DNA of 61,266 nucleotides from Chitinophagaceae bacterium. GTDB lineage: Bacteria; Bacteroidota; Bacteroidia; Chitinophagales; Chitinophagaceae. Under the pieces are notes generated by a model. The model saw only the letters and a program-made list of their open reading frames with translations, was not told the DNA's origin and did not search any database. The DNA is taken from contig JAOAGO010000015.1 of assembly GCA_026415715.1 (NCBI GenBank), forward strand, positions 1-61,266. Direction: 5' to 3'. Shown one piece after another: positions 1 to 61,266 of the stretch (position 1 is the first letter of the stretch; each line of letters begins with the position of its first letter). The translations under genes and the position numbers were made by a program.

Positions 1-656
1 ACAATATGTTTTGGCAGTTTGGTTTTGTTGCTGTCTAAGCATTTTTCCATTTTGGCCAGCATACCGGAATCGTTCAGCGTGTTTTTAAAAGTCCGGTAAT
101 CGTATCCCCACACACAATCCCAGCCGGTAAATTGCATGCCCCTTGCAAAAAGGCTGTCCACACCATCGCTCGGCCCTTTTTCGTCGGTGTAAAACAGCAT
201 CGCCGAGCGCCAAACGTTGCGTCCTGCACATCGTGCTATACTGCCCGGGATACCCAGCACCTGCTGAGCCTGCAGATAATCCTGAATAACGCCGGGCACA
301 TCGTTGTAAAATTTATCAAACCGGTTGTTATACGCATGGCTGTAGCCATGATTTGCCAGCAAAATAAACGGTTTCGTGCGCAGCGAATCTAACCTGTGTT
401 TCAGTCCGGGCATGGCTTCGTAATGCTTACCCACCAAAAACAAAGTAGCCGGCACTTGTTCACGCATCAAAAAATCCCACAGCCTTTCGCTGCCTTCGGT
501 CGGCCCGTCGTCAAAAGTGAGATATACATAAATCTTTGACGTATCTTGTAAATGATGCGAGGAAATGCCTGCCTGTTCCGGCCCGGCTGAATCGTTTTTC
601 CGGCCGCATCCGCACAGCGCTCCTATCAACACTCCGATAAAAAATAATTTTTTCAT
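1..656 (-). CDS. Polysaccharide deacetylase family lipoprotein (C-terminus cut by window edge)
   Basis: Reading from ATG at 656 down, the product opens with a lipoprotein signal (MKKLFFIGVLIGALCGCG; lipobox LCGC with Cys17) and then a NodB-type domain. The first NodB motif TFDDGP is clear, and an HGYSH stretch fits the metal-binding HxxxH motif. The family removes N- or O-acetyl groups from peptidoglycan, chitin-like or exopolysaccharide substrates. The lipid anchor would place it in the periplasm or on the outer membrane. About 218 codons are present and the end lies outside the window, so the later catalytic motifs cannot be checked. The substrate is not predictable from this sequence. Confidence 0.8.
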   Translation of the reverse strand, partial: MKKLFFIGVLIGALCGCGRKNDSAGPEQAGISSHHLQDTSKIYVYLTFDDGPTEGSERLWDFLMREQVPATLFLVGKHYEAMPGLKHRLDSLRTKPFILLANHGYSHAYNNRFDKFYNDVPGVIQDYLQAQQVLGIPGSIARCAGRNVWRSAMLFYTDEKGPSDGVDSLFARGMQFTGWDCVWGYDYRTFKNTLNDSGMLAKMEKCLDSNKTKLPKHI

Positions 657-891
657 TCCTGTCAAAAATAGAAAACGACTATAAAAAAAAATGAACCCGT
701 ATAACATTTTTGAGACCCAATCAGAGAATTTAGCGCTACGAATTCATTATCAGCCGGTTCTTCAAAAACTTTTTTTCAACTTTTTGAAAAGTGAAACAAC
801 GGTTTTTCCCGTTTTCTTTCCCATTGTTACGGAAAGCGGGCTGATTAAGAAAAATTCAATTCATCTGCCTGATGAGTTTTTTCTGATTATT

Positions 892-1341
892 TTAAACTCC
901 AAATTGCCTGAGATGGTGGTCAAGATGTTTCCACTGCATTTTTCCCCATTGCTCGGTGGTGAGGGGGCCGAATACCGGATGTTTTGTTATCCGGATGTTT
1001 TCTACCGAAAACCGGGAAATATAACTTATCAGCTCTTTTTTTACATTTTCAAATTCGTAGCGGTTTCCGTCGGTTTTCAGTTGTTTCAGGGTGGGTAGTC
1101 CTTTTTGCCAGGGCTTATCGTCAAATAATGTTTTTTTAAAAAAACGCATGATCCATTTCATGAAAAAAGGGGCATGGATGGTTAGTTCGCCATAGGCAAT
1201 TTTGAAAGGCGCCTGCGCATGCGCCAGTATTTGATCAACCGACATTTTGCCCCACAGTCTTTGCGCTTCGGGTTTCAGCCGTTCTATGCGGCCGATCATT
1301 TCCTGTTTCACATCCGGATGTAGCAGATTTTTTATTTCCAT
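892..1341 (-). CDS. DUF1569 protein, DinB-like fold
   Basis: The 149-residue product looks like the DUF1569 branch of the DinB/YfiT four-helix superfamily. An N-terminal SVDQILAHAQ segment and a C-terminal QWKHLDHHLRQF segment supply histidines of the type that bind a metal in this fold. Members are soluble cytoplasmic proteins, mostly of unknown substrate, some acting as thiol-dependent transferases. The start overlaps the end of the upstream hypothetical gene by 10 bp, and that gene follows nuoN closely, so it may be co-transcribed at the tail of the nuo operon. No function in respiration is known; linkage is the only hint. Confidence 0.7.
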   Translation of the reverse strand: MEIKNLLHPDVKQEMIGRIERLKPEAQRLWGKMSVDQILAHAQAPFKIAYGELTIHAPFFMKWIMRFFKKTLFDDKPWQKGLPTLKQLKTDGNRYEFENVKKELISYISRFSVENIRITKHPVFGPLTTEQWGKMQWKHLDHHLRQFGV

Positions 1342-1718
1342 GTTTCTTTATTTCCAAAATAAGGAATATCGTCACGGCTTTCGGCATCTTGCTGTTTCCA
1401 ATAGGCAAGCGTAACGATTTTGCCTTCGGGTGTTTTTAACATTCGCCCGAAAACGGCATTTACCCAGTTAAAGGTGATGTCGGTTACGCCTACCATAAAC
1501 GTTTCAGGCCTGTTTTCCTCTTTCTGGGTTTGGTTTTCCTCTGCTTTGGCTGCCCCGGCGCTTTTCGGCGGCGGCATGGGCGCAAAGCGTACTTCATAGC
1601 CGTTATGCTCCAACAGTTTTTTTAAGAATTCCAGCCGCTGCGGCGAAACATCCCGCTCTACAATTCCGCAACGGATACCGTTTATTTCCTCAAATTCATG
1701 ATTTTTATTCAGCGCCAT
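1332..1718 (-). CDS. Conserved hypothetical protein downstream of nuoN
   Basis: I do not recognise a characterised family. The chosen ATG at 1718 gives 128 residues (MALNKNHEFEEINGIRCGIV...). A longer reading frame up to 1805 would overlap nuoN by about 77 bp and has no better start. The protein has no signal peptide or membrane segment and has a Pro/Lys/Glu-rich low-complexity linker in the middle. Its C-terminal half contains MVGVTDITFNWVNAVFGRML, which looks like a folded domain. It starts 10 bp after the nuoN stop and overlaps the DUF1569 gene, so it is probably part of the nuo transcript. Confidence 0.55.
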   Translation of the reverse strand: MALNKNHEFEEINGIRCGIVERDVSPQRLEFLKKLLEHNGYEVRFAPMPPPKSAGAAKAEENQTQKEENRPETFMVGVTDITFNWVNAVFGRMLKTPEGKIVTLAYWKQQDAESRDDIPYFGNKETWK

Positions 1719-1728
1719 ATCGGTAACA

Positions 1729-3132
1729 TCAGAATGGTTTGACCAACTCAACAATATATCGATACAGGTCGCCCCAGAACCCGATGAGTAAAATGCCGGC
1801 CACACAAAGAATCAGCCCGGTCTTTTCCATACGGGTGGGTGTTATTGTGTCCGATCCGGCATTTGTGTTTTGAAACACAACCCATATCCATTTCAGATAG
1901 TAATATAATGAAAGAATCAGATTCAACGCCACAAAAACCGTAATTATCCCTTTGGCCGCTGATGCGCCCTGGAGAATCAAAAACCATTTTCCGAAAAAGC
2001 CGGCTGCCGGCGGAATTCCTGCCAGTGAGACCAGCGACAACACGAGCGCCACGGCCAAAAAACGGTTTCGATAATAAAGTCCGGCATAATCATGCTGGTT
2101 CTCCTTTCCGGCTGACGAAGACATAACGGAGGCCACACTCCAGGCCGCCAGATTGGAGAAAATATAAATGATGATAAAATAAATAACCGGAGTAAAGCTT
2201 TCGGCCTTCAACGAACTGATGGCAAACAAAATATAACCGGCCTGCGTGATAGATGAAAAAGCCAGAAACCGTTTGATGTTCTGTTGACGAAGTGCAAATA
2301 AATTCCCGATAAGTATGGTTATCAGCGTAAGCCCGAGAAGAACGGGCTGAATCTGCCCTTTCAGCGGCACAAATATTTTATGTAATGCCGATACAAATAC
2401 AAAAGCCACCGCGCCTTTTGAGATAACCGATAAATAGGAAGATACCGAAGCGGGGGCGCCTTCATAAACATCGGCGGTCCATAAATGAAAGGGAACCACG
2501 GATAATTTAAAAGCAAAGGCAGCTATCAGAAACAGAACAGCCAGCCACGTAAGCGGATGTTCTTTCAAGGCGGCCGGCACCTCTTTAAAATACAATGTTC
2601 CGGCAAGGCCGTAAATCAGCGAAATGCCAAAAAGTAAAACGGCAGAGGAAAAAGCAGCCGACAAAATCATTTTCATAGCTGCTTCTGACGACCGTTTTTC
2701 CATGGGCGCAAAACCAGCCAGAGCAGCCACAGGCAGCGTAGCCAGCTCCAGCGATAAATAAAACATAAGGAAATGAGCGGATGAGATAAGCAGAAAAAAT
2801 CCCAGCAACGACGAAAGCGTAAGCAGAAAAAATTCTGCCAGATGAGCCGATTTTCGGAGCCAGCTTTCAAACAAAAGGGAGCTGAGATACAGGGCCAGGT
2901 TAAGGATTGCTTTCTGAAAAGCCAGAAGCGGCGAGGTATCAAACATGCCGCCAAACAACCGGCCGCCTGAGTTAAAAAGCAAACTGAAAACAAAATTGAA
3001 AAGCAACAGCCACTGCATGGCAGGCAACAGAAAAGAAGCGTTATCCCTTCCGCTGATTTTCATGACCAGCAGAAAAAGCAGCAATACACAAAGCCCGAGT
3101 TCATTTTTCAGCAGCAAGAAAAAGTCTGTCAT
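1729..3132 (-). CDS. nuoN: NADH-quinone oxidoreductase subunit N
   Basis: This 467-residue, about 14-helix membrane protein is the NuoN antiporter-like subunit of complex I, one of three proton channels in the membrane arm. The proton_antipo_M signature is visible around FHLWTADVYEGAPASVSSYL, with the lysine of VISKGAVAF following. Length is normal for the family. It is the last nuo gene of the operon and lies 33 bp downstream of nuoM. Confidence 0.95.
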   Translation of the reverse strand: MTDFFLLLKNELGLCVLLLFLLVMKISGRDNASFLLPAMQWLLLFNFVFSLLFNSGGRLFGGMFDTSPLLAFQKAILNLALYLSSLLFESWLRKSAHLAEFFLLTLSSLLGFFLLISSAHFLMFYLSLELATLPVAALAGFAPMEKRSSEAAMKMILSAAFSSAVLLFGISLIYGLAGTLYFKEVPAALKEHPLTWLAVLFLIAAFAFKLSVVPFHLWTADVYEGAPASVSSYLSVISKGAVAFVFVSALHKIFVPLKGQIQPVLLGLTLITILIGNLFALRQQNIKRFLAFSSITQAGYILFAISSLKAESFTPVIYFIIIYIFSNLAAWSVASVMSSSAGKENQHDYAGLYYRNRFLAVALVLSLVSLAGIPPAAGFFGKWFLILQGASAAKGIITVFVALNLILSLYYYLKWIWVVFQNTNAGSDTITPTRMEKTGLILCVAGILLIGFWGDLYRYIVELVKPF

Positions 3133-3165
3133 GCGTTTATGTTATTGATTCAGCAAACCGCCGGG

Positions 3166-4647
3166 TTATAAGCCCGCGATTCGTTTCATAATCTGTTGCA
3201 CATCCGGTTTGATAAGCGCCGTCAGCCAGGCCGGAAAAAGGCCGATCCACACAATGCCGGCAGTCAGCAGTATAGCGGCGCTTCGCTCTTTGGTATTTGC
3301 ATCCGTAACGGCATTTTCACCGGGCAGTTGCGGCGGACCCATCATAATTTTAGTCGTAGCCCGCAAAATATAAACGGCGGTGACAACCAGAGAAGCGGCA
3401 GCCGCTATGGTTACCGTGCGGTGAAACACGGAGTCCTTTTCCCACGAACCGGTTAGCACCGTCATTTCCGACACAAAACCGCTGAAGCCGGGCAAGCCCA
3501 GCGAGCACAGGCCGGAAATAAAAAAAACAGTTGCTATAAAAGGCATGGTTTTCATCAGCCCGCTCATCTCCTGTATCATGCGGGTATGCGTTCGTTCATA
3601 TACCATGCCGATGACGGCGAAGAAAAGCGCTGTCATTACGCCATGAGAAATCATTTGCATGACGGCTCCGGTGATTGCCGTTTGTGTCAGCATGCCCATG
3701 CCCAGCAAACTAAACGCCACATGGCTGACAGAGGAATAGGCATTGATATATTTCAGGTCTTTCTGCATCATGGTGGCCAGAGCGCCGTATAAAATTCCGA
3801 TGACGGATAGTACAATGATGATATGGGAAAAATACAACGCCCCTTCCGGAAGCAGATACATGGCTATTTTGAGACAACCGAATCCTCCCAGCTTCATGGA
3901 TATGCCGGCCAGAAACATAGAGCCGGCTGTAGGAGCAGATGAATGTCCGTCGGGCACCCAGGTATGAAAAGGAAACAATGCGGTGAACACTCCGAATCCG
4001 ACAAACAAAAGAGCAAATACTACCTGCTGCAAACGATCGGAGAATACTACTCTGGAAAGACTATGTATTTCAAACGTGCGCCCCCCGTTAAAGTACAACA
4101 ACAGGATACCTGTCAGAATCAACGCCGATCCTCCCATCAGCATCAGCGCCAGCTTATTGGCACTGTATTCCTTTTTTCCGCTTCCCCAAATGCTGATTAA
4201 GAGAAATTTGGGAATCACCGAAAGCTCCAGAAAAAAGAACAGCAAAAAAAGATTTTGTGAAATAAAAAAACCAAATGCCCCGAGAGCCAGCAGCAGCAGA
4301 AGCAGAAAAAATTCTTTAACCCGGTACACGATATTCCATGAGGCCAAAACCCCGGCGGCCAGCACAAAAGAGGTAAGCAGGATCATACCCACTGTAATTC
4401 CGTCGGCGCCGACATGCAAAAAAATACCCGCATCGGAAAGTAAGGGATAACGTTCTTCAAATAAAATCAAACTCTCCTGGCCGGTTATAGCTCTTTCCCG
4501 AACAAACAAAAAATACAGCGCCACAGAAACACCAAGCTGCGCCAGCGAGCCGGCAAGGGCCGTCCATTTTACCTGTTCGTCTGTTTTGCACAGCAGCACT
4601 GCACCGGCAGTCAGTATAGGTATTATCAATATCAGCAGCAGGCTCAT
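3166..4647 (-). CDS. nuoM: NADH-quinone oxidoreductase subunit M
   Basis: A 493-residue polytopic protein with the antiporter-like core of NuoM. The signature FHTWVPDGHSSAPTAGSMFL and the following MKLGGFG are diagnostic, and the conserved glutamate of the FFLELSVIP segment is present. It forms one of the proton-translocating modules of the membrane arm. It sits between nuoL (9 bp upstream) and nuoN. Length and hydrophobicity profile are ordinary for the family. Confidence 0.95.
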   Translation of the reverse strand: MSLLLILIIPILTAGAVLLCKTDEQVKWTALAGSLAQLGVSVALYFLFVRERAITGQESLILFEERYPLLSDAGIFLHVGADGITVGMILLTSFVLAAGVLASWNIVYRVKEFFLLLLLLALGAFGFFISQNLFLLFFFLELSVIPKFLLISIWGSGKKEYSANKLALMLMGGSALILTGILLLYFNGGRTFEIHSLSRVVFSDRLQQVVFALLFVGFGVFTALFPFHTWVPDGHSSAPTAGSMFLAGISMKLGGFGCLKIAMYLLPEGALYFSHIIIVLSVIGILYGALATMMQKDLKYINAYSSVSHVAFSLLGMGMLTQTAITGAVMQMISHGVMTALFFAVIGMVYERTHTRMIQEMSGLMKTMPFIATVFFISGLCSLGLPGFSGFVSEMTVLTGSWEKDSVFHRTVTIAAAASLVVTAVYILRATTKIMMGPPQLPGENAVTDANTKERSAAILLTAGIVWIGLFPAWLTALIKPDVQQIMKRIAGL

Positions 4648-4656
4648 CCTTTACAT

Positions 4657-6585
4657 TTACTTCAAGATAGTAATTAATGCCAAAGCCAGAATGGCCAGCA
4701 GGAAATACAGGGCATACAACTGTACTTTTCCTGATTGTAATTTCCGGAAGGCAGCCGAAACATATTGTGTGGCTTCGCCGCTCAGGTTTACCATGCCGTC
4801 CACAATGTTTTTATCAAACCATGCTGCCGAACGGCCGATGACCTGAAAAATGACCTTCCGGGTGATAAACTCATACAAATGATCCACATAAAATTTTTCG
4901 GAAAGAAGGAGATACAGTTTCCATGCTTTTTCCTGCACAATATCCGACCTTTTATTTTTTGTTTTATAAAACCACATGGCCACAAAAATGCCCGCCAGGT
5001 TCAGGATTACCGGCAAAAGGGAAAAGCGTACATCAAAATGAAAGGGCATCCTGTGGCCGTCTGAGGTTACAAAGTTTCCGAAAGGAATAAATCCGCCCAG
5101 CACGGCGCCGATGGCCAGCAGCACAAGCGGTATAAGAGCCGGAACTTCTATTTCGGTTTCTTTTTCCGTAGGCCCTTTCAGATTATAAAACCAGAATGTT
5201 CTGAAATACATCCGGAACATATAAAACGCCGTAACGGCCGAAGTAATCAACACTAACACATACAGCGGGAAATAATTACGGTATGCTGCCAACAGAATTT
5301 CTTCCTTACTGAAAAATCCGGAAAAGGGCGGGATGCCCGAAATGGCAAGGCAACCTGCCAGAAAAAACAAATGGGTTAGCGGCAAATACTTTCGCAAGCC
5401 ACCCATCTTCCATATACTGTTGTTGTGCACAAAATGAATCATAATGCCGGCGCACAGAAATAACAAAGATTTGAACAAGGCATGAGTAAACAAATGAAAC
5501 AGAGAAGCCGTATATCCGGGAACAGGTCCCGCCTCATATTTTGCCACTCCCAGCGACAGCATCATCAATCCGATTTGAGACATGGTAGAAAAGGCCAGAA
5601 TTCTTTTGATATCAGTTTGTACACAGGCAATCAGTGCAGCCATCAATGCCGTAACGGCGCTTACCCATGCAATGAATTCCTGAACGCCGGGTACGGTTAT
5701 CGCATATAGAGGAAATAATCGGGCTATGAGAAATACCCCTGCCACCACCATGGTGGCAGCATGAATCAGCGCAGATACCGGCGTGGGCCCCTCCATGGCA
5801 TCCGGAAGCCAGATGTGCAACGGAAAAAGAGCGCTTTTTCCCGCAGCGCCCATAAATACCAAAGCAGCCCCCCACGAAAGCGCAGAAATGCCGAGGAATG
5901 TTTGGGCAGCCGCCGTGTTCAAAGCGTCCGACCCGGGCGTCGTAAGCTTGTGTAGTATGGTTTCAAAATCCATGCTTCCGGCGCTGAACGATAAAATCAG
6001 TATTCCGATAAAAAAACCTACATCGGCAAACCGGGTAACGATAAACGCTTTTTTTGCCGCTGCTGCCGCCGCCGGCTTCTGATAATAAAATCCGATGAGC
6101 AGAAATGATGAAACGCCAACCAGCTCCCAGAAAAAATACATCTGAAAAATATTGGAAGACAAAACCAGCCCCAGCATGGAAAACGTAAACAAACTCAGGT
6201 AGGCAAAATAAGCGGCATAACGCTCCTGATGCTTCATGTACCAGAGGCTGTACACATGTACCATCAGCGAAACAAACGTAACCGTCAGCAGCATCATCAC
6301 CGAAACGGCGTCAATATATGCGCCCATGCGAATGGCTAATGCGCCGGAAAACTCCAGCCAGGGAATGTCCGGAAACAAAAACCGGCGATAAGCGCCCTGC
6401 TGATATCCGAATTCAAAAAAATACAGGTATGCAAAATATGCCGACAACAGAAAAGAAAACGTCATCAAAACAACCGTTAGCGGCCCGGCGCTTTTTTTAA
6501 AGAGCGATCGGCCCCATAGTGCCGGAAACAGAAATCCCGCCAAAGGAAAGAGTACAATCAGCAAAACAAGTACGGTATAAATCAT
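4657..6585 (-). CDS. nuoL: NADH-quinone oxidoreductase subunit L
   Basis: A 642-residue antiporter-like subunit at the distal end of the complex I membrane arm. The motif LHIWLPDAMEGPTPVSALIH is typical of NuoL, and the C-terminus carries the extended region (after about residue 500) that in this family forms the lateral helix and a final anchor helix (YALYFLLAILALALITIL). nuoK ends 5 bp upstream. All core features look intact, so proton pumping should be possible whatever the electron donor. Confidence 0.95.
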   Translation of the reverse strand: MIYTVLVLLIVLFPLAGFLFPALWGRSLFKKSAGPLTVVLMTFSFLLSAYFAYLYFFEFGYQQGAYRRFLFPDIPWLEFSGALAIRMGAYIDAVSVMMLLTVTFVSLMVHVYSLWYMKHQERYAAYFAYLSLFTFSMLGLVLSSNIFQMYFFWELVGVSSFLLIGFYYQKPAAAAAAKKAFIVTRFADVGFFIGILILSFSAGSMDFETILHKLTTPGSDALNTAAAQTFLGISALSWGAALVFMGAAGKSALFPLHIWLPDAMEGPTPVSALIHAATMVVAGVFLIARLFPLYAITVPGVQEFIAWVSAVTALMAALIACVQTDIKRILAFSTMSQIGLMMLSLGVAKYEAGPVPGYTASLFHLFTHALFKSLLFLCAGIMIHFVHNNSIWKMGGLRKYLPLTHLFFLAGCLAISGIPPFSGFFSKEEILLAAYRNYFPLYVLVLITSAVTAFYMFRMYFRTFWFYNLKGPTEKETEIEVPALIPLVLLAIGAVLGGFIPFGNFVTSDGHRMPFHFDVRFSLLPVILNLAGIFVAMWFYKTKNKRSDIVQEKAWKLYLLLSEKFYVDHLYEFITRKVIFQVIGRSAAWFDKNIVDGMVNLSGEATQYVSAAFRKLQSGKVQLYALYFLLAILALALITILK

Positions 6586-6590
6586 TCCGG

Positions 6591-6905
6591 TTAATATTTC
6601 AGTTCTTCAGCCTCCTGCACGTCAATGCTTTTATGCGTTCGGTACAAATGAATGATAATGGCAATGGCCAGCGCCGCTTCGGCGGCAGCCACCGCAATGA
6701 TAAATAAAGAAAAAAACAATCCCTCGGTTTTTTCCGGCCACACGTAACGGTCAAACGCCACCAGATTCAGATTCACGCTGTTGAGCATCAGCTCCACGCT
6801 CATTAGCAGGGTAATCAGATTTCTTCGGGTAAAAAATCCGTACATCCCTGTACAAAACAACAGGGCGCTCAGCGTCAGGATGTGGTATAAGCCGGGTTCT
6901 GTCAT
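6591..6905 (-). CDS. nuoK: NADH-quinone oxidoreductase subunit K
   Basis: A 104-residue protein with three predicted membrane helices, the normal size of NuoK. The second helix carries the conserved glutamate in MSVELMLNSVNLNL and the third carries AAAEAALAIAI, both part of the buried charged chain for proton transfer. The start overlaps the nuoJ stop by 4 bp, which suggests translational coupling. Confidence 0.95.
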   Translation of the reverse strand: MTEPGLYHILTLSALLFCTGMYGFFTRRNLITLLMSVELMLNSVNLNLVAFDRYVWPEKTEGLFFSLFIIAVAAAEAALAIAIIIHLYRTHKSIDVQEAEELKY

Positions 6906-7420
6906 CGGGCATCCGGTTTTGTTTTGATGGCAATTACAATACAGCCGATCAGGGCAGCCAGCAGCAAAACGGAAATCACTTCAAAGGGCAACGCATATCC
7001 GCCTTCTCCCGGGCTCAGCATTTTTTCACCTATCTGCGACATAGACACTAAAGCAGAACGCTTTCCGGATTCCGCAAACGAAAAACGAAATACCGATACC
7101 AGCACCAGCGCCAGGGCACAAAACGCCGCAAGGGCGGAAAAGAATTTTCTGCTCACAGCCGGAACAGGCAGTTTTTCGCCGGACTGCTGTGTCAGAAAAA
7201 TGGAAAACAAAATCAGCACCACTATACCTCCGGCATACACCACAATCTGCACGGCGGCCAGAAACTGATAATTCAGCCAGAAGTAAATACCGGCCACGCC
7301 CAGCAGGCAAAACAACAAGTACACGGCGGCGCGGAAAATCTGACGGGATGTTACCGTCAGCACGCCGAAGCACAAGGTCATCAAAGCCAGAATGTAGAAG
7401 ACAAGGTCTGATCCCGACAT
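6902..7420 (-). CDS. nuoJ: NADH-quinone oxidoreductase subunit J
   Basis: The start is placed at the ATG giving MSGSDLVFYILALMT, the usual NuoJ amino terminus, at 7420; the open frame continues 16 codons further up, but that extension has no family support. The product has about 172 residues and five helices, including the YFWLNYQFLAAVQIVVYAGGI helix with the pi-bulge region typical of NuoJ. It is a core membrane-arm subunit, coupled to nuoK by a 4-bp overlap. Confidence 0.92.
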   Translation of the reverse strand: MSGSDLVFYILALMTLCFGVLTVTSRQIFRAAVYLLFCLLGVAGIYFWLNYQFLAAVQIVVYAGGIVVLILFSIFLTQQSGEKLPVPAVSRKFFSALAAFCALALVLVSVFRFSFAESGKRSALVSMSQIGEKMLSPGEGGYALPFEVISVLLLAALIGCIVIAIKTKPDAR

Positions 7421-7471
7421 GATCAGTTTAAGCTGTTGATTAAATAATAAAAAATTTTTTATAAGCAAATC

Positions 7472-7948
7472 TCACTCCACCCCCTCCATAATTTTTGAAC
7501 CGGGTTTGTTTAAAATTTTAATTAACTGGCTGCGGTCAAATACACTGTGCTCAAAAGTCTGCGCCATTTTTATGGCATCCGACGGACAAGCCTCTATGCA
7601 CAAATTGCACATCGTGCACAACTCTAAATGATACACCAGCTTGTCTATCGCTTTTTTCTTTTTTCCCTCGGCCGTTATCTCATATTTGTAAATTACCTTC
7701 AGCGATCCGTTCGGACAGGCCAGCTCACAGGCCTGGCAACCCGTACACCGGTGTTCGTTGTTTTCATTATGCGGCATCACCACCTCACCCTTAAACCGCT
7801 CCGGCAGGTTCAGGGTAAGCCGGTTGTCGGGATATTGCTGCGTAATGATTTCTTTGGGCCTTAAAAAGTAATAAAGCGTTCGCCGCATTCCCCGCGCCAG
7901 CGATACAGCTCCGCGCCAAATATCCCGTAAATAACGAATAACGCCCAT
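7472..7948 (-). CDS. nuoI: NADH-quinone oxidoreductase subunit I (two 4Fe-4S clusters)
   Basis: A 158-residue ferredoxin-like subunit with two complete 4Fe-4S motifs, CTGCQACELACP and CTMCNLCIEACP (about residues 68-79 and 111-122). These clusters (N6a, N6b) pass electrons to NuoB. In complexes that lack the NADH module, NuoI is the entry side where a ferredoxin-type donor would dock, which is relevant because nuoEFG are absent here. It lies 11 bp after nuoH. Confidence 0.95.
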   Translation of the reverse strand: MGVIRYLRDIWRGAVSLARGMRRTLYYFLRPKEIITQQYPDNRLTLNLPERFKGEVVMPHNENNEHRCTGCQACELACPNGSLKVIYKYEITAEGKKKKAIDKLVYHLELCTMCNLCIEACPSDAIKMAQTFEHSVFDRSQLIKILNKPGSKIMEGVE

Positions 7949-7959
7949 GGTTCAACATT

Positions 7960-9036
7960 TCAGAAATGCCATCCTTTGATGGCTATCAGCGCCGCCAGCA
8001 ACACATTCACCATGCCCAGCGGCAAAAGGTATTTCCATTCCAGATTCAGCAACTGGTCAATGCGCAGCCGCGGAAACGTCCACCGAAACCACATAATCAC
8101 AAAAATCAGCAAAAACGTTTTACCGAAAAACCACACGCTGGAAGGTATCCAGTCCATTATGCGGTTCAATCCCTCCCAGCTTCCGATATGAAAAGGCATG
8201 GGCCCGCCCAGAAACAGGGTAGCCCCGATACCGCAAAGCACAAACACATTGATGTATTCGGCCAGAAAGAAAAGCGCAAACTTGATTCCCGAATACTCCG
8301 TATGAAAACCCGCCGTCAGTTCGCTTTCCGCCTCTGCCAGGTCAAACGGCGCCCGGTTGGTTTCTGCCGTTATGGCTATTATAAAAATAACAAAGGCAAT
8401 CCACACCGGCACATGCCCTTTGAAAATCCACCAGCCGTCGGCCTGCGAACGGATAATCTCGGAAATCTGCAGGCTGCCCGTCAGCGTTACCACGGTCAGT
8501 ACAGACAGGCCGGCCGATAATTCATAACTCACAATCTGTGCGCCGCTGCGCATAGCCCCCAGCAGCGAATACTTGCTGTTGCTGGCCCACCCGGCCATCA
8601 GAATACTGATTACCATAAGCGACGACATAGCCGACACATACAACACCCCGATGTTCACATCCCACAGCTGAAAATCCATGGCAAATGCTATGGGCGCCAG
8701 CAGCAGCATGGAAACCACAATGGCCATAATGGGCGCCGCATGAAATAACCACTTGTCTGCACCGTCCGGCGTCAGCCCCTCTTTCAGCAGCAGCTTCAGC
8801 GTATCGGCAGCCGTTTGCAGCATACCCTTCGGCCCTACCCTGTTTGGCCCCAGCCGCACCTGCATGCGTGCCGACACTTTGCGCTCCATCAGCACCAGTA
8901 TCAGCCCCAGCATCGCAAACAGCCCAATAGCCATTAGCCCTGCAAGAACCATTTCCAAAGCCAGCGCCCATCCCGCACTCATGCGCTCGCTAAGCCATTC
9001 GTGAATTTGTTGTGCCGCCTGCTGAAAACTCCACAT
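7960..9036 (-). CDS. nuoH: NADH-quinone oxidoreductase subunit H
   Basis: A 358-residue membrane subunit forming the quinone-binding channel with NuoB and NuoD. The family segments ARMQVRLGPNRVGPKGMLQ and ETNRAPFDLAEAESELTAGF are intact. In most 14-subunit operons nuoE, nuoF and nuoG precede this gene. Here the preceding nuo gene is nuoD, 110 bp upstream. Confidence 0.96.
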   Translation of the reverse strand: MWSFQQAAQQIHEWLSERMSAGWALALEMVLAGLMAIGLFAMLGLILVLMERKVSARMQVRLGPNRVGPKGMLQTAADTLKLLLKEGLTPDGADKWLFHAAPIMAIVVSMLLLAPIAFAMDFQLWDVNIGVLYVSAMSSLMVISILMAGWASNSKYSLLGAMRSGAQIVSYELSAGLSVLTVVTLTGSLQISEIIRSQADGWWIFKGHVPVWIAFVIFIIAITAETNRAPFDLAEAESELTAGFHTEYSGIKFALFFLAEYINVFVLCGIGATLFLGGPMPFHIGSWEGLNRIMDWIPSSVWFFGKTFLLIFVIMWFRWTFPRLRIDQLLNLEWKYLLPLGMVNVLLAALIAIKGWHF

Positions 9037-9146
9037 TTCTTTTTTTGATTTTTATTTTTTGATAATGATGGGCCCGGCGCCTGTACGTCTGTCATCGCCT
9101 GTTGCGTCGCACACTTCATCGTTCCGGCCGCTTATCGGCATACAGG
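9037..9146 (-). other. Gap between nuoD and nuoH where nuoEFG would normally lie
   Basis: In a standard 14-gene order nuoE, nuoF and nuoG occupy this position. Here only 110 bp remain. On the minus strand a 29-codon frame (ATG at 9141 to TAA at 9052, MPISGRNDEVCDATGDD...) is open but resembles nothing I know. No hairpin or promoter box was seen. Confidence 0.5.
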
Positions 9147-10283
9147 TTATCTGTCAATATCGGGAATCACCAAATCCAGCGTGCCCATAATGGCCACCAG
9201 GTCGCCAATTTTATTACCTCTTGCCAGTTTATCCAGTACGCTCAGATTTGAAAATCCCGGCGAGCGGAATTTAATACGGTACGGCGTAGTGCCGCCGTCG
9301 CTCACAATATACACGCCGAATTCGCCGCGGGCCGTTTCCACCTTGCTGTAAAATTCTCCTTTGGGCAGTTTGAGCACCGCTTTGGTTTTGGCCTGAAAAT
9401 CACCTTCCGGAATATTATCTATCAGTTGTTCAATAATGCGCACCGATTCTTTCATTTCCCGCATGCGCACCAGGTAGCGGGCAAAACAATCGCCGCCGGA
9501 TTCCAGCACTTCATCAAACTGCAGCGAAGAATAGATTTCGTAAGGATAATGTTTTCGCACGTCGCAATGCACGCCGCTGCCCCGGGCCACCGGCCCCGAA
9601 CAGCCGTACGAAATGGCATCTTCGGGCGAAAGAATGCCGATGCCCTTCATGCGGTTTTGAAAAATGATGTTTTCGGTAACCACCTCGTCGTATTCGGAAA
9701 TTTTTCTTTTATAGTCTTTCAAAAATTCCTTTACCCTTCGCTGAAAGTTGGGATGAATGTCGTGCATCACGCCGCCCGGCACCATGTAGTTCATCGTAAG
9801 GCGGGCGCCGCAGGTTTCTTCCATAATGTCGTTAATCATTTCCCGTTCGCGAAAGGCGTAAAAGAATGGCGTGAAGGCGCCGAGGTCCATGGCCATGGCG
9901 CCCCACCACAGTTCGTGCGAGGCAATTCGGGTCAGTTCATCCATCAGCACGCGGATGACCTGCGCCCGGGGCGGCACTTCCACCTGCAGCCCTTTTTCCA
10001 CACACAGGGCGCAGCCGTGATTGTTGATGTGTGCCGACAGATAGTCCATACGGCTGGTTACGTAAATAAACTGGCGGTAGCTCAGGCTTTCGCACATTTT
10101 TTCGATAGAGCGGTGTATGTAGCCCAGGTGCGGATCTACTTTTACAATGGTTTCGCCGTCCAGCGTAATAACCAGATGCAGCACTCCGTGCGTAGCCGGA
10201 TGCTGAGGCCCCACATTAATGGTCATCCATTCGTGCCCCTCCGCATCCGTTCGGGTTTCTAAAATTTCAGTTTCGTGGTACAT
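9147..10283 (-). CDS. nuoD: NADH-quinone oxidoreductase subunit D (49 kDa)
   Basis: About 378 residues from the ATG at 10283 (MYHETEILETRTD); the frame is open 8 codons further up but that start is less likely. The hydrophilic quinone-site subunit shows VGPQHPATHGVLHL, LGYIHRSIEKMCE and the C-terminal LDLVIPDIDR, all hallmarks of NuoD. The quinone-site histidine of the HPATHG loop and the tyrosine of DYLSAH are present. It is a separate gene from nuoC, unlike the fused nuoCD of some lineages. Confidence 0.95.
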   Translation of the reverse strand: MYHETEILETRTDAEGHEWMTINVGPQHPATHGVLHLVITLDGETIVKVDPHLGYIHRSIEKMCESLSYRQFIYVTSRMDYLSAHINNHGCALCVEKGLQVEVPPRAQVIRVLMDELTRIASHELWWGAMAMDLGAFTPFFYAFREREMINDIMEETCGARLTMNYMVPGGVMHDIHPNFQRRVKEFLKDYKRKISEYDEVVTENIIFQNRMKGIGILSPEDAISYGCSGPVARGSGVHCDVRKHYPYEIYSSLQFDEVLESGGDCFARYLVRMREMKESVRIIEQLIDNIPEGDFQAKTKAVLKLPKGEFYSKVETARGEFGVYIVSDGGTTPYRIKFRSPGFSNLSVLDKLARGNKIGDLVAIMGTLDLVIPDIDR

Positions 10284-10319
10284 GCCTCTCAAATTGTGAA
10301 AAAACAATTTTTTGCTGAA

Positions 10320-10778
10320 CTACAACCTTATCATATTCACCGGGTCTTCAAAATCTTTTCGCAACGGAAATTTTCCTTCCCAGCCTTCGGGCAAAATCAG
10401 CAGACGTAAATCGGGATGGTTTAAAAACCTTACGCCAAACATCTCGTACACTTCCCGCTCATGAAATTCGGCCGTGCGCCAAAGATGACTTACGGTTTCA
10501 ATTTGCGGATTCGTTCGGTCTAGTTTTACTTTTACCGTCAGCTCATGCCGGTGGGCCATGGAGCGCAAATGATACACCATGGTTAAATGGGTTTTCCAGT
10601 CCACACAGGTCATACAAAACAAATAATCCATCTGCAGGTCAGGGTCTTGGCGCAGCAGCGTCATCATGTGGGGAAACGGTTCAGGCTCGCCCAGCAGCGT
10701 AGCCCATTCGTTTCCCTCTTCCCACACGGCAGAAGGCCATTTTCCGGTAATTGCTGCTTTGAGTTCTTCGCGGTTCAT
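10320..10778 (-). CDS. nuoC: NADH-quinone oxidoreductase subunit C (30 kDa)
   Basis: A 152-residue peripheral-arm subunit. The diagnostic segment HEREVYEMFGVRFLNHPDLR followed by LPEGWEGKFPLRKDF is complete. It packs against NuoD and NuoI. The start overlaps the nuoB end by 4 bp. It ends with TAG, the only amber stop I found among the intact genes of the window. Confidence 0.95.
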   Translation of the reverse strand: MNREELKAAITGKWPSAVWEEGNEWATLLGEPEPFPHMMTLLRQDPDLQMDYLFCMTCVDWKTHLTMVYHLRSMAHRHELTVKVKLDRTNPQIETVSHLWRTAEFHEREVYEMFGVRFLNHPDLRLLILPEGWEGKFPLRKDFEDPVNMIRL

Positions 10779-11377
10779 ACGTTTTTTCCGGCTCTGATCT
10801 GTTCGCGGGTCAGTCCCGCTTTAATTTTTTGCTGCAGGGTTATCAGCGCATGCAAAAGCGCTTCGGGCCGGGGCGGACAGCCCGCCACATACACATCTAC
10901 CGGTATCACATGGTCGGCCCCTTTTACCACCGAATAGGTATTATAAAAAAACGGTCCCCCGCTGATGGCGCAGGCCCCCATGGCAATGACGTATTTCGGG
11001 TCGGCCATCTGATCATAAAGCCGTTTCAGCACCGGCGCCATCTTGTTCACAATCGTTCCGGCAATGATGATCACATCGGCCTGGCGCGGCGTAGCGCGGG
11101 CCACTTCAAAACCAAATCGTGAAAAATCATATTTTGCCGAAGCCGTGGCCATCATTTCTATCCCGCAACAACTGGTAGCAAAAGTGAGCGGCCACAGCGA
11201 GTTGGAGCGGGCCCAGTTAATCAGCTCGTCTAATTTGCCGATGGCAATATCCGTACCGCCTAAATTTCGCACTTCTCCCGGAAAAGTATCTTCCAGCTTT
11301 TCCGGCAAGCCCGGAACGGTCAGTTTGGATGAGGATATGTTTTTTTCTTCACTCATGCGGATAAAAGTTAACCCCAT
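10775..11377 (-). CDS. nuoB: NADH-quinone oxidoreductase subunit B (N2 cluster)
   Basis: 200 residues carrying the ligands of the terminal cluster N2: the paired cysteines of TSCCGIEMM, the cysteine of MGACAISGG and that of VAGCPPRPEA. This cluster reduces quinone. The first ATG immediately follows the nuoA stop (TAAATG); an internal ATG seven codons later (MSEEKN, 11356) is an equally good start. Confidence 0.95.
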   Translation of the reverse strand: MGLTFIRMSEEKNISSSKLTVPGLPEKLEDTFPGEVRNLGGTDIAIGKLDELINWARSNSLWPLTFATSCCGIEMMATASAKYDFSRFGFEVARATPRQADVIIIAGTIVNKMAPVLKRLYDQMADPKYVIAMGACAISGGPFFYNTYSVVKGADHVIPVDVYVAGCPPRPEALLHALITLQQKIKAGLTREQIRAGKNV

Positions 11378-11728
11378 TTACATCCACTTTAACGCCCCCT
11401 TTTTGTGCGCATAAAGAAATCCCAGAAAAAGAATCAGCAAAAAGATTACCATTTCCCACAGGGCCAACCATCCGGTTTGTTTGGCAGCTACGGCCCAGGG
11501 AAACAGAAAAATAAGCTCTACGTCAAAAATCAGAAAAATGAGCGCAAACAAATAATAACCCACATTAAACTGTATCCAGGTTTTTCCTTTTGTGGGTATG
11601 CCGCATTCGTATGGCTCGCCCTTTTGCCGGTTTACCGAGCCTTTGTTCAGCAACGAAGAAATAAAGATGGCCATACCTGCAAAAGTGAATCCCGCCAGCA
11701 TCAGCATTATCAGAGAGGCCGCACCCAT
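11378..11728 (-). CDS. nuoA: NADH-quinone oxidoreductase subunit A
   Basis: A 116-residue protein with three predicted helices. The loop segment PYECGIPTKG, with its conserved cysteine, and FLIFDVELIFLFPWA are typical of NuoA. It is the first gene of the operon. A TAnnTTTG-like box (TAAATTCG, 11746-11753, minus strand) lies 17 bp upstream, so the operon may have its own promoter, although read-through from the flavoprotein gene 63 bp upstream is also possible. Confidence 0.94.
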   Translation of the reverse strand: MGAASLIMLMLAGFTFAGMAIFISSLLNKGSVNRQKGEPYECGIPTKGKTWIQFNVGYYLFALIFLIFDVELIFLFPWAVAAKQTGWLALWEMVIFLLILFLGFLYAHKKGALKWM

Positions 11729-11791
11729 ACGTGTACAGTTTATTACGAATTTAGAAAATAAATTTCATATCCTTTCCGAATGTTTCAGCTT

Positions 11792-12514
11792 TTATCCGTA
11801 CAACTCCAGATGTATTGCTTTTTTATCATAACCCATCTCCAGTATTTTTTTCCGGGCATCGTCAATCATGTTTTTCCAACCGCACAGATAAAAACGGGCA
11901 TCAGGCCGGTGTTCGCATAATTTTTCGTACACACCGTGTACATAACCGTGATACCCTTCGGCCCACTGTTCGCGGGAAAGAGTAGGGTAGTAACCGAAAC
12001 CGGGTAATTTTTTTTCCAACTCGCGAAATTCATCGTAATACAACAAATCGGCCCGGGTGCGGGTGCCAAACACCAAATGAATTTTATGAAATGAAATATG
12101 ATGATGATAAATATGCTGAATCATGCTGCGAAAAGGCGCCACTCCCGTACCCGTGCATATCATAAAAATCTCCTTGTCCAGCTTCTCCGGTAAAACAAAT
12201 ACGCCCTGCGGACCCCGAAAGGTGATTTCGCTGCCGGCTTTTACTTCTTCGAAAAGATAACGGGTGCCTTTGCCTTCGGGGGTACGTACAATCAACAGCT
12301 CAATGAGATTAGAGCCGTCGGGACGGGAAGCGATGGAATAGCTCCGCAGCCGCCGCGCAGGCTTTTCATCAATCGGAAGGTCAAGCGTAATAAACTGGCC
12401 GGGCTTAAAATCAAATTGTCCGGTATCCTGAATTTCCAGAAAAAAAATCCGGGTGTTGTGTGTGGCGTCTTCGGTGTGTGTTACTAAAGCTTTTCTCCAG
12501 GGTAATAAGGCCAT
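11792..12514 (-). CDS. Ferredoxin-NADP reductase-like flavoprotein
   Basis: A 240-residue FNR-superfamily protein. The FAD-binding motif RSYSIAS is near residue 57, the pyridine-nucleotide motif CTGTGVAPFRSM near residue 120, and the C-terminal LCGWKNMIDDARKKI near residue 207. There is no plant-type 2Fe-2S domain. Such enzymes move electrons between ferredoxin or flavodoxin and NAD(P)H. It lies directly upstream of the nuo operon and 143 bp downstream of the 2-oxoacid:ferredoxin oxidoreductase beta gene. A TATCTTTT box (12523-12530, minus) sits just before the ATG, implying a very short leader. The physiological direction of electron flow is inference. Confidence 0.88.
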   Translation of the reverse strand: MALLPWRKALVTHTEDATHNTRIFFLEIQDTGQFDFKPGQFITLDLPIDEKPARRLRSYSIASRPDGSNLIELLIVRTPEGKGTRYLFEEVKAGSEITFRGPQGVFVLPEKLDKEIFMICTGTGVAPFRSMIQHIYHHHISFHKIHLVFGTRTRADLLYYDEFRELEKKLPGFGYYPTLSREQWAEGYHGYVHGVYEKLCEHRPDARFYLCGWKNMIDDARKKILEMGYDKKAIHLELYG

Positions 12515-12657
12515 TTTTGGCGAAAAGATACGAACCCTTTACGGTGGATGTGAAATTTGTTTGATCTTTTAAGAAATCTATTTCTAAGATGTCGCCGGCA
12601 TATTTCAGGCGCAAAATATTCAAACAATACCTCAAAGAAAAAGTCAAAAAAAGGGGT

Positions 12658-13689
12658 TTATTCCTCAATCACCCATACTTCATTTCCGCGCAGCAGTTTA
12701 TTGAGGTCTGCAGGTTTTTTGGCTTTGGCCGCCTCTATTTGCTGCGTCATCAGGTCTTCGTAGCAAGGTCGTGTGGTTTGATAAAATACGCCGAAAGGCC
12801 TGGGTAAATGATTTTCTTTTTGCGGGTCATCAAACATACGCACCAGTATCTGAGCTTTGTAGATATCGGTTTCGTCATGAATCCAGCAATCATCTGCGCT
12901 GTAGTCTTTGCCGATTTCAACCACAACCGGGGTAAAGCCGTCCAGCCGTATTCCTTTTTCTTTCTTTTCACCGAAAAGCAGCGGTTTGCCGTGTTCCAGT
13001 AACAGGGTTTCCCGGGCTTTGGTTTCTTTTTCGGTGTAAATTTCAAAAGCCCCGTCGTTGAAGATGTTGCAGTTTTGATAAATTTCCAGAAACGAAGCGC
13101 CTTTGTGCTGATAAGCCCTGAGCAGCATCGCCTGAAGATGTTTGGGGTCTCTATCCATGCTTCGGGCTACGAATGTGGCATCAGCGCCGAGAGCCAGCGC
13201 CAGAGGATTAAACGGATGGTCAATCGTTCCCATCGGCGAACTCTTGGTGATTTTGTTCATTTCTGAAGTAGGGGAATATTGCCCTTTGGTGAGTCCGTAT
13301 ATCTGATTATTGAACAGCAGTATGTTAACGTCGAAATTTCTTCTCAGTAAATGAATGGTATGATTGCCTCCGATGCTCAACCCGTCACCGTCGCCCGTTA
13401 CAATCCACACGCTCAGATCGGGACGGGCCGCTTTTAATCCCGATGCCACTGCCGTTGCCCTGCCGTGGATAGAGTGAACTCCATAGGTGTTCATATAGTA
13501 TGGAAAGCGGCTGCTGCAACCGATGCCGGATACAAAGACTATGTTTTCTCTGGGTATTCCCAGCGCCGGCATGATTTTTTGCACCTGAGCCAAAATAGAA
13601 TAATCTCCGCAGCCCGGGCACCAGCGCACTTCCTGGTCGGTAGCAAAGTCTTTAGGGGTAAGTGTAGTTGCCGTAGTGGTTTCGCTCAT
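12658..13689 (-). CDS. korB: 2-oxoacid:ferredoxin oxidoreductase, beta subunit
   Basis: A 343-residue TPP-binding beta subunit of the 2-oxoglutarate or related 2-oxoacid:ferredoxin oxidoreductase family. The cluster motif RWCPGCGDYSIL, the GIGCSSRFPYY segment, the TPP motif beginning VTGDGDGLSIGGNH and ending LLFNNQIYGLTKGQYSPTS are all present. The enzyme oxidatively decarboxylates a 2-oxoacid with CoA and reduces ferredoxin. Its partner alpha/gamma subunit, usually adjacent, is not in the window: the gene upstream is a membrane phosphatase-like gene on the same strand. Substrate choice (2-oxoglutarate versus others) cannot be settled without the alpha subunit. Confidence 0.88.
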   Translation of the reverse strand: MSETTTATTLTPKDFATDQEVRWCPGCGDYSILAQVQKIMPALGIPRENIVFVSGIGCSSRFPYYMNTYGVHSIHGRATAVASGLKAARPDLSVWIVTGDGDGLSIGGNHTIHLLRRNFDVNILLFNNQIYGLTKGQYSPTSEMNKITKSSPMGTIDHPFNPLALALGADATFVARSMDRDPKHLQAMLLRAYQHKGASFLEIYQNCNIFNDGAFEIYTEKETKARETLLLEHGKPLLFGEKKEKGIRLDGFTPVVVEIGKDYSADDCWIHDETDIYKAQILVRMFDDPQKENHLPRPFGVFYQTTRPCYEDLMTQQIEAAKAKKPADLNKLLRGNEVWVIEE

Positions 13690-13706
13690 AGCAGATATCT
13701 ATCTGA

Positions 13707-13714
13707 CAAAAATA
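13707..13714 (-). promoter_or_regulatory. Candidate -7 box for korB
   Basis: TATTTTTG on the minus strand matches the Bacteroidota -7 consensus TAnnTTTG and ends 17 bp before the korB ATG. No clear -33 TTTG at standard spacing is seen, so confidence is limited. Confidence 0.4.
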
Positions 13715-13785
13715 ACAAACAATCGGCAAAACATAAGAAAATTAACCGAACTCATCTAATAAACACGACTCTGTTATACTTTGAT

Positions 13786-14475
13786 CTATATTAATAACCA
13801 GGCAGTCAGCATACAGGCCAGGCCCAGCAAAAATCCGCCATATACTTCAGCAGGCCTGTGGTCGGATACAATGAAACGGGAAGTGCCCGCAATTCCGCAT
13901 AAAAAAACGGAAAGAATGAAATACAGGTTTACGTTTGTGCTGCCTGTAATTGCCAAAAGAAAAACAAAAACAGCCATGATACCGGCAGCAATGGCATGCA
14001 GGCTGATTTTCATTTTTGTGTTCAGGAGAAGAGCAATGCTGGCGGAAATCCATACTGCCAACGCAAAACGTATGGCTTCCGGCGGAAAATCGGGCAGGTT
14101 TCGCCAAACATACCAGATCCAGAAATACCAGATGCCGCAAGCCACCAAAGGAATAATCCGGTCTTTGGGATGATGCAGCTGAATGCTTTTTACAAATCCC
14201 AGCGCTTTCAGTAACAGCACCGTTACCACCGGAAAAAAGCAATACATCACAACAGACATCGTAAATACCCTGAATTTATCAAATGCTGAAAAGCCGTTAA
14301 ACAATAATGGATGTTGGTACACCATAAAATAAGTTACCCATACGGGAATAAAAACAGGATGAAGCAAATAAGAAAAAAACCGGGCCAACCACACGATGAG
14401 AGGGGGCTGTGCCGGAACAAACGATTCCGGTATTTTTATATCGCCCCGGGGGTCTACAACAAAACGGCTATTCAT
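13786..14475 (-). CDS. PAP2-superfamily-like integral membrane protein
   Basis: 229 residues with about six hydrophobic helices. Three PAP2-type motif remnants occur in order: HHPKDRIIP near residue 100, SLHAIAAG near residue 158, and a final SRFIVSDHRPAEVYGG near residue 199. The latter matches the SRxxxxxHxxxD region of lipid phosphate phosphatases only loosely. Family members act on lipid phosphates or undecaprenyl pyrophosphate at the inner membrane. The divergence of the motifs makes the activity uncertain. It is upstream of korB on the same strand with a 96-bp gap. Confidence 0.6.
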   Translation of the reverse strand: MNSRFVVDPRGDIKIPESFVPAQPPLIVWLARFFSYLLHPVFIPVWVTYFMVYQHPLLFNGFSAFDKFRVFTMSVVMYCFFPVVTVLLLKALGFVKSIQLHHPKDRIIPLVACGIWYFWIWYVWRNLPDFPPEAIRFALAVWISASIALLLNTKMKISLHAIAAGIMAVFVFLLAITGSTNVNLYFILSVFLCGIAGTSRFIVSDHRPAEVYGGFLLGLACMLTAWLLI

Positions 14476-14573
14476 GATTTAAGACTCTTGTCAGAATGTA
14501 AAATTATTTCCTTTTTGCGAGACGGTTATCCGGTAATAATCATATTGGCCTATCTTTATTTTAAATAAATGGT

Positions 14574-15062
14574 ATGAAGAAAATACTCTTGAAGCGAAAT
14601 ATTGTGAAGTTTATCCTTGCGGCTGTGTTCTGTTTAACAGGGCATAGGGCTTTTTCACAGAGTGAATTTATTAAAAAATTCAGGCCGCTGGCCGACTCGC
14701 TGGAGCAGGAATATGGAATTCCCTCTGCGGTAATTCTCGGCGTAGCTGTTATTGAATCCGGCGCCGGCAAAAGCCGAAATACACGGTTACTGAATAATTA
14801 TTTCGGTATAGTGGGTAAAAACAATTTACATAAAACCAAAGGCATTAAAACAAAATACAAACAGTATCCTGATGCCAGGGCTTCTTTTGTTGATTTTTGC
14901 AAACTGATTACCAGAAAAAAATTTTATTCAAAGCTGAAGGGAAACAAAAATTATTTGTTGTGGACGGATGCGATCAGCAAAAGCGGTTATTCGGAAGTTC
15001 CTGCTATTTGGAAACAACGGGTGAATCAGGCCATTCGCAGATTAAAATTGTCCGAAACCTGA
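14574..15062 (+). CDS. Secreted glucosaminidase-domain protein (peptidoglycan hydrolase)
   Basis: 162 residues: a signal peptide ending near AFSQ, then a glucosaminidase (FlgJ/LytD-type) domain. Visible family features are the catalytic-glutamate segment ILGVAVIESGAGKSR, the NNYFGIVG segment and the final SGYSEVPAIWKQRV. The enzyme would cleave peptidoglycan glycan strands in the periplasm. A TATCTTTA box (14551-14558) precedes the ATG by 15 bp. The gene is convergent with rpoN. Confidence 0.85.
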   Translation: MKKILLKRNIVKFILAAVFCLTGHRAFSQSEFIKKFRPLADSLEQEYGIPSAVILGVAVIESGAGKSRNTRLLNNYFGIVGKNNLHKTKGIKTKYKQYPDARASFVDFCKLITRKKFYSKLKGNKNYLLWTDAISKSGYSEVPAIWKQRVNQAIRRLKLSET

Positions 15063-15154
15063 AAACCCCTACAGATAGCCGAATCATGGCCGGATGATTC
15101 TTCCGGCAACAGGGTGTGAATTTGCTTTTCAGAAAAAATTTTACCCGAACCGAT

Positions 15155-16678
15155 TCAGATTTGTTTTCGCAGACGGGCTACCGGAATGTTCAGTTGTTCA
15201 CGATATTTTGCCACAGTACGGCGGGCAATATTATATCCTTTTTCGCGAAGCAGTTCTGTCAGTTTTTCGTCGCTCAGCGGGTGTTTTTTGTCTTCCTGCT
15301 CTACCAGATCGCTCAGTATCTTTTTTACTTCCCGGGTTGAAACTTCTTCGCCGGTATCAGTACTGATCGCTTCACTGAAAAAATATTTTAAGCGGTAGGT
15401 ACCGAATTCAGTTTGTACAAATTTGCTGTTAGCCACACGGCTTACGGTAGAGATATCCAGCCCTGTTTTTTCGGCAATGTCTTTTAAAATCATGGGTTTA
15501 AGATCGGCTTCGTCTCCGCTGAGAAAAAAATTATACTGGTGCTGCAGAATGGCCTCCATGGTTTTATAAAGCGTTTGTTGTCTTTGCTTGATGGCGTCTA
15601 TAAACCATTTGGCCGAATCAATTTTTTGTTTGATAAACTGAATGGCTTCTTTTTGTTTTTTATCCTTGCGGCCAGATTTCTCATAATGCCGAAGCATTTC
15701 CTTGAAACTTTCGCTGATGCGAAGCTCGGGCGCATTGCGGCTGTTCAGAATAAGCTCAGGCTTACCTCCGTTGTTTACAATGAAAAAATCGGGCACGATG
15801 TAATGCTCCGTTTTGTTATGTGCGGCCACATGAATTCCCGGACGCGGATTCAGCCGGGAAATCAGGTGAATAGCCTGTTTCAGTTCTTCTTCCTGAATGT
15901 TCAGCGAGCGTTGAATTTTTTCATAGTGTTTTTTACTGAACTCTTCAAAGTATTCCGAAATGATTTTCCGGGCCAACAGCAGGGATTTGCGTTTCGTTTC
16001 TTCCTGGGCTTCTGCTATTTTTCGCGAAAGCTGAATCAACAAACACTCCTGTAAATTCCGGGCAGCAATTCCCGGCGGATCTAACTGTTGAATTTTTCGG
16101 ATAATGTTTTCGGTTTCATTAACACTGGTAATGATGTTTTGCCGAAAGGCAAGATCATCTACGATGGACTCCGTATCGCGCCGCAGATAACCGTCTTCAT
16201 CAATACTCCCAATGACATATTCTGCAATTCTTAACTCTTTTTCGTCGAGTTGCAACATGCCGAGCTGATGATTGAGCTGATCCAGAAATCCGGTTTCGGC
16301 CCGAAGGGGTAAAGGGCGGGATTCCGGTTCTTCAGGGGCCTTTTCTTCCTGCATTTTATAATCGGTCACATCGTCATCTCCGTCATGAAAATATTCGCTG
16401 ATATCCACGTTTTCATAATCATCAGCAGAGCTTCCGGATTCATCTTCCGTTTCTTCGTCAAAATTTTCTTCGTCTCTGTCAACGGCATGCTCCGCAACTT
16501 CGCTGTTTTCTTCATTATATGCGGGCTCGTCCAGCTCCAAAGCCGGATTTTCTTCCAGTTCTTCTTTAATTCTGGATTCCAGACTGGCCGTGGGAATTTG
16601 CAGCAATTTCATTAACTGAATCTGCTGGGGCGAAAGTTTTTGAAGCAGTTTTTGTTGAAGTTGTTGTTTCAGCGCCAT
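15155..16678 (-). CDS. rpoN: RNA polymerase sigma-54 factor
   Basis: 507 residues with the three parts of sigma-54. A Gln/Leu-rich region I (LKQQLQQKLLQKLSPQQIQL...) binds enhancer activators. An acidic region II of about 90 residues (EDESGSSADDYENVDISEYF) follows. Region III ends with the RpoN box (ARRTVAKYRE) that contacts the -24 promoter element. No sigma-54 activator is in the window. The long acidic region II is common in the phylum. Confidence 0.96.
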   Translation of the reverse strand: MALKQQLQQKLLQKLSPQQIQLMKLLQIPTASLESRIKEELEENPALELDEPAYNEENSEVAEHAVDRDEENFDEETEDESGSSADDYENVDISEYFHDGDDDVTDYKMQEEKAPEEPESRPLPLRAETGFLDQLNHQLGMLQLDEKELRIAEYVIGSIDEDGYLRRDTESIVDDLAFRQNIITSVNETENIIRKIQQLDPPGIAARNLQECLLIQLSRKIAEAQEETKRKSLLLARKIISEYFEEFSKKHYEKIQRSLNIQEEELKQAIHLISRLNPRPGIHVAAHNKTEHYIVPDFFIVNNGGKPELILNSRNAPELRISESFKEMLRHYEKSGRKDKKQKEAIQFIKQKIDSAKWFIDAIKQRQQTLYKTMEAILQHQYNFFLSGDEADLKPMILKDIAEKTGLDISTVSRVANSKFVQTEFGTYRLKYFFSEAISTDTGEEVSTREVKKILSDLVEQEDKKHPLSDEKLTELLREKGYNIARRTVAKYREQLNIPVARLRKQI

Positions 16679-16786
16679 TCCATTTTAGCTTGTAAAACAA
16701 AAAGACAAGTAGTCTTTTTTAAAAAAATATTTTCCGTGTTTATTATCCCGACGTAAATTTAGACAGAAAATCGAATAGCCGATTCA

Positions 16787-17125
16787 ATGAAAAGCGTTTT
16801 TGCATTTATTTTATTTTTTTGTTTTTGTAAAACAAATGCTCAACATATCTTTCTGCCCGGTGTTGATGTAACTCCAAAAGACTCTGTATCTCAATTCTGC
16901 TTTTTTAATACCAAATCCAACGGTTATCTGTCTGCTGAAAGAAATAATATATCAGCTTCTTCTTTCTTTGTAGCTTCCGACAAATGGATAAAAGATTTGG
17001 GTTTTTTCTGCAGGATGGAACTGGAAATGGAAAAGAAATTTTCTTTGCCTCTTCGGCTGCGGTTGGGCAGTTATGAATATGTAAATCGTTTAGAAGGTAA
17101 ATCTGCCTGGCTTGTCTATAAATAA
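16787..17125 (+). CDS. Small secreted protein of unknown function
   Basis: 112 residues with a clear signal peptide ([19 protein letters not shown]). The mature part of about 93 residues has no motif I recognise; it contains a repeated aromatic/basic pattern and ends GKSAWLVYK. It is divergent from rpoN and convergent with nhaA. The upstream 108 bp hold an inverted repeat AAAAAGAC/GTCTTTTT (16699-16719). I accept it as a gene because of the signal peptide and lack of a better frame. Confidence 0.55.
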
Positions 17126-17140
17126 ATCTCCGCCATATTT

Positions 17141-18316
17141 TTATTCCACGATCTTCTTGTTTCCCGTTTGAAGGATAAGATAGCCGCACATTCCGGCTAA
17201 GACAGAAGCGGTTAAAATTGACATTTTGGAATATTTCACGAATTCGGGAGAGTCATAAAATGCTAAAAGTGAAATAAAAATAGACATTGTAAAACCGATG
17301 CCTGCCAGCACGGCGCCGCCCGATATCATTCGCCACGAGAGGTCTTCCGGCATAAGGGAAATCCTGCTTTTTATGGCAATAAAACAAAACAGGAGAATGC
17401 CTATGGGTTTACCTATCAATAATCCGAGAAGAATACCCAGGCTGTTGCGTTGCGTCAACGCTTCGGCCAGCGAAACATCCAGTATCATAGCCGTATTGGC
17501 CAGCGCAAAAAGCGGCAAAATCAAAAAAGCTACCGGTTTATGAAGCGCATGCTGCAGGCGATAGGAAGGCGATTTTTCTTTTCCGTCTCCAAAGGGTATG
17601 GCAAAAGCAAGCAGCACGCCGGAAAGAGTGGCGTGAACCCCCGATTTGAGCATAAAATACCACATCAGCAAACCGCCGGCCAGATACGGCCAAAGCCTGT
17701 GTATTTTCAGCCGGTTTAAAATCAGCAAAACAATAAAAATCCCGAGAGAAAGGAATAAGGCGGAAATATTTAATTCATGTGTATAAAAAACGGCAATGAT
17801 CAGAATGGCGCCAAGGTCATCAATGATGGCTAAGGCGGTCAGAAAAATTTTTAGTGAGGCGGAAACTTTATTTCCGGCAAGCGAAAGAATGCCTAAGGCA
17901 AAAGCAATGTCTGTTGCCATGGGTATTCCAAATCCTTTTTGGGCGGCGGTGCCGGCATTAAATGCAAAATGAATCAATCCGGGAATCATCATGCCCCCTA
18001 TGGCAGCGGCTATGGGCAGCATGGCATTGTGCCAGTCAGACAACTCACCGGTATAAAGCTCCCGTTCTATTTCCAGCCCTATCAGTAAAAAAAACACGGC
18101 CATCAATCCGTCATTAATCCAATGCTCAAGGCTAAGGCGTAGAGTAAAACCTTCGGTTACCCATCCGAGTTTCATTTGCCAGAATTCAACATACGAATTA
18201 CCGATCCAAACATTGGCCAGCAGCAAACTGATTGCCGTGCAGGCCATCAGCAAAAAGCCACCTGATTTTTCACTTTTGAAAAATTCATTGTATAGTGTAG
18301 TGAGCTTTTTTATCAT
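17141..18316 (-). CDS. nhaA: Na+/H+ antiporter NhaA
   Basis: A 391-residue NhaA with about 12 helices. The paired aspartates of the ion-binding site are visible in LAIIDDLGAILIIAVFYT, together with ATDIAFALGIL. It exchanges internal sodium for external protons and helps pH and salt homeostasis at the inner membrane. It lies 33 bp downstream of the GHL10 hydrolase gene on the same strand. Confidence 0.94.
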   Translation of the reverse strand: MIKKLTTLYNEFFKSEKSGGFLLMACTAISLLLANVWIGNSYVEFWQMKLGWVTEGFTLRLSLEHWINDGLMAVFFLLIGLEIERELYTGELSDWHNAMLPIAAAIGGMMIPGLIHFAFNAGTAAQKGFGIPMATDIAFALGILSLAGNKVSASLKIFLTALAIIDDLGAILIIAVFYTHELNISALFLSLGIFIVLLILNRLKIHRLWPYLAGGLLMWYFMLKSGVHATLSGVLLAFAIPFGDGKEKSPSYRLQHALHKPVAFLILPLFALANTAMILDVSLAEALTQRNSLGILLGLLIGKPIGILLFCFIAIKSRISLMPEDLSWRMISGGAVLAGIGFTMSIFISLLAFYDSPEFVKYSKMSILTASVLAGMCGYLILQTGNKKIVE

Positions 18317-18349
18317 TTGGGTTGTTTTAAGCTCTAAGCCTGTGAAAGG

Positions 18350-19882
18350 TTAATAAAATGACGGCTTTTTTCCCGGCTGCATGATGACAACAATTTCAGC
18401 AGGGATACTTTCCATATTATTTCTGCTGACTGCCGTAACGTAATAACGACACGAATAACTTACCCTCGGAATGATATCAGTAAAATGCAAGGAACCTGAT
18501 TCCGGAAATATGGCCACGATATTTTTGGGATGCAGCGCACAATTTTCCTGATGACTACCCTCTGTAAACCGGTAAACGATGTGATACTTTATGTTACTTG
18601 CCGATGCAGACTGTTTTATTTCAAGTTGCAACACAGAGTCATTTACAATCTTTTTTTCAACCAGCGGTGAGGCCGGTTTCACGCTGTCAATCCAGAGCGC
18701 CGGAGGCACCAGGGCAGGAAAACGATAATAATTTTGCCTCAGACTATCATTCCATCCCAACGGATTGGAAAAAAATGACTTGCTGCTGAAATAAACACTG
18801 CCAAAAACGTTGGGATAACTTCTTACCAATTTAATTTGATTTGGAAGCTGGTTGGGATCGTTCCATCCCGGCTCTTTCCCACCTGCCCGATAAATGCCAT
18901 GACCAATATATACATGCCGGCCATAGCTGTTTCGGCTCCACCAGTCCAGCATTTTTTCAAAAGCAATTTTATCGTTACCGATTTCGGGATAAAGCTGAGG
19001 AGCTACATAATCAATCCATCCGTTTTTTAACCAGAGCAGTATGTCGGCGTATAAGTCATCGTAGTTGGTTTGTGAGGCTTTGCTGTCGCTTCCGTTCGGG
19101 TCTTTATCTTTATTTCGCCAAACGGAAAAAGGAGATATGCCAAACCGGCAAAAGCGGTTTTCCTGTTTAATGGCAATGCTTAAAGCCTTTATAATGGAAT
19201 CTACGTTGCTTCTTCTCCAGTCGTCTTTGCTCAGCGATGTGCCTGATTTTTTATAACTGGCCTCGTCGGGGAACTCTTTGCCCGCAATCCGGTAAGGGTA
19301 AAAATAATCATCCATGTGTATCGCATCCACCTTGTAACGCTTTACAATATCCCGCACCACGTTCACTACAAAATTTCTGGCTTCTTTATTGGCCGGGTCA
19401 AAATATTTTTTGTCGCCGTAAGTAATAAACCAATGCGGACGGGTTCGGGTAATATGATGAGGGGCAATACTGGCTTTTGCAATATTAAAATTGGCGCGAT
19501 AGGGATTCAGCCAGGCATGAAACTCAAGTCCTCTTTTATGGCATTCTTCAATCATAAACTGCAGGGGGTCATAATAAGGCGAGGGGGGTTTGCCTTGTGT
19601 TCCCGTAAGCCATTGGCTCCAGGGTTCGTAGGCAGAAGGATAAAACGCATCGGCAGCCGGCCGTACCTGCCCGATGATGACATTTATTCCGTTTTTTTTG
19701 TGCAGTTCAATTTGACGGATGAACTCGGCTTTTTGCGCTTCCGAACCGCTGTTTTTCGGCGGCCAGTCTATGTTATCTACCGTGGCTATCCATACGGCAC
19801 GAAATTCGTATTTCGGCTGTGCATTACTTTTAGTGAAAAAAATAAACACAAAAAAGATATAGGGAATGGAGCGTCTTCTCAT
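18350..19882 (-). CDS. GHL10-type family 10-like glycosyl hydrolase, secreted
   Basis: 510 residues: a signal peptide (MRRRSIPYIFFVFIFFTKSNAQ), a TIM-barrel GHL10 (former DUF187) domain to about residue 390, and a C-terminal fibronectin-III-like module. Family landmarks are FRAVWIATVDNIDWP, the VDAIHMDDYFYPYR segment with candidate catalytic acids, and IDYVAPQLYPEIG. Relatives act on peptidoglycan-derived or other glycans in the periplasm or outside. No carbohydrate transporter gene is adjacent. Confidence 0.85.
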   Translation of the reverse strand: MRRRSIPYIFFVFIFFTKSNAQPKYEFRAVWIATVDNIDWPPKNSGSEAQKAEFIRQIELHKKNGINVIIGQVRPAADAFYPSAYEPWSQWLTGTQGKPPSPYYDPLQFMIEECHKRGLEFHAWLNPYRANFNIAKASIAPHHITRTRPHWFITYGDKKYFDPANKEARNFVVNVVRDIVKRYKVDAIHMDDYFYPYRIAGKEFPDEASYKKSGTSLSKDDWRRSNVDSIIKALSIAIKQENRFCRFGISPFSVWRNKDKDPNGSDSKASQTNYDDLYADILLWLKNGWIDYVAPQLYPEIGNDKIAFEKMLDWWSRNSYGRHVYIGHGIYRAGGKEPGWNDPNQLPNQIKLVRSYPNVFGSVYFSSKSFFSNPLGWNDSLRQNYYRFPALVPPALWIDSVKPASPLVEKKIVNDSVLQLEIKQSASASNIKYHIVYRFTEGSHQENCALHPKNIVAIFPESGSLHFTDIIPRVSYSCRYYVTAVSRNNMESIPAEIVVIMQPGKKPSFY

Positions 19883-19968
19883 GAATAAAATTATCGGCGA
19901 AATTATTATGAAACGGTTTGAAATGCGAAATAAGATTAAAAAGATTTTTTAAAAACTGAACACATTAT

Positions 19969-20427
19969 TTAAGAAACCGAATTCCGGATTTTATCTAAAA
20001 GGCCGCTCAGTAAAAGCGCTTCCTCTTCGCTGAGACTACGTAAAAGCCCGTCCATCTCATCCTGTTTTTTGTCTAACCGCGCAAGCAGTTTTAATCCTTT
20101 TTGCGTGATGGTAACATCAACCAGTCTTTTGTCTTTCGGGTTAAGCAGTTTTTTTACCAGGCCTTTCGCTACAAGACGATCTACCAGCCGGCTGGTGTCG
20201 CTCATTTTGTCCAGCATCCGTTCGCGAATCTGAATGGTTGACAGGGGAACAGGATGGCTGCCCCTTAAAATCCGTAGGATGTTAAATTGCTGTAGCGTAA
20301 TGTTTTCGTGTTCAAAAAATTGCTTCATTTTTTCTTTCAGCCATCCATGAGTGTAAATCAGATTAACGGCTGCCTTTTGCCAGGCATTTCTGAAACGAAG
20401 CTGATGAATGTCTTTTTCAATTCCCAT
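19969..20427 (-). CDS. MarR family transcriptional regulator
   Basis: About 152 residues from the ATG at 20427 (MGIEKDIHQLRF); the frame stays open 17 codons further but with a less convincing start. The winged helix is intact: TLQQFNILRILRG, the recognition region MSDTSRLVDRLVAKGLV and the wing NPKDKRLVDVTITQKG. MarR proteins bind palindromes as dimers and usually respond to small aromatic ligands. Target genes are unknown; no MarR-type palindrome was recognised nearby. Confidence 0.88.
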   Translation of the reverse strand: MGIEKDIHQLRFRNAWQKAAVNLIYTHGWLKEKMKQFFEHENITLQQFNILRILRGSHPVPLSTIQIRERMLDKMSDTSRLVDRLVAKGLVKKLLNPKDKRLVDVTITQKGLKLLARLDKKQDEMDGLLRSLSEEEALLLSGLLDKIRNSVS

Positions 20428-20478
20428 AACAAATAATAAGAATTTGCTTATTTCAGAATTAATTAAAACCGTTTGCAA

Positions 20479-20891
20479 AAAGATAAATTTCCTTTTAAAA
20501 ATGGAAATAGTTACTTAAAAATACTAACACCTGAAAAACGATTTATCATTTTCATTCTGAAAAACAACAGTTTAAATCATCTTAAAACTCATTATTAAAC
20601 AATTGCGTTAGGTTTTCGGAAAATGATCGGAGAAAACCTGAACCCAAAATTCACAGCCTGATGCAGCGAATTTGGAAAAATCAGCATCTGATTAATTTAG
20701 AAAAAAAGTAATTTTAAATGTTCATTTTACTTGTTTATGAAAACGATCATTGAATCCATACGGTATTTTTTTCAAGGGTTTTTCTCTTTTTACACTTTAT
20801 TCTATGATGAAATAAAAAAGTGGTAAAAAATTCCTATCTAACCTAAAAGGTACCGCCTTTTTCTTTTAAAAATCCGATTTAAAAGAATAAC
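20479..20891. other. AT-rich intergenic region
   Basis: 413 bp between the MarR gene (reading away) and the small secreted protein gene. It is strongly AT-rich with no open frame of note, no RNA gene and no convincing repeat. It must contain the divergent promoters, but no single box stands out. Confidence 0.5.
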
Positions 20892-21292
20892 ATGAAGATC
20901 AAACCGACTTTTCTGATTCTTTTTTTAATTTTTATATCAAAACCTTCCATAACAAAAGTCAGCATCAGGCATCAGTAAAAAATTTTGAAATTGCAATTGA
21001 AAAACACGGAAATATAATTCATTTGAAAAGTACGAAAGGAAGCGCCTGGAAAGCCTTGAATTTCAGCTTAAATAAAAAATCAGTATTTCTTGATGAATTT
21101 GGAATGACGACACCGAAATCATCAATGGCTGAAAACCACAGCAATGAATTAGCCGATTATCTTATCCGCATTCAGGTGGAGGGAAACCGGATTAACCTGA
21201 AAGCGCTGAGAGGGGCTGCATGGCGGGAATTAAAATTTACCTTATCGTATCAAAATTCCGTAACGCTGAATGAGTGGGGCATGGCCCGTTGA
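20892..21292 (+). pseudogene. Frameshifted small secreted protein with two internal repeats
   Basis: ATG at 20892 opens a classic signal peptide (MKIKPTFLILFLIFIS) that runs into TAA at 20976-20978. The matching mature part continues in another frame: SQHQASVKNFEIAIEKHG and onward to a TGA at 21290-21292. Restoring one base in the A run at 20954-20957 joins them into a protein of about 133 residues. The mature part holds two diverged copies of one unit: GNIIHLKSTKGSAWKALNFS...VFLDEFGM and GNRINLKALRGAAWRELKFT...VTLNEWGM. The family is unknown to me. It is either a one-base deletion, an assembly error, or less likely a programmed shift; the downstream part alone would start at a TTG (21023). 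Confidence 0.6.
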
Positions 21293-21312
21293 TAAATATT
21301 GATGCTACGCGA

Positions 21313-22338
21313 TTACGCCCATACTTTTGTGCCCTCGCTGCAGTTAGCACAAATGTCTATATTCTTCCTTCCCGTCAAGATACGCTGCCTGAACTGCCGG
21401 TAGGCATCGCTTCGCCATATTTCCCGAAATGTACTTTTCTTTAAATCGCCCATGGTGTAATTGGCATCTTTATCAAAACAACAAGGCACAACCAGTCCGT
21501 CCCATGTAATCACCGGATCCTGCCATAGCCTCCAGCAATGATTTACCAAAGAAATTTTCGGAATGACACCTTCCGGAGTGCGACGATAGCGACTGTATTT
21601 TTCGTTCAGCGGTATCAGTTGGTTGGGGTCTTTATCGTATTCATAAACCTGAGCCGTTTTAAACCACACGGCATCAACGCCGGTTTCTTTTGCCAGCTTT
21701 TTGATGTCATCCATCTGATGTTCGTTTGGCCGTACAACCAGAAACTGAAAAATTACAAAAGGCTTTTTTCTTTTTAATTTTTTTTTCCACTTTACAACAT
21801 TCCGGGCGCCTTCAATTACCTTTTGCAGTTGCCCGCCCACCCTGTACTTTTCATACACTTCCTGTGTGGTTCCGTCAATAGAAATAATAAGACGGTCCAG
21901 TCCGCTCTCTACCGTTTTCCGCGCATTGGCATCATTCAGATAATGGGCATTGGTGGAAGTGGCAGTATAAATTTTTTTTTGCGAAGCATAGCTTACCATA
22001 TCCAGAAATGAAGGGTTCAGATAAGGCTCACCCTGAAAATAAAAAATGAGATAAAACAGGTCTTTATGCAACTGGTCAATCGTTTCCCTGAAAAAATCTT
22101 TATTCAGCATTCCGGTAGGACGGGTAAACGAACGAAGGCCGCTGGGGCATTCGGGACAGCGCAGGTTGCATGATGTCGTAGGCTCAAAAGAAAGGGAAAT
22201 GGGCATACCCCAGTGAATGGGTTTTTTCAGCCAACGGCTTACGTAATAGCTGCTCAGCAACTTTAGCGCATTTCCCACACGCCGCAACGTGAGTTTTGAT
22301 ATCAGATTCAAAAAATCAGAAGTATGAAAGCAATTCAT
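21313..22338 (-). CDS. Radical SAM/SPASM domain protein
   Basis: 341 residues. The radical SAM cluster motif CNLRCPEC lies near residue 57. A C-terminal SPASM region provides further cysteines: CCFDKDANYTMGDL and ICANCSEG. GEPYLNPSF and the TSTNAHYL segment are typical strands of the barrel. Such enzymes modify peptides or act as anaerobic maturases. No precursor peptide gene was recognised next to it, although the frameshifted small secreted gene is convergent on its 3' side. Substrate unknown. Confidence 0.85.
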   Translation of the reverse strand: MNCFHTSDFLNLISKLTLRRVGNALKLLSSYYVSRWLKKPIHWGMPISLSFEPTTSCNLRCPECPSGLRSFTRPTGMLNKDFFRETIDQLHKDLFYLIFYFQGEPYLNPSFLDMVSYASQKKIYTATSTNAHYLNDANARKTVESGLDRLIISIDGTTQEVYEKYRVGGQLQKVIEGARNVVKWKKKLKRKKPFVIFQFLVVRPNEHQMDDIKKLAKETGVDAVWFKTAQVYEYDKDPNQLIPLNEKYSRYRRTPEGVIPKISLVNHCWRLWQDPVITWDGLVVPCCFDKDANYTMGDLKKSTFREIWRSDAYRQFRQRILTGRKNIDICANCSEGTKVWA

Positions 22339-22382
22339 CTCCGGTAAAATTACATCAAGTTGGTATCTTCATGTTTCGGAAT

Positions 22383-23105
22383 ATGGAACTTTTACCTCCG
22401 TTCAGGATAGTCCCGCTCGGCGACTCAGCCATTCTGGTTGATTTCGGAAACTTCATCAACCCTGAGGTGAATAACCGGATTCTGCAAATACTGAATGCAT
22501 GGTTGAAAGAACCGGAATACTATATTACGGGATTCACGCCGGCATATAGCTCTTTAGCCATCCATTTCAACTCTTTTGAAATCAAGAAACGAGAAAAACT
22601 CCGGCAAGATGTAATGTCGTGGGTTATTAGCCGGACGGAACAAAAGATACTGAGGGTGCCATTCCATTCCCTGCCCGAAGGCCGTTTACACGCTGTTCCG
22701 GCGTGTTATGATGATGAATATGCTGCAGATATGGATATCGTGTGCCGGCATACCGGACTGGACAAAGAAGAAATCATTCGTCTTCACACCGAAACGATGT
22801 ACAGGGTTTATATGCTGGGCTTTCTTCCCGGCTTTCCTTATTTGGGACTTACCAATGAAAAACTTTATATGCCCCGGAAAAAAAAGCCAGAACTCACGGA
22901 AGCAGGAAGCATAGGTATTGCCGGGCGGCAAACCGGTATTTATCCCTTTCTATCGCCCGGCGGCTGGCATATTATCGGAAAAACTCCGTTAAAAATATTT
23001 GATGATAAAAAAGAAAATCCCCCTTTATTCGCCCCGGGGGATCGGGTACAGTTTATTGCGGTGACAAAAAAAGAATTTATTGAATTAGCAAAGCATGATA
23101 AATGA
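22383..23105 (+). CDS. pxpB: 5-oxoprolinase subunit PxpB (KipI family)
   Basis: About 240 residues from the ATG at 22383 (MELLPPFRIVPLGDSAILVDFG). Longer in-frame starts exist at 22371 and 22296, but a TATCTTCA box at 22364-22371 argues for the later start. Motifs LGFLPGFPYLGL and GRQTGIYPFLSPGGWHIIG are typical of PxpB. With PxpA and PxpC it forms the ATP-dependent enzyme that opens 5-oxoproline to glutamate. It overlaps pxpC by 4 bp (ATGA). Confidence 0.92.
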   Translation: MELLPPFRIVPLGDSAILVDFGNFINPEVNNRILQILNAWLKEPEYYITGFTPAYSSLAIHFNSFEIKKREKLRQDVMSWVISRTEQKILRVPFHSLPEGRLHAVPACYDDEYAADMDIVCRHTGLDKEEIIRLHTETMYRVYMLGFLPGFPYLGLTNEKLYMPRKKKPELTEAGSIGIAGRQTGIYPFLSPGGWHIIGKTPLKIFDDKKENPPLFAPGDRVQFIAVTKKEFIELAKHDK

Positions 23106-24097
23106 GTATGGTTGTTATTAAATCCGGTGTAGCAGACACACTGCAGGACTTGGGGCGGTTTTCTTATCGCCACCGGGGTGTTAATGTTTCGGGGGCCATG
23201 GATAAATACGCCATGCAGATTTCCAATGCGCTAACGGGAAATGAACTTCAGGAAGCCGTTATTGAAATGTGTTACCCGCCTTCCACTTTTTTATTTACAA
23301 AACCGGCCTGTATAGCCCTGGCAGGCGCTGATTTTTCGCCGATGTTGAACGGCGAACCCGTTCCGCTTCATCAACCCTTTCTTGTGGCAAAAGATGATAT
23401 TCTGCATTTTGAAAAACATAAAAAGGGAAACTGGTGCTACCTTTCCGTTTCGGGCGGCATAAAGGGAGATTACTGGCTGGGCAGCTGCAGCACGCATCTT
23501 AAAATAAAAAAAGGAGGGTATCAGGGAAGAACATTGCGGAAAGGAGATGAAATTTTTTTTAAAACAACAATAACCTTTCATACAACATACAAAAACAGAA
23601 AAATACTTCCCTGGTATGCAAATCCGGATGGGGAAAATGGTTGTGCTGACTTGTCATTTCTTTATCTTTTAAAGGGCTGCGAATGGGAAACTCTGAGTGA
23701 TGAATCTAAGGATGCATTGTTGTCAAAGCCGTTTACTTTATCACCGAAATCAGACCGGATGGGCTACACGCTTCAAGGCCCCGTGCTGGAATCTTCATTA
23801 CTTGAAGAACAAGTAAGTTCGGCCGTTGATTTCGGAACCATTCAACTGTTGCCGGGCGGCCAGGCGATTGTATTGATGGCCGATCATCAAACCACCGGAG
23901 GCTTTCCGCGAATTGCTCACGTCATTTCGGCACATCATTCCCGTTTGGCACAATGGAAGGCGGGCGACCCGTTTTATTTTAAACTAACCGATATAAAAAC
24001 CGCCGAAGCCTTATTTTTTCAACAACAAAATCACCTGAACAAGCTCCGACATGCCTGTTTATTGCGGCTTCAGGAAATTTACAGTTATGAAAATTGA
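23102..24097 (+). CDS. pxpC: 5-oxoprolinase subunit PxpC (KipA family)
   Basis: 331 residues of the biotin-dependent carboxyltransferase-like PxpC/KipA family. The opening VIKSGVADTLQDLGRFSYRH, ALAGADFSPMLNG and the later SDRMGYTLQGP and MADHQTTGGFPRIAHV are typical. It works as a complex with PxpB. It begins within the pxpB stop and overlaps the pxpA start by 11 bp, so the three genes are translationally coupled. Confidence 0.93.
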   Translation: MSMVVIKSGVADTLQDLGRFSYRHRGVNVSGAMDKYAMQISNALTGNELQEAVIEMCYPPSTFLFTKPACIALAGADFSPMLNGEPVPLHQPFLVAKDDILHFEKHKKGNWCYLSVSGGIKGDYWLGSCSTHLKIKKGGYQGRTLRKGDEIFFKTTITFHTTYKNRKILPWYANPDGENGCADLSFLYLLKGCEWETLSDESKDALLSKPFTLSPKSDRMGYTLQGPVLESSLLEEQVSSAVDFGTIQLLPGGQAIVLMADHQTTGGFPRIAHVISAHHSRLAQWKAGDPFYFKLTDIKTAEALFFQQQNHLNKLRHACLLRLQEIYSYEN

Positions 24098-24812
24098 TAT
24101 CAATTGCGATATGGGCGAAGGTATCGGGCCTGAAGAAAAAATCATGCCTTACATCAGTTCGGCGAGCATATCGTGCGGATTTCATGCCGGCAACGAGGAA
24201 ATCATTCTTCATACCCTGAAACTCTGCAAAACATTTCGTGTGAAAGCGGGGGCTCATCCCTCCTTTCCGGACAGGGAACATTTCGGAAGAAAAGAAATGC
24301 ATTTTACCGAAACAGAAATTTATCAACTGGTAAAAACGCAACTGCAATATATCCATCGCTTAGCGGAAACATTGCATTTGCCGCTTCATCATGTAAAACC
24401 GCATGGGGCGCTTTACAATCTTTCCGCCTCAGACCCGGTTGTAGCCGGCGCTATTGCCGAAGCGGTGAGGGACTTTGATTCTTCGTTAATCATCTATGGT
24501 CTTTCCGGCAGCCATTCACTAAATGAAGCCCGAAAGATGGGACTGAAAACCGCTTCGGAAGTATTTGCCGACAGGGTTTATAATGATGACGGACGTTTGT
24601 TGCCGCGAACGACTCCGGGCTCTGTAATTGAAAATATATCAGTAATGAAAAAACAGGTAAGTGAAATGATTCACGAAAATCAGGTAACAACCTGTTCGGG
24701 AAAAATAATTCCCGTATTGGCCGAAACCATCTGTATTCATAGCGACGGTAAAAATGCGGTAGAATTTGCCATCGCATTAAATAAAATGCTCAATGAAACA
24801 GGAAAAAATTAA
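24087..24812 (+). CDS. pxpA: 5-oxoprolinase subunit PxpA (LamB/YcsF family)
   Basis: About 241 residues from the ATG at 24087 (MKIDINCDMGEG, the invariant start of the family); an open extension upstream lies inside pxpC and is ignored. CGFHAGNE, KAGAHPSFPDREHFGRK and VKPHGALYN carry the conserved histidines and acidic residues. PxpA hydrolyses the phosphorylated intermediate to glutamate. Confidence 0.94.
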   Translation: MKIDINCDMGEGIGPEEKIMPYISSASISCGFHAGNEEIILHTLKLCKTFRVKAGAHPSFPDREHFGRKEMHFTETEIYQLVKTQLQYIHRLAETLHLPLHHVKPHGALYNLSASDPVVAGAIAEAVRDFDSSLIIYGLSGSHSLNEARKMGLKTASEVFADRVYNDDGRLLPRTTPGSVIENISVMKKQVSEMIHENQVTTCSGKIIPVLAETICIHSDGKNAVEFAIALNKMLNETGKN

Positions 24813-26004
24813 CCGTCGCCTATCTTATTTAAACCGAAATAAAACCGGAAAAGGTAATGCTGTACTGGGTGCGGCATTTTTAATGGCTACATCGGCAATC
24901 GGCCCGGGCTTTCTCACGCAAACCACCTTATTCACCCAACAACTGCTTGCCAGTTTCGGATGTATCATACTGATTTCAATTCTGCTGGATATCGGAGCTC
25001 AACTCAATATCTGGTATGTTTTAACACTAAGCGAAAAAAGGGCTCAGGACCTGGCCAATCAAACAATGCCCGGGCTGGGATATCTTATTGCATTCCTTGT
25101 AAGCTTCGGGGGATTTATGTTTAACATTGGAAATTTTGCAGGGTGCGGATTAGGTTTACAGGTGCTGACAGGAATATCTCCTGAATCCGGAGCGGCATTG
25201 AGTTGCGCTATAGCATTGGTGCTGTTTTGGCATAAAGCATCTTATCGCATTATGGATGTTTTTGTCATAGCGCTCGGAGTACTCATGATTTTGCTAACCT
25301 GTTATGTAGCCTTCAGTTCTAAACCTCCCCTCTGGCTTGCACTACGGCAGACGTTTGTACCGGAAAAATTTGATGTAATGAAATTAATAACCATCATAGG
25401 CGGAACGGTAGGCGGTTATATATCCTTTGCCGGTGCGCATCGTTTAATGGAGGCCGGGATCAAGGGGCGTAACGCTTTAAAAAAAGTGTCTCAAAGCGCC
25501 ATAACCGGAATATTGACTACTTCTTTCATGAGATATATTCTGTTTCTGGCTGCATTGGGTGTTATTTCAAAAGGCGTTTCCTTATCCGGTAATAATCCTG
25601 CAGCGTCAGTGTTTAAAGCGGCGGCCGGTAATATAGGGTATTATTTTTTCGGAATGGTAATATGGTTTGCCGCCCTGACTTCTGTCGTCGGCGCCTCCTT
25701 TACTTCCGTGTCTTTCTGGAAAACGCTGGCGCCAGTAATTCAGGAAAACGAACGTATCACCACAACTCTTTTTCTTCTGGGGTCTGCATCGGTATTTATT
25801 TTTCTGGGGAATCCCGTAAAGTGGCTGGTTATGGCCGGCACAATTAATGGTATAATTTTGCCAGTCATGCTTACGATTGTTTTGCTCTCAGCAGAAAAAA
25901 AACAAATAACAGGCGATTATAAACTCCCCTTGATATTAAAGGCATCCGGCTGGATTGTCGTTTTTATATTAACATTCATGAGCTTAAAAGTTCTCGCCTT
26001 TTAA
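24793..26004 (+). CDS. NRAMP-like transporter of the 5-oxoproline cluster
   Basis: 403 residues with about 11 helices, distantly NRAMP-like (TSAIGPGFLTQTTLF in the first helix; GTVGGYISFAGAHRLMEAG in the middle). The canonical NRAMP metal motif DPGN is replaced by IGPGF, so the cargo is probably not a divalent metal. In Bacillus subtilis an equivalent gene (ycsG) sits with the ycsF/kip genes, and the same order is seen here with a 20-bp overlap with pxpA. Uptake of 5-oxoproline or a related acid is a reasonable inference. Confidence 0.82.
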   Translation: MKQEKINRRLSYLNRNKTGKGNAVLGAAFLMATSAIGPGFLTQTTLFTQQLLASFGCIILISILLDIGAQLNIWYVLTLSEKRAQDLANQTMPGLGYLIAFLVSFGGFMFNIGNFAGCGLGLQVLTGISPESGAALSCAIALVLFWHKASYRIMDVFVIALGVLMILLTCYVAFSSKPPLWLALRQTFVPEKFDVMKLITIIGGTVGGYISFAGAHRLMEAGIKGRNALKKVSQSAITGILTTSFMRYILFLAALGVISKGVSLSGNNPAASVFKAAAGNIGYYFFGMVIWFAALTSVVGASFTSVSFWKTLAPVIQENERITTTLFLLGSASVFIFLGNPVKWLVMAGTINGIILPVMLTIVLLSAEKKQITGDYKLPLILKASGWIVVFILTFMSLKVLAF

Positions 26005-26039
26005 CCTCTTAAATTTTGTTCGTTGGGATTTGCATAAAA

Positions 26040-26065
26040 AAAGCCCTTCCTCTCGGTCGGGCTTT
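26040..26065 (+). terminator. Hairpin terminator after the pxp operon
   Basis: AAAGCCC (26040-26046) pairs with GGGCTTT (26059-26065), 36 bp after the transporter stop. An A run precedes it. The T run is weak on the plus strand, but placement at the end of the operon supports the call. Confidence 0.65.
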
Positions 26066-26633
26066 GACTTATCCATCCTTGTGTCCTAACTGTGCTTCTT
26101 TAAATTCAGATTAATCTGCAAAAAATATTATCAAGCATCAGAATATTCATTCACTTCTCATAAAAGATATAATGCAGTATGAAGATTATACACGGAAAAA
26201 TTAATAACTCAAGTAAAATTCATTTTCTGCTGAGTAGCATGTAGTTGCTTTATGCTCATGTGAAACGGGTATCGCAGGAAAAAAATTTGAGTATTCGGAA
26301 ATACAAAAAAATAAACAAGATAAGACAATCTGATATTAATCGTTTTTCAGGTAACTGTAATTTTCGTGTTTTCATAGCATAGGATTTAATTAATTCAATT
26401 TGTAAGAAATTAATTTCTTGCCAAAATGAGATTACAAAATATAATGAAAGCTCTATTATACAAAAGAAAAAAGATTGATTTTGTAAGTAAACCGTGGAAA
26501 TACGTTATATAAAATCTGAGTTTTTACTTATTTATGGCACTAGAATATTACTAATAAAATAAATTTTAAATACAAAGAATAGCAACGCGGAAGAAAAAGA
26601 AATTTCACGCCGGATGGATGGGAATCGTATGAT
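26066..26633. other. AT-rich intergenic region between convergent genes
   Basis: 568 bp between the pxp operon terminator and the end of the AI-2E permease gene. It is AT-rich, with no credible reading frame, RNA gene or repeat. One partial CRP/FNR-like word (TGATATTAATCG, 26331-26342) is present but lacks the second half and a following -7 box, so it was not counted with the regulon sites. Confidence 0.45.
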
Positions 26634-27680
26634 TTAGTTTTCAGGAATTCTTCTGGTTAACACTCTTTGTTTTGCGGCAAACTCGCTTGTATAAATTTTT
26701 ATCAGTATTAAAAACAGAGAAATCAGAAGCGGCCCGAAGATAAGCCCGATAAAACCAAACAAGTTTAACCCGATGATCACTCCAAATACTGTAATTAACG
26801 GATGAACATTTCCCATTTTTTTCAGTAAGGTAAACCGAAGAACATTATCCACCAGTCCGATAACTCCAAATCCGTAACCCAGCATCAAGATTCCTTTCAT
26901 GCTTTGGTCATTTGCAAAAAAAATCAAAGCCAATGGAACATACGCCAACGCCGCCCCTATAACCGGGAGCATGGCAGCTATACAGGTAATGCCAAACCAG
27001 AACCAGGGCTCTTTAACCCCTATGATGAAATAGAACGGCAAGGCAATCAATCCCTGAGCAATGGCAATTAAAGGAATACCGATTGCATTTGAATACACCA
27101 TGGTATGTACTTCCCTGGCTATTTTATTGACATTTTCATCCTTTAACGGAATATATTCATATAATGTATCTTCCATTTGACGGGAATTCACCAGCATGAA
27201 ATACAGAATAAAATACATGAAAAAAATATTCGTCAAAGTGTTCATCGTGGCGCTCACAATTCTGGGCACACTGTCGGCAAACGCCTTTCCGATTTTATTG
27301 ATGTTTTCATCACTTAGTAGTTGAATATTAAAGCGGGCTTCCAGGCTGGCTACAATTTCCTTGAGTGCTGCCGTAAGTTCTGCCGAATGTTGAATGGCAT
27401 AATTCACCTTAGAAGATAACATATTAAACAGCAGAAACACCGGAAGCAGAATAACCACTAAAGAAAATAGCATGAGTAACAGAGCGGCCCATGTTTTCGG
27501 CCAGTTTTTCTTTTCCGTAAGGTGAAACATCCATTTATGAAGTAATATATATAACGTAATGGCCCCGAGAAGCGCCGGCAAAAAAACATTTAGCTTTATA
27601 AACAGCAAAAGAAAAAGCAGTAAAATCAACAGAATGAAAAAAACCTGACGGATGCGGTTTTGGCTAATGATGTCGTTCAT
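26634..27680 (-). CDS. AI-2E family transporter (PerM/TqsA-like permease)
   Basis: 348 residues with two helix pairs at the N-terminus, a soluble middle segment and about four C-terminal helices. IGVKEPWFWFGITCIAAMLPVIGAALAYVP and GLNLFGFIGLIFGPLLIS are signature segments. Family members export autoinducer-2 or other small molecules, or act as Na+/H+ antiporters; cargo cannot be told from sequence. Confidence 0.87.
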   Translation of the reverse strand: MNDIISQNRIRQVFFILLILLLFLLLFIKLNVFLPALLGAITLYILLHKWMFHLTEKKNWPKTWAALLLMLFSLVVILLPVFLLFNMLSSKVNYAIQHSAELTAALKEIVASLEARFNIQLLSDENINKIGKAFADSVPRIVSATMNTLTNIFFMYFILYFMLVNSRQMEDTLYEYIPLKDENVNKIAREVHTMVYSNAIGIPLIAIAQGLIALPFYFIIGVKEPWFWFGITCIAAMLPVIGAALAYVPLALIFFANDQSMKGILMLGYGFGVIGLVDNVLRFTLLKKMGNVHPLITVFGVIIGLNLFGFIGLIFGPLLISLFLILIKIYTSEFAAKQRVLTRRIPEN

Positions 27681-27862
27681 TTAATAAAATTAGAATCTTT
27701 TTTCAGAATACAGATTTCTAAAAAAAATATGTGTCAAACATGTGAGTACAGTGCTCTTTACCACAAAACATTTTTATGGGTTTTTACTGACTAAAGGGTC
27801 GCTGTGATTTATTTATTCAAAGTGAAAAAATGGCCGATTTTATTAGGAAAATTGAAAAAACT

Positions 27863-27870
27863 TATCTTTG
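27863..27870 (+). promoter_or_regulatory. -7 box for the SWIB gene
   Basis: TATCTTTG, a perfect match to TAnnTTTG, 64 bp before the SWIB ATG. The implied 5' leader is about 60 nt and AT-rich. Confidence 0.55.
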
Positions 27871-27934
27871 GCATGAATTTGCATTATAAAAATGCAATAT
27901 TTATTAACCCATTCAAATTCTAAATTCAACTAAA

Positions 27935-28288
27935 ATGGCTACCAAAAAGAAAGCAGCGAAGAAAGCTGCAAAAAAACCTGCTGCTAAAAAAACGGCTAAA
28001 AAGGCCGCAAAGAAAGCAGCCAAGCCCAAAGCAAAACGCAAACCTAATGCAGCCTTCATGCAGGCGCTTACTCCCAGTCCTGCCCTTGCGGCTATTGTGG
28101 GAAGTAAGCCATTGGCCCGAACCGAGGCTGTTAAAAGAATCTGGGCGCATATCAAGAAAAACAAATTGCAGGACAGCAAAAACCGCCGCATGATCAACAC
28201 AGATGCCGCGTTGAAAGCCGTTTTCGGCGGGAAAAGCCAGGTGTCTATGTTTGATGTAGCAAAGGCATTAGGTAAACACCTAAGCTAA
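27935..28288 (+). CDS. SWIB/MDM2-domain protein with histone H1-like tail
   Basis: 117 residues. Positions 2-37 are almost only Lys, Ala and Pro (repeats of KKAAKK type), like the C-terminal tail of histone H1. Positions 42-117 form a SWIB domain (LTPSPALAAIVG..., AVKRIWAHIKKNKLQD, MFDVAKALGKHLS). The tail should bind DNA electrostatically; SWIB domains elsewhere mediate chromatin-remodeller contacts. Likely a nucleoid-associated protein. It has its own promoter box and terminator, so it is monocistronic. Confidence 0.88.
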   Translation: MATKKKAAKKAAKKPAAKKTAKKAAKKAAKPKAKRKPNAAFMQALTPSPALAAIVGSKPLARTEAVKRIWAHIKKNKLQDSKNRRMINTDAALKAVFGGKSQVSMFDVAKALGKHLS

Positions 28289-28314
28289 AGTATTATACGC
28301 TGTCAAAAAAATTC

Positions 28315-28342
28315 AGGGCTTCCCGATACGGGGAGCCCTTTC
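28315..28342 (+). terminator. Terminator of the SWIB gene
   Basis: AGGGCTTCCC pairs with GGGGAGCCCT around a short ATAC-containing loop and is followed by TTTCT. It begins 27 bp after the SWIB stop. Confidence 0.75.
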
Positions 28343-28422
28343 TCATTTTCAAAAGTTTTTCCCATATTAGCCGGTTAACGTTTTTTCAAAAAATATGAAG
28401 TTTTAAAGTATTGCGGCCCCGT

Positions 28423-28430
28423 TATCTTTG
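28423..28430 (+). promoter_or_regulatory. -7 box for tmk, almost leaderless
   Basis: TATCTTTG ends only 4 bp before the preferred tmk ATG at 28435, so transcription would begin at or next to the start codon. Confidence 0.5.
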
Positions 28431-28434
28431 TTCC

Positions 28435-29055
28435 ATGAAAAAAAATCTTTTTTTGGCTTTTGAAGGGATAGACGGAAGCGGAAAGAGTACTCAGGTTCAA
28501 ATGCTGGCAGAAGCGTTGCTGGCAGAAGGTTATCCGGTTTTTTGTACCTGTGAGCCCACATACAGCCCTATCGGTAAAATCATAAGAGACATCCTGAAAC
28601 GAAATATGGAAGCCGACGAAAAAACACTTACTGCCTTATTTGCCGCAGATCGTTTACATCATATTCAAAATACGGAAGATGGCATTTTAAAAAAATTAAA
28701 AGAAGGATATATCGTAATTACGGATCGTTATTATATTTCTTCTTATGCATACCATAGCGTTCATGTGCCTTTGCAGTGGGTTTTTGACATCAATGCAATG
28801 AGCGCCGAAATGCTCAGGCCCGACCTGAATATTTATATTGACATTGACCCGGAAATCGGCATGAATCGTTTGCATAACGGCAGAGGCCAAAAAGATAAAA
28901 ACGAAAATCTGAAAAATCTGATTAAAGTGCGCAACAACTATCTGCATATCATATCTATGCTGAAGGAAAAGGAAAACGTTGTGATCATAAACGGCAATCG
29001 TTCTGCAGAAGATGTTGCCACCGAAATCAAATCTGTTGTCTTTTCACTTTTTTAA
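28435..29055 (+). CDS. tmk: Thymidylate kinase
   Basis: About 206 residues from the ATG at 28435; eight further in-frame codons upstream overlap the promoter box and are unlikely. The P-loop FEGIDGSGKST, the DRYYISSYAYHS segment (DRx motif) and the lid region LHNGRGQKDKNE are visible. It phosphorylates dTMP to dTDP. It is convergent with, and overlaps by 29 bp, the broken amidase gene. Confidence 0.94.
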   Translation: MKKNLFLAFEGIDGSGKSTQVQMLAEALLAEGYPVFCTCEPTYSPIGKIIRDILKRNMEADEKTLTALFAADRLHHIQNTEDGILKKLKEGYIVITDRYYISSYAYHSVHVPLQWVFDINAMSAEMLRPDLNIYIDIDPEIGMNRLHNGRGQKDKNENLKNLIKVRNNYLHIISMLKEKENVVIINGNRSAEDVATEIKSVVFSLF

Positions 29056-29674
29056 TGATCTGCATTACTTTTCTTTTTATAAAACCGGTTTTAAATTTTC
29101 GGTAAAGCCGTTTGCCCGGGCAAAGAGTTTGCGTTGAATAATCCCGATGAGTGGCGAGAAGATCTAAAGATATTTTATATTCCGGGCTGCACCATGCAAT
29201 GAGGCGGATTAATGCATCTAGTTGGGATCTGGGCACTTTTTGTTTATTAAAATTGCCCATACAGCAAATCAGTAATTGGCCTGTCGGGTCATATTCGGTA
29301 TTCGTTTCACCTGCGGTGTATACATCCCTTCCTTCATAAATGATTCCGTCAGGAGCAATAAGGTAATGATATGGAATATCAGCCCACTTTCTGTCAGGCC
29401 CCATACCCCAGGTTTGGATGGCTTTAATTTTTTTCGGGGCATGATCTGAAATACGCATTAAAGTACCTTCATGATGCACGGTGATACGCTCAGGTTTATG
29501 TTTTTTCTAGGGCACGGGCTCCGAAGCGCCCCACGACGCACGGGGTAAAATTTGAATCTGATGCGGAAAACCCCTGAAATTTTTTTCGACAGTACACGAA
29601 ACAATAACGGATAATCCCGGAAAGATAAAAAGAAGAAAAATTCGTATAAACAAGCTAAGGGTTGACTCTAACAT
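29027..29674 (-). pseudogene. Peptidoglycan amidase (Amidase_2/PGRP type) interrupted by an amber codon
   Basis: From ATG at 29674 the frame encodes a signal/lipobox segment (LSVIVSC), then LPRASWGASEPVP, then TAG at 29507-29509, and continues in the same frame with KKHKPERITVHHEGT. The rest of the amidase fold follows (WGMGPDRKWADIPYHYLIAPDG, LLATHRDYSTQTLCPG). The zinc ligands expected in this family, His of TVHH, His of THRDY and Cys of CPG, are all intact. Full length would be 215 codons. The downstream part alone could start at GTG 29479 but would lose the first strand and the export signal. One base change would restore the gene, so it is a recent nonsense mutation, a sequencing error or rare readthrough. 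Confidence 0.75.
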
Positions 29675-29712
29675 GATATACTCAAAATTAAAGTAAATTC
29701 GTTGGGTATTCT

Positions 29713-30078
29713 ATGTGGCTTGAGTTTTTAAATACATTCTTTTATGTGTTTCATACCGCATTTATTTTATTCAACCTTACGGGCTGGATTTTTCCTGCCT
29801 GGCGTAAATGGCATCTGATAACCATGTCGTTAACGGCTTTTTCGTGGTTTATTTTGGGAATATGGTACGGGTGGGGGTATTGTTTATGTACGGACTGGCA
29901 CTGGCAAGTGAGAGAAAAATTAGGGTATTCAGACATTTCTGATTCTTACATTCACTTTTTATTAATTAAACTGACAGGAATAAATTTTGATGAACACGTT
30001 GTAGAAACCGGCACGCTTATCATTTTTCTGTTAGTTTTTATGATTTCTCTTTTCCTTTATGTAAAAGAAAAAAAATAA
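29713..30078 (+). CDS. DUF2784 family membrane protein
   Basis: 121 residues with three hydrophobic helices and the family core FHTAFILFNLTGWIFPAWRKWH and GIWYGWGYCLCTDWHWQVRE. Function is unknown; the cysteine- and tryptophan-rich loop is characteristic. A TAAATTCG box (29694-29701) lies 11 bp upstream of the ATG. The next gene follows 12 bp downstream. Confidence 0.8.
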   Translation: MWLEFLNTFFYVFHTAFILFNLTGWIFPAWRKWHLITMSLTAFSWFILGIWYGWGYCLCTDWHWQVREKLGYSDISDSYIHFLLIKLTGINFDEHVVETGTLIIFLLVFMISLFLYVKEKK

Positions 30079-30090
30079 ATCTGAAAACAA

Positions 30091-30594
30091 ATGCCTGACG
30101 AATTTCAGGAAATCATTCAAACCTTTCATATGATGCCGCATCCGGAAGGAGGGTGGTATGTTCGCACATCTGAAAGCAAAAAAAAGGTTCTTTTGGAAGA
30201 TTTCTTAAATCAGCCTGAAGCTGAAAGAGCAATTTGTTCCGCTATTCTATATCTACTGAATGAAGATGAATTTTCTGCATTTCATAGAATTAAAAGTGAT
30301 GAATGTTGGCATTTTTATGATGGCGGCCCGCTGGAACTTTTCGTTTTATCAGAAAGCGAAGGATTAAAAGTAATTACACTGGGGAAAGATTGGCGCAAAG
30401 GACACTCATATCAGTTTATTGTTCCGGCAGGCTGTTGGTTTGCCGCTCGCCCTGCAAAGGGGTCAGTCTTCAGCCTGTTAGGGTGCACTGTAGCACCGGA
30501 ATTTAAGTTTGAAGATTTAGAATTAGCCAATCCGGACGAACTGGCTGAAAAGTGGCCTCAGTTTGAGTCTCTTATTCGTGAACTTTGCCGTTAA
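30091..30594 (+). CDS. Cupin family protein (DUF985/cupin_5)
   Basis: 167 residues with the DUF985 layout: HPEGGWYVRTSES near the start, IKSDECWHFYDGGPLELF with the first-motif His, and VPAGCWFAARPAKGSVFSLLGCTVAPEF. The fold is a small beta barrel that may bind a metal or nucleotide-sugar-like ligand. It is 12 bp after the DUF2784 gene and probably co-transcribed. Confidence 0.82.
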   Translation: MPDEFQEIIQTFHMMPHPEGGWYVRTSESKKKVLLEDFLNQPEAERAICSAILYLLNEDEFSAFHRIKSDECWHFYDGGPLELFVLSESEGLKVITLGKDWRKGHSYQFIVPAGCWFAARPAKGSVFSLLGCTVAPEFKFEDLELANPDELAEKWPQFESLIRELCR

Positions 30595-30650
30595 CGTTCT
30601 TAATGAGAAAGATTTTTATGTAAGAATTACAAATTACCCTTTGTAATTTT

Positions 30651-30671
30651 TTTGACAATTTATTACTTTTG
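30651..30671 (+). promoter_or_regulatory. Promoter candidate for the tRNA-Asn locus
   Basis: TTTG at 30651-30654 and a perfect -7 box TACTTTTG at 30664-30671. The spacing between them is shorter than the usual 19-21 bp, so the -7 box is the stronger evidence. A transcript would run through the truncated tRNA copy before the intact tRNA. Confidence 0.5.
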
Positions 30672-30766
30672 CAATCCTGTTTTTTGAAAGAATGAGTTGC
30701 CTTCTGATAATCATTTAATTTTACTAAAGATTCATCAGAGGGTGAAGGGAAAATAAAAACAGAAAA

Positions 30767-30820
30767 TCCTCCTTAGCTCAGCTGGTTAGAGTCCCGTTTG
30801 AACGGGATTAATCAGAGGGT
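30767..30820 (+). repeat. Truncated tRNA-Asn copy A with a palindrome in place of the anticodon 5' half
   Basis: Identical to the true tRNA for its first 25 nt (30767-30791). The next 10 nt of the tRNA are replaced by the palindrome TCCCGTTTGAACGGGA (30792-30807), after which TTAATCAGAGGGT returns. The T arm and acceptor 3' strand are missing. The flanks also repeat: the region from about 30730 recurs with a period of 77 bp just upstream of the intact tRNA. Confidence 0.85.
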
Positions 30821-30843
30821 GAGGGGGAAATAAAATCAGAAAA

Positions 30844-30917
30844 TCCTCCTTAGCTCAGCTGGTTAGAGCATCTGACTGTTAATCAGAGGGTCGTTGGTTC
30901 AAGTCCAACAGGAGGAG
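30844..30917 (+). tRNA. tRNA-Asn(GTT)
   Basis: 74 nt. Acceptor stem TCCTCCT (30844-30850) pairs with AGGAGGA (30910-30916); D arm GCTCAGCTGGTTAGAGC; anticodon arm CTGACTGTTAATCAG with anticodon GTT; T arm GTTGGTTCAAGTCCAAC. Discriminator base G. CCA is not encoded. This is the only intact tRNA in the window. Confidence 0.96.
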
Positions 30918-30935
30918 CTTTAGGGGTAACCCTTT

Positions 30936-31241
30936 GTGTACTATTTGTATATTTTATATTCTCCCTCGGCAGACCGCTACTACGTAGGCATCAGCCAAAA
31001 TCCTTTCCAACTCCTTGAACAACACAATCATTCGGAGCGAGTAACCTATACCCGTAAGTATCGTCCGTGGAAGATGGCAGCGTTGTTTATCTGCGGGCAA
31101 ACGCTGAGTGAAGCCAGACGTGTTGAGCGATTCATTAAAGCAAAAAAGAGCAGAAGGCTAATAGAATCTTTGACAGACCCGTCAACGGTTTTGAAAGACG
31201 AGTTAGCTCAGCTGGTTAGAGTCCCGTTTGAACGGGATTAA
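30936..31241 (+). CDS. GIY-YIG domain nuclease-like protein linked to tRNA-Asn
   Basis: 101 residues from GTG at 30936, only 18 bp after the tRNA. GIY-YIG core: YYLYILYS (2-9), YYVGIS (15-20), LEQHN (27-31), YTRKYRPW (38-45) and EARRVERFIKAKK (59-71) with the catalytic-type Glu64. The arginine usually found four residues before the HN histidine is Leu26, so activity may be impaired. The last 13 residues (ELAQLVRVPFERD) are encoded by a truncated tRNA-Asn copy, so the ORF end lies inside the repeat. Proteins with such tRNA-derived tails look like products of tRNA-associated mobile units in Bacteroidota. It is more GC-balanced than its AT-rich surroundings. Confidence 0.78.
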   Translation: MYYLYILYSPSADRYYVGISQNPFQLLEQHNHSERVTYTRKYRPWKMAALFICGQTLSEARRVERFIKAKKSRRLIESLTDPSTVLKDELAQLVRVPFERD

Positions 31242-31266
31242 TCAGAGGGTTCCCGCTGAGGCGGGA
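31203..31266 (+). repeat. Truncated tRNA-Asn copy C plus a second palindrome
   Basis: TTAGCTCAGCTGGTTAGAG (31203-31221) is identical to the tRNA D-arm region. It is followed by the same TCCCGTTTGAACGGGA palindrome (31222-31237) and AATCAGAGGGT. A different hairpin TCCCGC-TGAG-GCGGGA follows (31251-31266). It overlaps the 3' end of the GIY-YIG ORF. Together with copy A it brackets the intact tRNA and the nuclease gene. Confidence 0.85.
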
Positions 31267-31397
31267 TTCATCGCGTATTTGCGTGATAAATGCCGGACAA
31301 ACAAGAGGTTTGGGTAAAGTCAAACAGAATCACTTTTGTTGTACCTATTAAAAAAGAAAAAAATTTTTTGTTATCATTTTCATGAAGCAAACAAAAA

Positions 31398-31429
31398 AGC
31401 CTGATAAACATTTCATAATTTATCAGGCT
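31398..31429 (-). terminator. Terminator of the deoxyhypusine synthase-like gene
   Basis: An 11-bp perfect stem, AGCCTGATAAA (minus strand from 31429) with TTTATCAGGCT, followed by TTTTTTGT on the minus strand. It lies 22 bp after the gene's stop. An A/T run on the other side means it could also stop transcripts from the GIY-YIG side. Confidence 0.85.
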
Positions 31430-31450
31430 AAAAAATTTCGGATTGATAGA

Positions 31451-32434
31451 TTACCACCCTAAAACCCATGCAAAAATGAGAGGGGCTACAATAGTAGCAT
31501 CACTTTCTATAATAAACTTGGGCGTATTGACGTCCAGTTTGCCCCAGGTTATTTTTTCGTTTGGAACAGCGCCCGAATAGGAGCCATATGACGTGGTTGA
31601 ATCGCTGATTTGGCAGAAATAACTCCAGAAAGGCGTATCATGCATACCCAGATCCTGATACATCATGGGAACAACGCAAATCGGAAAATCTCCGGCAATA
31701 CCACCTCCAATTTGAAAAAAGCCAACTCCTTTACCGCCTGAATTTTCTTTATACCAATGCGTAAGCCACACCATATATTCAATGCCGTTTTTAACCGTGT
31801 TGGCATTAAACTCGTTTCGGTACACATAACTGGCAAAAAAATTGCCGGTCGTACTATCTTCCCAGCCGGGCACTACAATGGGAATATTTTTTTCGGCAGC
31901 AGCTACCAGCCAGCTGTTTTTCGGGTCTATGTCGTAGTAAGGTTCAAGATCACCCTCCAGAATCACCTGATACAGGAATTCGTGCGGGAAATATCTTTCA
32001 CCGCGTTCTTCAGCCCTCTTCCATTTTTTGATAAGCTGATTCTGTATGGTTTTAAAGGCCTGCTCTTCGGGAATGCAGGTATCGGTTACCCTGTTATATT
32101 TATTCATTAACAAATCCCACTCTTCCTGAGGCGTCAGGTCGCGATAATTAGGTATGCGTTTGTAATAGGAATTTGCCACAAGGTTCATCGCATCTTCTTC
32201 CAGATTAGCACCGGTACAGCTGATGATATGCACTTTATCTTGTCTGATCATTTCTGCCAGAGATAAACCCAGCTCACCGGTACTCATGGCGCCGGCTAGG
32301 GTTACCATCATTTTTCCGCCTTCATTTATCAGATTTTCGTAAGCTTTTGCAGCATCCAGCAGAGCGGCAGCGTTGAAGTGACGAAAGTGATGCTGCATGA
32401 ATTGTGATACGGGTCCTTTTTTCATTTTTTTCAA
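31451..32434 (-). CDS. Deoxyhypusine synthase-like protein
   Basis: 327 residues of the deoxyhypusine synthase family. NAD-binding segments (VTLAGAMSTGELGLSLAEMI, IISCTGANLEED) and GFFQIGGGIAGDFPI are present. The active-site lysine region reads KITWGKLDV, so the lysine that forms the enzyme-substrate imine in eukaryotes is kept. Bacteria lack eIF5A; bacterial homologues are thought to make homospermidine-type polyamines or act on agmatine. Start could be the first ATG or Met4 (MKKGPVSQF). Its leader may be about 85 nt (see the -7 box at 32522). Confidence 0.85.
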   Translation of the reverse strand: MKKMKKGPVSQFMQHHFRHFNAAALLDAAKAYENLINEGGKMMVTLAGAMSTGELGLSLAEMIRQDKVHIISCTGANLEEDAMNLVANSYYKRIPNYRDLTPQEEWDLLMNKYNRVTDTCIPEEQAFKTIQNQLIKKWKRAEERGERYFPHEFLYQVILEGDLEPYYDIDPKNSWLVAAAEKNIPIVVPGWEDSTTGNFFASYVYRNEFNANTVKNGIEYMVWLTHWYKENSGGKGVGFFQIGGGIAGDFPICVVPMMYQDLGMHDTPFWSYFCQISDSTTSYGSYSGAVPNEKITWGKLDVNTPKFIIESDATIVAPLIFAWVLGW

Positions 32435-32521
32435 TTTAAAAGACCGCCTTCAGATCACAATATCGTGAGACTTTGCGGTAAGCCTTTGCCGCCGTTCGTT
32501 TCTCTCAGGGCGACAAATTTG

Positions 32522-32529
32522 CAAAATTA
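32522..32529 (-). promoter_or_regulatory. -7 box for the deoxyhypusine synthase-like gene
   Basis: TAATTTTG on the minus strand, a perfect TAnnTTTG, 88 bp before the first ATG. The implied leader contains short complementary segments (GAGA/TCTC and GCGG/CCGC) that might form a structure. Confidence 0.5.
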
Positions 32530-32740
32530 ATATTTGTAAAAATTAAATGTAAGCCGAAAAAAAATTTTTCGGTAAATAAGAATGTATGGCCGATAATCTG
32601 AAAAAAAAGAGTAGTAAAATTTCAACTTTCAGTTTCTGTCGGGTAAGTATCCTTATTTTTTCAGATTTTAACTTACACCCTTAAATTAAATTTCGTTTAA
32701 TTGCCTCCGATTGCATACCTTACAAATCTGAATTTAATTT
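32530..32740. other. Divergent intergenic region
   Basis: The upstream half of the 306-bp space between the deoxyhypusine synthase-like gene and the hydrolase gene. It is AT-rich. Nothing beyond likely promoter sequence is visible; TACCTTAC near 32717 could be a weak -7 box for the hydrolase. Confidence 0.4.
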
Positions 32741-34183
32741 ATGCTATTCGCCCAAAGAAAAACTGTTTTCTTTTTCATTCTTTTTTTTGTTTTTGTTATT
32801 TCTATTTTACCATTTGCGTATGCACAAACCAACCCTTTTGTTGGAACATGGAACGGTTTGCTGAAAACCGGTTCAATAGAACTTCAGATAGTGTTTCATA
32901 TCCGGCAGGACAGCACAGGTCGCATTACATCCAGCATGGACAGTCCGGACCAGAACGCCTATGGCATTCCCTGTGATAAAACGGAAATTAAAGACCAGAA
33001 TATTCAGGTGGAAATAACAAAATTGTTTTTATTATTCTCCGGAAAGTTACTCAACGATTCGGTGATCTCCGGTACATTTACCCAGGGCATTCAATTTCCT
33101 CTGGAATTAAAAAAAAGCCACACCGGCTCGCTCCGTCCAAGGCCTCAGCATCCCAAACCGCCATTTCCTTATAAATCGGAAGAAATCACTTTTTATAACA
33201 GCACCAAAACAATTCGTTATGGTGCTACCATAACCATACCGCAGGGCGAAGGCCCGTTTCCGGCGGCGGTAATGATTACCGGCTCCGGACCGCAAGACAG
33301 AGACGAAACCATTTTTGGCCATAAACCCTTTTGGGTAATAGCCGATTTTCTTACCCGAAACGGATTTATTATCCTTCGCGTTGACGATCGTGGTGTCGGA
33401 AAATCAAGCGGTAATTTTGCCGATGCTACCAGCATGGATTTTGCTTCAGATGTTTCGGCCGCGGTTGATTATCTGCTAACAAGACCAGAAATCAACCTGC
33501 AAAAAATCGGACTTATCGGCCACAGCGAAGGCGGAATGATTGCCCCTGTTGTGGCCAATAAAAGAAAAAACATTCACTTTTTGATTTTGCTGGCCGCCCC
33601 CGGTGTTAAAATTTCCGAACTAATGGCCGAACAAAACTATGCAGTGCTAAAGTCGCGGCAGATTTCAGAAAAAACATCGAATTATTATACCCGCTTATTT
33701 AAAAAAGTTAACTCTCTTTTTTTGAAGCATAACGATAGTGCCTTAGCCGTAAAAAAATGCTTGCAATACCTGAACCGATGGGTCAAGAATATTGATACGA
33801 CGTCGCTGAAAGAATTACAACTCGAAAGCCCTGAAAATCGAATTCAATATGCGAAAAACATGTATCAGAGTTTACGATTGCCGTGGTTGCGGTATTTTAT
33901 GCAATTTAATCCACAGCCTTACCTGAAAAAACTAAAAGGTAATGTACTTGCACTTTTTGGCGAAAAAGATATTCAGGTTACCGTTCCGCTTAATTCGGAG
34001 GGTATGAAAAAAGCCTTGCAAAAAAGCAAGGCCGTTTTTGAAATAATGGTTTTGCCCGGACTAAATCATTTGTTTCAAACTTGCCGTCGGTGTACAGTAG
34101 ATGAATACGCATCGCTGGAAGAAACATTCTCGCCTGCGGCGTTGGACATCATGAAAAACTGGTTGCAGAAATATGTCAAATGA
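32741..34183 (+). CDS. Secreted alpha/beta hydrolase
   Basis: 480 residues: a signal peptide (cleavage after FAYAQ), an N-terminal beta-rich domain to about residue 130 with a WNGLL start, then an alpha/beta hydrolase. Nucleophile elbow GHSEGG near residue 260, acid candidate in FGEKDIQVT and catalytic His in GLNHLF. Oxyanion region MITGSGPQDRDE is typical of the BAAT/dienelactone-like group found in Bacteroidota. Likely a periplasmic esterase or peptidase-like enzyme; substrate unknown. The next gene starts 33 bp downstream. Confidence 0.83.
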   Translation: MLFAQRKTVFFFILFFVFVISILPFAYAQTNPFVGTWNGLLKTGSIELQIVFHIRQDSTGRITSSMDSPDQNAYGIPCDKTEIKDQNIQVEITKLFLLFSGKLLNDSVISGTFTQGIQFPLELKKSHTGSLRPRPQHPKPPFPYKSEEITFYNSTKTIRYGATITIPQGEGPFPAAVMITGSGPQDRDETIFGHKPFWVIADFLTRNGFIILRVDDRGVGKSSGNFADATSMDFASDVSAAVDYLLTRPEINLQKIGLIGHSEGGMIAPVVANKRKNIHFLILLAAPGVKISELMAEQNYAVLKSRQISEKTSNYYTRLFKKVNSLFLKHNDSALAVKKCLQYLNRWVKNIDTTSLKELQLESPENRIQYAKNMYQSLRLPWLRYFMQFNPQPYLKKLKGNVLALFGEKDIQVTVPLNSEGMKKALQKSKAVFEIMVLPGLNHLFQTCRRCTVDEYASLEETFSPAALDIMKNWLQKYVK

Positions 34184-34216
34184 TTCGGTTTTTTCATGAA
34201 AAGTGTAAATTGAACA

Positions 34217-34825
34217 ATGAATTATCTGGCTCATGCAAGGTTATCATTCGGGAGTCCTGATATTCTGGCCGGGAATCTGTTCAGCGATTTCGTAAAAGGA
34301 AAGGCGTTGTTTTTATATCCCGATGATATTCAGCTGGGCATAAGATTACATCGCTTTATTGACATTTATACCGATAAACATGAGGCCACCTCTGTTGCCC
34401 GTTCGTTTTTTCGTTCGCATTACAGGCATTACAGCGGGGTATTTGCAGATATCATTTTCGATCATTTCCTGGCCAATGATTCGCTGGAATTTCCTGACAA
34501 CACATTATACGAATTTTCCCAAAGCGTTTATGAAACATTACATCAGCGCCTCTCCCTTATGCCTGCCGCCTTCAGATATATTTTTCCTGATATGAAATCT
34601 CAGAACTGGCTTTATCATTATAAAAGTTTTTACGGTGTGGAAAGAAGTATGCGGGGGCTTGTACGAAGGGCAAAATATCTGAACAATTATCGCAACGCAT
34701 TGAATTTATTTCAACAACATTATGAATCTTTAAATGAATGTTACCGGCGCCTCTGGAAAGACCTGAAACCGGCAGCTCGGAATTTTCTTTACACAAAAAA
34801 TAATTTTACTTCCGAAAAAAACTAA
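34217..34825 (+). CDS. acpH: Acyl carrier protein phosphodiesterase
   Basis: 202 residues of the AcpH (DUF479) family: MNYLAHARLSFGSPDILAGNLFSDFVKG, GIRLHRFIDIYTDKH and the HYSGVFADIIFDHFLA segment hold the conserved His and Asp residues of the HD-like metal site. It removes 4'-phosphopantetheine from acyl carrier protein. Length is standard. Confidence 0.88.
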   Translation: MNYLAHARLSFGSPDILAGNLFSDFVKGKALFLYPDDIQLGIRLHRFIDIYTDKHEATSVARSFFRSHYRHYSGVFADIIFDHFLANDSLEFPDNTLYEFSQSVYETLHQRLSLMPAAFRYIFPDMKSQNWLYHYKSFYGVERSMRGLVRRAKYLNNYRNALNLFQQHYESLNECYRRLWKDLKPAARNFLYTKNNFTSEKN

Positions 34826-34838
34826 CGGCAAGCTGTAT

Positions 34839-34846
34839 TACTTTTG
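34839..34846 (+). promoter_or_regulatory. -7 box for the DUF2911 gene
   Basis: TACTTTTG, perfect match to TAnnTTTG, 24 bp before the ATG at 34871. Confidence 0.5.
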
Positions 34847-34870
34847 TTAACATGAATTAAACTTTAGTTT

Positions 34871-35437
34871 ATGCTGCGCAAGTTTCTTACGGCATCCATT
34901 TTTCTGGCGCTTTATTTCCCTTTGAAGGCACAAATCAACGGTGTGCCGCCGGTTGATAAATCGCCGATGGATATGAGTTACTTTCCCGTGAATTACCCGA
35001 TTCTAAAAATACAGGATAAGGCCACTGAACCGCTGACAGCCCGTGTTATTTACAGCCGGCCCCAGAAAGCCGGAAGAACTATTTTCGGCGGTCTCGTAAA
35101 AAATGGAGAAGTGTGGAGGCTTGGCGCCAATGAAGCTACTGAAATCGAATTCTTTCGTCCCGTAAAAATCAGTGGGAAAAAAATAAAACCGGGCCGTTAC
35201 ACGATGTATGCTATAGTAAGCGACAGCAGTTGGACTCTCATCATTAATAAAGAAACCGATGTGTGGGGCTCTTTTCGTTATGACCCTAAAAAAGATGTGG
35301 TGCGCACAGAAGTCACCCCGCAAAAAACTGATAATGTGGTGGAATATTTTTCCATGATGTTTGAAAAAAACGCTTCAGGATGTAATCTCATTATAGCTTG
35401 GGATATGACACGGGTAGCACTGCCTATTGTTTTCTGA
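34871..35437 (+). CDS. DUF2911 secreted protein
   Basis: 188 residues with a signal peptide (cleavage after FPLKAQ). The DUF2911 core reads ARVIYSRPQKAGRTIFGG..VWRLGANEATEIEF and IKPGRYTMYAI, followed by WGSFRYDPKKDVVR. This is a common periplasmic or surface beta-sandwich in the phylum with no known activity. It stands alone with its own -7 box. Confidence 0.85.
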   Translation: MLRKFLTASIFLALYFPLKAQINGVPPVDKSPMDMSYFPVNYPILKIQDKATEPLTARVIYSRPQKAGRTIFGGLVKNGEVWRLGANEATEIEFFRPVKISGKKIKPGRYTMYAIVSDSSWTLIINKETDVWGSFRYDPKKDVVRTEVTPQKTDNVVEYFSMMFEKNASGCNLIIAWDMTRVALPIVF

Positions 35438-35602
35438 CGGAGATTAAAAAAGGTATTTTAATTAAGTTATATTTTATCATTTAAAATGCCCGGAAATTGT
35501 TCTGGTTCTTGTGGCTTTGAAAAAAATCTTTTTCAGAAGGAAAAATTCAATGATGTTATTGAAAACAAACACTAAAATCATTTTGTCTTAAATAATTAAA
35601 TC

Positions 35603-35986
35603 GTGTCGGAAGAAAAACTACGGCTGGATAAATATCTCTGGGCTATCCGCCTGTTTAAATCCAGAACGCTGGCTGCCGAAGCCTGTGATGCCGGAAAAAT
35701 TAAATATGCAGGAAGTCCCTGTAAATCTTCCCGTATAGTTAAAATAGGCGATGAATATGAAATCAAAACCGAATCAAGGCGAATTCATATAAAAGTTACC
35801 GGATTGTTGCACAAAAGAGTTTGCTATGCTGAAGCCGTAAAATATTACCTGGATATTACTCCGGAAGATGTGCAACAGCAATACCGCTTTCTGGCCGCCA
35901 GTTTTTATACCGGCAAGCGACTCAGCAAAATCGGGCGGCCCACCAAAAAAGACCGCCGAAAATTAGACGATTTCCTGGGCTACTGA
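35603..35986 (+). CDS. hslR: S4-domain RNA-binding protein (Hsp15/HslR family)
   Basis: 127 residues from GTG at 35603. The S4 domain (LRLDKYLWAIRLFKSRTLAAEACDAGKI) is at the amino end and the basic tail GRPTKKDRRKLDDFL is typical of Hsp15. Hsp15 binds stalled 50S subunits carrying peptidyl-tRNA after heat stress. The stop codon overlaps a CRP/FNR-type site (35982-35997) that faces the downstream Hsp20 gene. Confidence 0.85.
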   Translation: MSEEKLRLDKYLWAIRLFKSRTLAAEACDAGKIKYAGSPCKSSRIVKIGDEYEIKTESRRIHIKVTGLLHKRVCYAEAVKYYLDITPEDVQQQYRFLAASFYTGKRLSKIGRPTKKDRRKLDDFLGY

Positions 35987-36048
35987 CTAAAATCAAATGC
36001 AGCGGAAATAAAAATCATTTATTTCAAAAAAAAGCACAGCTACCTTCG
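35982..36048 (+). promoter_or_regulatory. CRP/FNR-type site and -7 box for hsp20
   Basis: Palindrome ACTGACTAAAATCAAA at 35982-35997 (centre 35989.5) and -7 box TACCTTCG at 36041-36048 (centre 36044.5). The 55-bp offset equals that of the ccoS promoter and puts the site near -62, a class I activator position. Confidence 0.7.
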
Positions 36049-36087
36049 TCTGGTAACATTTATTTTAATCATTGACTCTTAAAACTA

Positions 36088-36540
36088 ATGGTTATGGAAA
36101 CAAAAGCTGTTGACAAACCCAGAACACTCTGGCCCGCTTTGTTTGACAGCGGATGGATTGAAAAATTTTTTAATACACCGCTGGATGAATTTTTTAATTT
36201 TGGAAAAGTCATTCAGGTTCCGGCTGTGAATGTTTGTGAAACCGAAAAAGATTATTTCATTACGGTGGCTGCACCCGGAATGGACAAAAAGGATTTTACA
36301 ATTGAGGCCGATGACGATTTGCTTACCATTAGCGCCCGGAAAGAAGAAAAAGAAGAAGTATCCGGCAGGTATAACCGGCGAGAGTATAATTACAGCAGCT
36401 GGAGCCGAAGTTTTACGTTGCCCGAAAATTGCAACGTGGAGCAAATCAGTGCTGTGTATGCTAACGGTGAGCTTAAAATCACGATCCCGAAAAAGGAGGT
36501 AAAAGCAAGCCCGAAAAGAAAAACCATCACCGTAAGCTAA
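36088..36540 (+). CDS. Small heat shock protein, Hsp20/alpha-crystallin family
   Basis: 150 residues (Met3 at 36094 is an alternative start). Alpha-crystallin domain from about residue 40: VPAVNVCETEKDYFITVAAPGMDKKDF, then SWSRSFTLPENCNVEQISAVYANGELKITIPK, with the A-x-x-x-n-G-v-L core (ANGEL) intact. It is an ATP-independent holdase. The promoter carries a CRP/FNR-type site, so expression may follow oxygen or nitrosative signals rather than heat only. Confidence 0.92.
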   Translation: MVMETKAVDKPRTLWPALFDSGWIEKFFNTPLDEFFNFGKVIQVPAVNVCETEKDYFITVAAPGMDKKDFTIEADDDLLTISARKEEKEEVSGRYNRREYNYSSWSRSFTLPENCNVEQISAVYANGELKITIPKKEVKASPKRKTITVS

Positions 36541-36552
36541 AGCATGTAGTAA

Positions 36553-36584
36553 TCCCCACCCTTTAGCAGAGGGTGGGGAATTTT
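36553..36584 (+). terminator. Terminator between the two hsp20-like genes
   Basis: TCCCCACCCT pairs with AGGGTGGGGA around TTAGCAG-type loop bases and is followed by ATTTTA. Strong stem; the second gene may depend on partial read-through. Confidence 0.75.
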
Positions 36585-36607
36585 AAACTTTGTTAAATAA
36601 AAAAACG

Positions 36608-37024
36608 ATGACAGCCATTTTGCTGGAACAAGAAAAATTTCCTTATTTCATTACGGACAACACAAAACAGAAATTCCCCAAACAAGGGTCTGAAACATGG
36701 CAAATAGTACCGGCCGTACGCGCCGAAGAATCTGCGAATGAATATCTGATATACATTATAGTTCCGGGCATGAAAAGAGAAAATTTCACCATAAAAATCA
36801 AAAAAAACAGGCTGATGGTTTCAGCAAGGAATAAAGAGCTGAAAAATTTTTTTTCCCGTTTTGCCGCTTCGCGAAATGTGATATGGAGAGAGACCTTTAT
36901 ACTCCCCGAAGATGCCGATATGTTGATGACTACTGCCGTATTCAGAAACGGCGCCCTGGAGATTCACATCCCAAAAGGAACAAATTGCGACTTTAGAGCA
37001 CCGCTGAAAATTTTTGTTTATTAA
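36608..37024 (+). CDS. Divergent second Hsp20-like protein
   Basis: 138 residues from ATG at 36608 (a TTG start 18 bp earlier is less likely). An alpha-crystallin domain is recognisable: VPAVRAEESANEYLIYIIVPGMKRENF, IWRETFILPEDADMLMTTAVFRNGALEIHIPKG. It is basic, and the C-terminal I-x-I oligomerisation motif is not evident, ending instead FRAPLKIFVY. It follows the first hsp20 by 67 bp across a terminator. The pair probably arose by duplication and divergence. Confidence 0.82.
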   Translation: MTAILLEQEKFPYFITDNTKQKFPKQGSETWQIVPAVRAEESANEYLIYIIVPGMKRENFTIKIKKNRLMVSARNKELKNFFSRFAASRNVIWRETFILPEDADMLMTTAVFRNGALEIHIPKGTNCDFRAPLKIFVY

Positions 37025-37040
37025 TTCCGATTGAAATGGG

Positions 37041-38096
37041 TTAATATAACAGGTTTTTTAATTTTTCGGCATTAAGGATTTGAATTTTGCCATCCACAAT
37101 TTCAATTAATTTTTCAGCCTTGAAATCGCTGAGCGTTCGAATGAGCGATTCCGTGGCTGTTCCAATATAACGGGCCAGATCTTCCCGGGTAATTTCCAGT
37201 TGTCCTGAATTTTCGCCATGATGAAACTTGGCAAGTATTTCTACCAATGCTTTTGCCACCCGTTTGCGCAACGAACTATAGGCCAGATTTAGCAGGCGCT
37301 CTTCTTTTTCTTTTATATTTTGTGTTATAATGCGGATAAACTTTGCGGCAATACTGATATCGCCGTAAATCATAGCCAGAAAATCATCTTTGGGAATCTG
37401 CAAAATTTCAGACTTCTCCAGTGCTACAGTGGTATCTTCATAATTTCTGTCTTCAATTAATGCGGTATAGCCTATAAAATCACCTTCTGCATAAAGATCG
37501 GTAATATACTCCTTGCCGTCTTCATGCATTTTTATACTTTTTACTTTTCCTTTCATAAGATAATAAAGGTATCTTGGCCTTTTTCCTTCATGATACAGGG
37601 TTTGTTTTTTTTCCAGGATAACCATTTCATATTGTTCAGATAAATGTTGAATCAACCCGGTATTGTTTACATCCCGGATAAACTGGCTTACGCCCTGGGG
37701 AGTGGGGGCGTATTTGTTTTCCAGCACGGCCGATTTTCTGAGGCGTACTTCAATGGCATTCAGCAATTCCACATCCTCAAAAGGTTTTGTTATGTAATCA
37801 TCAGCTCCCATATCCATGCCCTTTCTGAAATCGCTTCTTTCCGTTTTAGCGGTGAGAAATATGAAAGGAACATTCTGCGTAGCCTCATTTTTCCGGATAA
37901 GATGAAGCACACCGTATCCGTCAAGGTCAGGCATCATGATATCACACACTATAACGTCAGGGTTTTCCTTTAAGGCCATTTCCACTCCCTTTTTTCCGTT
38001 TTCGGCTACCAGTGTTTTGTATCCGGCCATTTCCAGAATTTCGGAGGTGTTCTCTCTGATATCCGGATTATCATCAATAACTAAAATTTTTTTCAT
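37041..38096 (-). CDS. Response regulator with REC, cyclic-nucleotide-fold and Crp-type HTH domains
   Basis: 351 residues in three parts. REC domain 1-118 (DDNP acidic pair, phospho-acceptor Asp in VIVCDIMMPDLDGYG, FLTAK Thr and Lys). cNMP-binding fold about 150-260 (YLYYLMKGKVKSIKMHEDGKE, YAEGDFIGYTALI). Crp-type HTH about 285-340 (EITREDLARYIGTATESLIRTL). The recognition helix TESLIR keeps the Glu and Arg that read the GA of TGA in CRP and FNR. There are no FNR-type N-terminal cysteines. It lies 50 bp after the histidine kinase gene, its likely partner, and is the best candidate to bind the five palindromic sites around it. Confidence 0.9.
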   Translation of the reverse strand: MKKILVIDDNPDIRENTSEILEMAGYKTLVAENGKKGVEMALKENPDVIVCDIMMPDLDGYGVLHLIRKNEATQNVPFIFLTAKTERSDFRKGMDMGADDYITKPFEDVELLNAIEVRLRKSAVLENKYAPTPQGVSQFIRDVNNTGLIQHLSEQYEMVILEKKQTLYHEGKRPRYLYYLMKGKVKSIKMHEDGKEYITDLYAEGDFIGYTALIEDRNYEDTTVALEKSEILQIPKDDFLAMIYGDISIAAKFIRIITQNIKEKEERLLNLAYSSLRKRVAKALVEILAKFHHGENSGQLEITREDLARYIGTATESLIRTLSDFKAEKLIEIVDGKIQILNAEKLKNLLY

Positions 38097-38146
38097 AAAA
38101 ACAGCATTAAGAAAAAGAACCTGAATATAAAATTACGGGTCATAGA

Positions 38147-39382
38147 TCAGTCATAACGCAACGGGAAGGTTAGCGTCACCCGGGTTCCCTTGTTAAGTTC
38201 GCTTTGCAAATCTAAAGAACCTTTCAGCAGGTCGGTATATCTTTTCACCAGATGTAACCCTAAGCCGGTTCCCTGAATATTAAGCGCATTACCGGCCCGG
38301 AAAAAACTGGTAAACAAATGCTGCTGATCGGCTTCAGATATCCCGATTCCCCGATCAGTAACACAAAGCCGGAAGTGATCTTCCGTCACTTCACTTTCCA
38401 GGTCAATAGGTTGATCTTCGGGTGAAAATTTGATGGCATTGGAAAGTAAATTAAATAAAATATTTTTCAGGAGTTTTTTGTCTGAAGTAATCTCGGGCGA
38501 ACCGGTATGGCTTCTTCTGATGAGTTGTCCTTTTTTCATTAATCCTTTCATTTCCTCTGTGATATCTTCAATAAATTCGGGCAATGAAAAGTGCTGCGGA
38601 CGCACTTCCACCTTTCCTTCGTCCAGTTTGCCCAGACTCAGAAAGTCTTCCAGTAAATCATTCAGATGTTTTACGGAATTTTTAATTTTTTCAATATGCC
38701 TTAATCTTTTCTCTTCATCGCCGGTGCTGTTATATCTTGCCAGCAATGAGGCGGAAGAAAGTACGGTGCTCAGGGGAGTCCGGAATTCGTGTGATGCCAT
38801 GGATACAAACCGGCTTTTGATTTCATTCAGTTCTTTTTCTTTTTTCAATGCCTGGCTCAATTCTTTTTGTGATTGTTCCAGCCGCTGTAAGGCCTCAGTC
38901 AAAATCATCGTTCTTTCCTGAACTTTTGCTTCCAGTTCGGCATTCAGTTTTTTGATTTCATTGCTTACTTTTTCCAGTTCTTTTTGCTGACGCAACATAT
39001 TTTCTTCAATTTCCTTGCGTTTGCTAATGTCAATGATAAATGCCGTAACAAAAAGCTCTCCGTTGTAATCATAATAACTCAGGCTAACTTCAATGGGAAT
39101 TTCGGTCCCGTCTTTTTTCAATCCGAACAGATCCCTGTTCCGGCCCATGGGGCGGTTGGCCGGATGACGAAAAAATTCTTCTGCCAGCCGGCTATGCGAA
39201 GACCTGAATCGGAAAGGAATCAATGTATCCAAAGGGCGATTTGTCAACTCTCCTTTTTTATAGCCGAATATTTTTTCGGCCGAGGGGTTGCTTAACAATA
39301 TCATTCCGCTGCGATTGATAATAAGAATACCTTCAGTAGTATTTTCAAATAATGAAGTAAGGTGTACATCTTGCGGAATCAT
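38147..39382 (-). CDS. PAS-domain sensor histidine kinase
   Basis: 411 residues. PAS domain about 8-120 (TTEGILIINRSGMILLSNPSAEKIFGYKKGEL), a coiled coil about 125-185 (rich in Glu, Lys, Leu), H box SHEFRTPLSTVLSSASLL, N box NILFNLLSNAIKFSPEDQ, and G boxes DRGIGIS and GTGLGLHLVKRY. No transmembrane segment, so it senses a cytoplasmic signal. No haem-specific residues can be proven; oxygen, NO or redox is suggested only by the neighbouring RIC and cbb3 genes. It lies 69 bp after the RIC gene. Confidence 0.93.
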   Translation of the reverse strand: MIPQDVHLTSLFENTTEGILIINRSGMILLSNPSAEKIFGYKKGELTNRPLDTLIPFRFRSSHSRLAEEFFRHPANRPMGRNRDLFGLKKDGTEIPIEVSLSYYDYNGELFVTAFIIDISKRKEIEENMLRQQKELEKVSNEIKKLNAELEAKVQERTMILTEALQRLEQSQKELSQALKKEKELNEIKSRFVSMASHEFRTPLSTVLSSASLLARYNSTGDEEKRLRHIEKIKNSVKHLNDLLEDFLSLGKLDEGKVEVRPQHFSLPEFIEDITEEMKGLMKKGQLIRRSHTGSPEITSDKKLLKNILFNLLSNAIKFSPEDQPIDLESEVTEDHFRLCVTDRGIGISEADQQHLFTSFFRAGNALNIQGTGLGLHLVKRYTDLLKGSLDLQSELNKGTRVTLTFPLRYD

Positions 39383-39451
39383 TCGGGATACTGAGGTAAT
39401 TGAAGTTTGTTCTATTATGAAGTTGCAAAATAAAAAATTTCCTGATAGATT

Positions 39452-40204
39452 TTATTTATTTGAAGCCAGCAATTCGTCTTCCATCGAAATCACTTTCGGA
39501 AGTAAAATTTTGTTTTCCATAAAAAAGTGTTGATTCAGGTCTTTGTCAAGCTCTGACAGCTTATAAAAAAACACTTTATGACTCAGGCAGGTTTGAGAGG
39601 GAGGGGTATATCGGTTGGTCAGGCCTCTTAAATTATCCAAAATGCCGAATACTTCACGGTGGGTTTGATGAATGATCTGCTTCAGGGGCTTACGTAACGT
39701 GCGGACCAAAAGTCCGGCATAGGAGTCTTTACTGTTGTATGCGTGGCTGATATTTCTCAGATACGGAAATATAATTTCTTCCTCTTCCACGATATGCGAA
39801 ATAAGAATTTTTTCCAGCTTGTGAAATAAATGTTTTAAATCGTTCATATAATGAAAACGACCAGGGTGTTCTTCATCAAATTGTTTCAAATTTTCACTTA
39901 CGACCGGTAAAGATTTTCTGAGATAATTGTGATGTATATTTATAATGTAGTCAGTCAGAAAATCCACACTCCATTCGCTGTAGTCCGGTTTTCGACAAAG
40001 GCTGTGTTCGCTGACAGCTTCTTCCAGTTCGTTTATTAAAGCGGTTTCATCTATACCTCTCATAGAACAAACAATATGCAACGGAAATCGTGCACCGCAG
40101 CAATATTCAATCTTGTATTTACTAAATACATCAGCCGTTCGATAATCATTATTCACAATATCATAAACCGTTTGATTTCTGTCTATTGTGGGGGTTAAGG
40201 ACAT
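39452..40204 (-). CDS. Iron-sulfur cluster repair di-iron protein (RIC/ScdA/YtfE family)
   Basis: About 250 residues (start MSLTPTIDRNQTV at 40204; an ATG two codons earlier at 40210 is possible). N-terminal ScdA_N domain with the double-cysteine motif IEYCCGARFPL; C-terminal hemerythrin-like domain with metal ligands in IINIHHNYL, LISHIVEEEEIIFPYL, IIHQTHREV and LNQHFFMENKILLP. RIC proteins repair iron-sulfur clusters damaged by NO or oxidative stress. It is first in a likely RIC-kinase-regulator operon preceded by a CRP/FNR-type site. Confidence 0.9.
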   Translation of the reverse strand: MSLTPTIDRNQTVYDIVNNDYRTADVFSKYKIEYCCGARFPLHIVCSMRGIDETALINELEEAVSEHSLCRKPDYSEWSVDFLTDYIINIHHNYLRKSLPVVSENLKQFDEEHPGRFHYMNDLKHLFHKLEKILISHIVEEEEIIFPYLRNISHAYNSKDSYAGLLVRTLRKPLKQIIHQTHREVFGILDNLRGLTNRYTPPSQTCLSHKVFFYKLSELDKDLNQHFFMENKILLPKVISMEDELLASNK

Positions 40205-40235
40205 AATCATTATGCTTTACTCTGTTTTCAAAGGG

Positions 40236-40280
40236 CCAAGGTAAAATCTTTCTTTTCCCTAAAAACTGATTTTTATCAGT
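40236..40280 (-). promoter_or_regulatory. CRP/FNR-type site and -7 box for the RIC operon
   Basis: Perfect palindrome ACTGATTTTTATCAGT (40265-40280, centre 40272.5). On the minus strand a -7-like box TACCTTGG lies at 40236-40243 (centre 40239.5). The 33-bp offset corresponds to a site near -41, a class II activator position, identical to the small RNA promoter at 49302. Confidence 0.7.
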
Positions 40281-40388
40281 TGGTTGAGTTCTTTTGGACG
40301 GTTCTCTTTCTTTTATTTCTGCCATCTTGTGAGCTAACGGGAGATAATATTATTTAAACTGTTTATCAGCAAGAAAAGTACCCGGGAA

Positions 40389-40456
40389 TGTGATTTTTAT
40401 CAATTCTCTGAATGAAATAAATCATGTCGGTTGCTACAGGATAAACAATATGTTTG
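40389..40456 (+). promoter_or_regulatory. CRP/FNR-type site and -7 box for ccoI
   Basis: TGTGATTTTTATCAAT (40389-40404, centre 40396.5) and the perfect -7 box TATGTTTG (40449-40456, centre 40452.5). Offset 56 bp, class I-like. The predicted transcript starts about 17 nt before the ccoI ATG. Confidence 0.72.
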
Positions 40457-40476
40457 TCTTTCATAATAAATAATTG

Positions 40477-42873
40477 ATGTCCGTTAAGGAAAATGCAGAT
40501 ATAAAACTCACCTGTTATCACTGCGGAGAACATTGTGCTGATGACAGAATTCAACACGGCAATAAAATTTTCTGTTGTCAGGGATGTAAGATGGTGTATC
40601 AGATACTGGAACAAAGTGATTTGTGCGAATATTATGATTTGAATAAAAACCCCGGTATAAACCGGCGCTTTACGGTGCGGGAAGATAAGTTTGCTTTTCT
40701 GGATGATGAAAAGATTATTGAAAAACTCATTCAGTTTCGAAACGATGAACAAACCCATGTGATGTTTTATTTGCCGCAGATGCATTGCAGCTCCTGCCTG
40801 TACCTTTTGGAAAATCTTCACAAAATTCATGAAGGGGTTATTTCCACTCAGGTAAATTTTCCCCGCAAGGAAATTGAAATTGTATTTCAAACCGGAAAAA
40901 CAACGCTTCGCAAAGTGGCCGAAACCCTGACAGGCCTGGGTTATGAGCCTTACATCAGCCTGAATGATTTGAATCCCAAACGGCCGTCCGTTACCCGAAA
41001 GCAAATATATCAGTTGGGTATAGCCGGTTTTTGTTTCGGTAATATCATGTTGTTGAGTTTTCCGGAATATCTTGGTATTGATGCTTCGGAAGAAACATTG
41101 TTGCGGGTTTTCCGATGGCTGAGCCTGGCGCTTTCGCTTCCTGTTGTTTTTTATTCGGCCATGCCGTATTACGAATCGGCTTTTAAAAGTATTCAAAAAA
41201 AATATATAAATATTGACGCCCCCATTGTACTCGCCATTGCACTTACCTTTATTCGAAGCGTGTATGAAGTGATAAGCGGCACAGGAAGCGGTTATTTTGA
41301 TTCGCTGACGGGCATTGTTTTTTTTCTTTTAATCGGCAGGATATTGCAGGATAAAACATATCGTAGCCTTTCGTTTGACAGAGATTATACTTCTTACTTT
41401 CCGATTGCGGTTACCGTTTTAAAAGAAAATAAACCGGTAGCCGTGTCCCTTCCCGACATTAAACCGGGCGACACATTGCTGATTCATAATGAAGAGCTGA
41501 TACCCGCAGACGGTATCTTATCCAAAGGAAAAGGATATATTGATTACAGCTTTGTAACCGGAGAATCACAGCCGGTTTTCAAAGAAGTGGGCGAAATGAT
41601 TTATGCGGGCGGAAAGCAAAAAGGAGGTAATATTGAAATCCTCGTTATCAAAGAAGTATCACAGAGCTATCTCACCCGCCTGTGGAACAGAGAAGAAATG
41701 AAAAACGAAAAACTGGACTTCCGCCGCTCCCGGGCAGAATTTCTGAATCGGTATTTTTCATCCATCGTTTTTGGCATAGCTGCTTTAACCGCTGCATACT
41801 GGGGCTGGCATGATGCCTCAAAAATCTGGCCTGCGATAACGGCCATATTCATTGTAGCCTGTCCCTGCGCACTGGCATTGGCTCATACATTTACCAACGG
41901 AAATGTGTTGCGAATTCTGAGCAGAAACCGTTTATATCTCAGAAATGCGCAGGTTCTGGAAGAAATATCCAAAATCACACACATTGTGTTTGATAAAACA
42001 GGCACATTAACTTCAACAGAAAATTATGATGTAGAATATTCGGGAAAATCCTTGTCAGACAAACAACTGGCCATGATCGTTTCACTGGCCGGCCAATCCG
42101 CACATCCGCTGAGTAAAGCCATAGCGGGAAAAATAAAAATCGGCAAAGCATTATCTGTACAGAGATTTCAGGAAATTCCAGGTAAGGGAATTCAGGGTAT
42201 GGTTGAGGGGGTGGAATTAAAAATGGGAAATGCAGCTTTTGTTAAGGCGCCGCAGATCCGCTATCCGGGAAGCGGAGTGCATGTGTGTATAGGAACGGAA
42301 TACAAGGGTTATTTCAGGGTGCGAAACCATTATCGGGATCGTCTTCCGGCTGTGATTCAAAACCTGAAAAAACAATTCCGGCTTTCTGTGGTATCCGGAG
42401 ATAATGAAAATGAAAAAGAAACATTACAGAAAATATTCGGAGAGGATACTCCTCTGTTGTTTCATCAAAAACCGGAAGATAAGCTGAATTACATTCATGC
42501 TTTGCGTCAGAAAGGTGAACATGTAATGATGCTGGGGGACGGGTTAAATGATGCGGGAGCACTCAAAGCCAGCCATGTTGGTATAGCTGTTACCGAAAAC
42601 AGCGGATATTTTACTCCGGCCAGTGATGCCATTCTTTTAGCCGATCGCATTCCTTTATTGCCCCGTTTTATTTGTATGGCACAGTGGAACAAAAAAGTGT
42701 TGTTTGCTGCATTTGCCTATTCTGTCATTTATAATGTGATTGGACTCACATTTGCGGTACAGGCTGCGCTTTCTCCCATGATAGCAGCCATATTAATGCC
42801 CTCCAGTTCCATCGGAATTGTATTGATTACTTATGGTGTGACCAACTTGCTGGCAAGGCGTTTAGAACTTTAA
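40477..42873 (+). CDS. ccoI: Copper-type P1B ATPase of the cbb3 cluster (CcoI/FixI)
   Basis: 798 residues from ATG at 40477. An N-terminal cysteine-rich metal-binding domain (CYHCGEHC, FCCQGCKMVYQIL) and an HMA domain with CSSC (MHCSSCLYLLENLH) precede the P-type ATPase core. Core motifs: TGES, the ion-channel motif CPCALALAHTF, the phosphorylation motif DKTGTLT, SAHPLS (HP motif) and GDGLNDAGAL. It moves copper for assembly of the CuB centre of cbb3 oxidase. It heads the cco cluster but is separated from ccoS by 105 bp and a second regulatory site. Confidence 0.94.
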   Translation: MSVKENADIKLTCYHCGEHCADDRIQHGNKIFCCQGCKMVYQILEQSDLCEYYDLNKNPGINRRFTVREDKFAFLDDEKIIEKLIQFRNDEQTHVMFYLPQMHCSSCLYLLENLHKIHEGVISTQVNFPRKEIEIVFQTGKTTLRKVAETLTGLGYEPYISLNDLNPKRPSVTRKQIYQLGIAGFCFGNIMLLSFPEYLGIDASEETLLRVFRWLSLALSLPVVFYSAMPYYESAFKSIQKKYINIDAPIVLAIALTFIRSVYEVISGTGSGYFDSLTGIVFFLLIGRILQDKTYRSLSFDRDYTSYFPIAVTVLKENKPVAVSLPDIKPGDTLLIHNEELIPADGILSKGKGYIDYSFVTGESQPVFKEVGEMIYAGGKQKGGNIEILVIKEVSQSYLTRLWNREEMKNEKLDFRRSRAEFLNRYFSSIVFGIAALTAAYWGWHDASKIWPAITAIFIVACPCALALAHTFTNGNVLRILSRNRLYLRNAQVLEEISKITHIVFDKTGTLTSTENYDVEYSGKSLSDKQLAMIVSLAGQSAHPLSKAIAGKIKIGKALSVQRFQEIPGKGIQGMVEGVELKMGNAAFVKAPQIRYPGSGVHVCIGTEYKGYFRVRNHYRDRLPAVIQNLKKQFRLSVVSGDNENEKETLQKIFGEDTPLLFHQKPEDKLNYIHALRQKGEHVMMLGDGLNDAGALKASHVGIAVTENSGYFTPASDAILLADRIPLLPRFICMAQWNKKVLFAAFAYSVIYNVIGLTFAVQAALSPMIAAILMPSSSIGIVLITYGVTNLLARRLEL

Positions 42874-42892
42874 AACTGCTTTTACAATACCT

Positions 42893-42959
42893 ATTGACAA
42901 AAATCATAAGCGTTGTTGAGTTGTATTATCTGCTGCCGGATGGGTCTTGAATACTTTTA
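42893..42959 (+). promoter_or_regulatory. CRP/FNR-type site and -7 box for ccoS-ccoNO
   Basis: ATTGACAAAAATCATA (42893-42908, centre 42900.5) and -7-like box TACTTTTA (42952-42959, centre 42955.5), offset 55 bp. The predicted start is about 16 nt before the ccoS ATG. Confidence 0.7.
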
Positions 42960-42978
42960 CAACCGTTAAAATCATGAG

Positions 42979-43176
42979 ATGAGTGTCATTATCATTTTGC
43001 TGGCCATCAGTATTTCTATTGCACTGATTTTCCTGGGCGCTTTTCTGTGGAGCGTAAGAACAGGCCAGCTGGATGATGACATTTCTCCCGCATCCAGAAT
43101 ACTGTTTGACGATAAGCCCAAAAACCTTACCGGCAATTCATCGAAACTTCCAAAAACCAAAGGATATGCAAGTTGA
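42979..43176 (+). CDS. ccoS: cbb3 oxidase assembly protein CcoS
   Basis: 65 residues: one membrane helix (VIIILLAISISIALIFLGAFLW) followed by SVRTGQLDDDISPASRILFDD, the conserved CcoS pattern. It is required to insert haem and copper into CcoN. The end overlaps the ccoNO start by 11 bp. Confidence 0.92.
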   Translation: MSVIIILLAISISIALIFLGAFLWSVRTGQLDDDISPASRILFDDKPKNLTGNSSKLPKTKGYAS

Positions 43177-45307
43177 AAAGTTTTATTATGACAATAAGAT
43201 TGTAAAAGCCTTCGGCATAGCAACCGTTGTATTTGGCATAGTTGGCATGCTGGCGGGCCTTTGGTCTGCCATTCAGATTTATTTTCCGGCAGCCAGCCTT
43301 AATCTTCCGGCTACCACCTTTGGGCGGCTAAGGCCTCTGCATACCAATGCAATAATTTTTGCCTTTGTGGGTAATGCCACTTTTGCCGGCGTGTACTATT
43401 CATTACAACGCCTGTGTAAAACCCGGATGTGGAGCGATACTTTGAGTTGGATTAACTTCTGGGGGTGGCAGGCCATCATTGTGGCAGCAGCCATCACTTT
43501 GCCTATGGGAAAAACGACAGGAAAAGAATATGCCGAACTGGAATGGCCTATTGATATTGCCATTGCTGTTGTGTGGGTAGTATTCGGAATTAACATGTTT
43601 GGCACCCTGCTGAACAGAAGAGTAAAACACATTTATGTAGCCATCTGGTTTTACATCGCCACTTGGGTAACGGTGGCTATGCTTCACATTGTCAACTCCA
43701 TCGAGCTTCCTGTTTCGGCATTGAAAAGCTATAGCTGGTATGCCGGCGTGCAGGATGCTCTTGTTCAGTGGTGGTACGGACATAATGCCGTAGCTTTTTT
43801 CCTAACCACACCCGTACTGGGTCTTATGTATTACTTTCTTCCGAAAGCCGCTAACCGGCCAGTGTACTCCTACCGCCTCTCCATCATACATTTCTGGGCA
43901 TTGATATTTATCTATATCTGGGCAGGCCCTCACCACTTGTTATATACTGCATTGCCCGACTGGGCTCAGTCGCTGGGAACCGTGTTTTCCGTAATGCTGA
44001 TAGCCCCCAGCTGGGGCGGAATGCTTAACGGACTCTTCACCTTGCGAGGTGCATGGGATAAAGTGAGAGAAGACCCCGTGTTGAAGTTCATGGTCGTTTC
44101 CGTCACCTGTTACGGTATGGCCACCTTTGAAGGGCCGATGCTGAGCCTTAAAAACGTAAATGCCATATCGCATTTCAGCGATTGGACTATAGGCCATGCA
44201 CATATAGGCGGAATGGGGTGGAACGGTTTTCTGGCGTTTGCTATTTTATATTATTTGGTGCCCAAACTCTGGGGTACAAACTTATACTCAAAAAAACTGG
44301 CCACACATCATTTTTGGATCGGAACCATAGGTATTGTATTGTACGCTATTCCTATGTACTGGGCAGGTTTTGAGCAAAGCATTATGTGGAAACAGTTTAC
44401 GCCGGAAGGACAACTGAAATTTGATTTCATGCAAACCGTAACCAATATTAAACCCATGTATTGGGCACGAAGCATTGGCGGAGGCCTTTATCTGATCGGT
44501 GTATTAATCATGGTGTATAATTTATGGAAAACCATTGCTCAGGGAAAATTCATTGCCAACGAAGAAGCCGAAGCGCCCCCGCTTGTAAAAGAACCCGGCG
44601 CCAAAAAAGTATACTGGCATCGTATTCTGGAACAAAAGCCCATGACGATGCTGGTGGTCAGTCTCATTTTGGTTTCCATTGGCGGACTGGTTCAAATTAT
44701 TCCTACTTTTCTGGTTAAATCCAACATTCCTACCATTGCCAGCGTAAAACCTTATACACCTCTTGAGCTGCAGGGCAGAGATATTTACATCAGAGAAGGT
44801 TGTCATGTTTGCCATTCACAAATGATCCGTCCGTTCCGCGATGAAGTGGCGCGGTACGGTGAGTACTCAAAAGCCGGAGAGTTTGTGTATGATCACCCGT
44901 TTCAGTGGGGCAGCAAAAGAACCGGGCCCGACCTGGCACGGGAAGGCGCTGATAAAAACCGAAGACCGAATTCATGGCATTATAATCACATGTACGACCC
45001 CACCTCTACATCTCCGGGTTCGCTGATGCCCAGATATCCCTGGCTCCTGAAAAACACGTTAGATACTTCAACAACAGCCAAAAAAATAAGAGCCATGCAA
45101 ACGTTGGGTGTCCCCTACCCGAAAGGATACGACAAAATAGCGAATCAGGAATTAATGAATCAAGCCCGTGAAATTGCAGCTGATTTGAAAAAAGATAAAA
45201 TTGAAACAGCGCCTGATAAAGAAATCATTGCTTTGATAGCCTACCTGCAAAGACTGGGAAGAGATATTCAGGTCGAAACGAAAAATATTGCCGAAATAAA
45301 AAAATAA
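43166..45307 (+). CDS. ccoNO: cbb3-type cytochrome c oxidase, fused subunits I and II
   Basis: 713 residues from ATG at 43166 (MQVEKFYYDNKIVKAFGIA); an upstream frame extension lies inside ccoS. The first about 480 residues are CcoN, a haem-copper oxidase with LHTNAIIFAFVGNATFAG, WYGHNAVAFFLTTPVLG (CuB/haem ligands) and IGHAHIGGMGWNG. The last about 200 residues are CcoO with one membrane helix and the haem motif CHVCH in REGCHVCHSQMIRPFRDE. The enzyme reduces oxygen at low tension and pumps protons. The CcoN-CcoO fusion is typical of Bacteroidota. Confidence 0.96.
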   Translation: MQVEKFYYDNKIVKAFGIATVVFGIVGMLAGLWSAIQIYFPAASLNLPATTFGRLRPLHTNAIIFAFVGNATFAGVYYSLQRLCKTRMWSDTLSWINFWGWQAIIVAAAITLPMGKTTGKEYAELEWPIDIAIAVVWVVFGINMFGTLLNRRVKHIYVAIWFYIATWVTVAMLHIVNSIELPVSALKSYSWYAGVQDALVQWWYGHNAVAFFLTTPVLGLMYYFLPKAANRPVYSYRLSIIHFWALIFIYIWAGPHHLLYTALPDWAQSLGTVFSVMLIAPSWGGMLNGLFTLRGAWDKVREDPVLKFMVVSVTCYGMATFEGPMLSLKNVNAISHFSDWTIGHAHIGGMGWNGFLAFAILYYLVPKLWGTNLYSKKLATHHFWIGTIGIVLYAIPMYWAGFEQSIMWKQFTPEGQLKFDFMQTVTNIKPMYWARSIGGGLYLIGVLIMVYNLWKTIAQGKFIANEEAEAPPLVKEPGAKKVYWHRILEQKPMTMLVVSLILVSIGGLVQIIPTFLVKSNIPTIASVKPYTPLELQGRDIYIREGCHVCHSQMIRPFRDEVARYGEYSKAGEFVYDHPFQWGSKRTGPDLAREGADKNRRPNSWHYNHMYDPTSTSPGSLMPRYPWLLKNTLDTSTTAKKIRAMQTLGVPYPKGYDKIANQELMNQAREIAADLKKDKIETAPDKEIIALIAYLQRLGRDIQVETKNIAEIKK

Positions 45308-45313
45308 CGAACT

Positions 45314-45475
45314 ATGAAATTCATTCATTATCTGGAAAAAGTAAGCGGAGTGGATATTATGGGATTAACATCGCTGATGGTGTTTTTCCTGTTTTTTACT
45401 GCCGTTGCTGTTTGGCTGTTTCGTTCCCGAAAAGAAGATTTTGCGGATATAAGCCGTATTCCTTTAGATAATTAA
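45314..45475 (+). CDS. ccoQ: cbb3 oxidase small subunit CcoQ
   Basis: 53 residues, too short for many gene finders. Starts MKFIHYLEKVSGVDIMGL, has one helix (LMVFFLFFTAVAVWLF) and then RSRKEDFADISRIPLDN, matching the CcoQ/FixQ layout. It starts 6 bp after ccoNO and ends 12 bp before ccoP. It stabilises the oxidase complex. Confidence 0.88.
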   Translation: MKFIHYLEKVSGVDIMGLTSLMVFFLFFTAVAVWLFRSRKEDFADISRIPLDN

Positions 45476-45487
45476 AAAACATGTGCC

Positions 45488-46657
45488 ATGAACAAACGAA
45501 TGTTTCTGAAATACAGCTCGCTTATCCTCTGTTCCGTGTTTTTGTTTTATCCGCTAAATGCACTCGCCATGAATACATTGTCACTTTTCAACAACTCCAT
45601 TGCCTTGCTGATGATAGGAATGATGATTGTGTTGCTGATAATCATCGGCATCATGGCCAATGTATTAATCGGAGCGGCAAATCTGAAAATGAAACAACGG
45701 AAATTACAGAATAATAAGAAGATGATGCAGACCGTTTCGATGTTTGTGTTCACGATGTTGACTTCTTCTTTGTGGGCTCAGGATGGCGGCTCGGTGGCAC
45801 AGGATAGCTCCACCGCCAGAACCATTACCGGCATGCAGCCTTTTACCTTTTATCTGATGGTGGCCATCATAATGGCCGAACTGGCAATCATTATTGCCCT
45901 GTTGATTAATATTAAATTTCTGCTCAGCCGCGAAGTAAAAAAGCTCAGCGAAGCCGAAGCCGTGAGCACGGAGGGCTTATTGGCTGTCGAAAAAATCAAA
46001 GCCGAACGGTTAAGCTGGTGGGATCGGTTTAACAAGTTTGTTCCCTTATCCCGTGAAGCTGAGCTGGATCTGGGTCACGAGTATGATGGTATCCGGGAAC
46101 TGAACAACAAACTCCCTCCCTGGTGGTTGTATGGATTTTATGTAACCATACTGTTTTCTGTCATATATATGTGGCGGTATCATGTATCCCACTCGGGTCC
46201 CTCCAGCGCCGAAGAATATGAAATAGCCGTTGCCAAAGCAGAGAAAAAAATTCAGGAATATCTGAAAAAGAAAGGCGAATCGGTTGATGAAAATAACGTC
46301 ACTTTACTCACTTCTGCTGAAGACCTGGCTGCCGGAAAAGCCATTTTTACCGATCCTGCAAAATGTGTGGCTTGTCATGGAGCAGATGGCGGTGGAAATG
46401 CCATAGGCCCTAACCTGACGGACGATTACTGGATTTACGGCGGCAGCATAAAAGACATTTTTAAAACCATTAAATACGGTACCAACAAAGGAATGCGGGC
46501 ATGGAAAGATGACTTGTCGCCAAAACAAATAGCTCAGGTATCCAGCTATATCAAATCACTCAGAGGAACCAAACCGGACAATCCCAGAGAGCCTCAGGGT
46601 ACTTTATACATAGACGAAGCACCGCCGGCGGATACTTCAGCACAGTCAAAAAAATAA
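45488..46657 (+). CDS. ccoP: cbb3 oxidase subunit III (CcoP), single-haem type
   Basis: 389 residues. Unlike classic CcoP there is a long N-terminal part with about three hydrophobic segments (to residue 145). Then comes the FixP_N region with its helix (LPPWWLYGFYVTILFSVIYMW) and one cytochrome c domain with CVACHGADG and the axial Met candidate in NKGMRAWKDDLSP. Only one CxxCH is present; proteobacterial CcoP has two. The protein passes electrons to CcoNO in the periplasm. Confidence 0.92.
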   Translation: MNKRMFLKYSSLILCSVFLFYPLNALAMNTLSLFNNSIALLMIGMMIVLLIIIGIMANVLIGAANLKMKQRKLQNNKKMMQTVSMFVFTMLTSSLWAQDGGSVAQDSSTARTITGMQPFTFYLMVAIIMAELAIIIALLINIKFLLSREVKKLSEAEAVSTEGLLAVEKIKAERLSWWDRFNKFVPLSREAELDLGHEYDGIRELNNKLPPWWLYGFYVTILFSVIYMWRYHVSHSGPSSAEEYEIAVAKAEKKIQEYLKKKGESVDENNVTLLTSAEDLAAGKAIFTDPAKCVACHGADGGGNAIGPNLTDDYWIYGGSIKDIFKTIKYGTNKGMRAWKDDLSPKQIAQVSSYIKSLRGTKPDNPREPQGTLYIDEAPPADTSAQSKK

Positions 46658-46669
46658 AAACCAAATAAA

Positions 46670-48115
46670 ATGACAACCACGGAAACAAAACAAAAGAAAG
46701 AGATAAACGAAATGCCGGAGTCGTTCCGCGACAGGATAGCCACGGTGGATGCTAAAGGAAAAAGAAAGTGGATTTATGCCCAAAAACCCGAAGGAAAATT
46801 TTACCGAATCCGCACTATCGTTAGCTGGTTTTTCTTTGCTTTGTTTTTTACGCTTCCGTTTATAAAGGTAAACGGCAGGCCTTTGTTTCTGATCAATATT
46901 CCCGAAGCAAAATTTATCATTTTCGGAAAAATCTTCTGGCCGCAGGATTTCTTCATTTTCGGCTTGATCATGGTCACATTTGTCATTTTTATTGTGCTGT
47001 TCACTTCGGCCTTCGGAAGATTGTTTTGCGGATGGGTTTGTCCGCAAACCATTTTTATGGAAATGCTGTTTCGCAAAATTGAATATGCCATTCTGGGAAG
47101 TGCCGCCCAACAAAAATTATTGGATCAATCGCCATGGACGAAAGAAAAAATCCTGAAAAAAGGACTCAAACATATCGTCTTCTTTGCGGTTTCTTTTGTG
47201 ATTGCCAATTTTTTTCTTTCCTATATCATCGGTATGGACAGATTGCTGGACATGATCCGGCAACCTGTCGGGCAGCATTTCTGGACGTTGGCCGGGCTGC
47301 TTTTGTTTACAACGGTATTTTATTTTGTGTATACTTTCTTCAGAGAACAGGCCTGTACTGTGGTTTGTCCTTATGGAAGGCTGCAAAGTGTGTTGTTTGA
47401 CAGAAATTCCATGATTGTAGCCTATGACTACAAAAGAGGTGAACCTCGTGCCAAATTCAGAAAAGACAAACCAAAAGATGAAAACACAGGCGATTGTATT
47501 GATTGCTTTCAGTGTGTAAAGGTATGCCCCACCGGCATTGATATCCGCAACGGCGTACAAATGGAATGCGTAGCCTGTACCGCCTGCATAGACGCCTGCG
47601 ATAAAATGATGGAAGCCGTTGGCCGCCCCAAAGGATTAATTCGTTATGCTTCAGAAAACGGCATTGCGGAAGGAAAAAAACTGCAATATACCGGACGAAT
47701 GAAATTTTATACCGTGCTGCTTGTGATACTGAGCGGAATTTTAATTACCTTATTGCTCAGCCGAAAGGATGTTGACGGAACAATTATCCGCACCAAAGGG
47801 CTTGTATATCAGGAAAGAGGCGCCGACAGCTTATCCAACCTCTTTAACATTAAAATCATCAATAAAACCTTTGAGCCCATTCCCGTTACCTTAAAGCTGG
47901 AAGGAGATGCGGCCAACGTGGGCCGAATAGAAACCGTGGGTTCCGGCATCATAAATCTGAAAGCCGAAGACCAGGCCGTAGGCTCATTTTTTGTCGTTCT
48001 GCCGAAACATTTTGTGAAAGAAACAAAAATCAGAATCAAAGTAGGCCTGTATCAGGGAAACAAAAAAATTACGGCGCTGCCTACAAACTTTATCGGTCCT
48101 TTTCGCTTTAACTAA
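46670..48115 (+). CDS. ccoG: CcoG (FixG/RdxA) membrane ferredoxin-like protein
   Basis: 481 residues. About five helices, the FCGWVCPQTIF motif near residue 122, CTVVCPYGRLQ, and two 4Fe-4S motifs in the cytoplasmic loop (CIDCFQCVKVCPTGID and CVACTACIDACDKM). A C-terminal periplasmic Ig-like domain follows from residue 390. CcoG has been linked to reduction of copper for oxidase assembly. Confidence 0.94.
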   Translation: MTTTETKQKKEINEMPESFRDRIATVDAKGKRKWIYAQKPEGKFYRIRTIVSWFFFALFFTLPFIKVNGRPLFLINIPEAKFIIFGKIFWPQDFFIFGLIMVTFVIFIVLFTSAFGRLFCGWVCPQTIFMEMLFRKIEYAILGSAAQQKLLDQSPWTKEKILKKGLKHIVFFAVSFVIANFFLSYIIGMDRLLDMIRQPVGQHFWTLAGLLLFTTVFYFVYTFFREQACTVVCPYGRLQSVLFDRNSMIVAYDYKRGEPRAKFRKDKPKDENTGDCIDCFQCVKVCPTGIDIRNGVQMECVACTACIDACDKMMEAVGRPKGLIRYASENGIAEGKKLQYTGRMKFYTVLLVILSGILITLLLSRKDVDGTIIRTKGLVYQERGADSLSNLFNIKIINKTFEPIPVTLKLEGDAANVGRIETVGSGIINLKAEDQAVGSFFVVLPKHFVKETKIRIKVGLYQGNKKITALPTNFIGPFRFN

Positions 48116-48127
48116 ATCGCTGCATGT

Positions 48128-48568
48128 ATGAACTGGGGTCATAAACTGATACTTGCTTTTTCGGCTTTTGCCATCTTCATCCTGTTTATGGTGTATAAAA
48201 TCATGAACACCAATTTTGATATGGTGGAAAATGACTACTACAAACAGGAACTCATGTATCAGAAAAAAATTGAGGCATATCAAAACGCCAATGCACTGAC
48301 GCAAAAAATAAAAGTAACGGTCCGGGATGAAGAAGTTGTCTTACAGTTTCCGCCCGAACTCATCAACAAACCCCTTACCGGCGACGCCTGGTTTTACTGC
48401 GCATATGATAAGACTCAGGATAAAAAATTCAGATTAAATACCGATAAAAACGGAATGCAGCTTTTTGCCATTAACCAGCTCGGTCCGGTCAATTATACCC
48501 TTAAGCTTTCGTGGAATGACGGGGATAAAAATTATTATACCGAAATACCCGTAAATCTTATGAAATGA
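48128..48568 (+). CDS. ccoH: FixH/CcoH family protein
   Basis: 146 residues: an N-terminal helix (WGHKLILAFSAFAIFILFMVY), then VENDYYKQELMYQKKIEAYQNA and a beta-rich periplasmic domain, the FixH layout. It assists late assembly of the cbb3 complex. It overlaps the next gene by 4 bp (ATGA). Confidence 0.9.
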   Translation: MNWGHKLILAFSAFAIFILFMVYKIMNTNFDMVENDYYKQELMYQKKIEAYQNANALTQKIKVTVRDEEVVLQFPPELINKPLTGDAWFYCAYDKTQDKKFRLNTDKNGMQLFAINQLGPVNYTLKLSWNDGDKNYYTEIPVNLMK

Positions 48569-49278
48569 TTTCTGCTGCATTAATAGGAGGTTTGTTGATG
48601 GGACTGGCCGGCAGTCTGCATTGCGCCGGAATGTGCGGGCCGTTGGTTTTCATGTTACCTATCCCGAATCATTCGTTTATACCAAAAGTAACCTTGATTT
48701 TCTTATATCATGGCGGAAGAATTATAATCTATTCCCTGGGCGGACTTTTGGCCGGGCTTTTGGGAAGAAGTTTTCTGAATGCAGAATTTCAGCAAGGCAT
48801 TTCAATAGTAGCCGGTTCGGCAATGATTTTATTTTCCATGTTTTATTTCAAAAAAAACTATCAGCTAAAAGTTCCGGTTTTGAAATATTGGTATCATCGC
48901 ATTCAGGCCCGCATAGTTCATTTGCTTCGCACCCCGCTGAGCGGATTTTCTGCTTTTGCTCTTGGCATGGCTAATGCATTGTTGCCCTGCGGATGGGTTT
49001 ATATGGCGCTTCTTTCATCATTAGCTTTTATCAGGCCTGAGGAAAGCACTTTGTTTATGGCCATGTTTGGCGCAGGTACACTTCCACTGATGCTGATGAT
49101 TTCTCTGGCAGGGGCTCTGATAAAACCCGAATTAAAATTGAATCTGAAAAAAATAGCTCCCGTAGCCATATCTCTTGTGGGAGTGTTGCTGATTTTAAGA
49201 GGGCTCAATCTCGGAATTCCCTTTCTGAGCCCGCATATCCCCGTTGCAGGCGAGGAGGTACAACACTGTACTCCCTGA
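48565..49278 (+). CDS. TauE/SafE (DsbD_2-like) membrane protein of the cco cluster
   Basis: 237 residues, six predicted helices. The first helix carries GLAGSLHCAGMCGPLVFMLP and the fourth NALLPCGWVYMALLSS, pairs of conserved Cys/Pro typical of the DsbD_2/UreH-like group. This family member is routinely the last gene of Bacteroidota cbb3 clusters and probably helps copper or thiol supply for the oxidase. The histidine and cysteine in the HCAGMC segment could bind metal. Confidence 0.88.
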   Translation: MISAALIGGLLMGLAGSLHCAGMCGPLVFMLPIPNHSFIPKVTLIFLYHGGRIIIYSLGGLLAGLLGRSFLNAEFQQGISIVAGSAMILFSMFYFKKNYQLKVPVLKYWYHRIQARIVHLLRTPLSGFSAFALGMANALLPCGWVYMALLSSLAFIRPEESTLFMAMFGAGTLPLMLMISLAGALIKPELKLNLKKIAPVAISLVGVLLILRGLNLGIPFLSPHIPVAGEEVQHCTP

Positions 49279-49301
49279 TTCCGGAATAAATCATCGGAAA
49301 G

Positions 49302-49346
49302 ACTGACTAAAATCAGCAATCCGGAAAAGAACGCAACATACTTTTA
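49302..49346 (+). promoter_or_regulatory. CRP/FNR-type site and -7 box for a candidate small RNA
   Basis: ACTGACTAAAATCAGC (49302-49317, centre 49309.5) and TACTTTTA (49339-49346, centre 49342.5), offset 33 bp. The same spacing is seen at the RIC promoter. The box is identical to the ccoS -7 box. Confidence 0.7.
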
Positions 49347-49349
49347 TCG

Positions 49350-49432
49350 AAGATTCCACAACACATAGTCCAGGTGTTATTGTTGGTTTTTGTTTCTGTG
49401 GTCAACCCCCGGCTCTCCGGGGGTTCTTTTTT
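49350..49432 (+). ncRNA. Candidate CRP/FNR-controlled small RNA
   Basis: From the predicted start near 49350 to the terminator T run at 49432 the transcript would be about 83 nt. It contains no reading frame of note. It can form AACAC/GTGTT (49360-49378 region), a longer-range CCACA/TGTGG pairing, and a strong terminator stem (AACCCCC/GGGGGTT). A separate perfect -7 box for the next gene begins after it, so this is unlikely to be just a leader. FNR-dependent sRNAs such as FnrS are known in enterobacteria; this would be an independent case. Expression is unproven. Confidence 0.55.
49404..49432 (+). terminator. Strong intrinsic terminator of the candidate small RNA
   Basis: AACCCCC (49404-49410) and GGGGGTT (49419-49425) form a 7-bp stem with an 8-nt loop, followed by CTTTTTT. 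Confidence 0.88.
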
Positions 49433-49445
49433 GCCCGAAATGCAA

Positions 49446-49453
49446 TAATTTTG
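49446..49453 (+). promoter_or_regulatory. -7 box for the small lipoprotein gene
   Basis: TAATTTTG, perfect TAnnTTTG, ending 4 bp before the ATG at 49458, so the mRNA would be leaderless or nearly so. Confidence 0.5.
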
Positions 49454-49457
49454 AGCA

Positions 49458-49832
49458 ATGAACAGGGTTACTGTATTATTTACCCTTTTATTTTTCATCA
49501 GTTGTTCCAAATCTAAAGACAACAGAGATACCCGTCCGCCCGTTGTAACCATCCAGTCACCCCAAAACGGCCAGGTATTCGGGCCCGATACTTTATTTGA
49601 AATAAAAGGCCTGGCCGAGGATAATGAATCCCTGGGAATTATTCATATCCATGTTATCAACAAAAACACCGGCGCGTTGTTGTTAGACGTTCATATTTAT
49701 CCTTCTTCTAAAAATGCCGCCTTTAGCCAAAAGCTAATTTCGCAAAGCGGCATCAATTATAAAATTCAGGTTTTGGCCCGCGACAGGGAAGCCAACGAAG
49801 GCTCAGCCTCGGCGGAAGTAAGTTGCAATTGA
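49458..49832 (+). CDS. Small lipoprotein with Ig-like domain
   Basis: 124 residues. Lipoprotein signal with lipobox FISC (Cys16), then [25 protein letters not shown], the opening of an Ig/cadherin-like beta-sandwich seen in DUF4625-type Bacteroidota lipoproteins. It ends ASAEVSCN. Function unknown. Its 3' end is close to trmD (15 bp). Confidence 0.72.
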
Positions 49833-49846
49833 AAAGTCTTTTCGCC

Positions 49847-50530
49847 ATGCACATTGATATTCTTACCGTATTGCCTGAATTGCTGGAGAGTCCTTTGCGT
49901 CACAGCATCCTGAAAAGAGCGCAGGAAAAAGGATTACTTTCCGTCAAAATACATCAGCTGAGAAAATGGGCCGTAAACGAGTACGGACAGGTAGATGATT
50001 ATCAATACGGCGGCGGAGCAGGTATGGTTATCATGTGTGAACCGCTGGCCAAAGCTATTGAAGAACTTTCGGCAGCCGCCCCTTATGATGAAATAATTTA
50101 CCTTACGCCGGACGGAGAACGATTCAGTCAGAAAATGGCAAATGCCTTATCGCTGAAACAACGCCTGCTTTTGATTTGCGGACATTACAAAGGCATTGAC
50201 CAACGTATCCGCGATCATTTGGTAACCCGGGAAATCTCTATCGGCGATTATGTGCTCAGCGGCGGCGAACTGCCTGCCGCCGTGCTGGTGGATGCCGTGG
50301 GCAGGCTTTTGCCCGGCGTGTTGAACGATGAAACCTCTGCCCTGACCGATTCTTATCAGGATAATCTGCTGGCTCCGCCCGTTTATACCAGGCCTGCAGA
50401 CTTCAGAGGTTGGAAAGTGCCCGATGTGCTGCTCAGCGGCGACCCCAAAAAAATAGAAGAATGGAGATACGAACAGGCGCTTATCCGTACAAAACAAAAA
50501 AGGCCCGACCTGCTCAAAGAAGAAGAATGA
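49847..50530 (+). CDS. trmD: tRNA (guanine-37-N1)-methyltransferase
   Basis: About 227 residues from ATG at 49847 ([13 protein letters not shown]). SPOUT-class knot motifs are clear: [27 protein letters not shown], and [21 protein letters not shown]. It methylates G37 of tRNAs with a G at 36 using SAM, preventing +1 frameshifts. Its stop overlaps the next ATG (ATGA). It is not next to rpsP, rimM or rplS, unlike the usual arrangement. Confidence 0.94.
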
Positions 50531-52815
50531 TTGTATTGACTCAAAAACAAAACGGCCATTTCAAATTTTCGAAAACACCGGACTTATTGAAAAACACTGC
50601 CTTCATATTTGTCCTGCTTATGTTATGCTGTTCACTGCTCGGCATGTCGCAGGCCATTGACAACAGCAACTATAAAGACATCTACAAACTGCACATCCGG
50701 AAAACCGACCAGAAAATTAAAATTGACGGTGAGTTGAACGAAGAAGTTTGGCAAACCGCCGAAATGGCAACGGATTTCTGGCTCAAATTTCCCCGCGACG
50801 ATGAAAAGGCGCGGAAAAAAACGGAAGTCAGAGCCGCCTACGATAATCAGTTTCTTTACATAGCCGCAGTTTGTCACGACTCTCTGCCGCTCATTTCCTT
50901 TTCGCTGAAACGGGATTCACGCCTTCGCGAAAATGACGGATTCGGCGTGGTGATCGACCCCATGAACCGCAAAGCCAACGGATTTTACTTTTCCGTTACC
51001 GCATTCAATGCCCAGGCCGATGACCTGCTCACCGCCGGCGACGAATTTGAACTTACCTTCAGTTGGGACAATAAATGGTATTCCAAAACAAAAATTCTTC
51101 CCGATCGCTACAATGTGGAAATAGCCATTCCCTTCAAAACCCTCCGTTACGACAAAAACAACACCGTCTGGGGCATCAACTTCATCCGTAGCGACAGAAA
51201 AAGCAATCAGTTTCATACCTGGACCCGCGTACCCGTTAATTTTCCCGGCCCCGACCTGGGATATCTGGGCGCACTGGTTTGGGACACACCTCCGCCGCCG
51301 GCAGGAACCAATATTTCATTTATTCCCTATATCACCGGCACTGCAAAAGAAAACAAACTCAGAGGTCAGGGCCTTTCCGGCAGTTTCAATGCCGGAGCCG
51401 ACGCAAAAATTGCCCTCAGCTCATCCCTGAATCTCGACCTTACGGTCAATCCCGATTTTTCGCAGGTAGAAGTGGACAGGCAGGTAACCAATATTACCCG
51501 GTTCAGCATCTTCTTTCCCGAAAGAAGAAATTTTTTTCTGGAAAATGACGACCTGTTTTCTTCTTACGGAACACCTCCCGTCCGCCCCTTTTATTCCCGT
51601 CGTATCGGGCTCGACGATAAAGGAAATACCATACCCATTCTCGGCGGCTTGAGGTTAACCGGAAACGTAACGCCACAAACCCGCATCGGCCTGCTCAGCA
51701 TGCAAACGGCACAAAAAGACAAAACTCCCATGCAGAACTACTCCGCCTTTACCCTGCACCACAGAGTGTGGAAGCGCTCTTTGTTCAAAGCCTATTTTTT
51801 CAACCGCGAAGCCTTTAACGGAGATAAAAACAAGCCGGTGCCCGAAGCGGAAAAATTCGGACGTAATGCCGGCGGAGAATTCAACTACACCAACAACAAA
51901 GGAAATATTCAGGGCTGGATAGGTTATCACCATTCCATGAAACCCGGTATCCGAAACCAAAGAATGTTCTATTATTTCGGCGGCGGATATTTCGGGCGGC
52001 AATTCACCAGCTTCGTCAGCATAGATAAGATAGGTACAAACTACTACAGCGATATGGGCTTCATTCAGCGCATCCTGAATTACGATGCCGTACGCGACAC
52101 GATGATTCGCCTGGGCTATCGTTCCGTATATCACAATACTGAACTCACCTTTTTCCCGAAAAACAAAAAAATAGCCCGCATCGAACTTTCGCTCGAAAAC
52201 ACCTTTATTCACAATCCCGACGGTTCGCTCAACGAACTCGCCATAGAGCCTTCCAATACGTTTCTGTACAATAACACCAGCCGCATAGAATGGGGGCTCA
52301 GCTTCAACAAGGTCAATCTTCTTTTTCCTACGGCCTTTACCGATGCCGACCCGCTTCCCCCCGGCCCGTATCGCTTCGTTCAATTCAATGCCAGCTACGG
52401 TACCGACAACCGCAAAACCCTTGCCGCACGAATGGAAATTACCCGCGGCGGATTTTACAACGGAAACATTACCTCGCTCGAAACCCGCCTCACTTTTCGC
52501 CGCCAGCCCAAACTCACCCTCGAAGCCGGATGGGAGCTCAATGCCCTGCGCTTTCCCCAGCCCTACGGAAAAGAAGACCTTGTTCTCATCAATGCCCGGT
52601 TTGAGTACACTTTCAACACCCAAATCTTCTGGACTACCTTTTTTCAGTACAACACACAAAACAACAACATCAACATCAACAGCCGCCTTCAGTGGCGCTA
52701 CGCACCCGCCAGCGACTTCTTTCTGGTTTATACCGACAACTATTTTTCCAACCCCCTGTTCAAAAGCAAAAACAGAGCCCTTGTGTTCAAGCTCAACTAC
52801 TGGCTCAACATCTGA
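50527..52815 (+). CDS. DUF5916 outer-membrane protein with CBM9-like domain
   Basis: 762 residues from ATG at 50527, coupled to trmD. Signal peptide ([16 protein letters not shown]), a CBM9-type carbohydrate-binding domain about 55-235 ([48 protein letters not shown]), then the DUF5916 region ([32 protein letters not shown]) predicted to be a beta-barrel ending in an aromatic residue pattern. Likely a surface glycan-binding or import component. The second half has C-rich codons compared with the rest of the window. Confidence 0.84.
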
Positions 52816-53226
52816 GTTTGACCCAGCCCGAAATTTATTTCTCCGCATTCCAAGGCATGTACAACGTTAAAGCAACCGCCGGAAACGGAAAAACAACGTC
52901 AGGCATTTTAAGAGCAGTTTGATTTGGGGCTGTCGGCTGTAGTGCAGGTATCAGCTGCAGTTCCCCGCCCTGCGGGGTAACCGTGCTTGCGGAAAACCGC
53001 TGCGCACCTCACTCCGTTCGCCCTCCGGGCGGGGCAGCCCTTGGGCTATAAAATACCAATCGGCAATAATTATTTCATATTTCCGTTTTCCTCTGTTTTT
53101 TATGTAGGAGAAATATGGGATTATTCAATATGAAAAAGTGTTTTTTAAAGCAAAAAAATTTTTTCCTAAAAAATATGTAATAAAAAAGTCCTTTGCCCGA
53201 GCGTGAAATTTTTATGCAAAGATTTT
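52816..53226. other. Intergenic region holding structured repeat copy 1
   Basis: 411 bp between the DUF5916 gene and the end of the McrC gene. The centre is the 152-bp repeat (52918-53069); base composition then falls sharply to very AT-rich from about 53070 up to the McrC gene, which marks a boundary of acquired DNA. Confidence 0.6.
52918..53069 (+). repeat. Hairpin-rich 152-bp repeat, copy 1
   Basis: Matches 60146-60297 at a constant offset of 7228 with two mismatches in the first about 120 bp and more towards the end. Internal hairpins: CCCCGC-CCT-GCGGGG (52963-52977), GCGG-AAAA-CCGC (52989-53000), CGCCC-TCC-GGGCG (53019-53031), AGCC-CTTG-GGCT near 53036. It is much more GC-rich than its flanks. 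It follows the DUF5916 gene by about 100 bp in the same direction and precedes McrBC. Confidence 0.9.
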
Positions 53227-54630
53227 TTATCGTGGGGTAGGTGGCGAATAAGTCTTTAACCGGGTTGATGTTTCTCTTTCAATTTCATTTAGTTCATTAA
53301 TTAAAAGTCTTTTAGTTTCATTTATTCTATCTTTTTTCACTGGCACCCCTAAAATAAATACCGTATATGTCGCTTCATTAATACCGTTTTTATATTGAAT
53401 GCTTTTTAATTCGATTTGTTCTGATGGGTAACACAGAAAACCAAATTTAGAATCTGTCTTACTGAATGAAGTATAAGCCATTATTTGATGTAAATCGTGT
53501 CTGTAGTCTTCTTTGAGCACTTCACTCTCATCAAACTTGTTATAAAGATTTGATTTGTACTTCGCATCTATAAAAACGAATACATTTTCTTTCTGAAAAA
53601 CTCCATCGGGCTCGATGTGTTTTAATTCCCAGGCATAATGTTTTGAAGTTCTAGAAGGAAATCTAAAGTTTGAATAAAATCGACCGCCTGTTTCCTTTGC
53701 AGTTTCTTTAAAAATATGTTGAATAAACTTTTCAAATACATCGGAAAAATCTCCCCGCCAAGCTGTACTATCTATAAAGTTAAAGTTTAGAATTCTATTG
53801 GCCTGTTCCTTACAAGCCTTCACAGTTGGGCTATCAGAAAATCGAATTGAGATTTTATCAGTTACTTTTGGTTTATGAAGATATAAACGTTCTTCAAGAA
53901 AGCTCAATTTGTTTCGCAAAGTATTCTTGATTCTTAGTGGTGTGTTTGCTGAAAGTATTTCGCTTTTACAAAGGTCAAAGACATATCTAATTTCTGAATA
54001 TTCTGAATGAAATTCACTCAAAACATTTGAACTTATAGGAAATTTTAACCTGTTTTCTACCTTATATTCATTTTTCGTGTATTTTGTCCAATTGATTTGA
54101 CCAGAAGGGTGATTTAATACTTTTTGAATATTGTCAAATTTTCTCCACGGTCTCATTATCATTTTTTCAAGAACCGCAAGAAATTTCACAGCCTCCAAAT
54201 ACAAGGGTGGCCTAAAATTTTTACCTGATGCCAATGGTAAACTATCAATTACTTCTGGACTAATTACAGTTCCAAGTAGGTTGAGGATTTCAATATAATC
54301 CTCAAATTTATCTTTTCTAGTGTACCGAGGGATAACAATAAAATCACCGATTTGCTTACCAGTATCAGGAGCTCTCAGTGGAATAGCACCTATAAAACCG
54401 GATGAGCGGAATGAGAGGGTTATATTTTGATCTGAACCAATTATAAATGGTTGAACTCCTAAAAATTTAAATAACTCGAAATTGTAATCAATGAATTTTT
54501 GAAGATACTGCCCAATATATCTCTTATCTGCAAATTTGAACCACTTTTTTTGCAAAGCAACTCCACTCAACTGTCTTGATTGTTCTGTCAGGCAAGGAAT
54601 TTCGCAAAAAACATCCATTGGTTTTTTCAT
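53227..54630 (-). CDS. mcrC: McrC-type restriction subunit
   Basis: 467 residues. The PD-(D/E)xK nuclease core is visible near residue 345-370: HIEPDGVF followed by VFVFIDAKYKSN. The N-terminal part (LSFRSSGFIGAIPL) is the McrC-type beta domain that contacts the McrB ring. It cleaves DNA when McrB recognises modified sites. It overlaps mcrB by 4 bp. Codon use is AT-rich, unlike the neighbouring carbohydrate genes, consistent with horizontal transfer. Confidence 0.87.
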   Translation of the reverse strand: MKKPMDVFCEIPCLTEQSRQLSGVALQKKWFKFADKRYIGQYLQKFIDYNFELFKFLGVQPFIIGSDQNITLSFRSSGFIGAIPLRAPDTGKQIGDFIVIPRYTRKDKFEDYIEILNLLGTVISPEVIDSLPLASGKNFRPPLYLEAVKFLAVLEKMIMRPWRKFDNIQKVLNHPSGQINWTKYTKNEYKVENRLKFPISSNVLSEFHSEYSEIRYVFDLCKSEILSANTPLRIKNTLRNKLSFLEERLYLHKPKVTDKISIRFSDSPTVKACKEQANRILNFNFIDSTAWRGDFSDVFEKFIQHIFKETAKETGGRFYSNFRFPSRTSKHYAWELKHIEPDGVFQKENVFVFIDAKYKSNLYNKFDESEVLKEDYRHDLHQIMAYTSFSKTDSKFGFLCYPSEQIELKSIQYKNGINEATYTVFILGVPVKKDRINETKRLLINELNEIERETSTRLKTYSPPTPR

Positions 54631-56027
54631 TCGAAAAGAGATAGATTTATTCTAGTCAAGAAAAAATTATTAAACTCTTCTTTAGCATTTCGTAAAATTC
54701 CTTCTTGCAAGTATTCTTTTATCAAAGGAAATATTTCATAACGAATACGATTTTTCATTTCTTCGTCAGAAGCAGCAATAAAATATCCCTGACCTGGCTG
54801 CAGGTTTAATTCTTCGCTTGAAGCGTACCAATCAAATATTTCTTGAATTATTAAAAAATCCTCTTTATAAAACTTATTCGGTTTATTCACCTCAATAATT
54901 TTTGGTTTCAAGGTATACCATGCAAAACGTCTTCTTAGAGCAAAGTCAACCACAGCTAAACTTCTATCGGCTGTGTTCATGGTAGCTATCACAAAAAAGT
55001 TGTTAGGCAGTTTATTTACTTTGAAATTAGGTGCAATTTCAATTTCAACATTCGAGGCGTCCATTTTATGTTCGAACAGATAAAAAACAGGTCCTAATAC
55101 ATTGGAGAGATTAGCCCTGTTTATTTCGTCAATGATTAAAATGACTTTTTCATTGGAATGTTCATTAGCATATTTCAAGGCTTCTGAGAAAACACCTAGA
55201 TTTTCTTTATATCTTAGTTCTTTATTTTCAGTATCTGGTCTGATTCCGAAGATAAAATCGGAGTAACTTGTTTCTGCGTGAAATTGTGTAAAGAAAGTTT
55301 TTGCACCAATTTTATCAGCAACACATTTTGCGGTTCTTGTTTTACCAGTTCCTGGAGGTCCTTGAAGAATTATGTACTTCCTTTCGTTTAATAGATTTTT
55401 TACTTCTTCAGTTTCATCAATGGCATTTGACTTTAAAAATGGCTCTAGAGCATCCGAAACCGCTTTTCGGTGATCTTTATTTGAAGGCCAATCTCTCAGC
55501 TTTGCATACCCTGCAAGAAAGGCTGCAATAATTTTTTCCCCTTCCTCGCTTTCTGGGTCTTCAACGATTTGGCAAGCCGGTAAAACTTTTGCGTAAGTTT
55601 TAATTGTGTTTTTGATGTGCTGTAAATTTGGGTTACCAGTAATTGATTTCGGTAAACTAGTTTCGATGTCTGAAAAGTCTGTTTTGCAAAATCCTTTTTC
55701 ATTTACAAGTTTTGAAAACAGTCTTCTTAAACCAGGATATGTAGCTAATTCATAATCGTTTTTAAAACCCAGCGAACCTACCCCCAAGCAAACTAACCAA
55801 GCTTTCCCTTTTTCAGAAGATGGAAAAATAACAAAGGAAAAATCGTGATAAGGTCCAGAAGGTTCTTCTTCGGGATGAATAAAACCAAAAAAAGCTCCGT
55901 TGTCTTTCAGCGCATCAAGTCCGGTGTTGTTTCGCTCAACATAAGGTTTGTTGAATTCGTTGTCTGTTTTGGCACCGAATAGTTCTGCTTTTTCTTTTAT
56001 GAATTGTCTAATATTTTCTATGCTCAT
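54627..56027 (-). CDS. mcrB: McrB-type AAA+ GTPase of a modification-dependent restriction system
   Basis: About 466 residues from ATG at 56027 (MSIENIRQFIKEKA); a TTG further up is a poor alternative. The N-terminal about 200 residues are a target-recognition part of unknown type. The motor has Walker A QGPPGTGKT, Walker B region LIIDEINRANLSNVLG, and the McrB GTPase signature MNTADRS followed by ALRRRFAW. With McrC it forms a DNA-translocating restriction enzyme that attacks methylated or otherwise modified phage DNA. The specificity lies in the N-domain and cannot be read from sequence. Confidence 0.9.
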   Translation of the reverse strand: MSIENIRQFIKEKAELFGAKTDNEFNKPYVERNNTGLDALKDNGAFFGFIHPEEEPSGPYHDFSFVIFPSSEKGKAWLVCLGVGSLGFKNDYELATYPGLRRLFSKLVNEKGFCKTDFSDIETSLPKSITGNPNLQHIKNTIKTYAKVLPACQIVEDPESEEGEKIIAAFLAGYAKLRDWPSNKDHRKAVSDALEPFLKSNAIDETEEVKNLLNERKYIILQGPPGTGKTRTAKCVADKIGAKTFFTQFHAETSYSDFIFGIRPDTENKELRYKENLGVFSEALKYANEHSNEKVILIIDEINRANLSNVLGPVFYLFEHKMDASNVEIEIAPNFKVNKLPNNFFVIATMNTADRSLAVVDFALRRRFAWYTLKPKIIEVNKPNKFYKEDFLIIQEIFDWYASSEELNLQPGQGYFIAASDEEMKNRIRYEIFPLIKEYLQEGILRNAKEEFNNFFLTRINLSLFE

Positions 56028-56912
56028 GCTTTTTGTTTGAGAGTTATTTATAGTCTCCGCAATAATTTCAACCTTTAGGTTCGGGCGAGTCAACTTCAAG
56101 TTAAAAAATTTTTATTAAATATTTCAAATTACGCCAAATCACCTTCCTTTTTTCACCTCTGTCTGTTTATTCAAAATCTTATTTCAAATTGTTAACAATG
56201 TATCAGCCCCCCTGAAACCGTAAAAAAATAACCGTCAAAAAAGCAATGGAAAATCAGTTGTTTGAAATCATCCGGCCATTCCATGCTTCACTGATTACGC
56301 AATAAAGGTTTAATCCGGAGGCAAAATTTTAATAAACAAAGTTTTTTGCTGAGCGGGTTTTGTGCAACGCCTGTAGGTCTTAGGGTCTGTCAGATGCAAC
56401 TCATACATCGGTTGTGGTCCGGTATACTTCGCGAGATCTGTACGTTTTCGCCACGATTATCCCCGCCGAACGGCGGAGCTGCAAATTTTCATAGAATTGT
56501 TCGGATTCGGCTCCGTAGCATTGCAGATTACTGTTCGTAGAGCAGTGTATTTGCCGCTTTTTTCCTAACCTGCCAATATGAACATCCCGTTAAATAAAAT
56601 CATTTGAGTACTTTTTTTTTCGGATTAGTTAAGAAAAATAAACAGAAATTTTTGGTGCAACCGGCATGTGCAGCTATGAGAGTTATTTAACAACTGCTAA
56701 TCTTACAGATGAAAAACTACTATGCCAAAAGCGAAAACGTTCGTTATAATACTCAATTAACTTTCTTTCAGGTTGAGCTCACACTCAATAATAAAGCTAA
56801 AGATTACACAATTTTTTTTGCCTTACCGCTTGCGGTATAATCTATGCCGGATTACGAATTCCATCCAATACAAGCCAGGCTTGCCGGAGATTTTATCCTG
56901 AAAAAAAGCAAC
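56028..56912. other. Intergenic region without a clear gene
   Basis: 885 bp between the mcrB start and the end of the GH29 gene. AT-rich close to mcrB; more mixed from 56340 to 56580, where a 64-codon frame exists but has no family features. A 14-bp palindrome TACCGCTTGCGGTA sits at 56824-56837. Nothing else was supported. The mixed stretch may be the remnant of a mobile element or decayed gene. Confidence 0.45.
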
Positions 56913-58406
56913 TCAGTATTGCCCGGAGTTGAAAAAGCCCAACTCGCTGATCGTAACACACACCGGAGATTGCGTTATGCGTAATCTTATTTTGTCGGTA
57001 TTATATTTCTTTTTCAATCTTACTAACCGTAATGCTCCCACACTTGTGCCCCGGTGAATTTCCTGCCAGGAATTATTTTCCCAAACATCCAGAGCAAAAC
57101 CCTCTATACGCTGACCGAGTTGTATGGCTTCGCGTAGGCTGAAAACATTGAATGTTATGGGCTTGTTCCATAAAAAAATAATGGTTGGCGTAGTTATCGA
57201 ATCGCTGCTTGCCCAATACGTTTCTCTTTTATTGTCTGTCATATATTTTACCGGGAAAGCTTTGCCTCGTCCGTCGGCAGTTATGATTCGGGCAGATTGG
57301 GCTAAGTTTATGGCAAAGATTTGTTTCAACGCTTTTCCAAATTCTGATAAGACTTTTACGTCATTCTCGTGCAACAAGCCCCTTGTATCCGGAGCAAGGC
57401 CCAAATCTAAAGCCGCGCCACGCCCTACGCTTTTGAAATAAATGTCCAAAAGTTTTTCAACCGGTTTTACGGTACTGTCTTCTTCGGGGTGGTAAAACCA
57501 CCCTTTACGCAACGGCACATCGCATTCGGCAGGCAACCATTTTTTTCCGTTTCTGGTTCCTGTTGGGGCATTTTCATAATCCGAATATCCCGGCGCACCC
57601 TCGCCCGTTCCATCCGGATTTCGGGGTGTATAAGTTGCCCAGCAGGTTTCGTTTACCACGCCTTCCTCGTTTCCTGCCCATCGAACATCTAAACCTACGT
57701 CGCTGAAAATAGCCGCATGAGGCTGTAGTCTTCTGGTTATTTTCCAGGTATTTTCCCAATCATAATATTGCAAACGATCAATAATTCTTTTTTCGTTTGC
57801 GCCACCGTAATATCCATCGCCGCCATTGGCTCCATCATGCCACGACATAAACAATTCTCCATAATTACTGTATAGTTCCTTCAGTTGTTTTCTGTATATT
57901 TCAAGGTACTGTGGTGTGCCATAGTGTGAATTATTCCTATCCCATGGCGAACAATACACCCCGAATTTCATCTTATATTTTCTGCAAACTTGCTCAAACT
58001 CTTTTACCATATCACCTTTCCCGTTACGAAAAGGGCTTTTGGATATATTATACTCTGTAGTTTTTGTAGGAAAAAGACAAAATCCGTCGTGATGCTTGGC
58101 CACCAAAATAAGACCTCGTAATCCGCCTGCTTTGGCGGCCTTTACAATTTGTTCGGCGTTAAACGCAGTGGGATTAAAAATGGCCGGATCGGCATTGCCA
58201 TAGCCCCATTCTTTATTCTCAAAGGTTGTGGGCGTAAAATGTACTAAGCCATACATTTCCACATTATGCCAGGCCAGTTGCCTTTTAGTAGGTATGGCGC
58301 CGTAGGGTTCAGGTGCTTTTTGAGCAGTACCTAACTGAAAGCAGGAAATAAAATATAGAACAGCGGTTATTTGACGCAAGCCGGCGGAGAAATAGCTTTT
58401 CGGCAT
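56913..58406 (-). CDS. Alpha-L-fucosidase (GH29) with C-terminal F5/8-type domain
   Basis: About 497 residues from ATG at 58406 (MPKSYFSAGLRQ, signal peptide ending LGTAQ); an open extension to 58568 is unlikely. GH29 landmarks: YGLVHFTPTTFENKEWGYG, VAKHHDGFCLFPTKTTEYN, FGVYCSPWDRN, the nucleophile region ELFMSWHDGANGGDG and IFSDVGLDVRWAGNEEG. The last about 130 residues form a discoidin-like module (KRETYWASSD, FNVFSLREAI). It would release fucose from glycans outside the cytoplasm. Divergent from the GH109-like gene, from which it is separated by 282 bp. Confidence 0.88.
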   Translation of the reverse strand: MPKSYFSAGLRQITAVLYFISCFQLGTAQKAPEPYGAIPTKRQLAWHNVEMYGLVHFTPTTFENKEWGYGNADPAIFNPTAFNAEQIVKAAKAGGLRGLILVAKHHDGFCLFPTKTTEYNISKSPFRNGKGDMVKEFEQVCRKYKMKFGVYCSPWDRNNSHYGTPQYLEIYRKQLKELYSNYGELFMSWHDGANGGDGYYGGANEKRIIDRLQYYDWENTWKITRRLQPHAAIFSDVGLDVRWAGNEEGVVNETCWATYTPRNPDGTGEGAPGYSDYENAPTGTRNGKKWLPAECDVPLRKGWFYHPEEDSTVKPVEKLLDIYFKSVGRGAALDLGLAPDTRGLLHENDVKVLSEFGKALKQIFAINLAQSARIITADGRGKAFPVKYMTDNKRETYWASSDSITTPTIIFLWNKPITFNVFSLREAIQLGQRIEGFALDVWENNSWQEIHRGTSVGALRLVRLKKKYNTDKIRLRITQSPVCVTISELGFFNSGQY

Positions 58407-58688
58407 CGAAACCCATTTGGTTCTCAAAAATAAACCAATGTTGAGGCAAACAGAAAATTTGGAAAAAGCAGCATCCGGAAAATTGGATATACGCAAAAAA
58501 GATATGCATCCTTCATCTTCCCGACGTGCTAATCTTTCCCCTGCAGAACTGTATCCCGCAGGCAGCAAAATCCGACTCCCCGGGTTTTTCTTTTTCCAAC
58601 ATATCAGAAAAAAAAGAAAGCTCTGTAAAAAATATTTTATCTTTTCGTACTCATTTCAGGCATACGATATTAAAAAATAAAACTTCTT

Positions 58689-60116
58689 ATGAAACTTTCC
58701 CGAAAACATTTTCTGAAACAAATGAGCTTGCTTGCCGCCTTGTCGTCGCCGGCAGCTTATTCTTTGTATCATAATAAAAACGAAGATAAAGAATATTCGC
58801 CGTCATCCCGTCAGCGATTCAACATGTGCGGCTATGCTGCGCCAAAAATAGAAACGGTACGCATTGGCGTGGTCGGGCTTGGCATGCGGGGCGGCGATGC
58901 GGTAGAGCGGCTCAGTTATATTGACGGGGCGGAAATCACGGCCCTGTGCGACAAATATGCCGACCGCGTGGAGGCCGCTCAGCAAACGCTGAAACGGATG
59001 CAACGGCCCCCCGCCCAATCTTACACCGGCGAAGAGGGCTGGAAAGCCCTTTGCGACAGCAACAATGTTGACCTCGTGTACATTGCCACCCCCTGGCATC
59101 TGCACACGCCGATATGCGTACGGGCCATGCAACACGAAAAACACGCCGCCACCGAAGTGCCCGCCGGTAAAACCATGGATGAACTCTGGCAACTGGTAGA
59201 AACATCCGAAAACACCCGGCGCCACTGCATGATGCTGGAAAACTGCTGTTACGATTTCTTCGAACTGCTCACCCTCAATATGACCCGGCAGGGTCTCTTC
59301 GGCGAAATCGTGCATGCCGAAGGAGCCTATATTCACGACCTTTCCAAAGACTGGCTCTTCAACAAAAAAGCCTATGCCGACATGTGGCGCCTCAAAGAAA
59401 ACATCGGTCAAAACGGAAACCTCTATCCCACCCACGGCCTGGGCCCCGTGGCACAGTGCATGAACATTAACCGCGGCGACGCCTTTGACTTTCTCGTTAG
59501 CATGAGTACAAACGATTTTACCCTGGGCCCGCTGGCAAACGAACTGGCCGCACAGGATGATTTTTTTAAACCCTACGCCGGCAAACCCTACCGCGGCAAC
59601 ATGAACACCACCCTCATCCGCACCCGCAAAGGAAAAACCATCATGGTGCAGCACGATGTATCCACCCTGCGCCCCTATTCCCGCATCCATCTGCTCAGCG
59701 GCACCAAAGGCATGGCCCAGAAATGGCCCGGCCCGCCGCGCCTCTCTTTCAGCCACAAATGGCTTACGCCCGAAGAGTTCCGGCAGATGGAAGAAAAATA
59801 TACCCCCGACATCGTAAAACATATCGGCAAAATCGCCAAAGAAGTGGGCGGCCACGGCGGCATGGATTTCATCATGGACTGGCGCCTCATTGACTGCCTG
59901 CGCAACGGACTGCCGCTTGACCAGGATGTGTACGATGCCGCGGCATGGAGTTGCCTCTTTCCCCTCAGCATCCGCTCGGTTTCCCGAAAATCAAAACCCG
60001 TTGCCATTCCCGACTTCACCCGCGGCGCCTGGCAAACCAACAAGCCCGTAACCCTGTCGCTTCAGGGCGGCGCCACCACCGGCGTGCGAAACATCAAACC
60101 GCAGCTGAAAATGTAA
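58689..60116 (+). CDS. Gfo/Idh/MocA oxidoreductase-fold protein, GH109-like
   Basis: 475 residues. Signal region MKLSRKHFLKQMSLLAALSSPAAYS resembles a Tat-type leader. NAD-binding fold VRIGVVGLGMRGGDAVERL, then VYIATPWHLHTPICVRAM, EVPAGKTMDELWQLVE and LENCCYDFFELLTLNM, all typical of the GH109 group (NAD-dependent alpha-N-acetylgalactosaminidases). NLYPTHGLGPVAQCMNINRGD holds the candidate catalytic residues. Codons are strongly C-ending after the first about 60 codons. With the divergent GH29 it could attack fucosylated, GalNAc-capped glycans. Confidence 0.82.
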   Translation: MKLSRKHFLKQMSLLAALSSPAAYSLYHNKNEDKEYSPSSRQRFNMCGYAAPKIETVRIGVVGLGMRGGDAVERLSYIDGAEITALCDKYADRVEAAQQTLKRMQRPPAQSYTGEEGWKALCDSNNVDLVYIATPWHLHTPICVRAMQHEKHAATEVPAGKTMDELWQLVETSENTRRHCMMLENCCYDFFELLTLNMTRQGLFGEIVHAEGAYIHDLSKDWLFNKKAYADMWRLKENIGQNGNLYPTHGLGPVAQCMNINRGDAFDFLVSMSTNDFTLGPLANELAAQDDFFKPYAGKPYRGNMNTTLIRTRKGKTIMVQHDVSTLRPYSRIHLLSGTKGMAQKWPGPPRLSFSHKWLTPEEFRQMEEKYTPDIVKHIGKIAKEVGGHGGMDFIMDWRLIDCLRNGLPLDQDVYDAAAWSCLFPLSIRSVSRKSKPVAIPDFTRGAWQTNKPVTLSLQGGATTGVRNIKPQLKM

Positions 60117-60145
60117 CCGCAGCATCCGTTGTGCAAAACAGGAAT

Positions 60146-60297
60146 TTTGATTTGGGGCTGTCGGCTGCAGTGCAGGTATCAGCTGCAGTTCCCCGCCCTG
60201 CGGGGTAACCGTGCTTGCGGAAATCCGCTGCGCACCTCACTCCGTTCGCCCTCCGGGCGGGGCAGCCCTTCGGCTGTGGAATATCTGTCGGCAATAT
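60146..60297 (+). repeat. Hairpin-rich 152-bp repeat, copy 2
   Basis: Second copy of the element at 52918. Differences: C for T at 60168, T for A in the loop of the GCGG/CCGC hairpin, and in the last hairpin a CTTC loop instead of CTTG, with CAGCC/GGCTG pairing retained. It begins 30 bp after the GH109-like gene and points the same way. Confidence 0.9.
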
Positions 60298-60672
60298 TTT
60301 TTTAAACAAACACCTTCGCTTTACTGACGAAGGCTTTGAATAAAAAAAGGCATTATAATTGATTTAAAGGGTTTTTCCACTTCAAAGCGTCAATGTTTGT
60401 AATATGTCTATAACGAAGTGTGGTTTTTATCGTATCCAAACAACGTTCTGTTGATGATGTGTTTCAAAAGAAAAACTAAGCTCTGATTTATTCACTTCAA
60501 TATGCGTATTTTGTATTGTCAGAAATTTAATTTCCGGCATTATTCTGCGCAAATACAGCCTAAAATAATACCAATTACGCAGTATATTTTTAGTTTAAAC
60601 AATTGAATATCTTTAGGTTTTAATGATTTTCGAAAATTTTTTCTATTTGATAAAAACTTCGTAAATTTGAGA
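60298..60672. other. AT-rich spacer before the nested-palindrome element
   Basis: 375 bp with no credible reading frame, RNA gene or repeat. It separates the 152-bp repeat from the next structured element. Confidence 0.4.
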
Positions 60673-60916
60673 GATGGCACGCAATCCGCTTTGGCGGATT
60701 TTTTTGTACTCGCCTCCCGCCTTCGGCGTGATGCTGCCGTACAAAAAAAGCGTGCCATCGAACGGGTCGCTTGGTAAAATTTTTCCGCCAAAGCTCGTGG
60801 ACTGCGTCCATCAGGCCGCTTAGCAAAATTTTATCCCAAAAGAAAAACTCCCGAATCCCAAAACCGGGTTTTGGTCTTCCCGTTTTTCTTTTGGAACTTC
60901 GCCAAGCGACCCGTTC
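60673..60916. repeat. Nested inverted-repeat element upstream of the FRG gene
   Basis: 244 bp with at least six exact stems. First block: GATGGCACGC (60673) with GCGTGCCATC (60750) encloses AATCCGC/GCGGATT (60683, 60694), a TTTTTTTGTAC/GTACAAAAAAA stem (60699, 60739) and CGCC/GGCG. Second block: GAACGGGTCGCTTGG (60760) with CCAAGCGACCCGTTC (60902) encloses CCAAAAGAAAAAC/GTTTTTCTTTTGG (60836, 60882) and CCAAAACC/GGTTTTGG (60858, 60867). Two near-direct repeats of CGCTTrGyAAAATTTT occur at 60768 and 60818. No protein is encoded. Likely a MITE-like or large structured element; it ends 30 bp before the FRG start codon. Confidence 0.85.
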
Positions 60917-60946
60917 GTTGGTGGCTATTTTAAAAAGACAGCGTAA

Positions 60947-61266
60947 ATGGACATAATACAGATAAAATCATTTGAAGAATTTATTACCACAATAACAACT
61001 GGTGACTTTGGTTGTGGACACGTTGTTTTTCGTGGGGTATCAGACAAGAACAATCATAAACTTATTCCTTCTGTTGGCAGAATTGACACTTCTATACTTT
61101 GTGGACTTTCTTTGAAAGAGTATGAGATAGAAACATTGACAAGATTTAAATTAAGAGCAAATTCAGAAATTATTCCTCAGCCACGAGATGACTGGGAATG
61201 GCTTGCTCTTGCACAACATCACGGACTTCCAACAAGACTTTTGGACTGGACAACAAGTCCTCTTAT
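60947..61266 (+). CDS. FRG-domain protein (N-terminal part; cut by window edge)
   Basis: 106 complete codons from ATG at 60947. The domain name motif appears as VVFRGVSD near residue 24, followed by KLIPSVGR and the conserved EWLALAQHHGLPTRLLDWTTSPL near residue 82. FRG domains are predicted nucleic-acid or nucleotide-active modules common in phage defence and toxin-like genes. The rest lies outside the window, so the full architecture is unknown. AT-rich relative to the GH109-like gene, suggesting acquisition. Confidence 0.82.
   Translation, partial: MDIIQIKSFEEFITTITTGDFGCGHVVFRGVSDKNNHKLIPSVGRIDTSILCGLSLKEYEIETLTRFKLRANSEIIPQPRDDWEWLALAQHHGLPTRLLDWTTSPL

Follow-up and report, generated by a model that had tools for sequence, protein, structure and literature searches.

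The question raised by this locus is which protein reads a set of palindromes lying among cbb3 oxidase, iron-sulfur repair and heat-shock genes, and what these palindromes control. Bacteroidota are prominent in soil, water and gut communities, and to our knowledge their low-oxygen sensing and the activation of their unusual -33/-7 promoters are poorly known. The window analysed here is the whole 61,266 bp stretch of a Chitinophagaceae contig. The first-pass annotation had described in it five TGAY-N4-RTCA palindromes with an all-A/T spacer, and all are present, their cores beginning two bases after the start of the 16-mers given there. A pattern scan for TGAY-W4-RTCA (hereafter W4 sites) returned exactly these five in the 61 kb (cores at 35984, 40267, 40391, 42895 and 49304). 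Four are intergenic, and the hsp20 palindrome overlaps a stop codon, its bases 1-3 being the TGA that ends the preceding S4-like frame (35603-35986). The sites and their -7-like boxes are the following:

35984..35995, no strand assigned: hsp20, upstream CRP/FNR-type site TGACTAAAATCA; box TACCTTCG at 36041-36048, spacer 45
40267..40278, unit on the minus strand: RIC-kinase-regulator unit, site TGATTTTTATCA / TGATAAAAATCA; box TACCTTGG at 40243-40236, spacer 23
40391..40402, no strand assigned: ccoI site TGATTTTTATCA; box TATGTTTG at 40449-40456, spacer 46
42895..42906, no strand assigned: ccoS-ccoNO site TGACAAAAATCA; box TACTTTTA at 42952-42959, spacer 45
49304..49315, no strand assigned: small-RNA site TGACTAAAATCA; box TACTTTTA at 49339-49346, spacer 23

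Measured from centre to centre, site and box are 55 bp apart for hsp20, 33 for RIC, 56 for ccoI, 55 for ccoS and 33 for the RNA, which reproduces the distances first reported at these boxes. The genes concerned are:

36088..36540, plus strand: first Hsp20 small heat-shock protein (PF00011, 4.9e-22)
36590..37024, plus strand: second Hsp20 small heat-shock protein (PF00011, 2.2e-11)
37041..38096, minus strand: REC-cNMP-HTH_Crp protein of 351 aa (Pfam), the proposed regulator
38147..39382, minus strand: PAS histidine kinase with a FixL/DosP-like heme-PAS signature (Pfam and alignment), the proposed sensor
39452..40210, minus strand: RIC/ScdA-type iron-sulfur repair protein (ScdA_N and Hemerythrin domains)
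40474..42873, plus strand: P-type ATPase (E1-E2_ATPase and related domains), which we take from its position to be of ccoI type
42979..43176, plus strand: 65-aa frame, presumably ccoS from its position and its homology among relatives
43169..45307, plus strand: ccoNO, a fusion of the catalytic and the mono-heme subunit of cbb3 oxidase (COX1, FixO)
45488..48568, plus strand: ccoP, ccoG and ccoH (FixP_N, Fer4_18/FixG_C, FixH)
49352..49432, plus strand: candidate small RNA, its start placed about 6 nt past the box

The 2,626,356 bp genome holds 34 W4 sites, against 8 with a reversed-pattern control, the control being reversed sequence and not a promoter set matched in composition. At genome density, the window should contain 0.79 site, and the stretch singled out by the first-pass annotation 0.17; 5 were observed in each (Poisson P for at least 5 sites, 0.0014 and 1.1e-6, respectively). 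A phased box accompanies all five window sites, versus 2 of the 29 elsewhere in the genome (Fisher 7.5e-5, an optimistic value as the window sites were preselected). With the strict pattern, which demands a perfect TAnnTTTG box, this genome gave two matches of class II and two of class I, and the control gave none; the window contributes only one of the four, that of ccoI.

Related DNA supported the phasing independently. The window and 40 regions from related genomes together contain 444 strand-counted sites, for which 30 TAnnTTTG boxes were scored at spacer 23 and 27 at spacer 45, where 0.16 is expected per distance, and 22 of the 25 pairs of sites at most 30 bp apart are separated by exactly 22 bp. 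The earlier contention that phasing of this precision is unlikely by chance is borne out by these counts, and the two preferred spacers, differing by 22 bp, are consistent with the class II-like and class I-like positions then proposed, as a CRP/FNR-type spacing conserved in relatives. It could be held that A/T-rich palindromes and boxes merely arise by chance in AT-rich intergenic DNA: of the five boxes, only a single one has the perfect TAnnTTTG, and the remaining 29 W4 sites of the genome lie, as judged by eye, mostly within reading frames. We rejected this origin because of the peaks at spacers 23 and 45; orthologous conservation and the enrichment over the control also speak against it, and we consider it extremely improbable.

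Conservation differs from gene to gene. For ccoI, a site was found in 18 of 19 loci and was phased in 16; for ccoS, 6 of 7 loci have a phased site. The upstream site is retained in 18 of 22 RIC loci and in 9 of 11 relatives' hsp20a loci, with strict phasing in only 1 and 3 of them, respectively. A TAnnTTCG-type hsp20 box recurs in relatives at spacer 45, and RIC boxes are variants, such as TATTTTGC, near spacer 23. The description of the five boxes as TAnnTTTG-like needs a nuance: one is perfect and four match 5 of 6 positions, but those of RIC and hsp20 are gene-specific variants and weak matches. As for the set of genes linked in the first-pass annotation, it holds as a conserved regulon that includes cbb3 assembly and structural genes, RIC, hsp20 and the RNA; its assignment to one regulator is an interpretation, two CRP-HTH proteins above the Pfam cut-off being encoded in the genome.

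Extending the search to the whole genome and to relatives, as had been advised, confirmed that phased sites are enriched, but revealed a geometry general to 77 genomes (342 versus 38 and 191 versus 42 in controls). In the 28 of these that lack a full-length regulator orthologue, phased sites are still in excess (78 versus 8 and 32 versus 10), and the geometry therefore does not identify the regulator. It looks like the general way in which activators of CRP/FNR type engage -7 promoters in these bacteria, rather than a mark of one regulon. Class II matches per Mb amounted to 1.71 in genomes with an orthologue of at least 60%, versus 1.13 in those with none, four genomes with partial matches only (G036, G052, G063 and G073) being classed as none, and the genomes being kin whose counts are not independent. 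Presence of the regulator separated genomes poorly when used as a predictor of phased sites, and was not taken as proof. What this geometry offers is a search rule for CRP/FNR-type targets in the group: 33 and 55 bp between box centre and site centre, and 22 bp for tandem sites.

Pfam finds Response_reg, cNMP_binding and HTH_Crp_2 within the single 351-aa protein of the window, in which receiver D52, E316, I319 and R320 are invariant in 15 of 15 sequences. Its one cysteine lies in the receiver (C51, the sole invariant Cys of the alignment), where FNR has four for its 4Fe-4S cluster. FNR recognises DNA through E209, S212 and R213 (E. coli numbering); aligned with the 'FNR type regulator' 9qly/8qto, the recognition helix retains the E and the R, and has Ile at the Ser position (I319, 15 of 15), so that the full FNR set is not present. 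In the sites, the base before TGA is C at a frequency of 0.47 and T at 0.13, the leading T of FNR being absent. The kinase aligns with FixL and DosP at a His and an Arg, presumably the heme ligand and the FG-loop Arg; the His is invariant in 15 of 15 sequences, and the Arg is replaced in two (L107 and L109). With this pair of residues, it carries the heme-PAS sequence signature of FixLJ-FixK-type control. A kinase homologue was found in 35 of 40 regulator loci, adjacent in 29, and cco genes in 22 of the 40 stretches fetched around them.

The likeliest regulator of the sites would be this REC-cNMP-HTH protein with its adjacent PAS kinase. The other CRP/FNR-type protein, a 237-aa frame (C14), might bind the sites instead, leaving the REC fusion to a different regulon. 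It is the sole other CRP-HTH protein above cut-off in the genome (relatives have 2 to 5 CRP-type proteins: 3 in G024, 2 in G031, 5 in G021), its helix SREVISR bears the FNR-like E..SR residues, and phased sites persist in genomes without the REC fusion. That same FNR-type Ser, however, would favour a T before TGA, which the sites lack. Moreover, the neighbours of C14, inspected by eye, resemble a transporter of TauE type and a protein of beta-lactamase fold and not cbb3 genes, whereas it is the REC fusion that co-occurs with cco genes, and its gene in the window stands between hsp20 and the RIC and cco genes. We regard binding by C14 as unlikely, and retain the REC fusion.

The last site precedes what had been called a candidate sRNA, and relatives reinforce that view. 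It is predicted to be a conserved small RNA of about 80 nt, with a consensus hairpin (49360-49378), a strongly conserved U-rich stretch, UUAUUGUUGGUUUUUGUUUC (49377-49396), and a terminator stem (49404-49425) followed by a T run; with its own CRP/FNR-type site and intrinsic terminator, it has the appearance of an autonomous short unit. A covariance model gave 25 matches of at least 61.5 bits in 24 genomes, all of one genus, the next best scoring 42 bits. The RNA is carried by 24 of the 42 genomes of that genus, and among the 77 genomes searched by that genus only (Infernal with stricter filters, 35 genomes covered outside the genus). The window copy matches at 75.0 bits, being itself one of the 11 sequences from which the model was built; its folding z is -3.09, and its lowest-energy fold lacks the consensus hairpin. 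Covariation among aligned copies supports the structure, in an alignment (A3) where the hairpin arms of some rows (L090, L201) are one column out of register, which costs pairs. No Rfam 15 family matched above chance.

Two exact sites 22 bp apart precede the RNA in 11 of 22 parsed loci, and the nearer one is exact in 16 of 22, these figures coming from a parse that kept the best-matching box and, of three adjacent spacers, the most favourable one, which biases mismatches low. Among genomes with a regulator of at least 65%, 16 of the 17 parsed loci have an exact nearer site, versus 0 of 5 others; adding two unparsed loci by eye makes it 17 of 19. Such sites are absent at 2 of the 24 RNA loci (L318 and L324), and two RNA-bearing genomes (G007 and G023) yielded no CRP-HTH protein at E≤1e-4.

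Complements of the conserved stretch were found at most 24 nt before a start codon in 20 of 76 contexts, versus 1 of 24 controls (Fisher 0.02; the 76 include one RNA copy, L345). The search had returned 78 non-RNA matches, of which 75 were inspected, three near contig ends being omitted, and contexts inside genes were scored as misses. A longer complement pattern gave 54 non-RNA matches versus 26 controls, only about a twofold excess. A 40-residue piece of one predicted target had no Pfam match. Part of the excess near start codons may reflect a general A-richness there.

By analogy, the RNA probably works as an FnrS-type sRNA. Alternatively, it may serve the gene that follows it (lipoprotein or trmD) as a leader or attenuator. 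This reading is suggested by trmD lying downstream at 21 of the 22 parsed loci (the exception is L311), by the terminator that ends the unit, and by seven loci (L301-L306 and L309) where the lipoprotein gene comes next without an exact box of its own. We judge this improbable, slightly more so than binding by C14, as 14 of 24 loci carry a separate TAnnTTTG box for the following gene, placed 3-4 nt before its ATG in 13 of these, and as complements of the conserved stretch occur near start codons elsewhere. A small peptide (..SYxWFLF..) encoded in the stretch, alone or as part of a dual-function RNA, seems more improbable still. Among 23 copies scanned (L323 was left out), 14 have an ATG-started frame running through the core in the WFLF register, but 9, window included, have none, another frame is open in some copies (MAALRELSLVFVS in L310 and L312, for instance), and the core is near-invariant at every base, wobble positions too, and extends into the terminator stem. 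The trans-acting sRNA is the reading we carry forward.

Taken together, we think it probable that the window holds a low-oxygen (or NO) regulon, running from a PAS kinase to a receiver-CRP fusion and on to -7 promoters, with a probable FnrS-like RNA among its products. The kinase, which would bind heme as FixL does, would phosphorylate the receiver fused to the CRP/FNR-type DNA-binding protein. The latter would bind (a)CTGAY-N4-RTCAG(t) and activate Bacteroidota -7 promoters of TAnnTTTG type from either of two positions separated by two helical turns, about -41 for the RIC-kinase-regulator unit and the small RNA, and about -62 for hsp20, ccoI and ccoS-ccoNO; both would combine before the RNA in half of the related loci. 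A site near -41 on the regulator's own unit would imply positive feedback. The RNA would probably repress mRNAs by pairing near their start codons. Bacteroidota use A-rich start regions in place of Shine-Dalgarno sequences. A bolder proposal, which we offer only tentatively, is that this one-step oxygen circuit is new to Bacteroidota and that a convergent FnrS is its most tightly conserved output within the genus, an sRNA driven from tandem class I and class II sites and silencing mRNAs by covering their A-rich start regions; the peptide frame that 14 of 23 copies may contain slightly lowers the probability of this proposal. The receiver-CRP fusion is a candidate oxygen sensor that can be tested. 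The RNA, for its part, would represent a family of CRP/FNR-controlled regulatory RNAs missing from Rfam 15.

FNR/FixK-type control of cbb3 oxidase is classical. The regulon, described at first as unreported, is so only in that no earlier report of it was found in the literature searched. In the rhizobial FixL-FixJ-FixK cascade, a heme-PAS kinase and a receiver lead to a CRP/FNR-type activator of cbb3 genes. The present system resembles it in its heme-PAS-type kinase signature, its receiver, its CRP/FNR-type activator without the Fe-S cysteine set, and its cbb3 oxidase target. It differs in that a separate FixJ receiver activating a separate fixK gene is replaced by a single fusion protein, one transcriptional step fewer, as well as in its phylum, its -7 promoters, and the addition of RIC, hsp20 and an RNA to the set; the logic of the cascade may be compressed here into two proteins. 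With FNR/ANR regulons it shares TGAY-N4-RTCA, class I/II-like spacing, and cbb3 and iron-sulfur repair genes, and it departs from them by its one Cys, the lack of T preference before TGA, and Ile at the Ser position of the recognition helix.

FnrS of enterobacteria represses mRNAs by pairing near start codons. Like it, the RNA described here forms a short unit that follows a CRP/FNR-type site and ends in a terminator of its own, and it possibly pairs near start codons; it differs by its tandem sites and its confinement to one genus among the 77 genomes searched, and homology to FnrS or to another Rfam family was not found. HcpR is a heme-binding, single-domain CRP-type NO regulator of hcp. In Bacteroides thetaiotaomicron, the SnoA RNA locus adjoins hcpR, SnoA levels are reported to be independent of HcpR, and SnoA is described as promoter-acting (PMC13370916); it is likewise a Bacteroidota regulatory RNA beside a CRP-family regulator, in a redox/nitrosative context (PMC13370916). 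For Flavobacterium psychrophilum, the word 'crp' does not occur in the main text of PMC9723704, and its Rfp18 sRNA, which is said there to act on metalloprotease mRNAs, is set apart from our RNA by description, not by sequence. The same report gives TAnnTTTG and TAnnTTGY promoter classes and a cbb3 oxidase induced under oxygen limitation (PMC9723704), and the -7 box types are the same as those found here.

The five CRP/FNR-type palindromes that the first-pass annotation had listed in the window, before hsp20, RIC, ccoI, ccoS and a small RNA (35982, 40265, 40389, 42893 and 49302), were all recovered as TGAY-W4-RTCA, and no sixth match was found there. Four are intergenic; the first bases of the hsp20 site form the stop codon of frame 35603-35986. 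The fixed promoter spacing claimed for them was also borne out: each is followed by a -7-like box, with spacers (bases between site core and box) of 45, 23, 46, 45 and 23, which puts the centres 55, 33, 56, 55 and 33 bp apart. In the own genome the palindrome has 34 matches, against 8 in a reversed control. A comparably phased box was found for 2 of the 29 other sites of the genome and for 5 of 5 in the window; the majority of these 29 lie within open reading frames, and about seven or eight, counted by eye, outside. The strict pattern, with a perfect TAnnTTTG box, gave two class II (spacer 23) and two class I (spacer 45-46) matches in the own genome and none in controls:

Contig C8, 8299: strict class II match, only a 74-aa frame downstream
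Contig C20, 18845 (locus L180): strict class II match, perfect TATTTTTG box, before a thioredoxin-reductase-like gene (by eye), outside the window
Window, before ccoI: strict class I match
Contig C22, 12393: strict class I match, own genome

The elements of the window that matter below are the following:

37041 to 38096, minus strand: proposed regulator, a REC-cNMP-HTH protein
38147 to 39382, minus strand: PAS histidine kinase
39452 to 40210, minus strand: RIC
49352 to 49432, plus strand: predicted small RNA

With the regulator protein as query, 53 of 77 genomes (own included) had matches at E<=1e-30, full-length in 49 by reading of the table. Forty regions around full-length matches were retrieved and analysed together with the window. 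In this set, TAnnTTTG boxes downstream of TGAYN4RTCA were found 30 times at spacer 23 and 27 times at spacer 45, with 0.16 expected per distance, and 3 times each at spacers 24 and 46. Tandem sites were 22 bp apart in 22 of the 25 pairs lying within 30 bp. Counting only loci with enough upstream sequence, a site was present before 18 of 19 ccoI orthologues (phased in 16) and 6 of 7 ccoS orthologues (phased in all 6). By the TAnnTTTG criterion, RIC (site in 18 of 22, phased in 1) and hsp20a (9 of 11, phased in 3) gave few phased loci, because their boxes deviate from TAnnTTTG in a gene-specific manner: many RIC genes are preceded by TAATTTGC or TATTTTGC near spacer 23, and several hsp20 genes by TAnnTTCG at spacer 45. 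TAnnTTGY is listed as a promoter class of F. psychrophilum in PMC9723704.

At seven loci (L079 8186, L081 9148, L082 8243, L083 7956, L084 9453, L086 8130, L089 9416), tandem sites 22 bp apart are followed by TAnnTTTG, mostly AAATACTTTTG, and by what looks by eye like a small lipoprotein gene, several with a divergent Rrf2-like regulator gene (by eye). In L185 and L202 a tandem pair is phased in both directions. Among the genes behind phased sites in 40 chosen stretches of relatives are, as judged by eye, those for a lipoprotein (with a divergent Rrf2-like gene), thioredoxin, and tryptophanase/tyrosine phenol-lyase-like, CoA-transferase-like, malate-dehydrogenase-like, PaaA-like and CRP-type proteins.

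Phasing had also been taken to tie these genes to one regulator. The phasing itself stood, with 342 class II matches (control 38) and 191 class I matches (control 42) over the 77 whole genomes; its value as the mark of a single protein did not, since the excess is also seen in the 28 genomes in which the regulator has no full-length orthologue (78 against 8, and 32 against 10). This spacing thus appears to be a rule shared by the CRP/FNR-type activators of the group rather than the fingerprint of one protein.

Behind the last of the five sites lies a short unit that ends in an intrinsic terminator. A covariance model built from eleven homologues gave, under stricter filters, 25 matches of at least 61.5 bits in 24 of the 77 genomes, the next match scoring 42 bits. 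These represent 24 of the 42 genomes of the window's genus; none of the 35 genomes outside it gave a match under these filters, nor did Rfam give one above chance. For 4 of the 6 pairs in the hairpin and 2 of the 8 in the terminator, both partners are changed in some sequence. In the eleven related sequences the covariation score was 0.235, against 0.133 in shuffles (reached by 0 of 500), and sliding the partners reduced it. The number of further pair types was not above shuffles (421 of 500 reach it), and the consensus hairpin is absent from the lowest-energy fold of the window's copy. An ATG-started WFLF frame crosses the core in 14 of 23 scanned copies; 9, the window's included, are without one:

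Window 49377-49432 (no ATG), L301-L308, L311, L313, L318-L321: possible short peptide frame (..WFLF..) through the RNA core

A script parsed 22 RNA loci: 16 have an exact nearer site, and 11 have both sites exact. Of the two loci that it did not parse, L323 has both exact and L324 none. Where the genome encodes a regulator of at least 65% identity, 16 of 17 parsed loci have the nearer site in exact form; none of the 5 parsed loci from other genomes does (Fisher 2.3e-4, though these five could belong to a single clade, and there are near-identical loci among the 17). In two of the five genomes, G007 and G023, no CRP-HTH protein matched at E<=1e-4. In L318 (1525) and L324 (about 1525), a frame that by eye resembles a small membrane protein comes immediately before the RNA, and there is no CRP/FNR-type site. 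Genomes of genus g1 range from 1.5 to 5.5 Mb; the regulator is missing from many small ones, in some of which the RNA is kept and the sites have decayed.

A TAnnTTTG box belonging to the gene after the RNA was seen in 14 of 24 loci, and in 13 of these it lies 3-4 nt before the ATG; no such box was found for L301-L306 and L309, and for L316 and L323 the parsing gave no downstream gene. In most loci with trmD immediately downstream, the RNA therefore appears to form a unit of its own. A TATCTTTG box 3-4 nt before the trmD ATG is apparent in L307, L310, L312, L314, L317-L321 and L324, and the box-ATG distance suggests that trmD transcription may be leaderless or nearly so.

The complement of the conserved U-rich stretch, with one mismatch allowed, had 94 matches in 16 genomes, including 16 copies of the RNA itself; the reversed pattern had 24. 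A plausible start codon followed within 24 nt in 20 of 76 contexts (75 if one RNA copy is left out) and in 1 of 24 controls. The longest matches track the local RNA variant, namely CGA(T) in G019 and G027, where the RNA has AUCG, and CAATAAC in G021, where it has UUAUUG. A longer complement pattern gave only about a twofold excess (54 against 26), and the own genome yielded no convincing target in this search. These candidate targets are a lead rather than a demonstration.

The RIC, kinase and regulator genes follow one another in the same direction, separated by 69 and 50 bases; the site upstream of RIC therefore probably feeds back on the regulator. A kinase homologue occurs in 35 of 40 regulator loci, adjacent in 29. 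The own genome has two CRP-HTH proteins above the Pfam cut-off and twelve weaker matches below it. The window's carries receiver, cNMP and HTH domains; the only other one lies on contig C14 (L017), next to what are presumably a TauE-type transporter and a beta-lactamase-fold, sulfur-dioxygenase-like gene. The fusion also occurs in Chitinophaga filiformis, Jiulongibacter sediminis, a Flavobacterium, Salinimicrobium nanhaiense and an uncultured Aquimarina, in the last near a cbb3 operon.

We conclude that the regulon is real and, in function, of a classical kind; the regulator architecture is unusual and the RNA family lies outside Rfam. A literature search returned no recognised description of either. 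D52 and the recognition residues of the regulator are invariant in 15 aligned sequences. Its single cysteine means that it is no Fe-S FNR. Compared with FNR-type structures, it shares E and R of the recognition helix, with I replacing Ser. The regulon sites differ from the TTGAT motif, as C (47%) is commoner than T (13%) before TGAY in 62 symmetrised sites upstream of ccoI, ccoS, hsp20a and RIC orthologues. The kinase aligns with the heme-PAS structures of FixL and DosP at the FG-loop Arg, substituted in L107 and L109, and at the heme-ligand His, invariant in 15 of 15.
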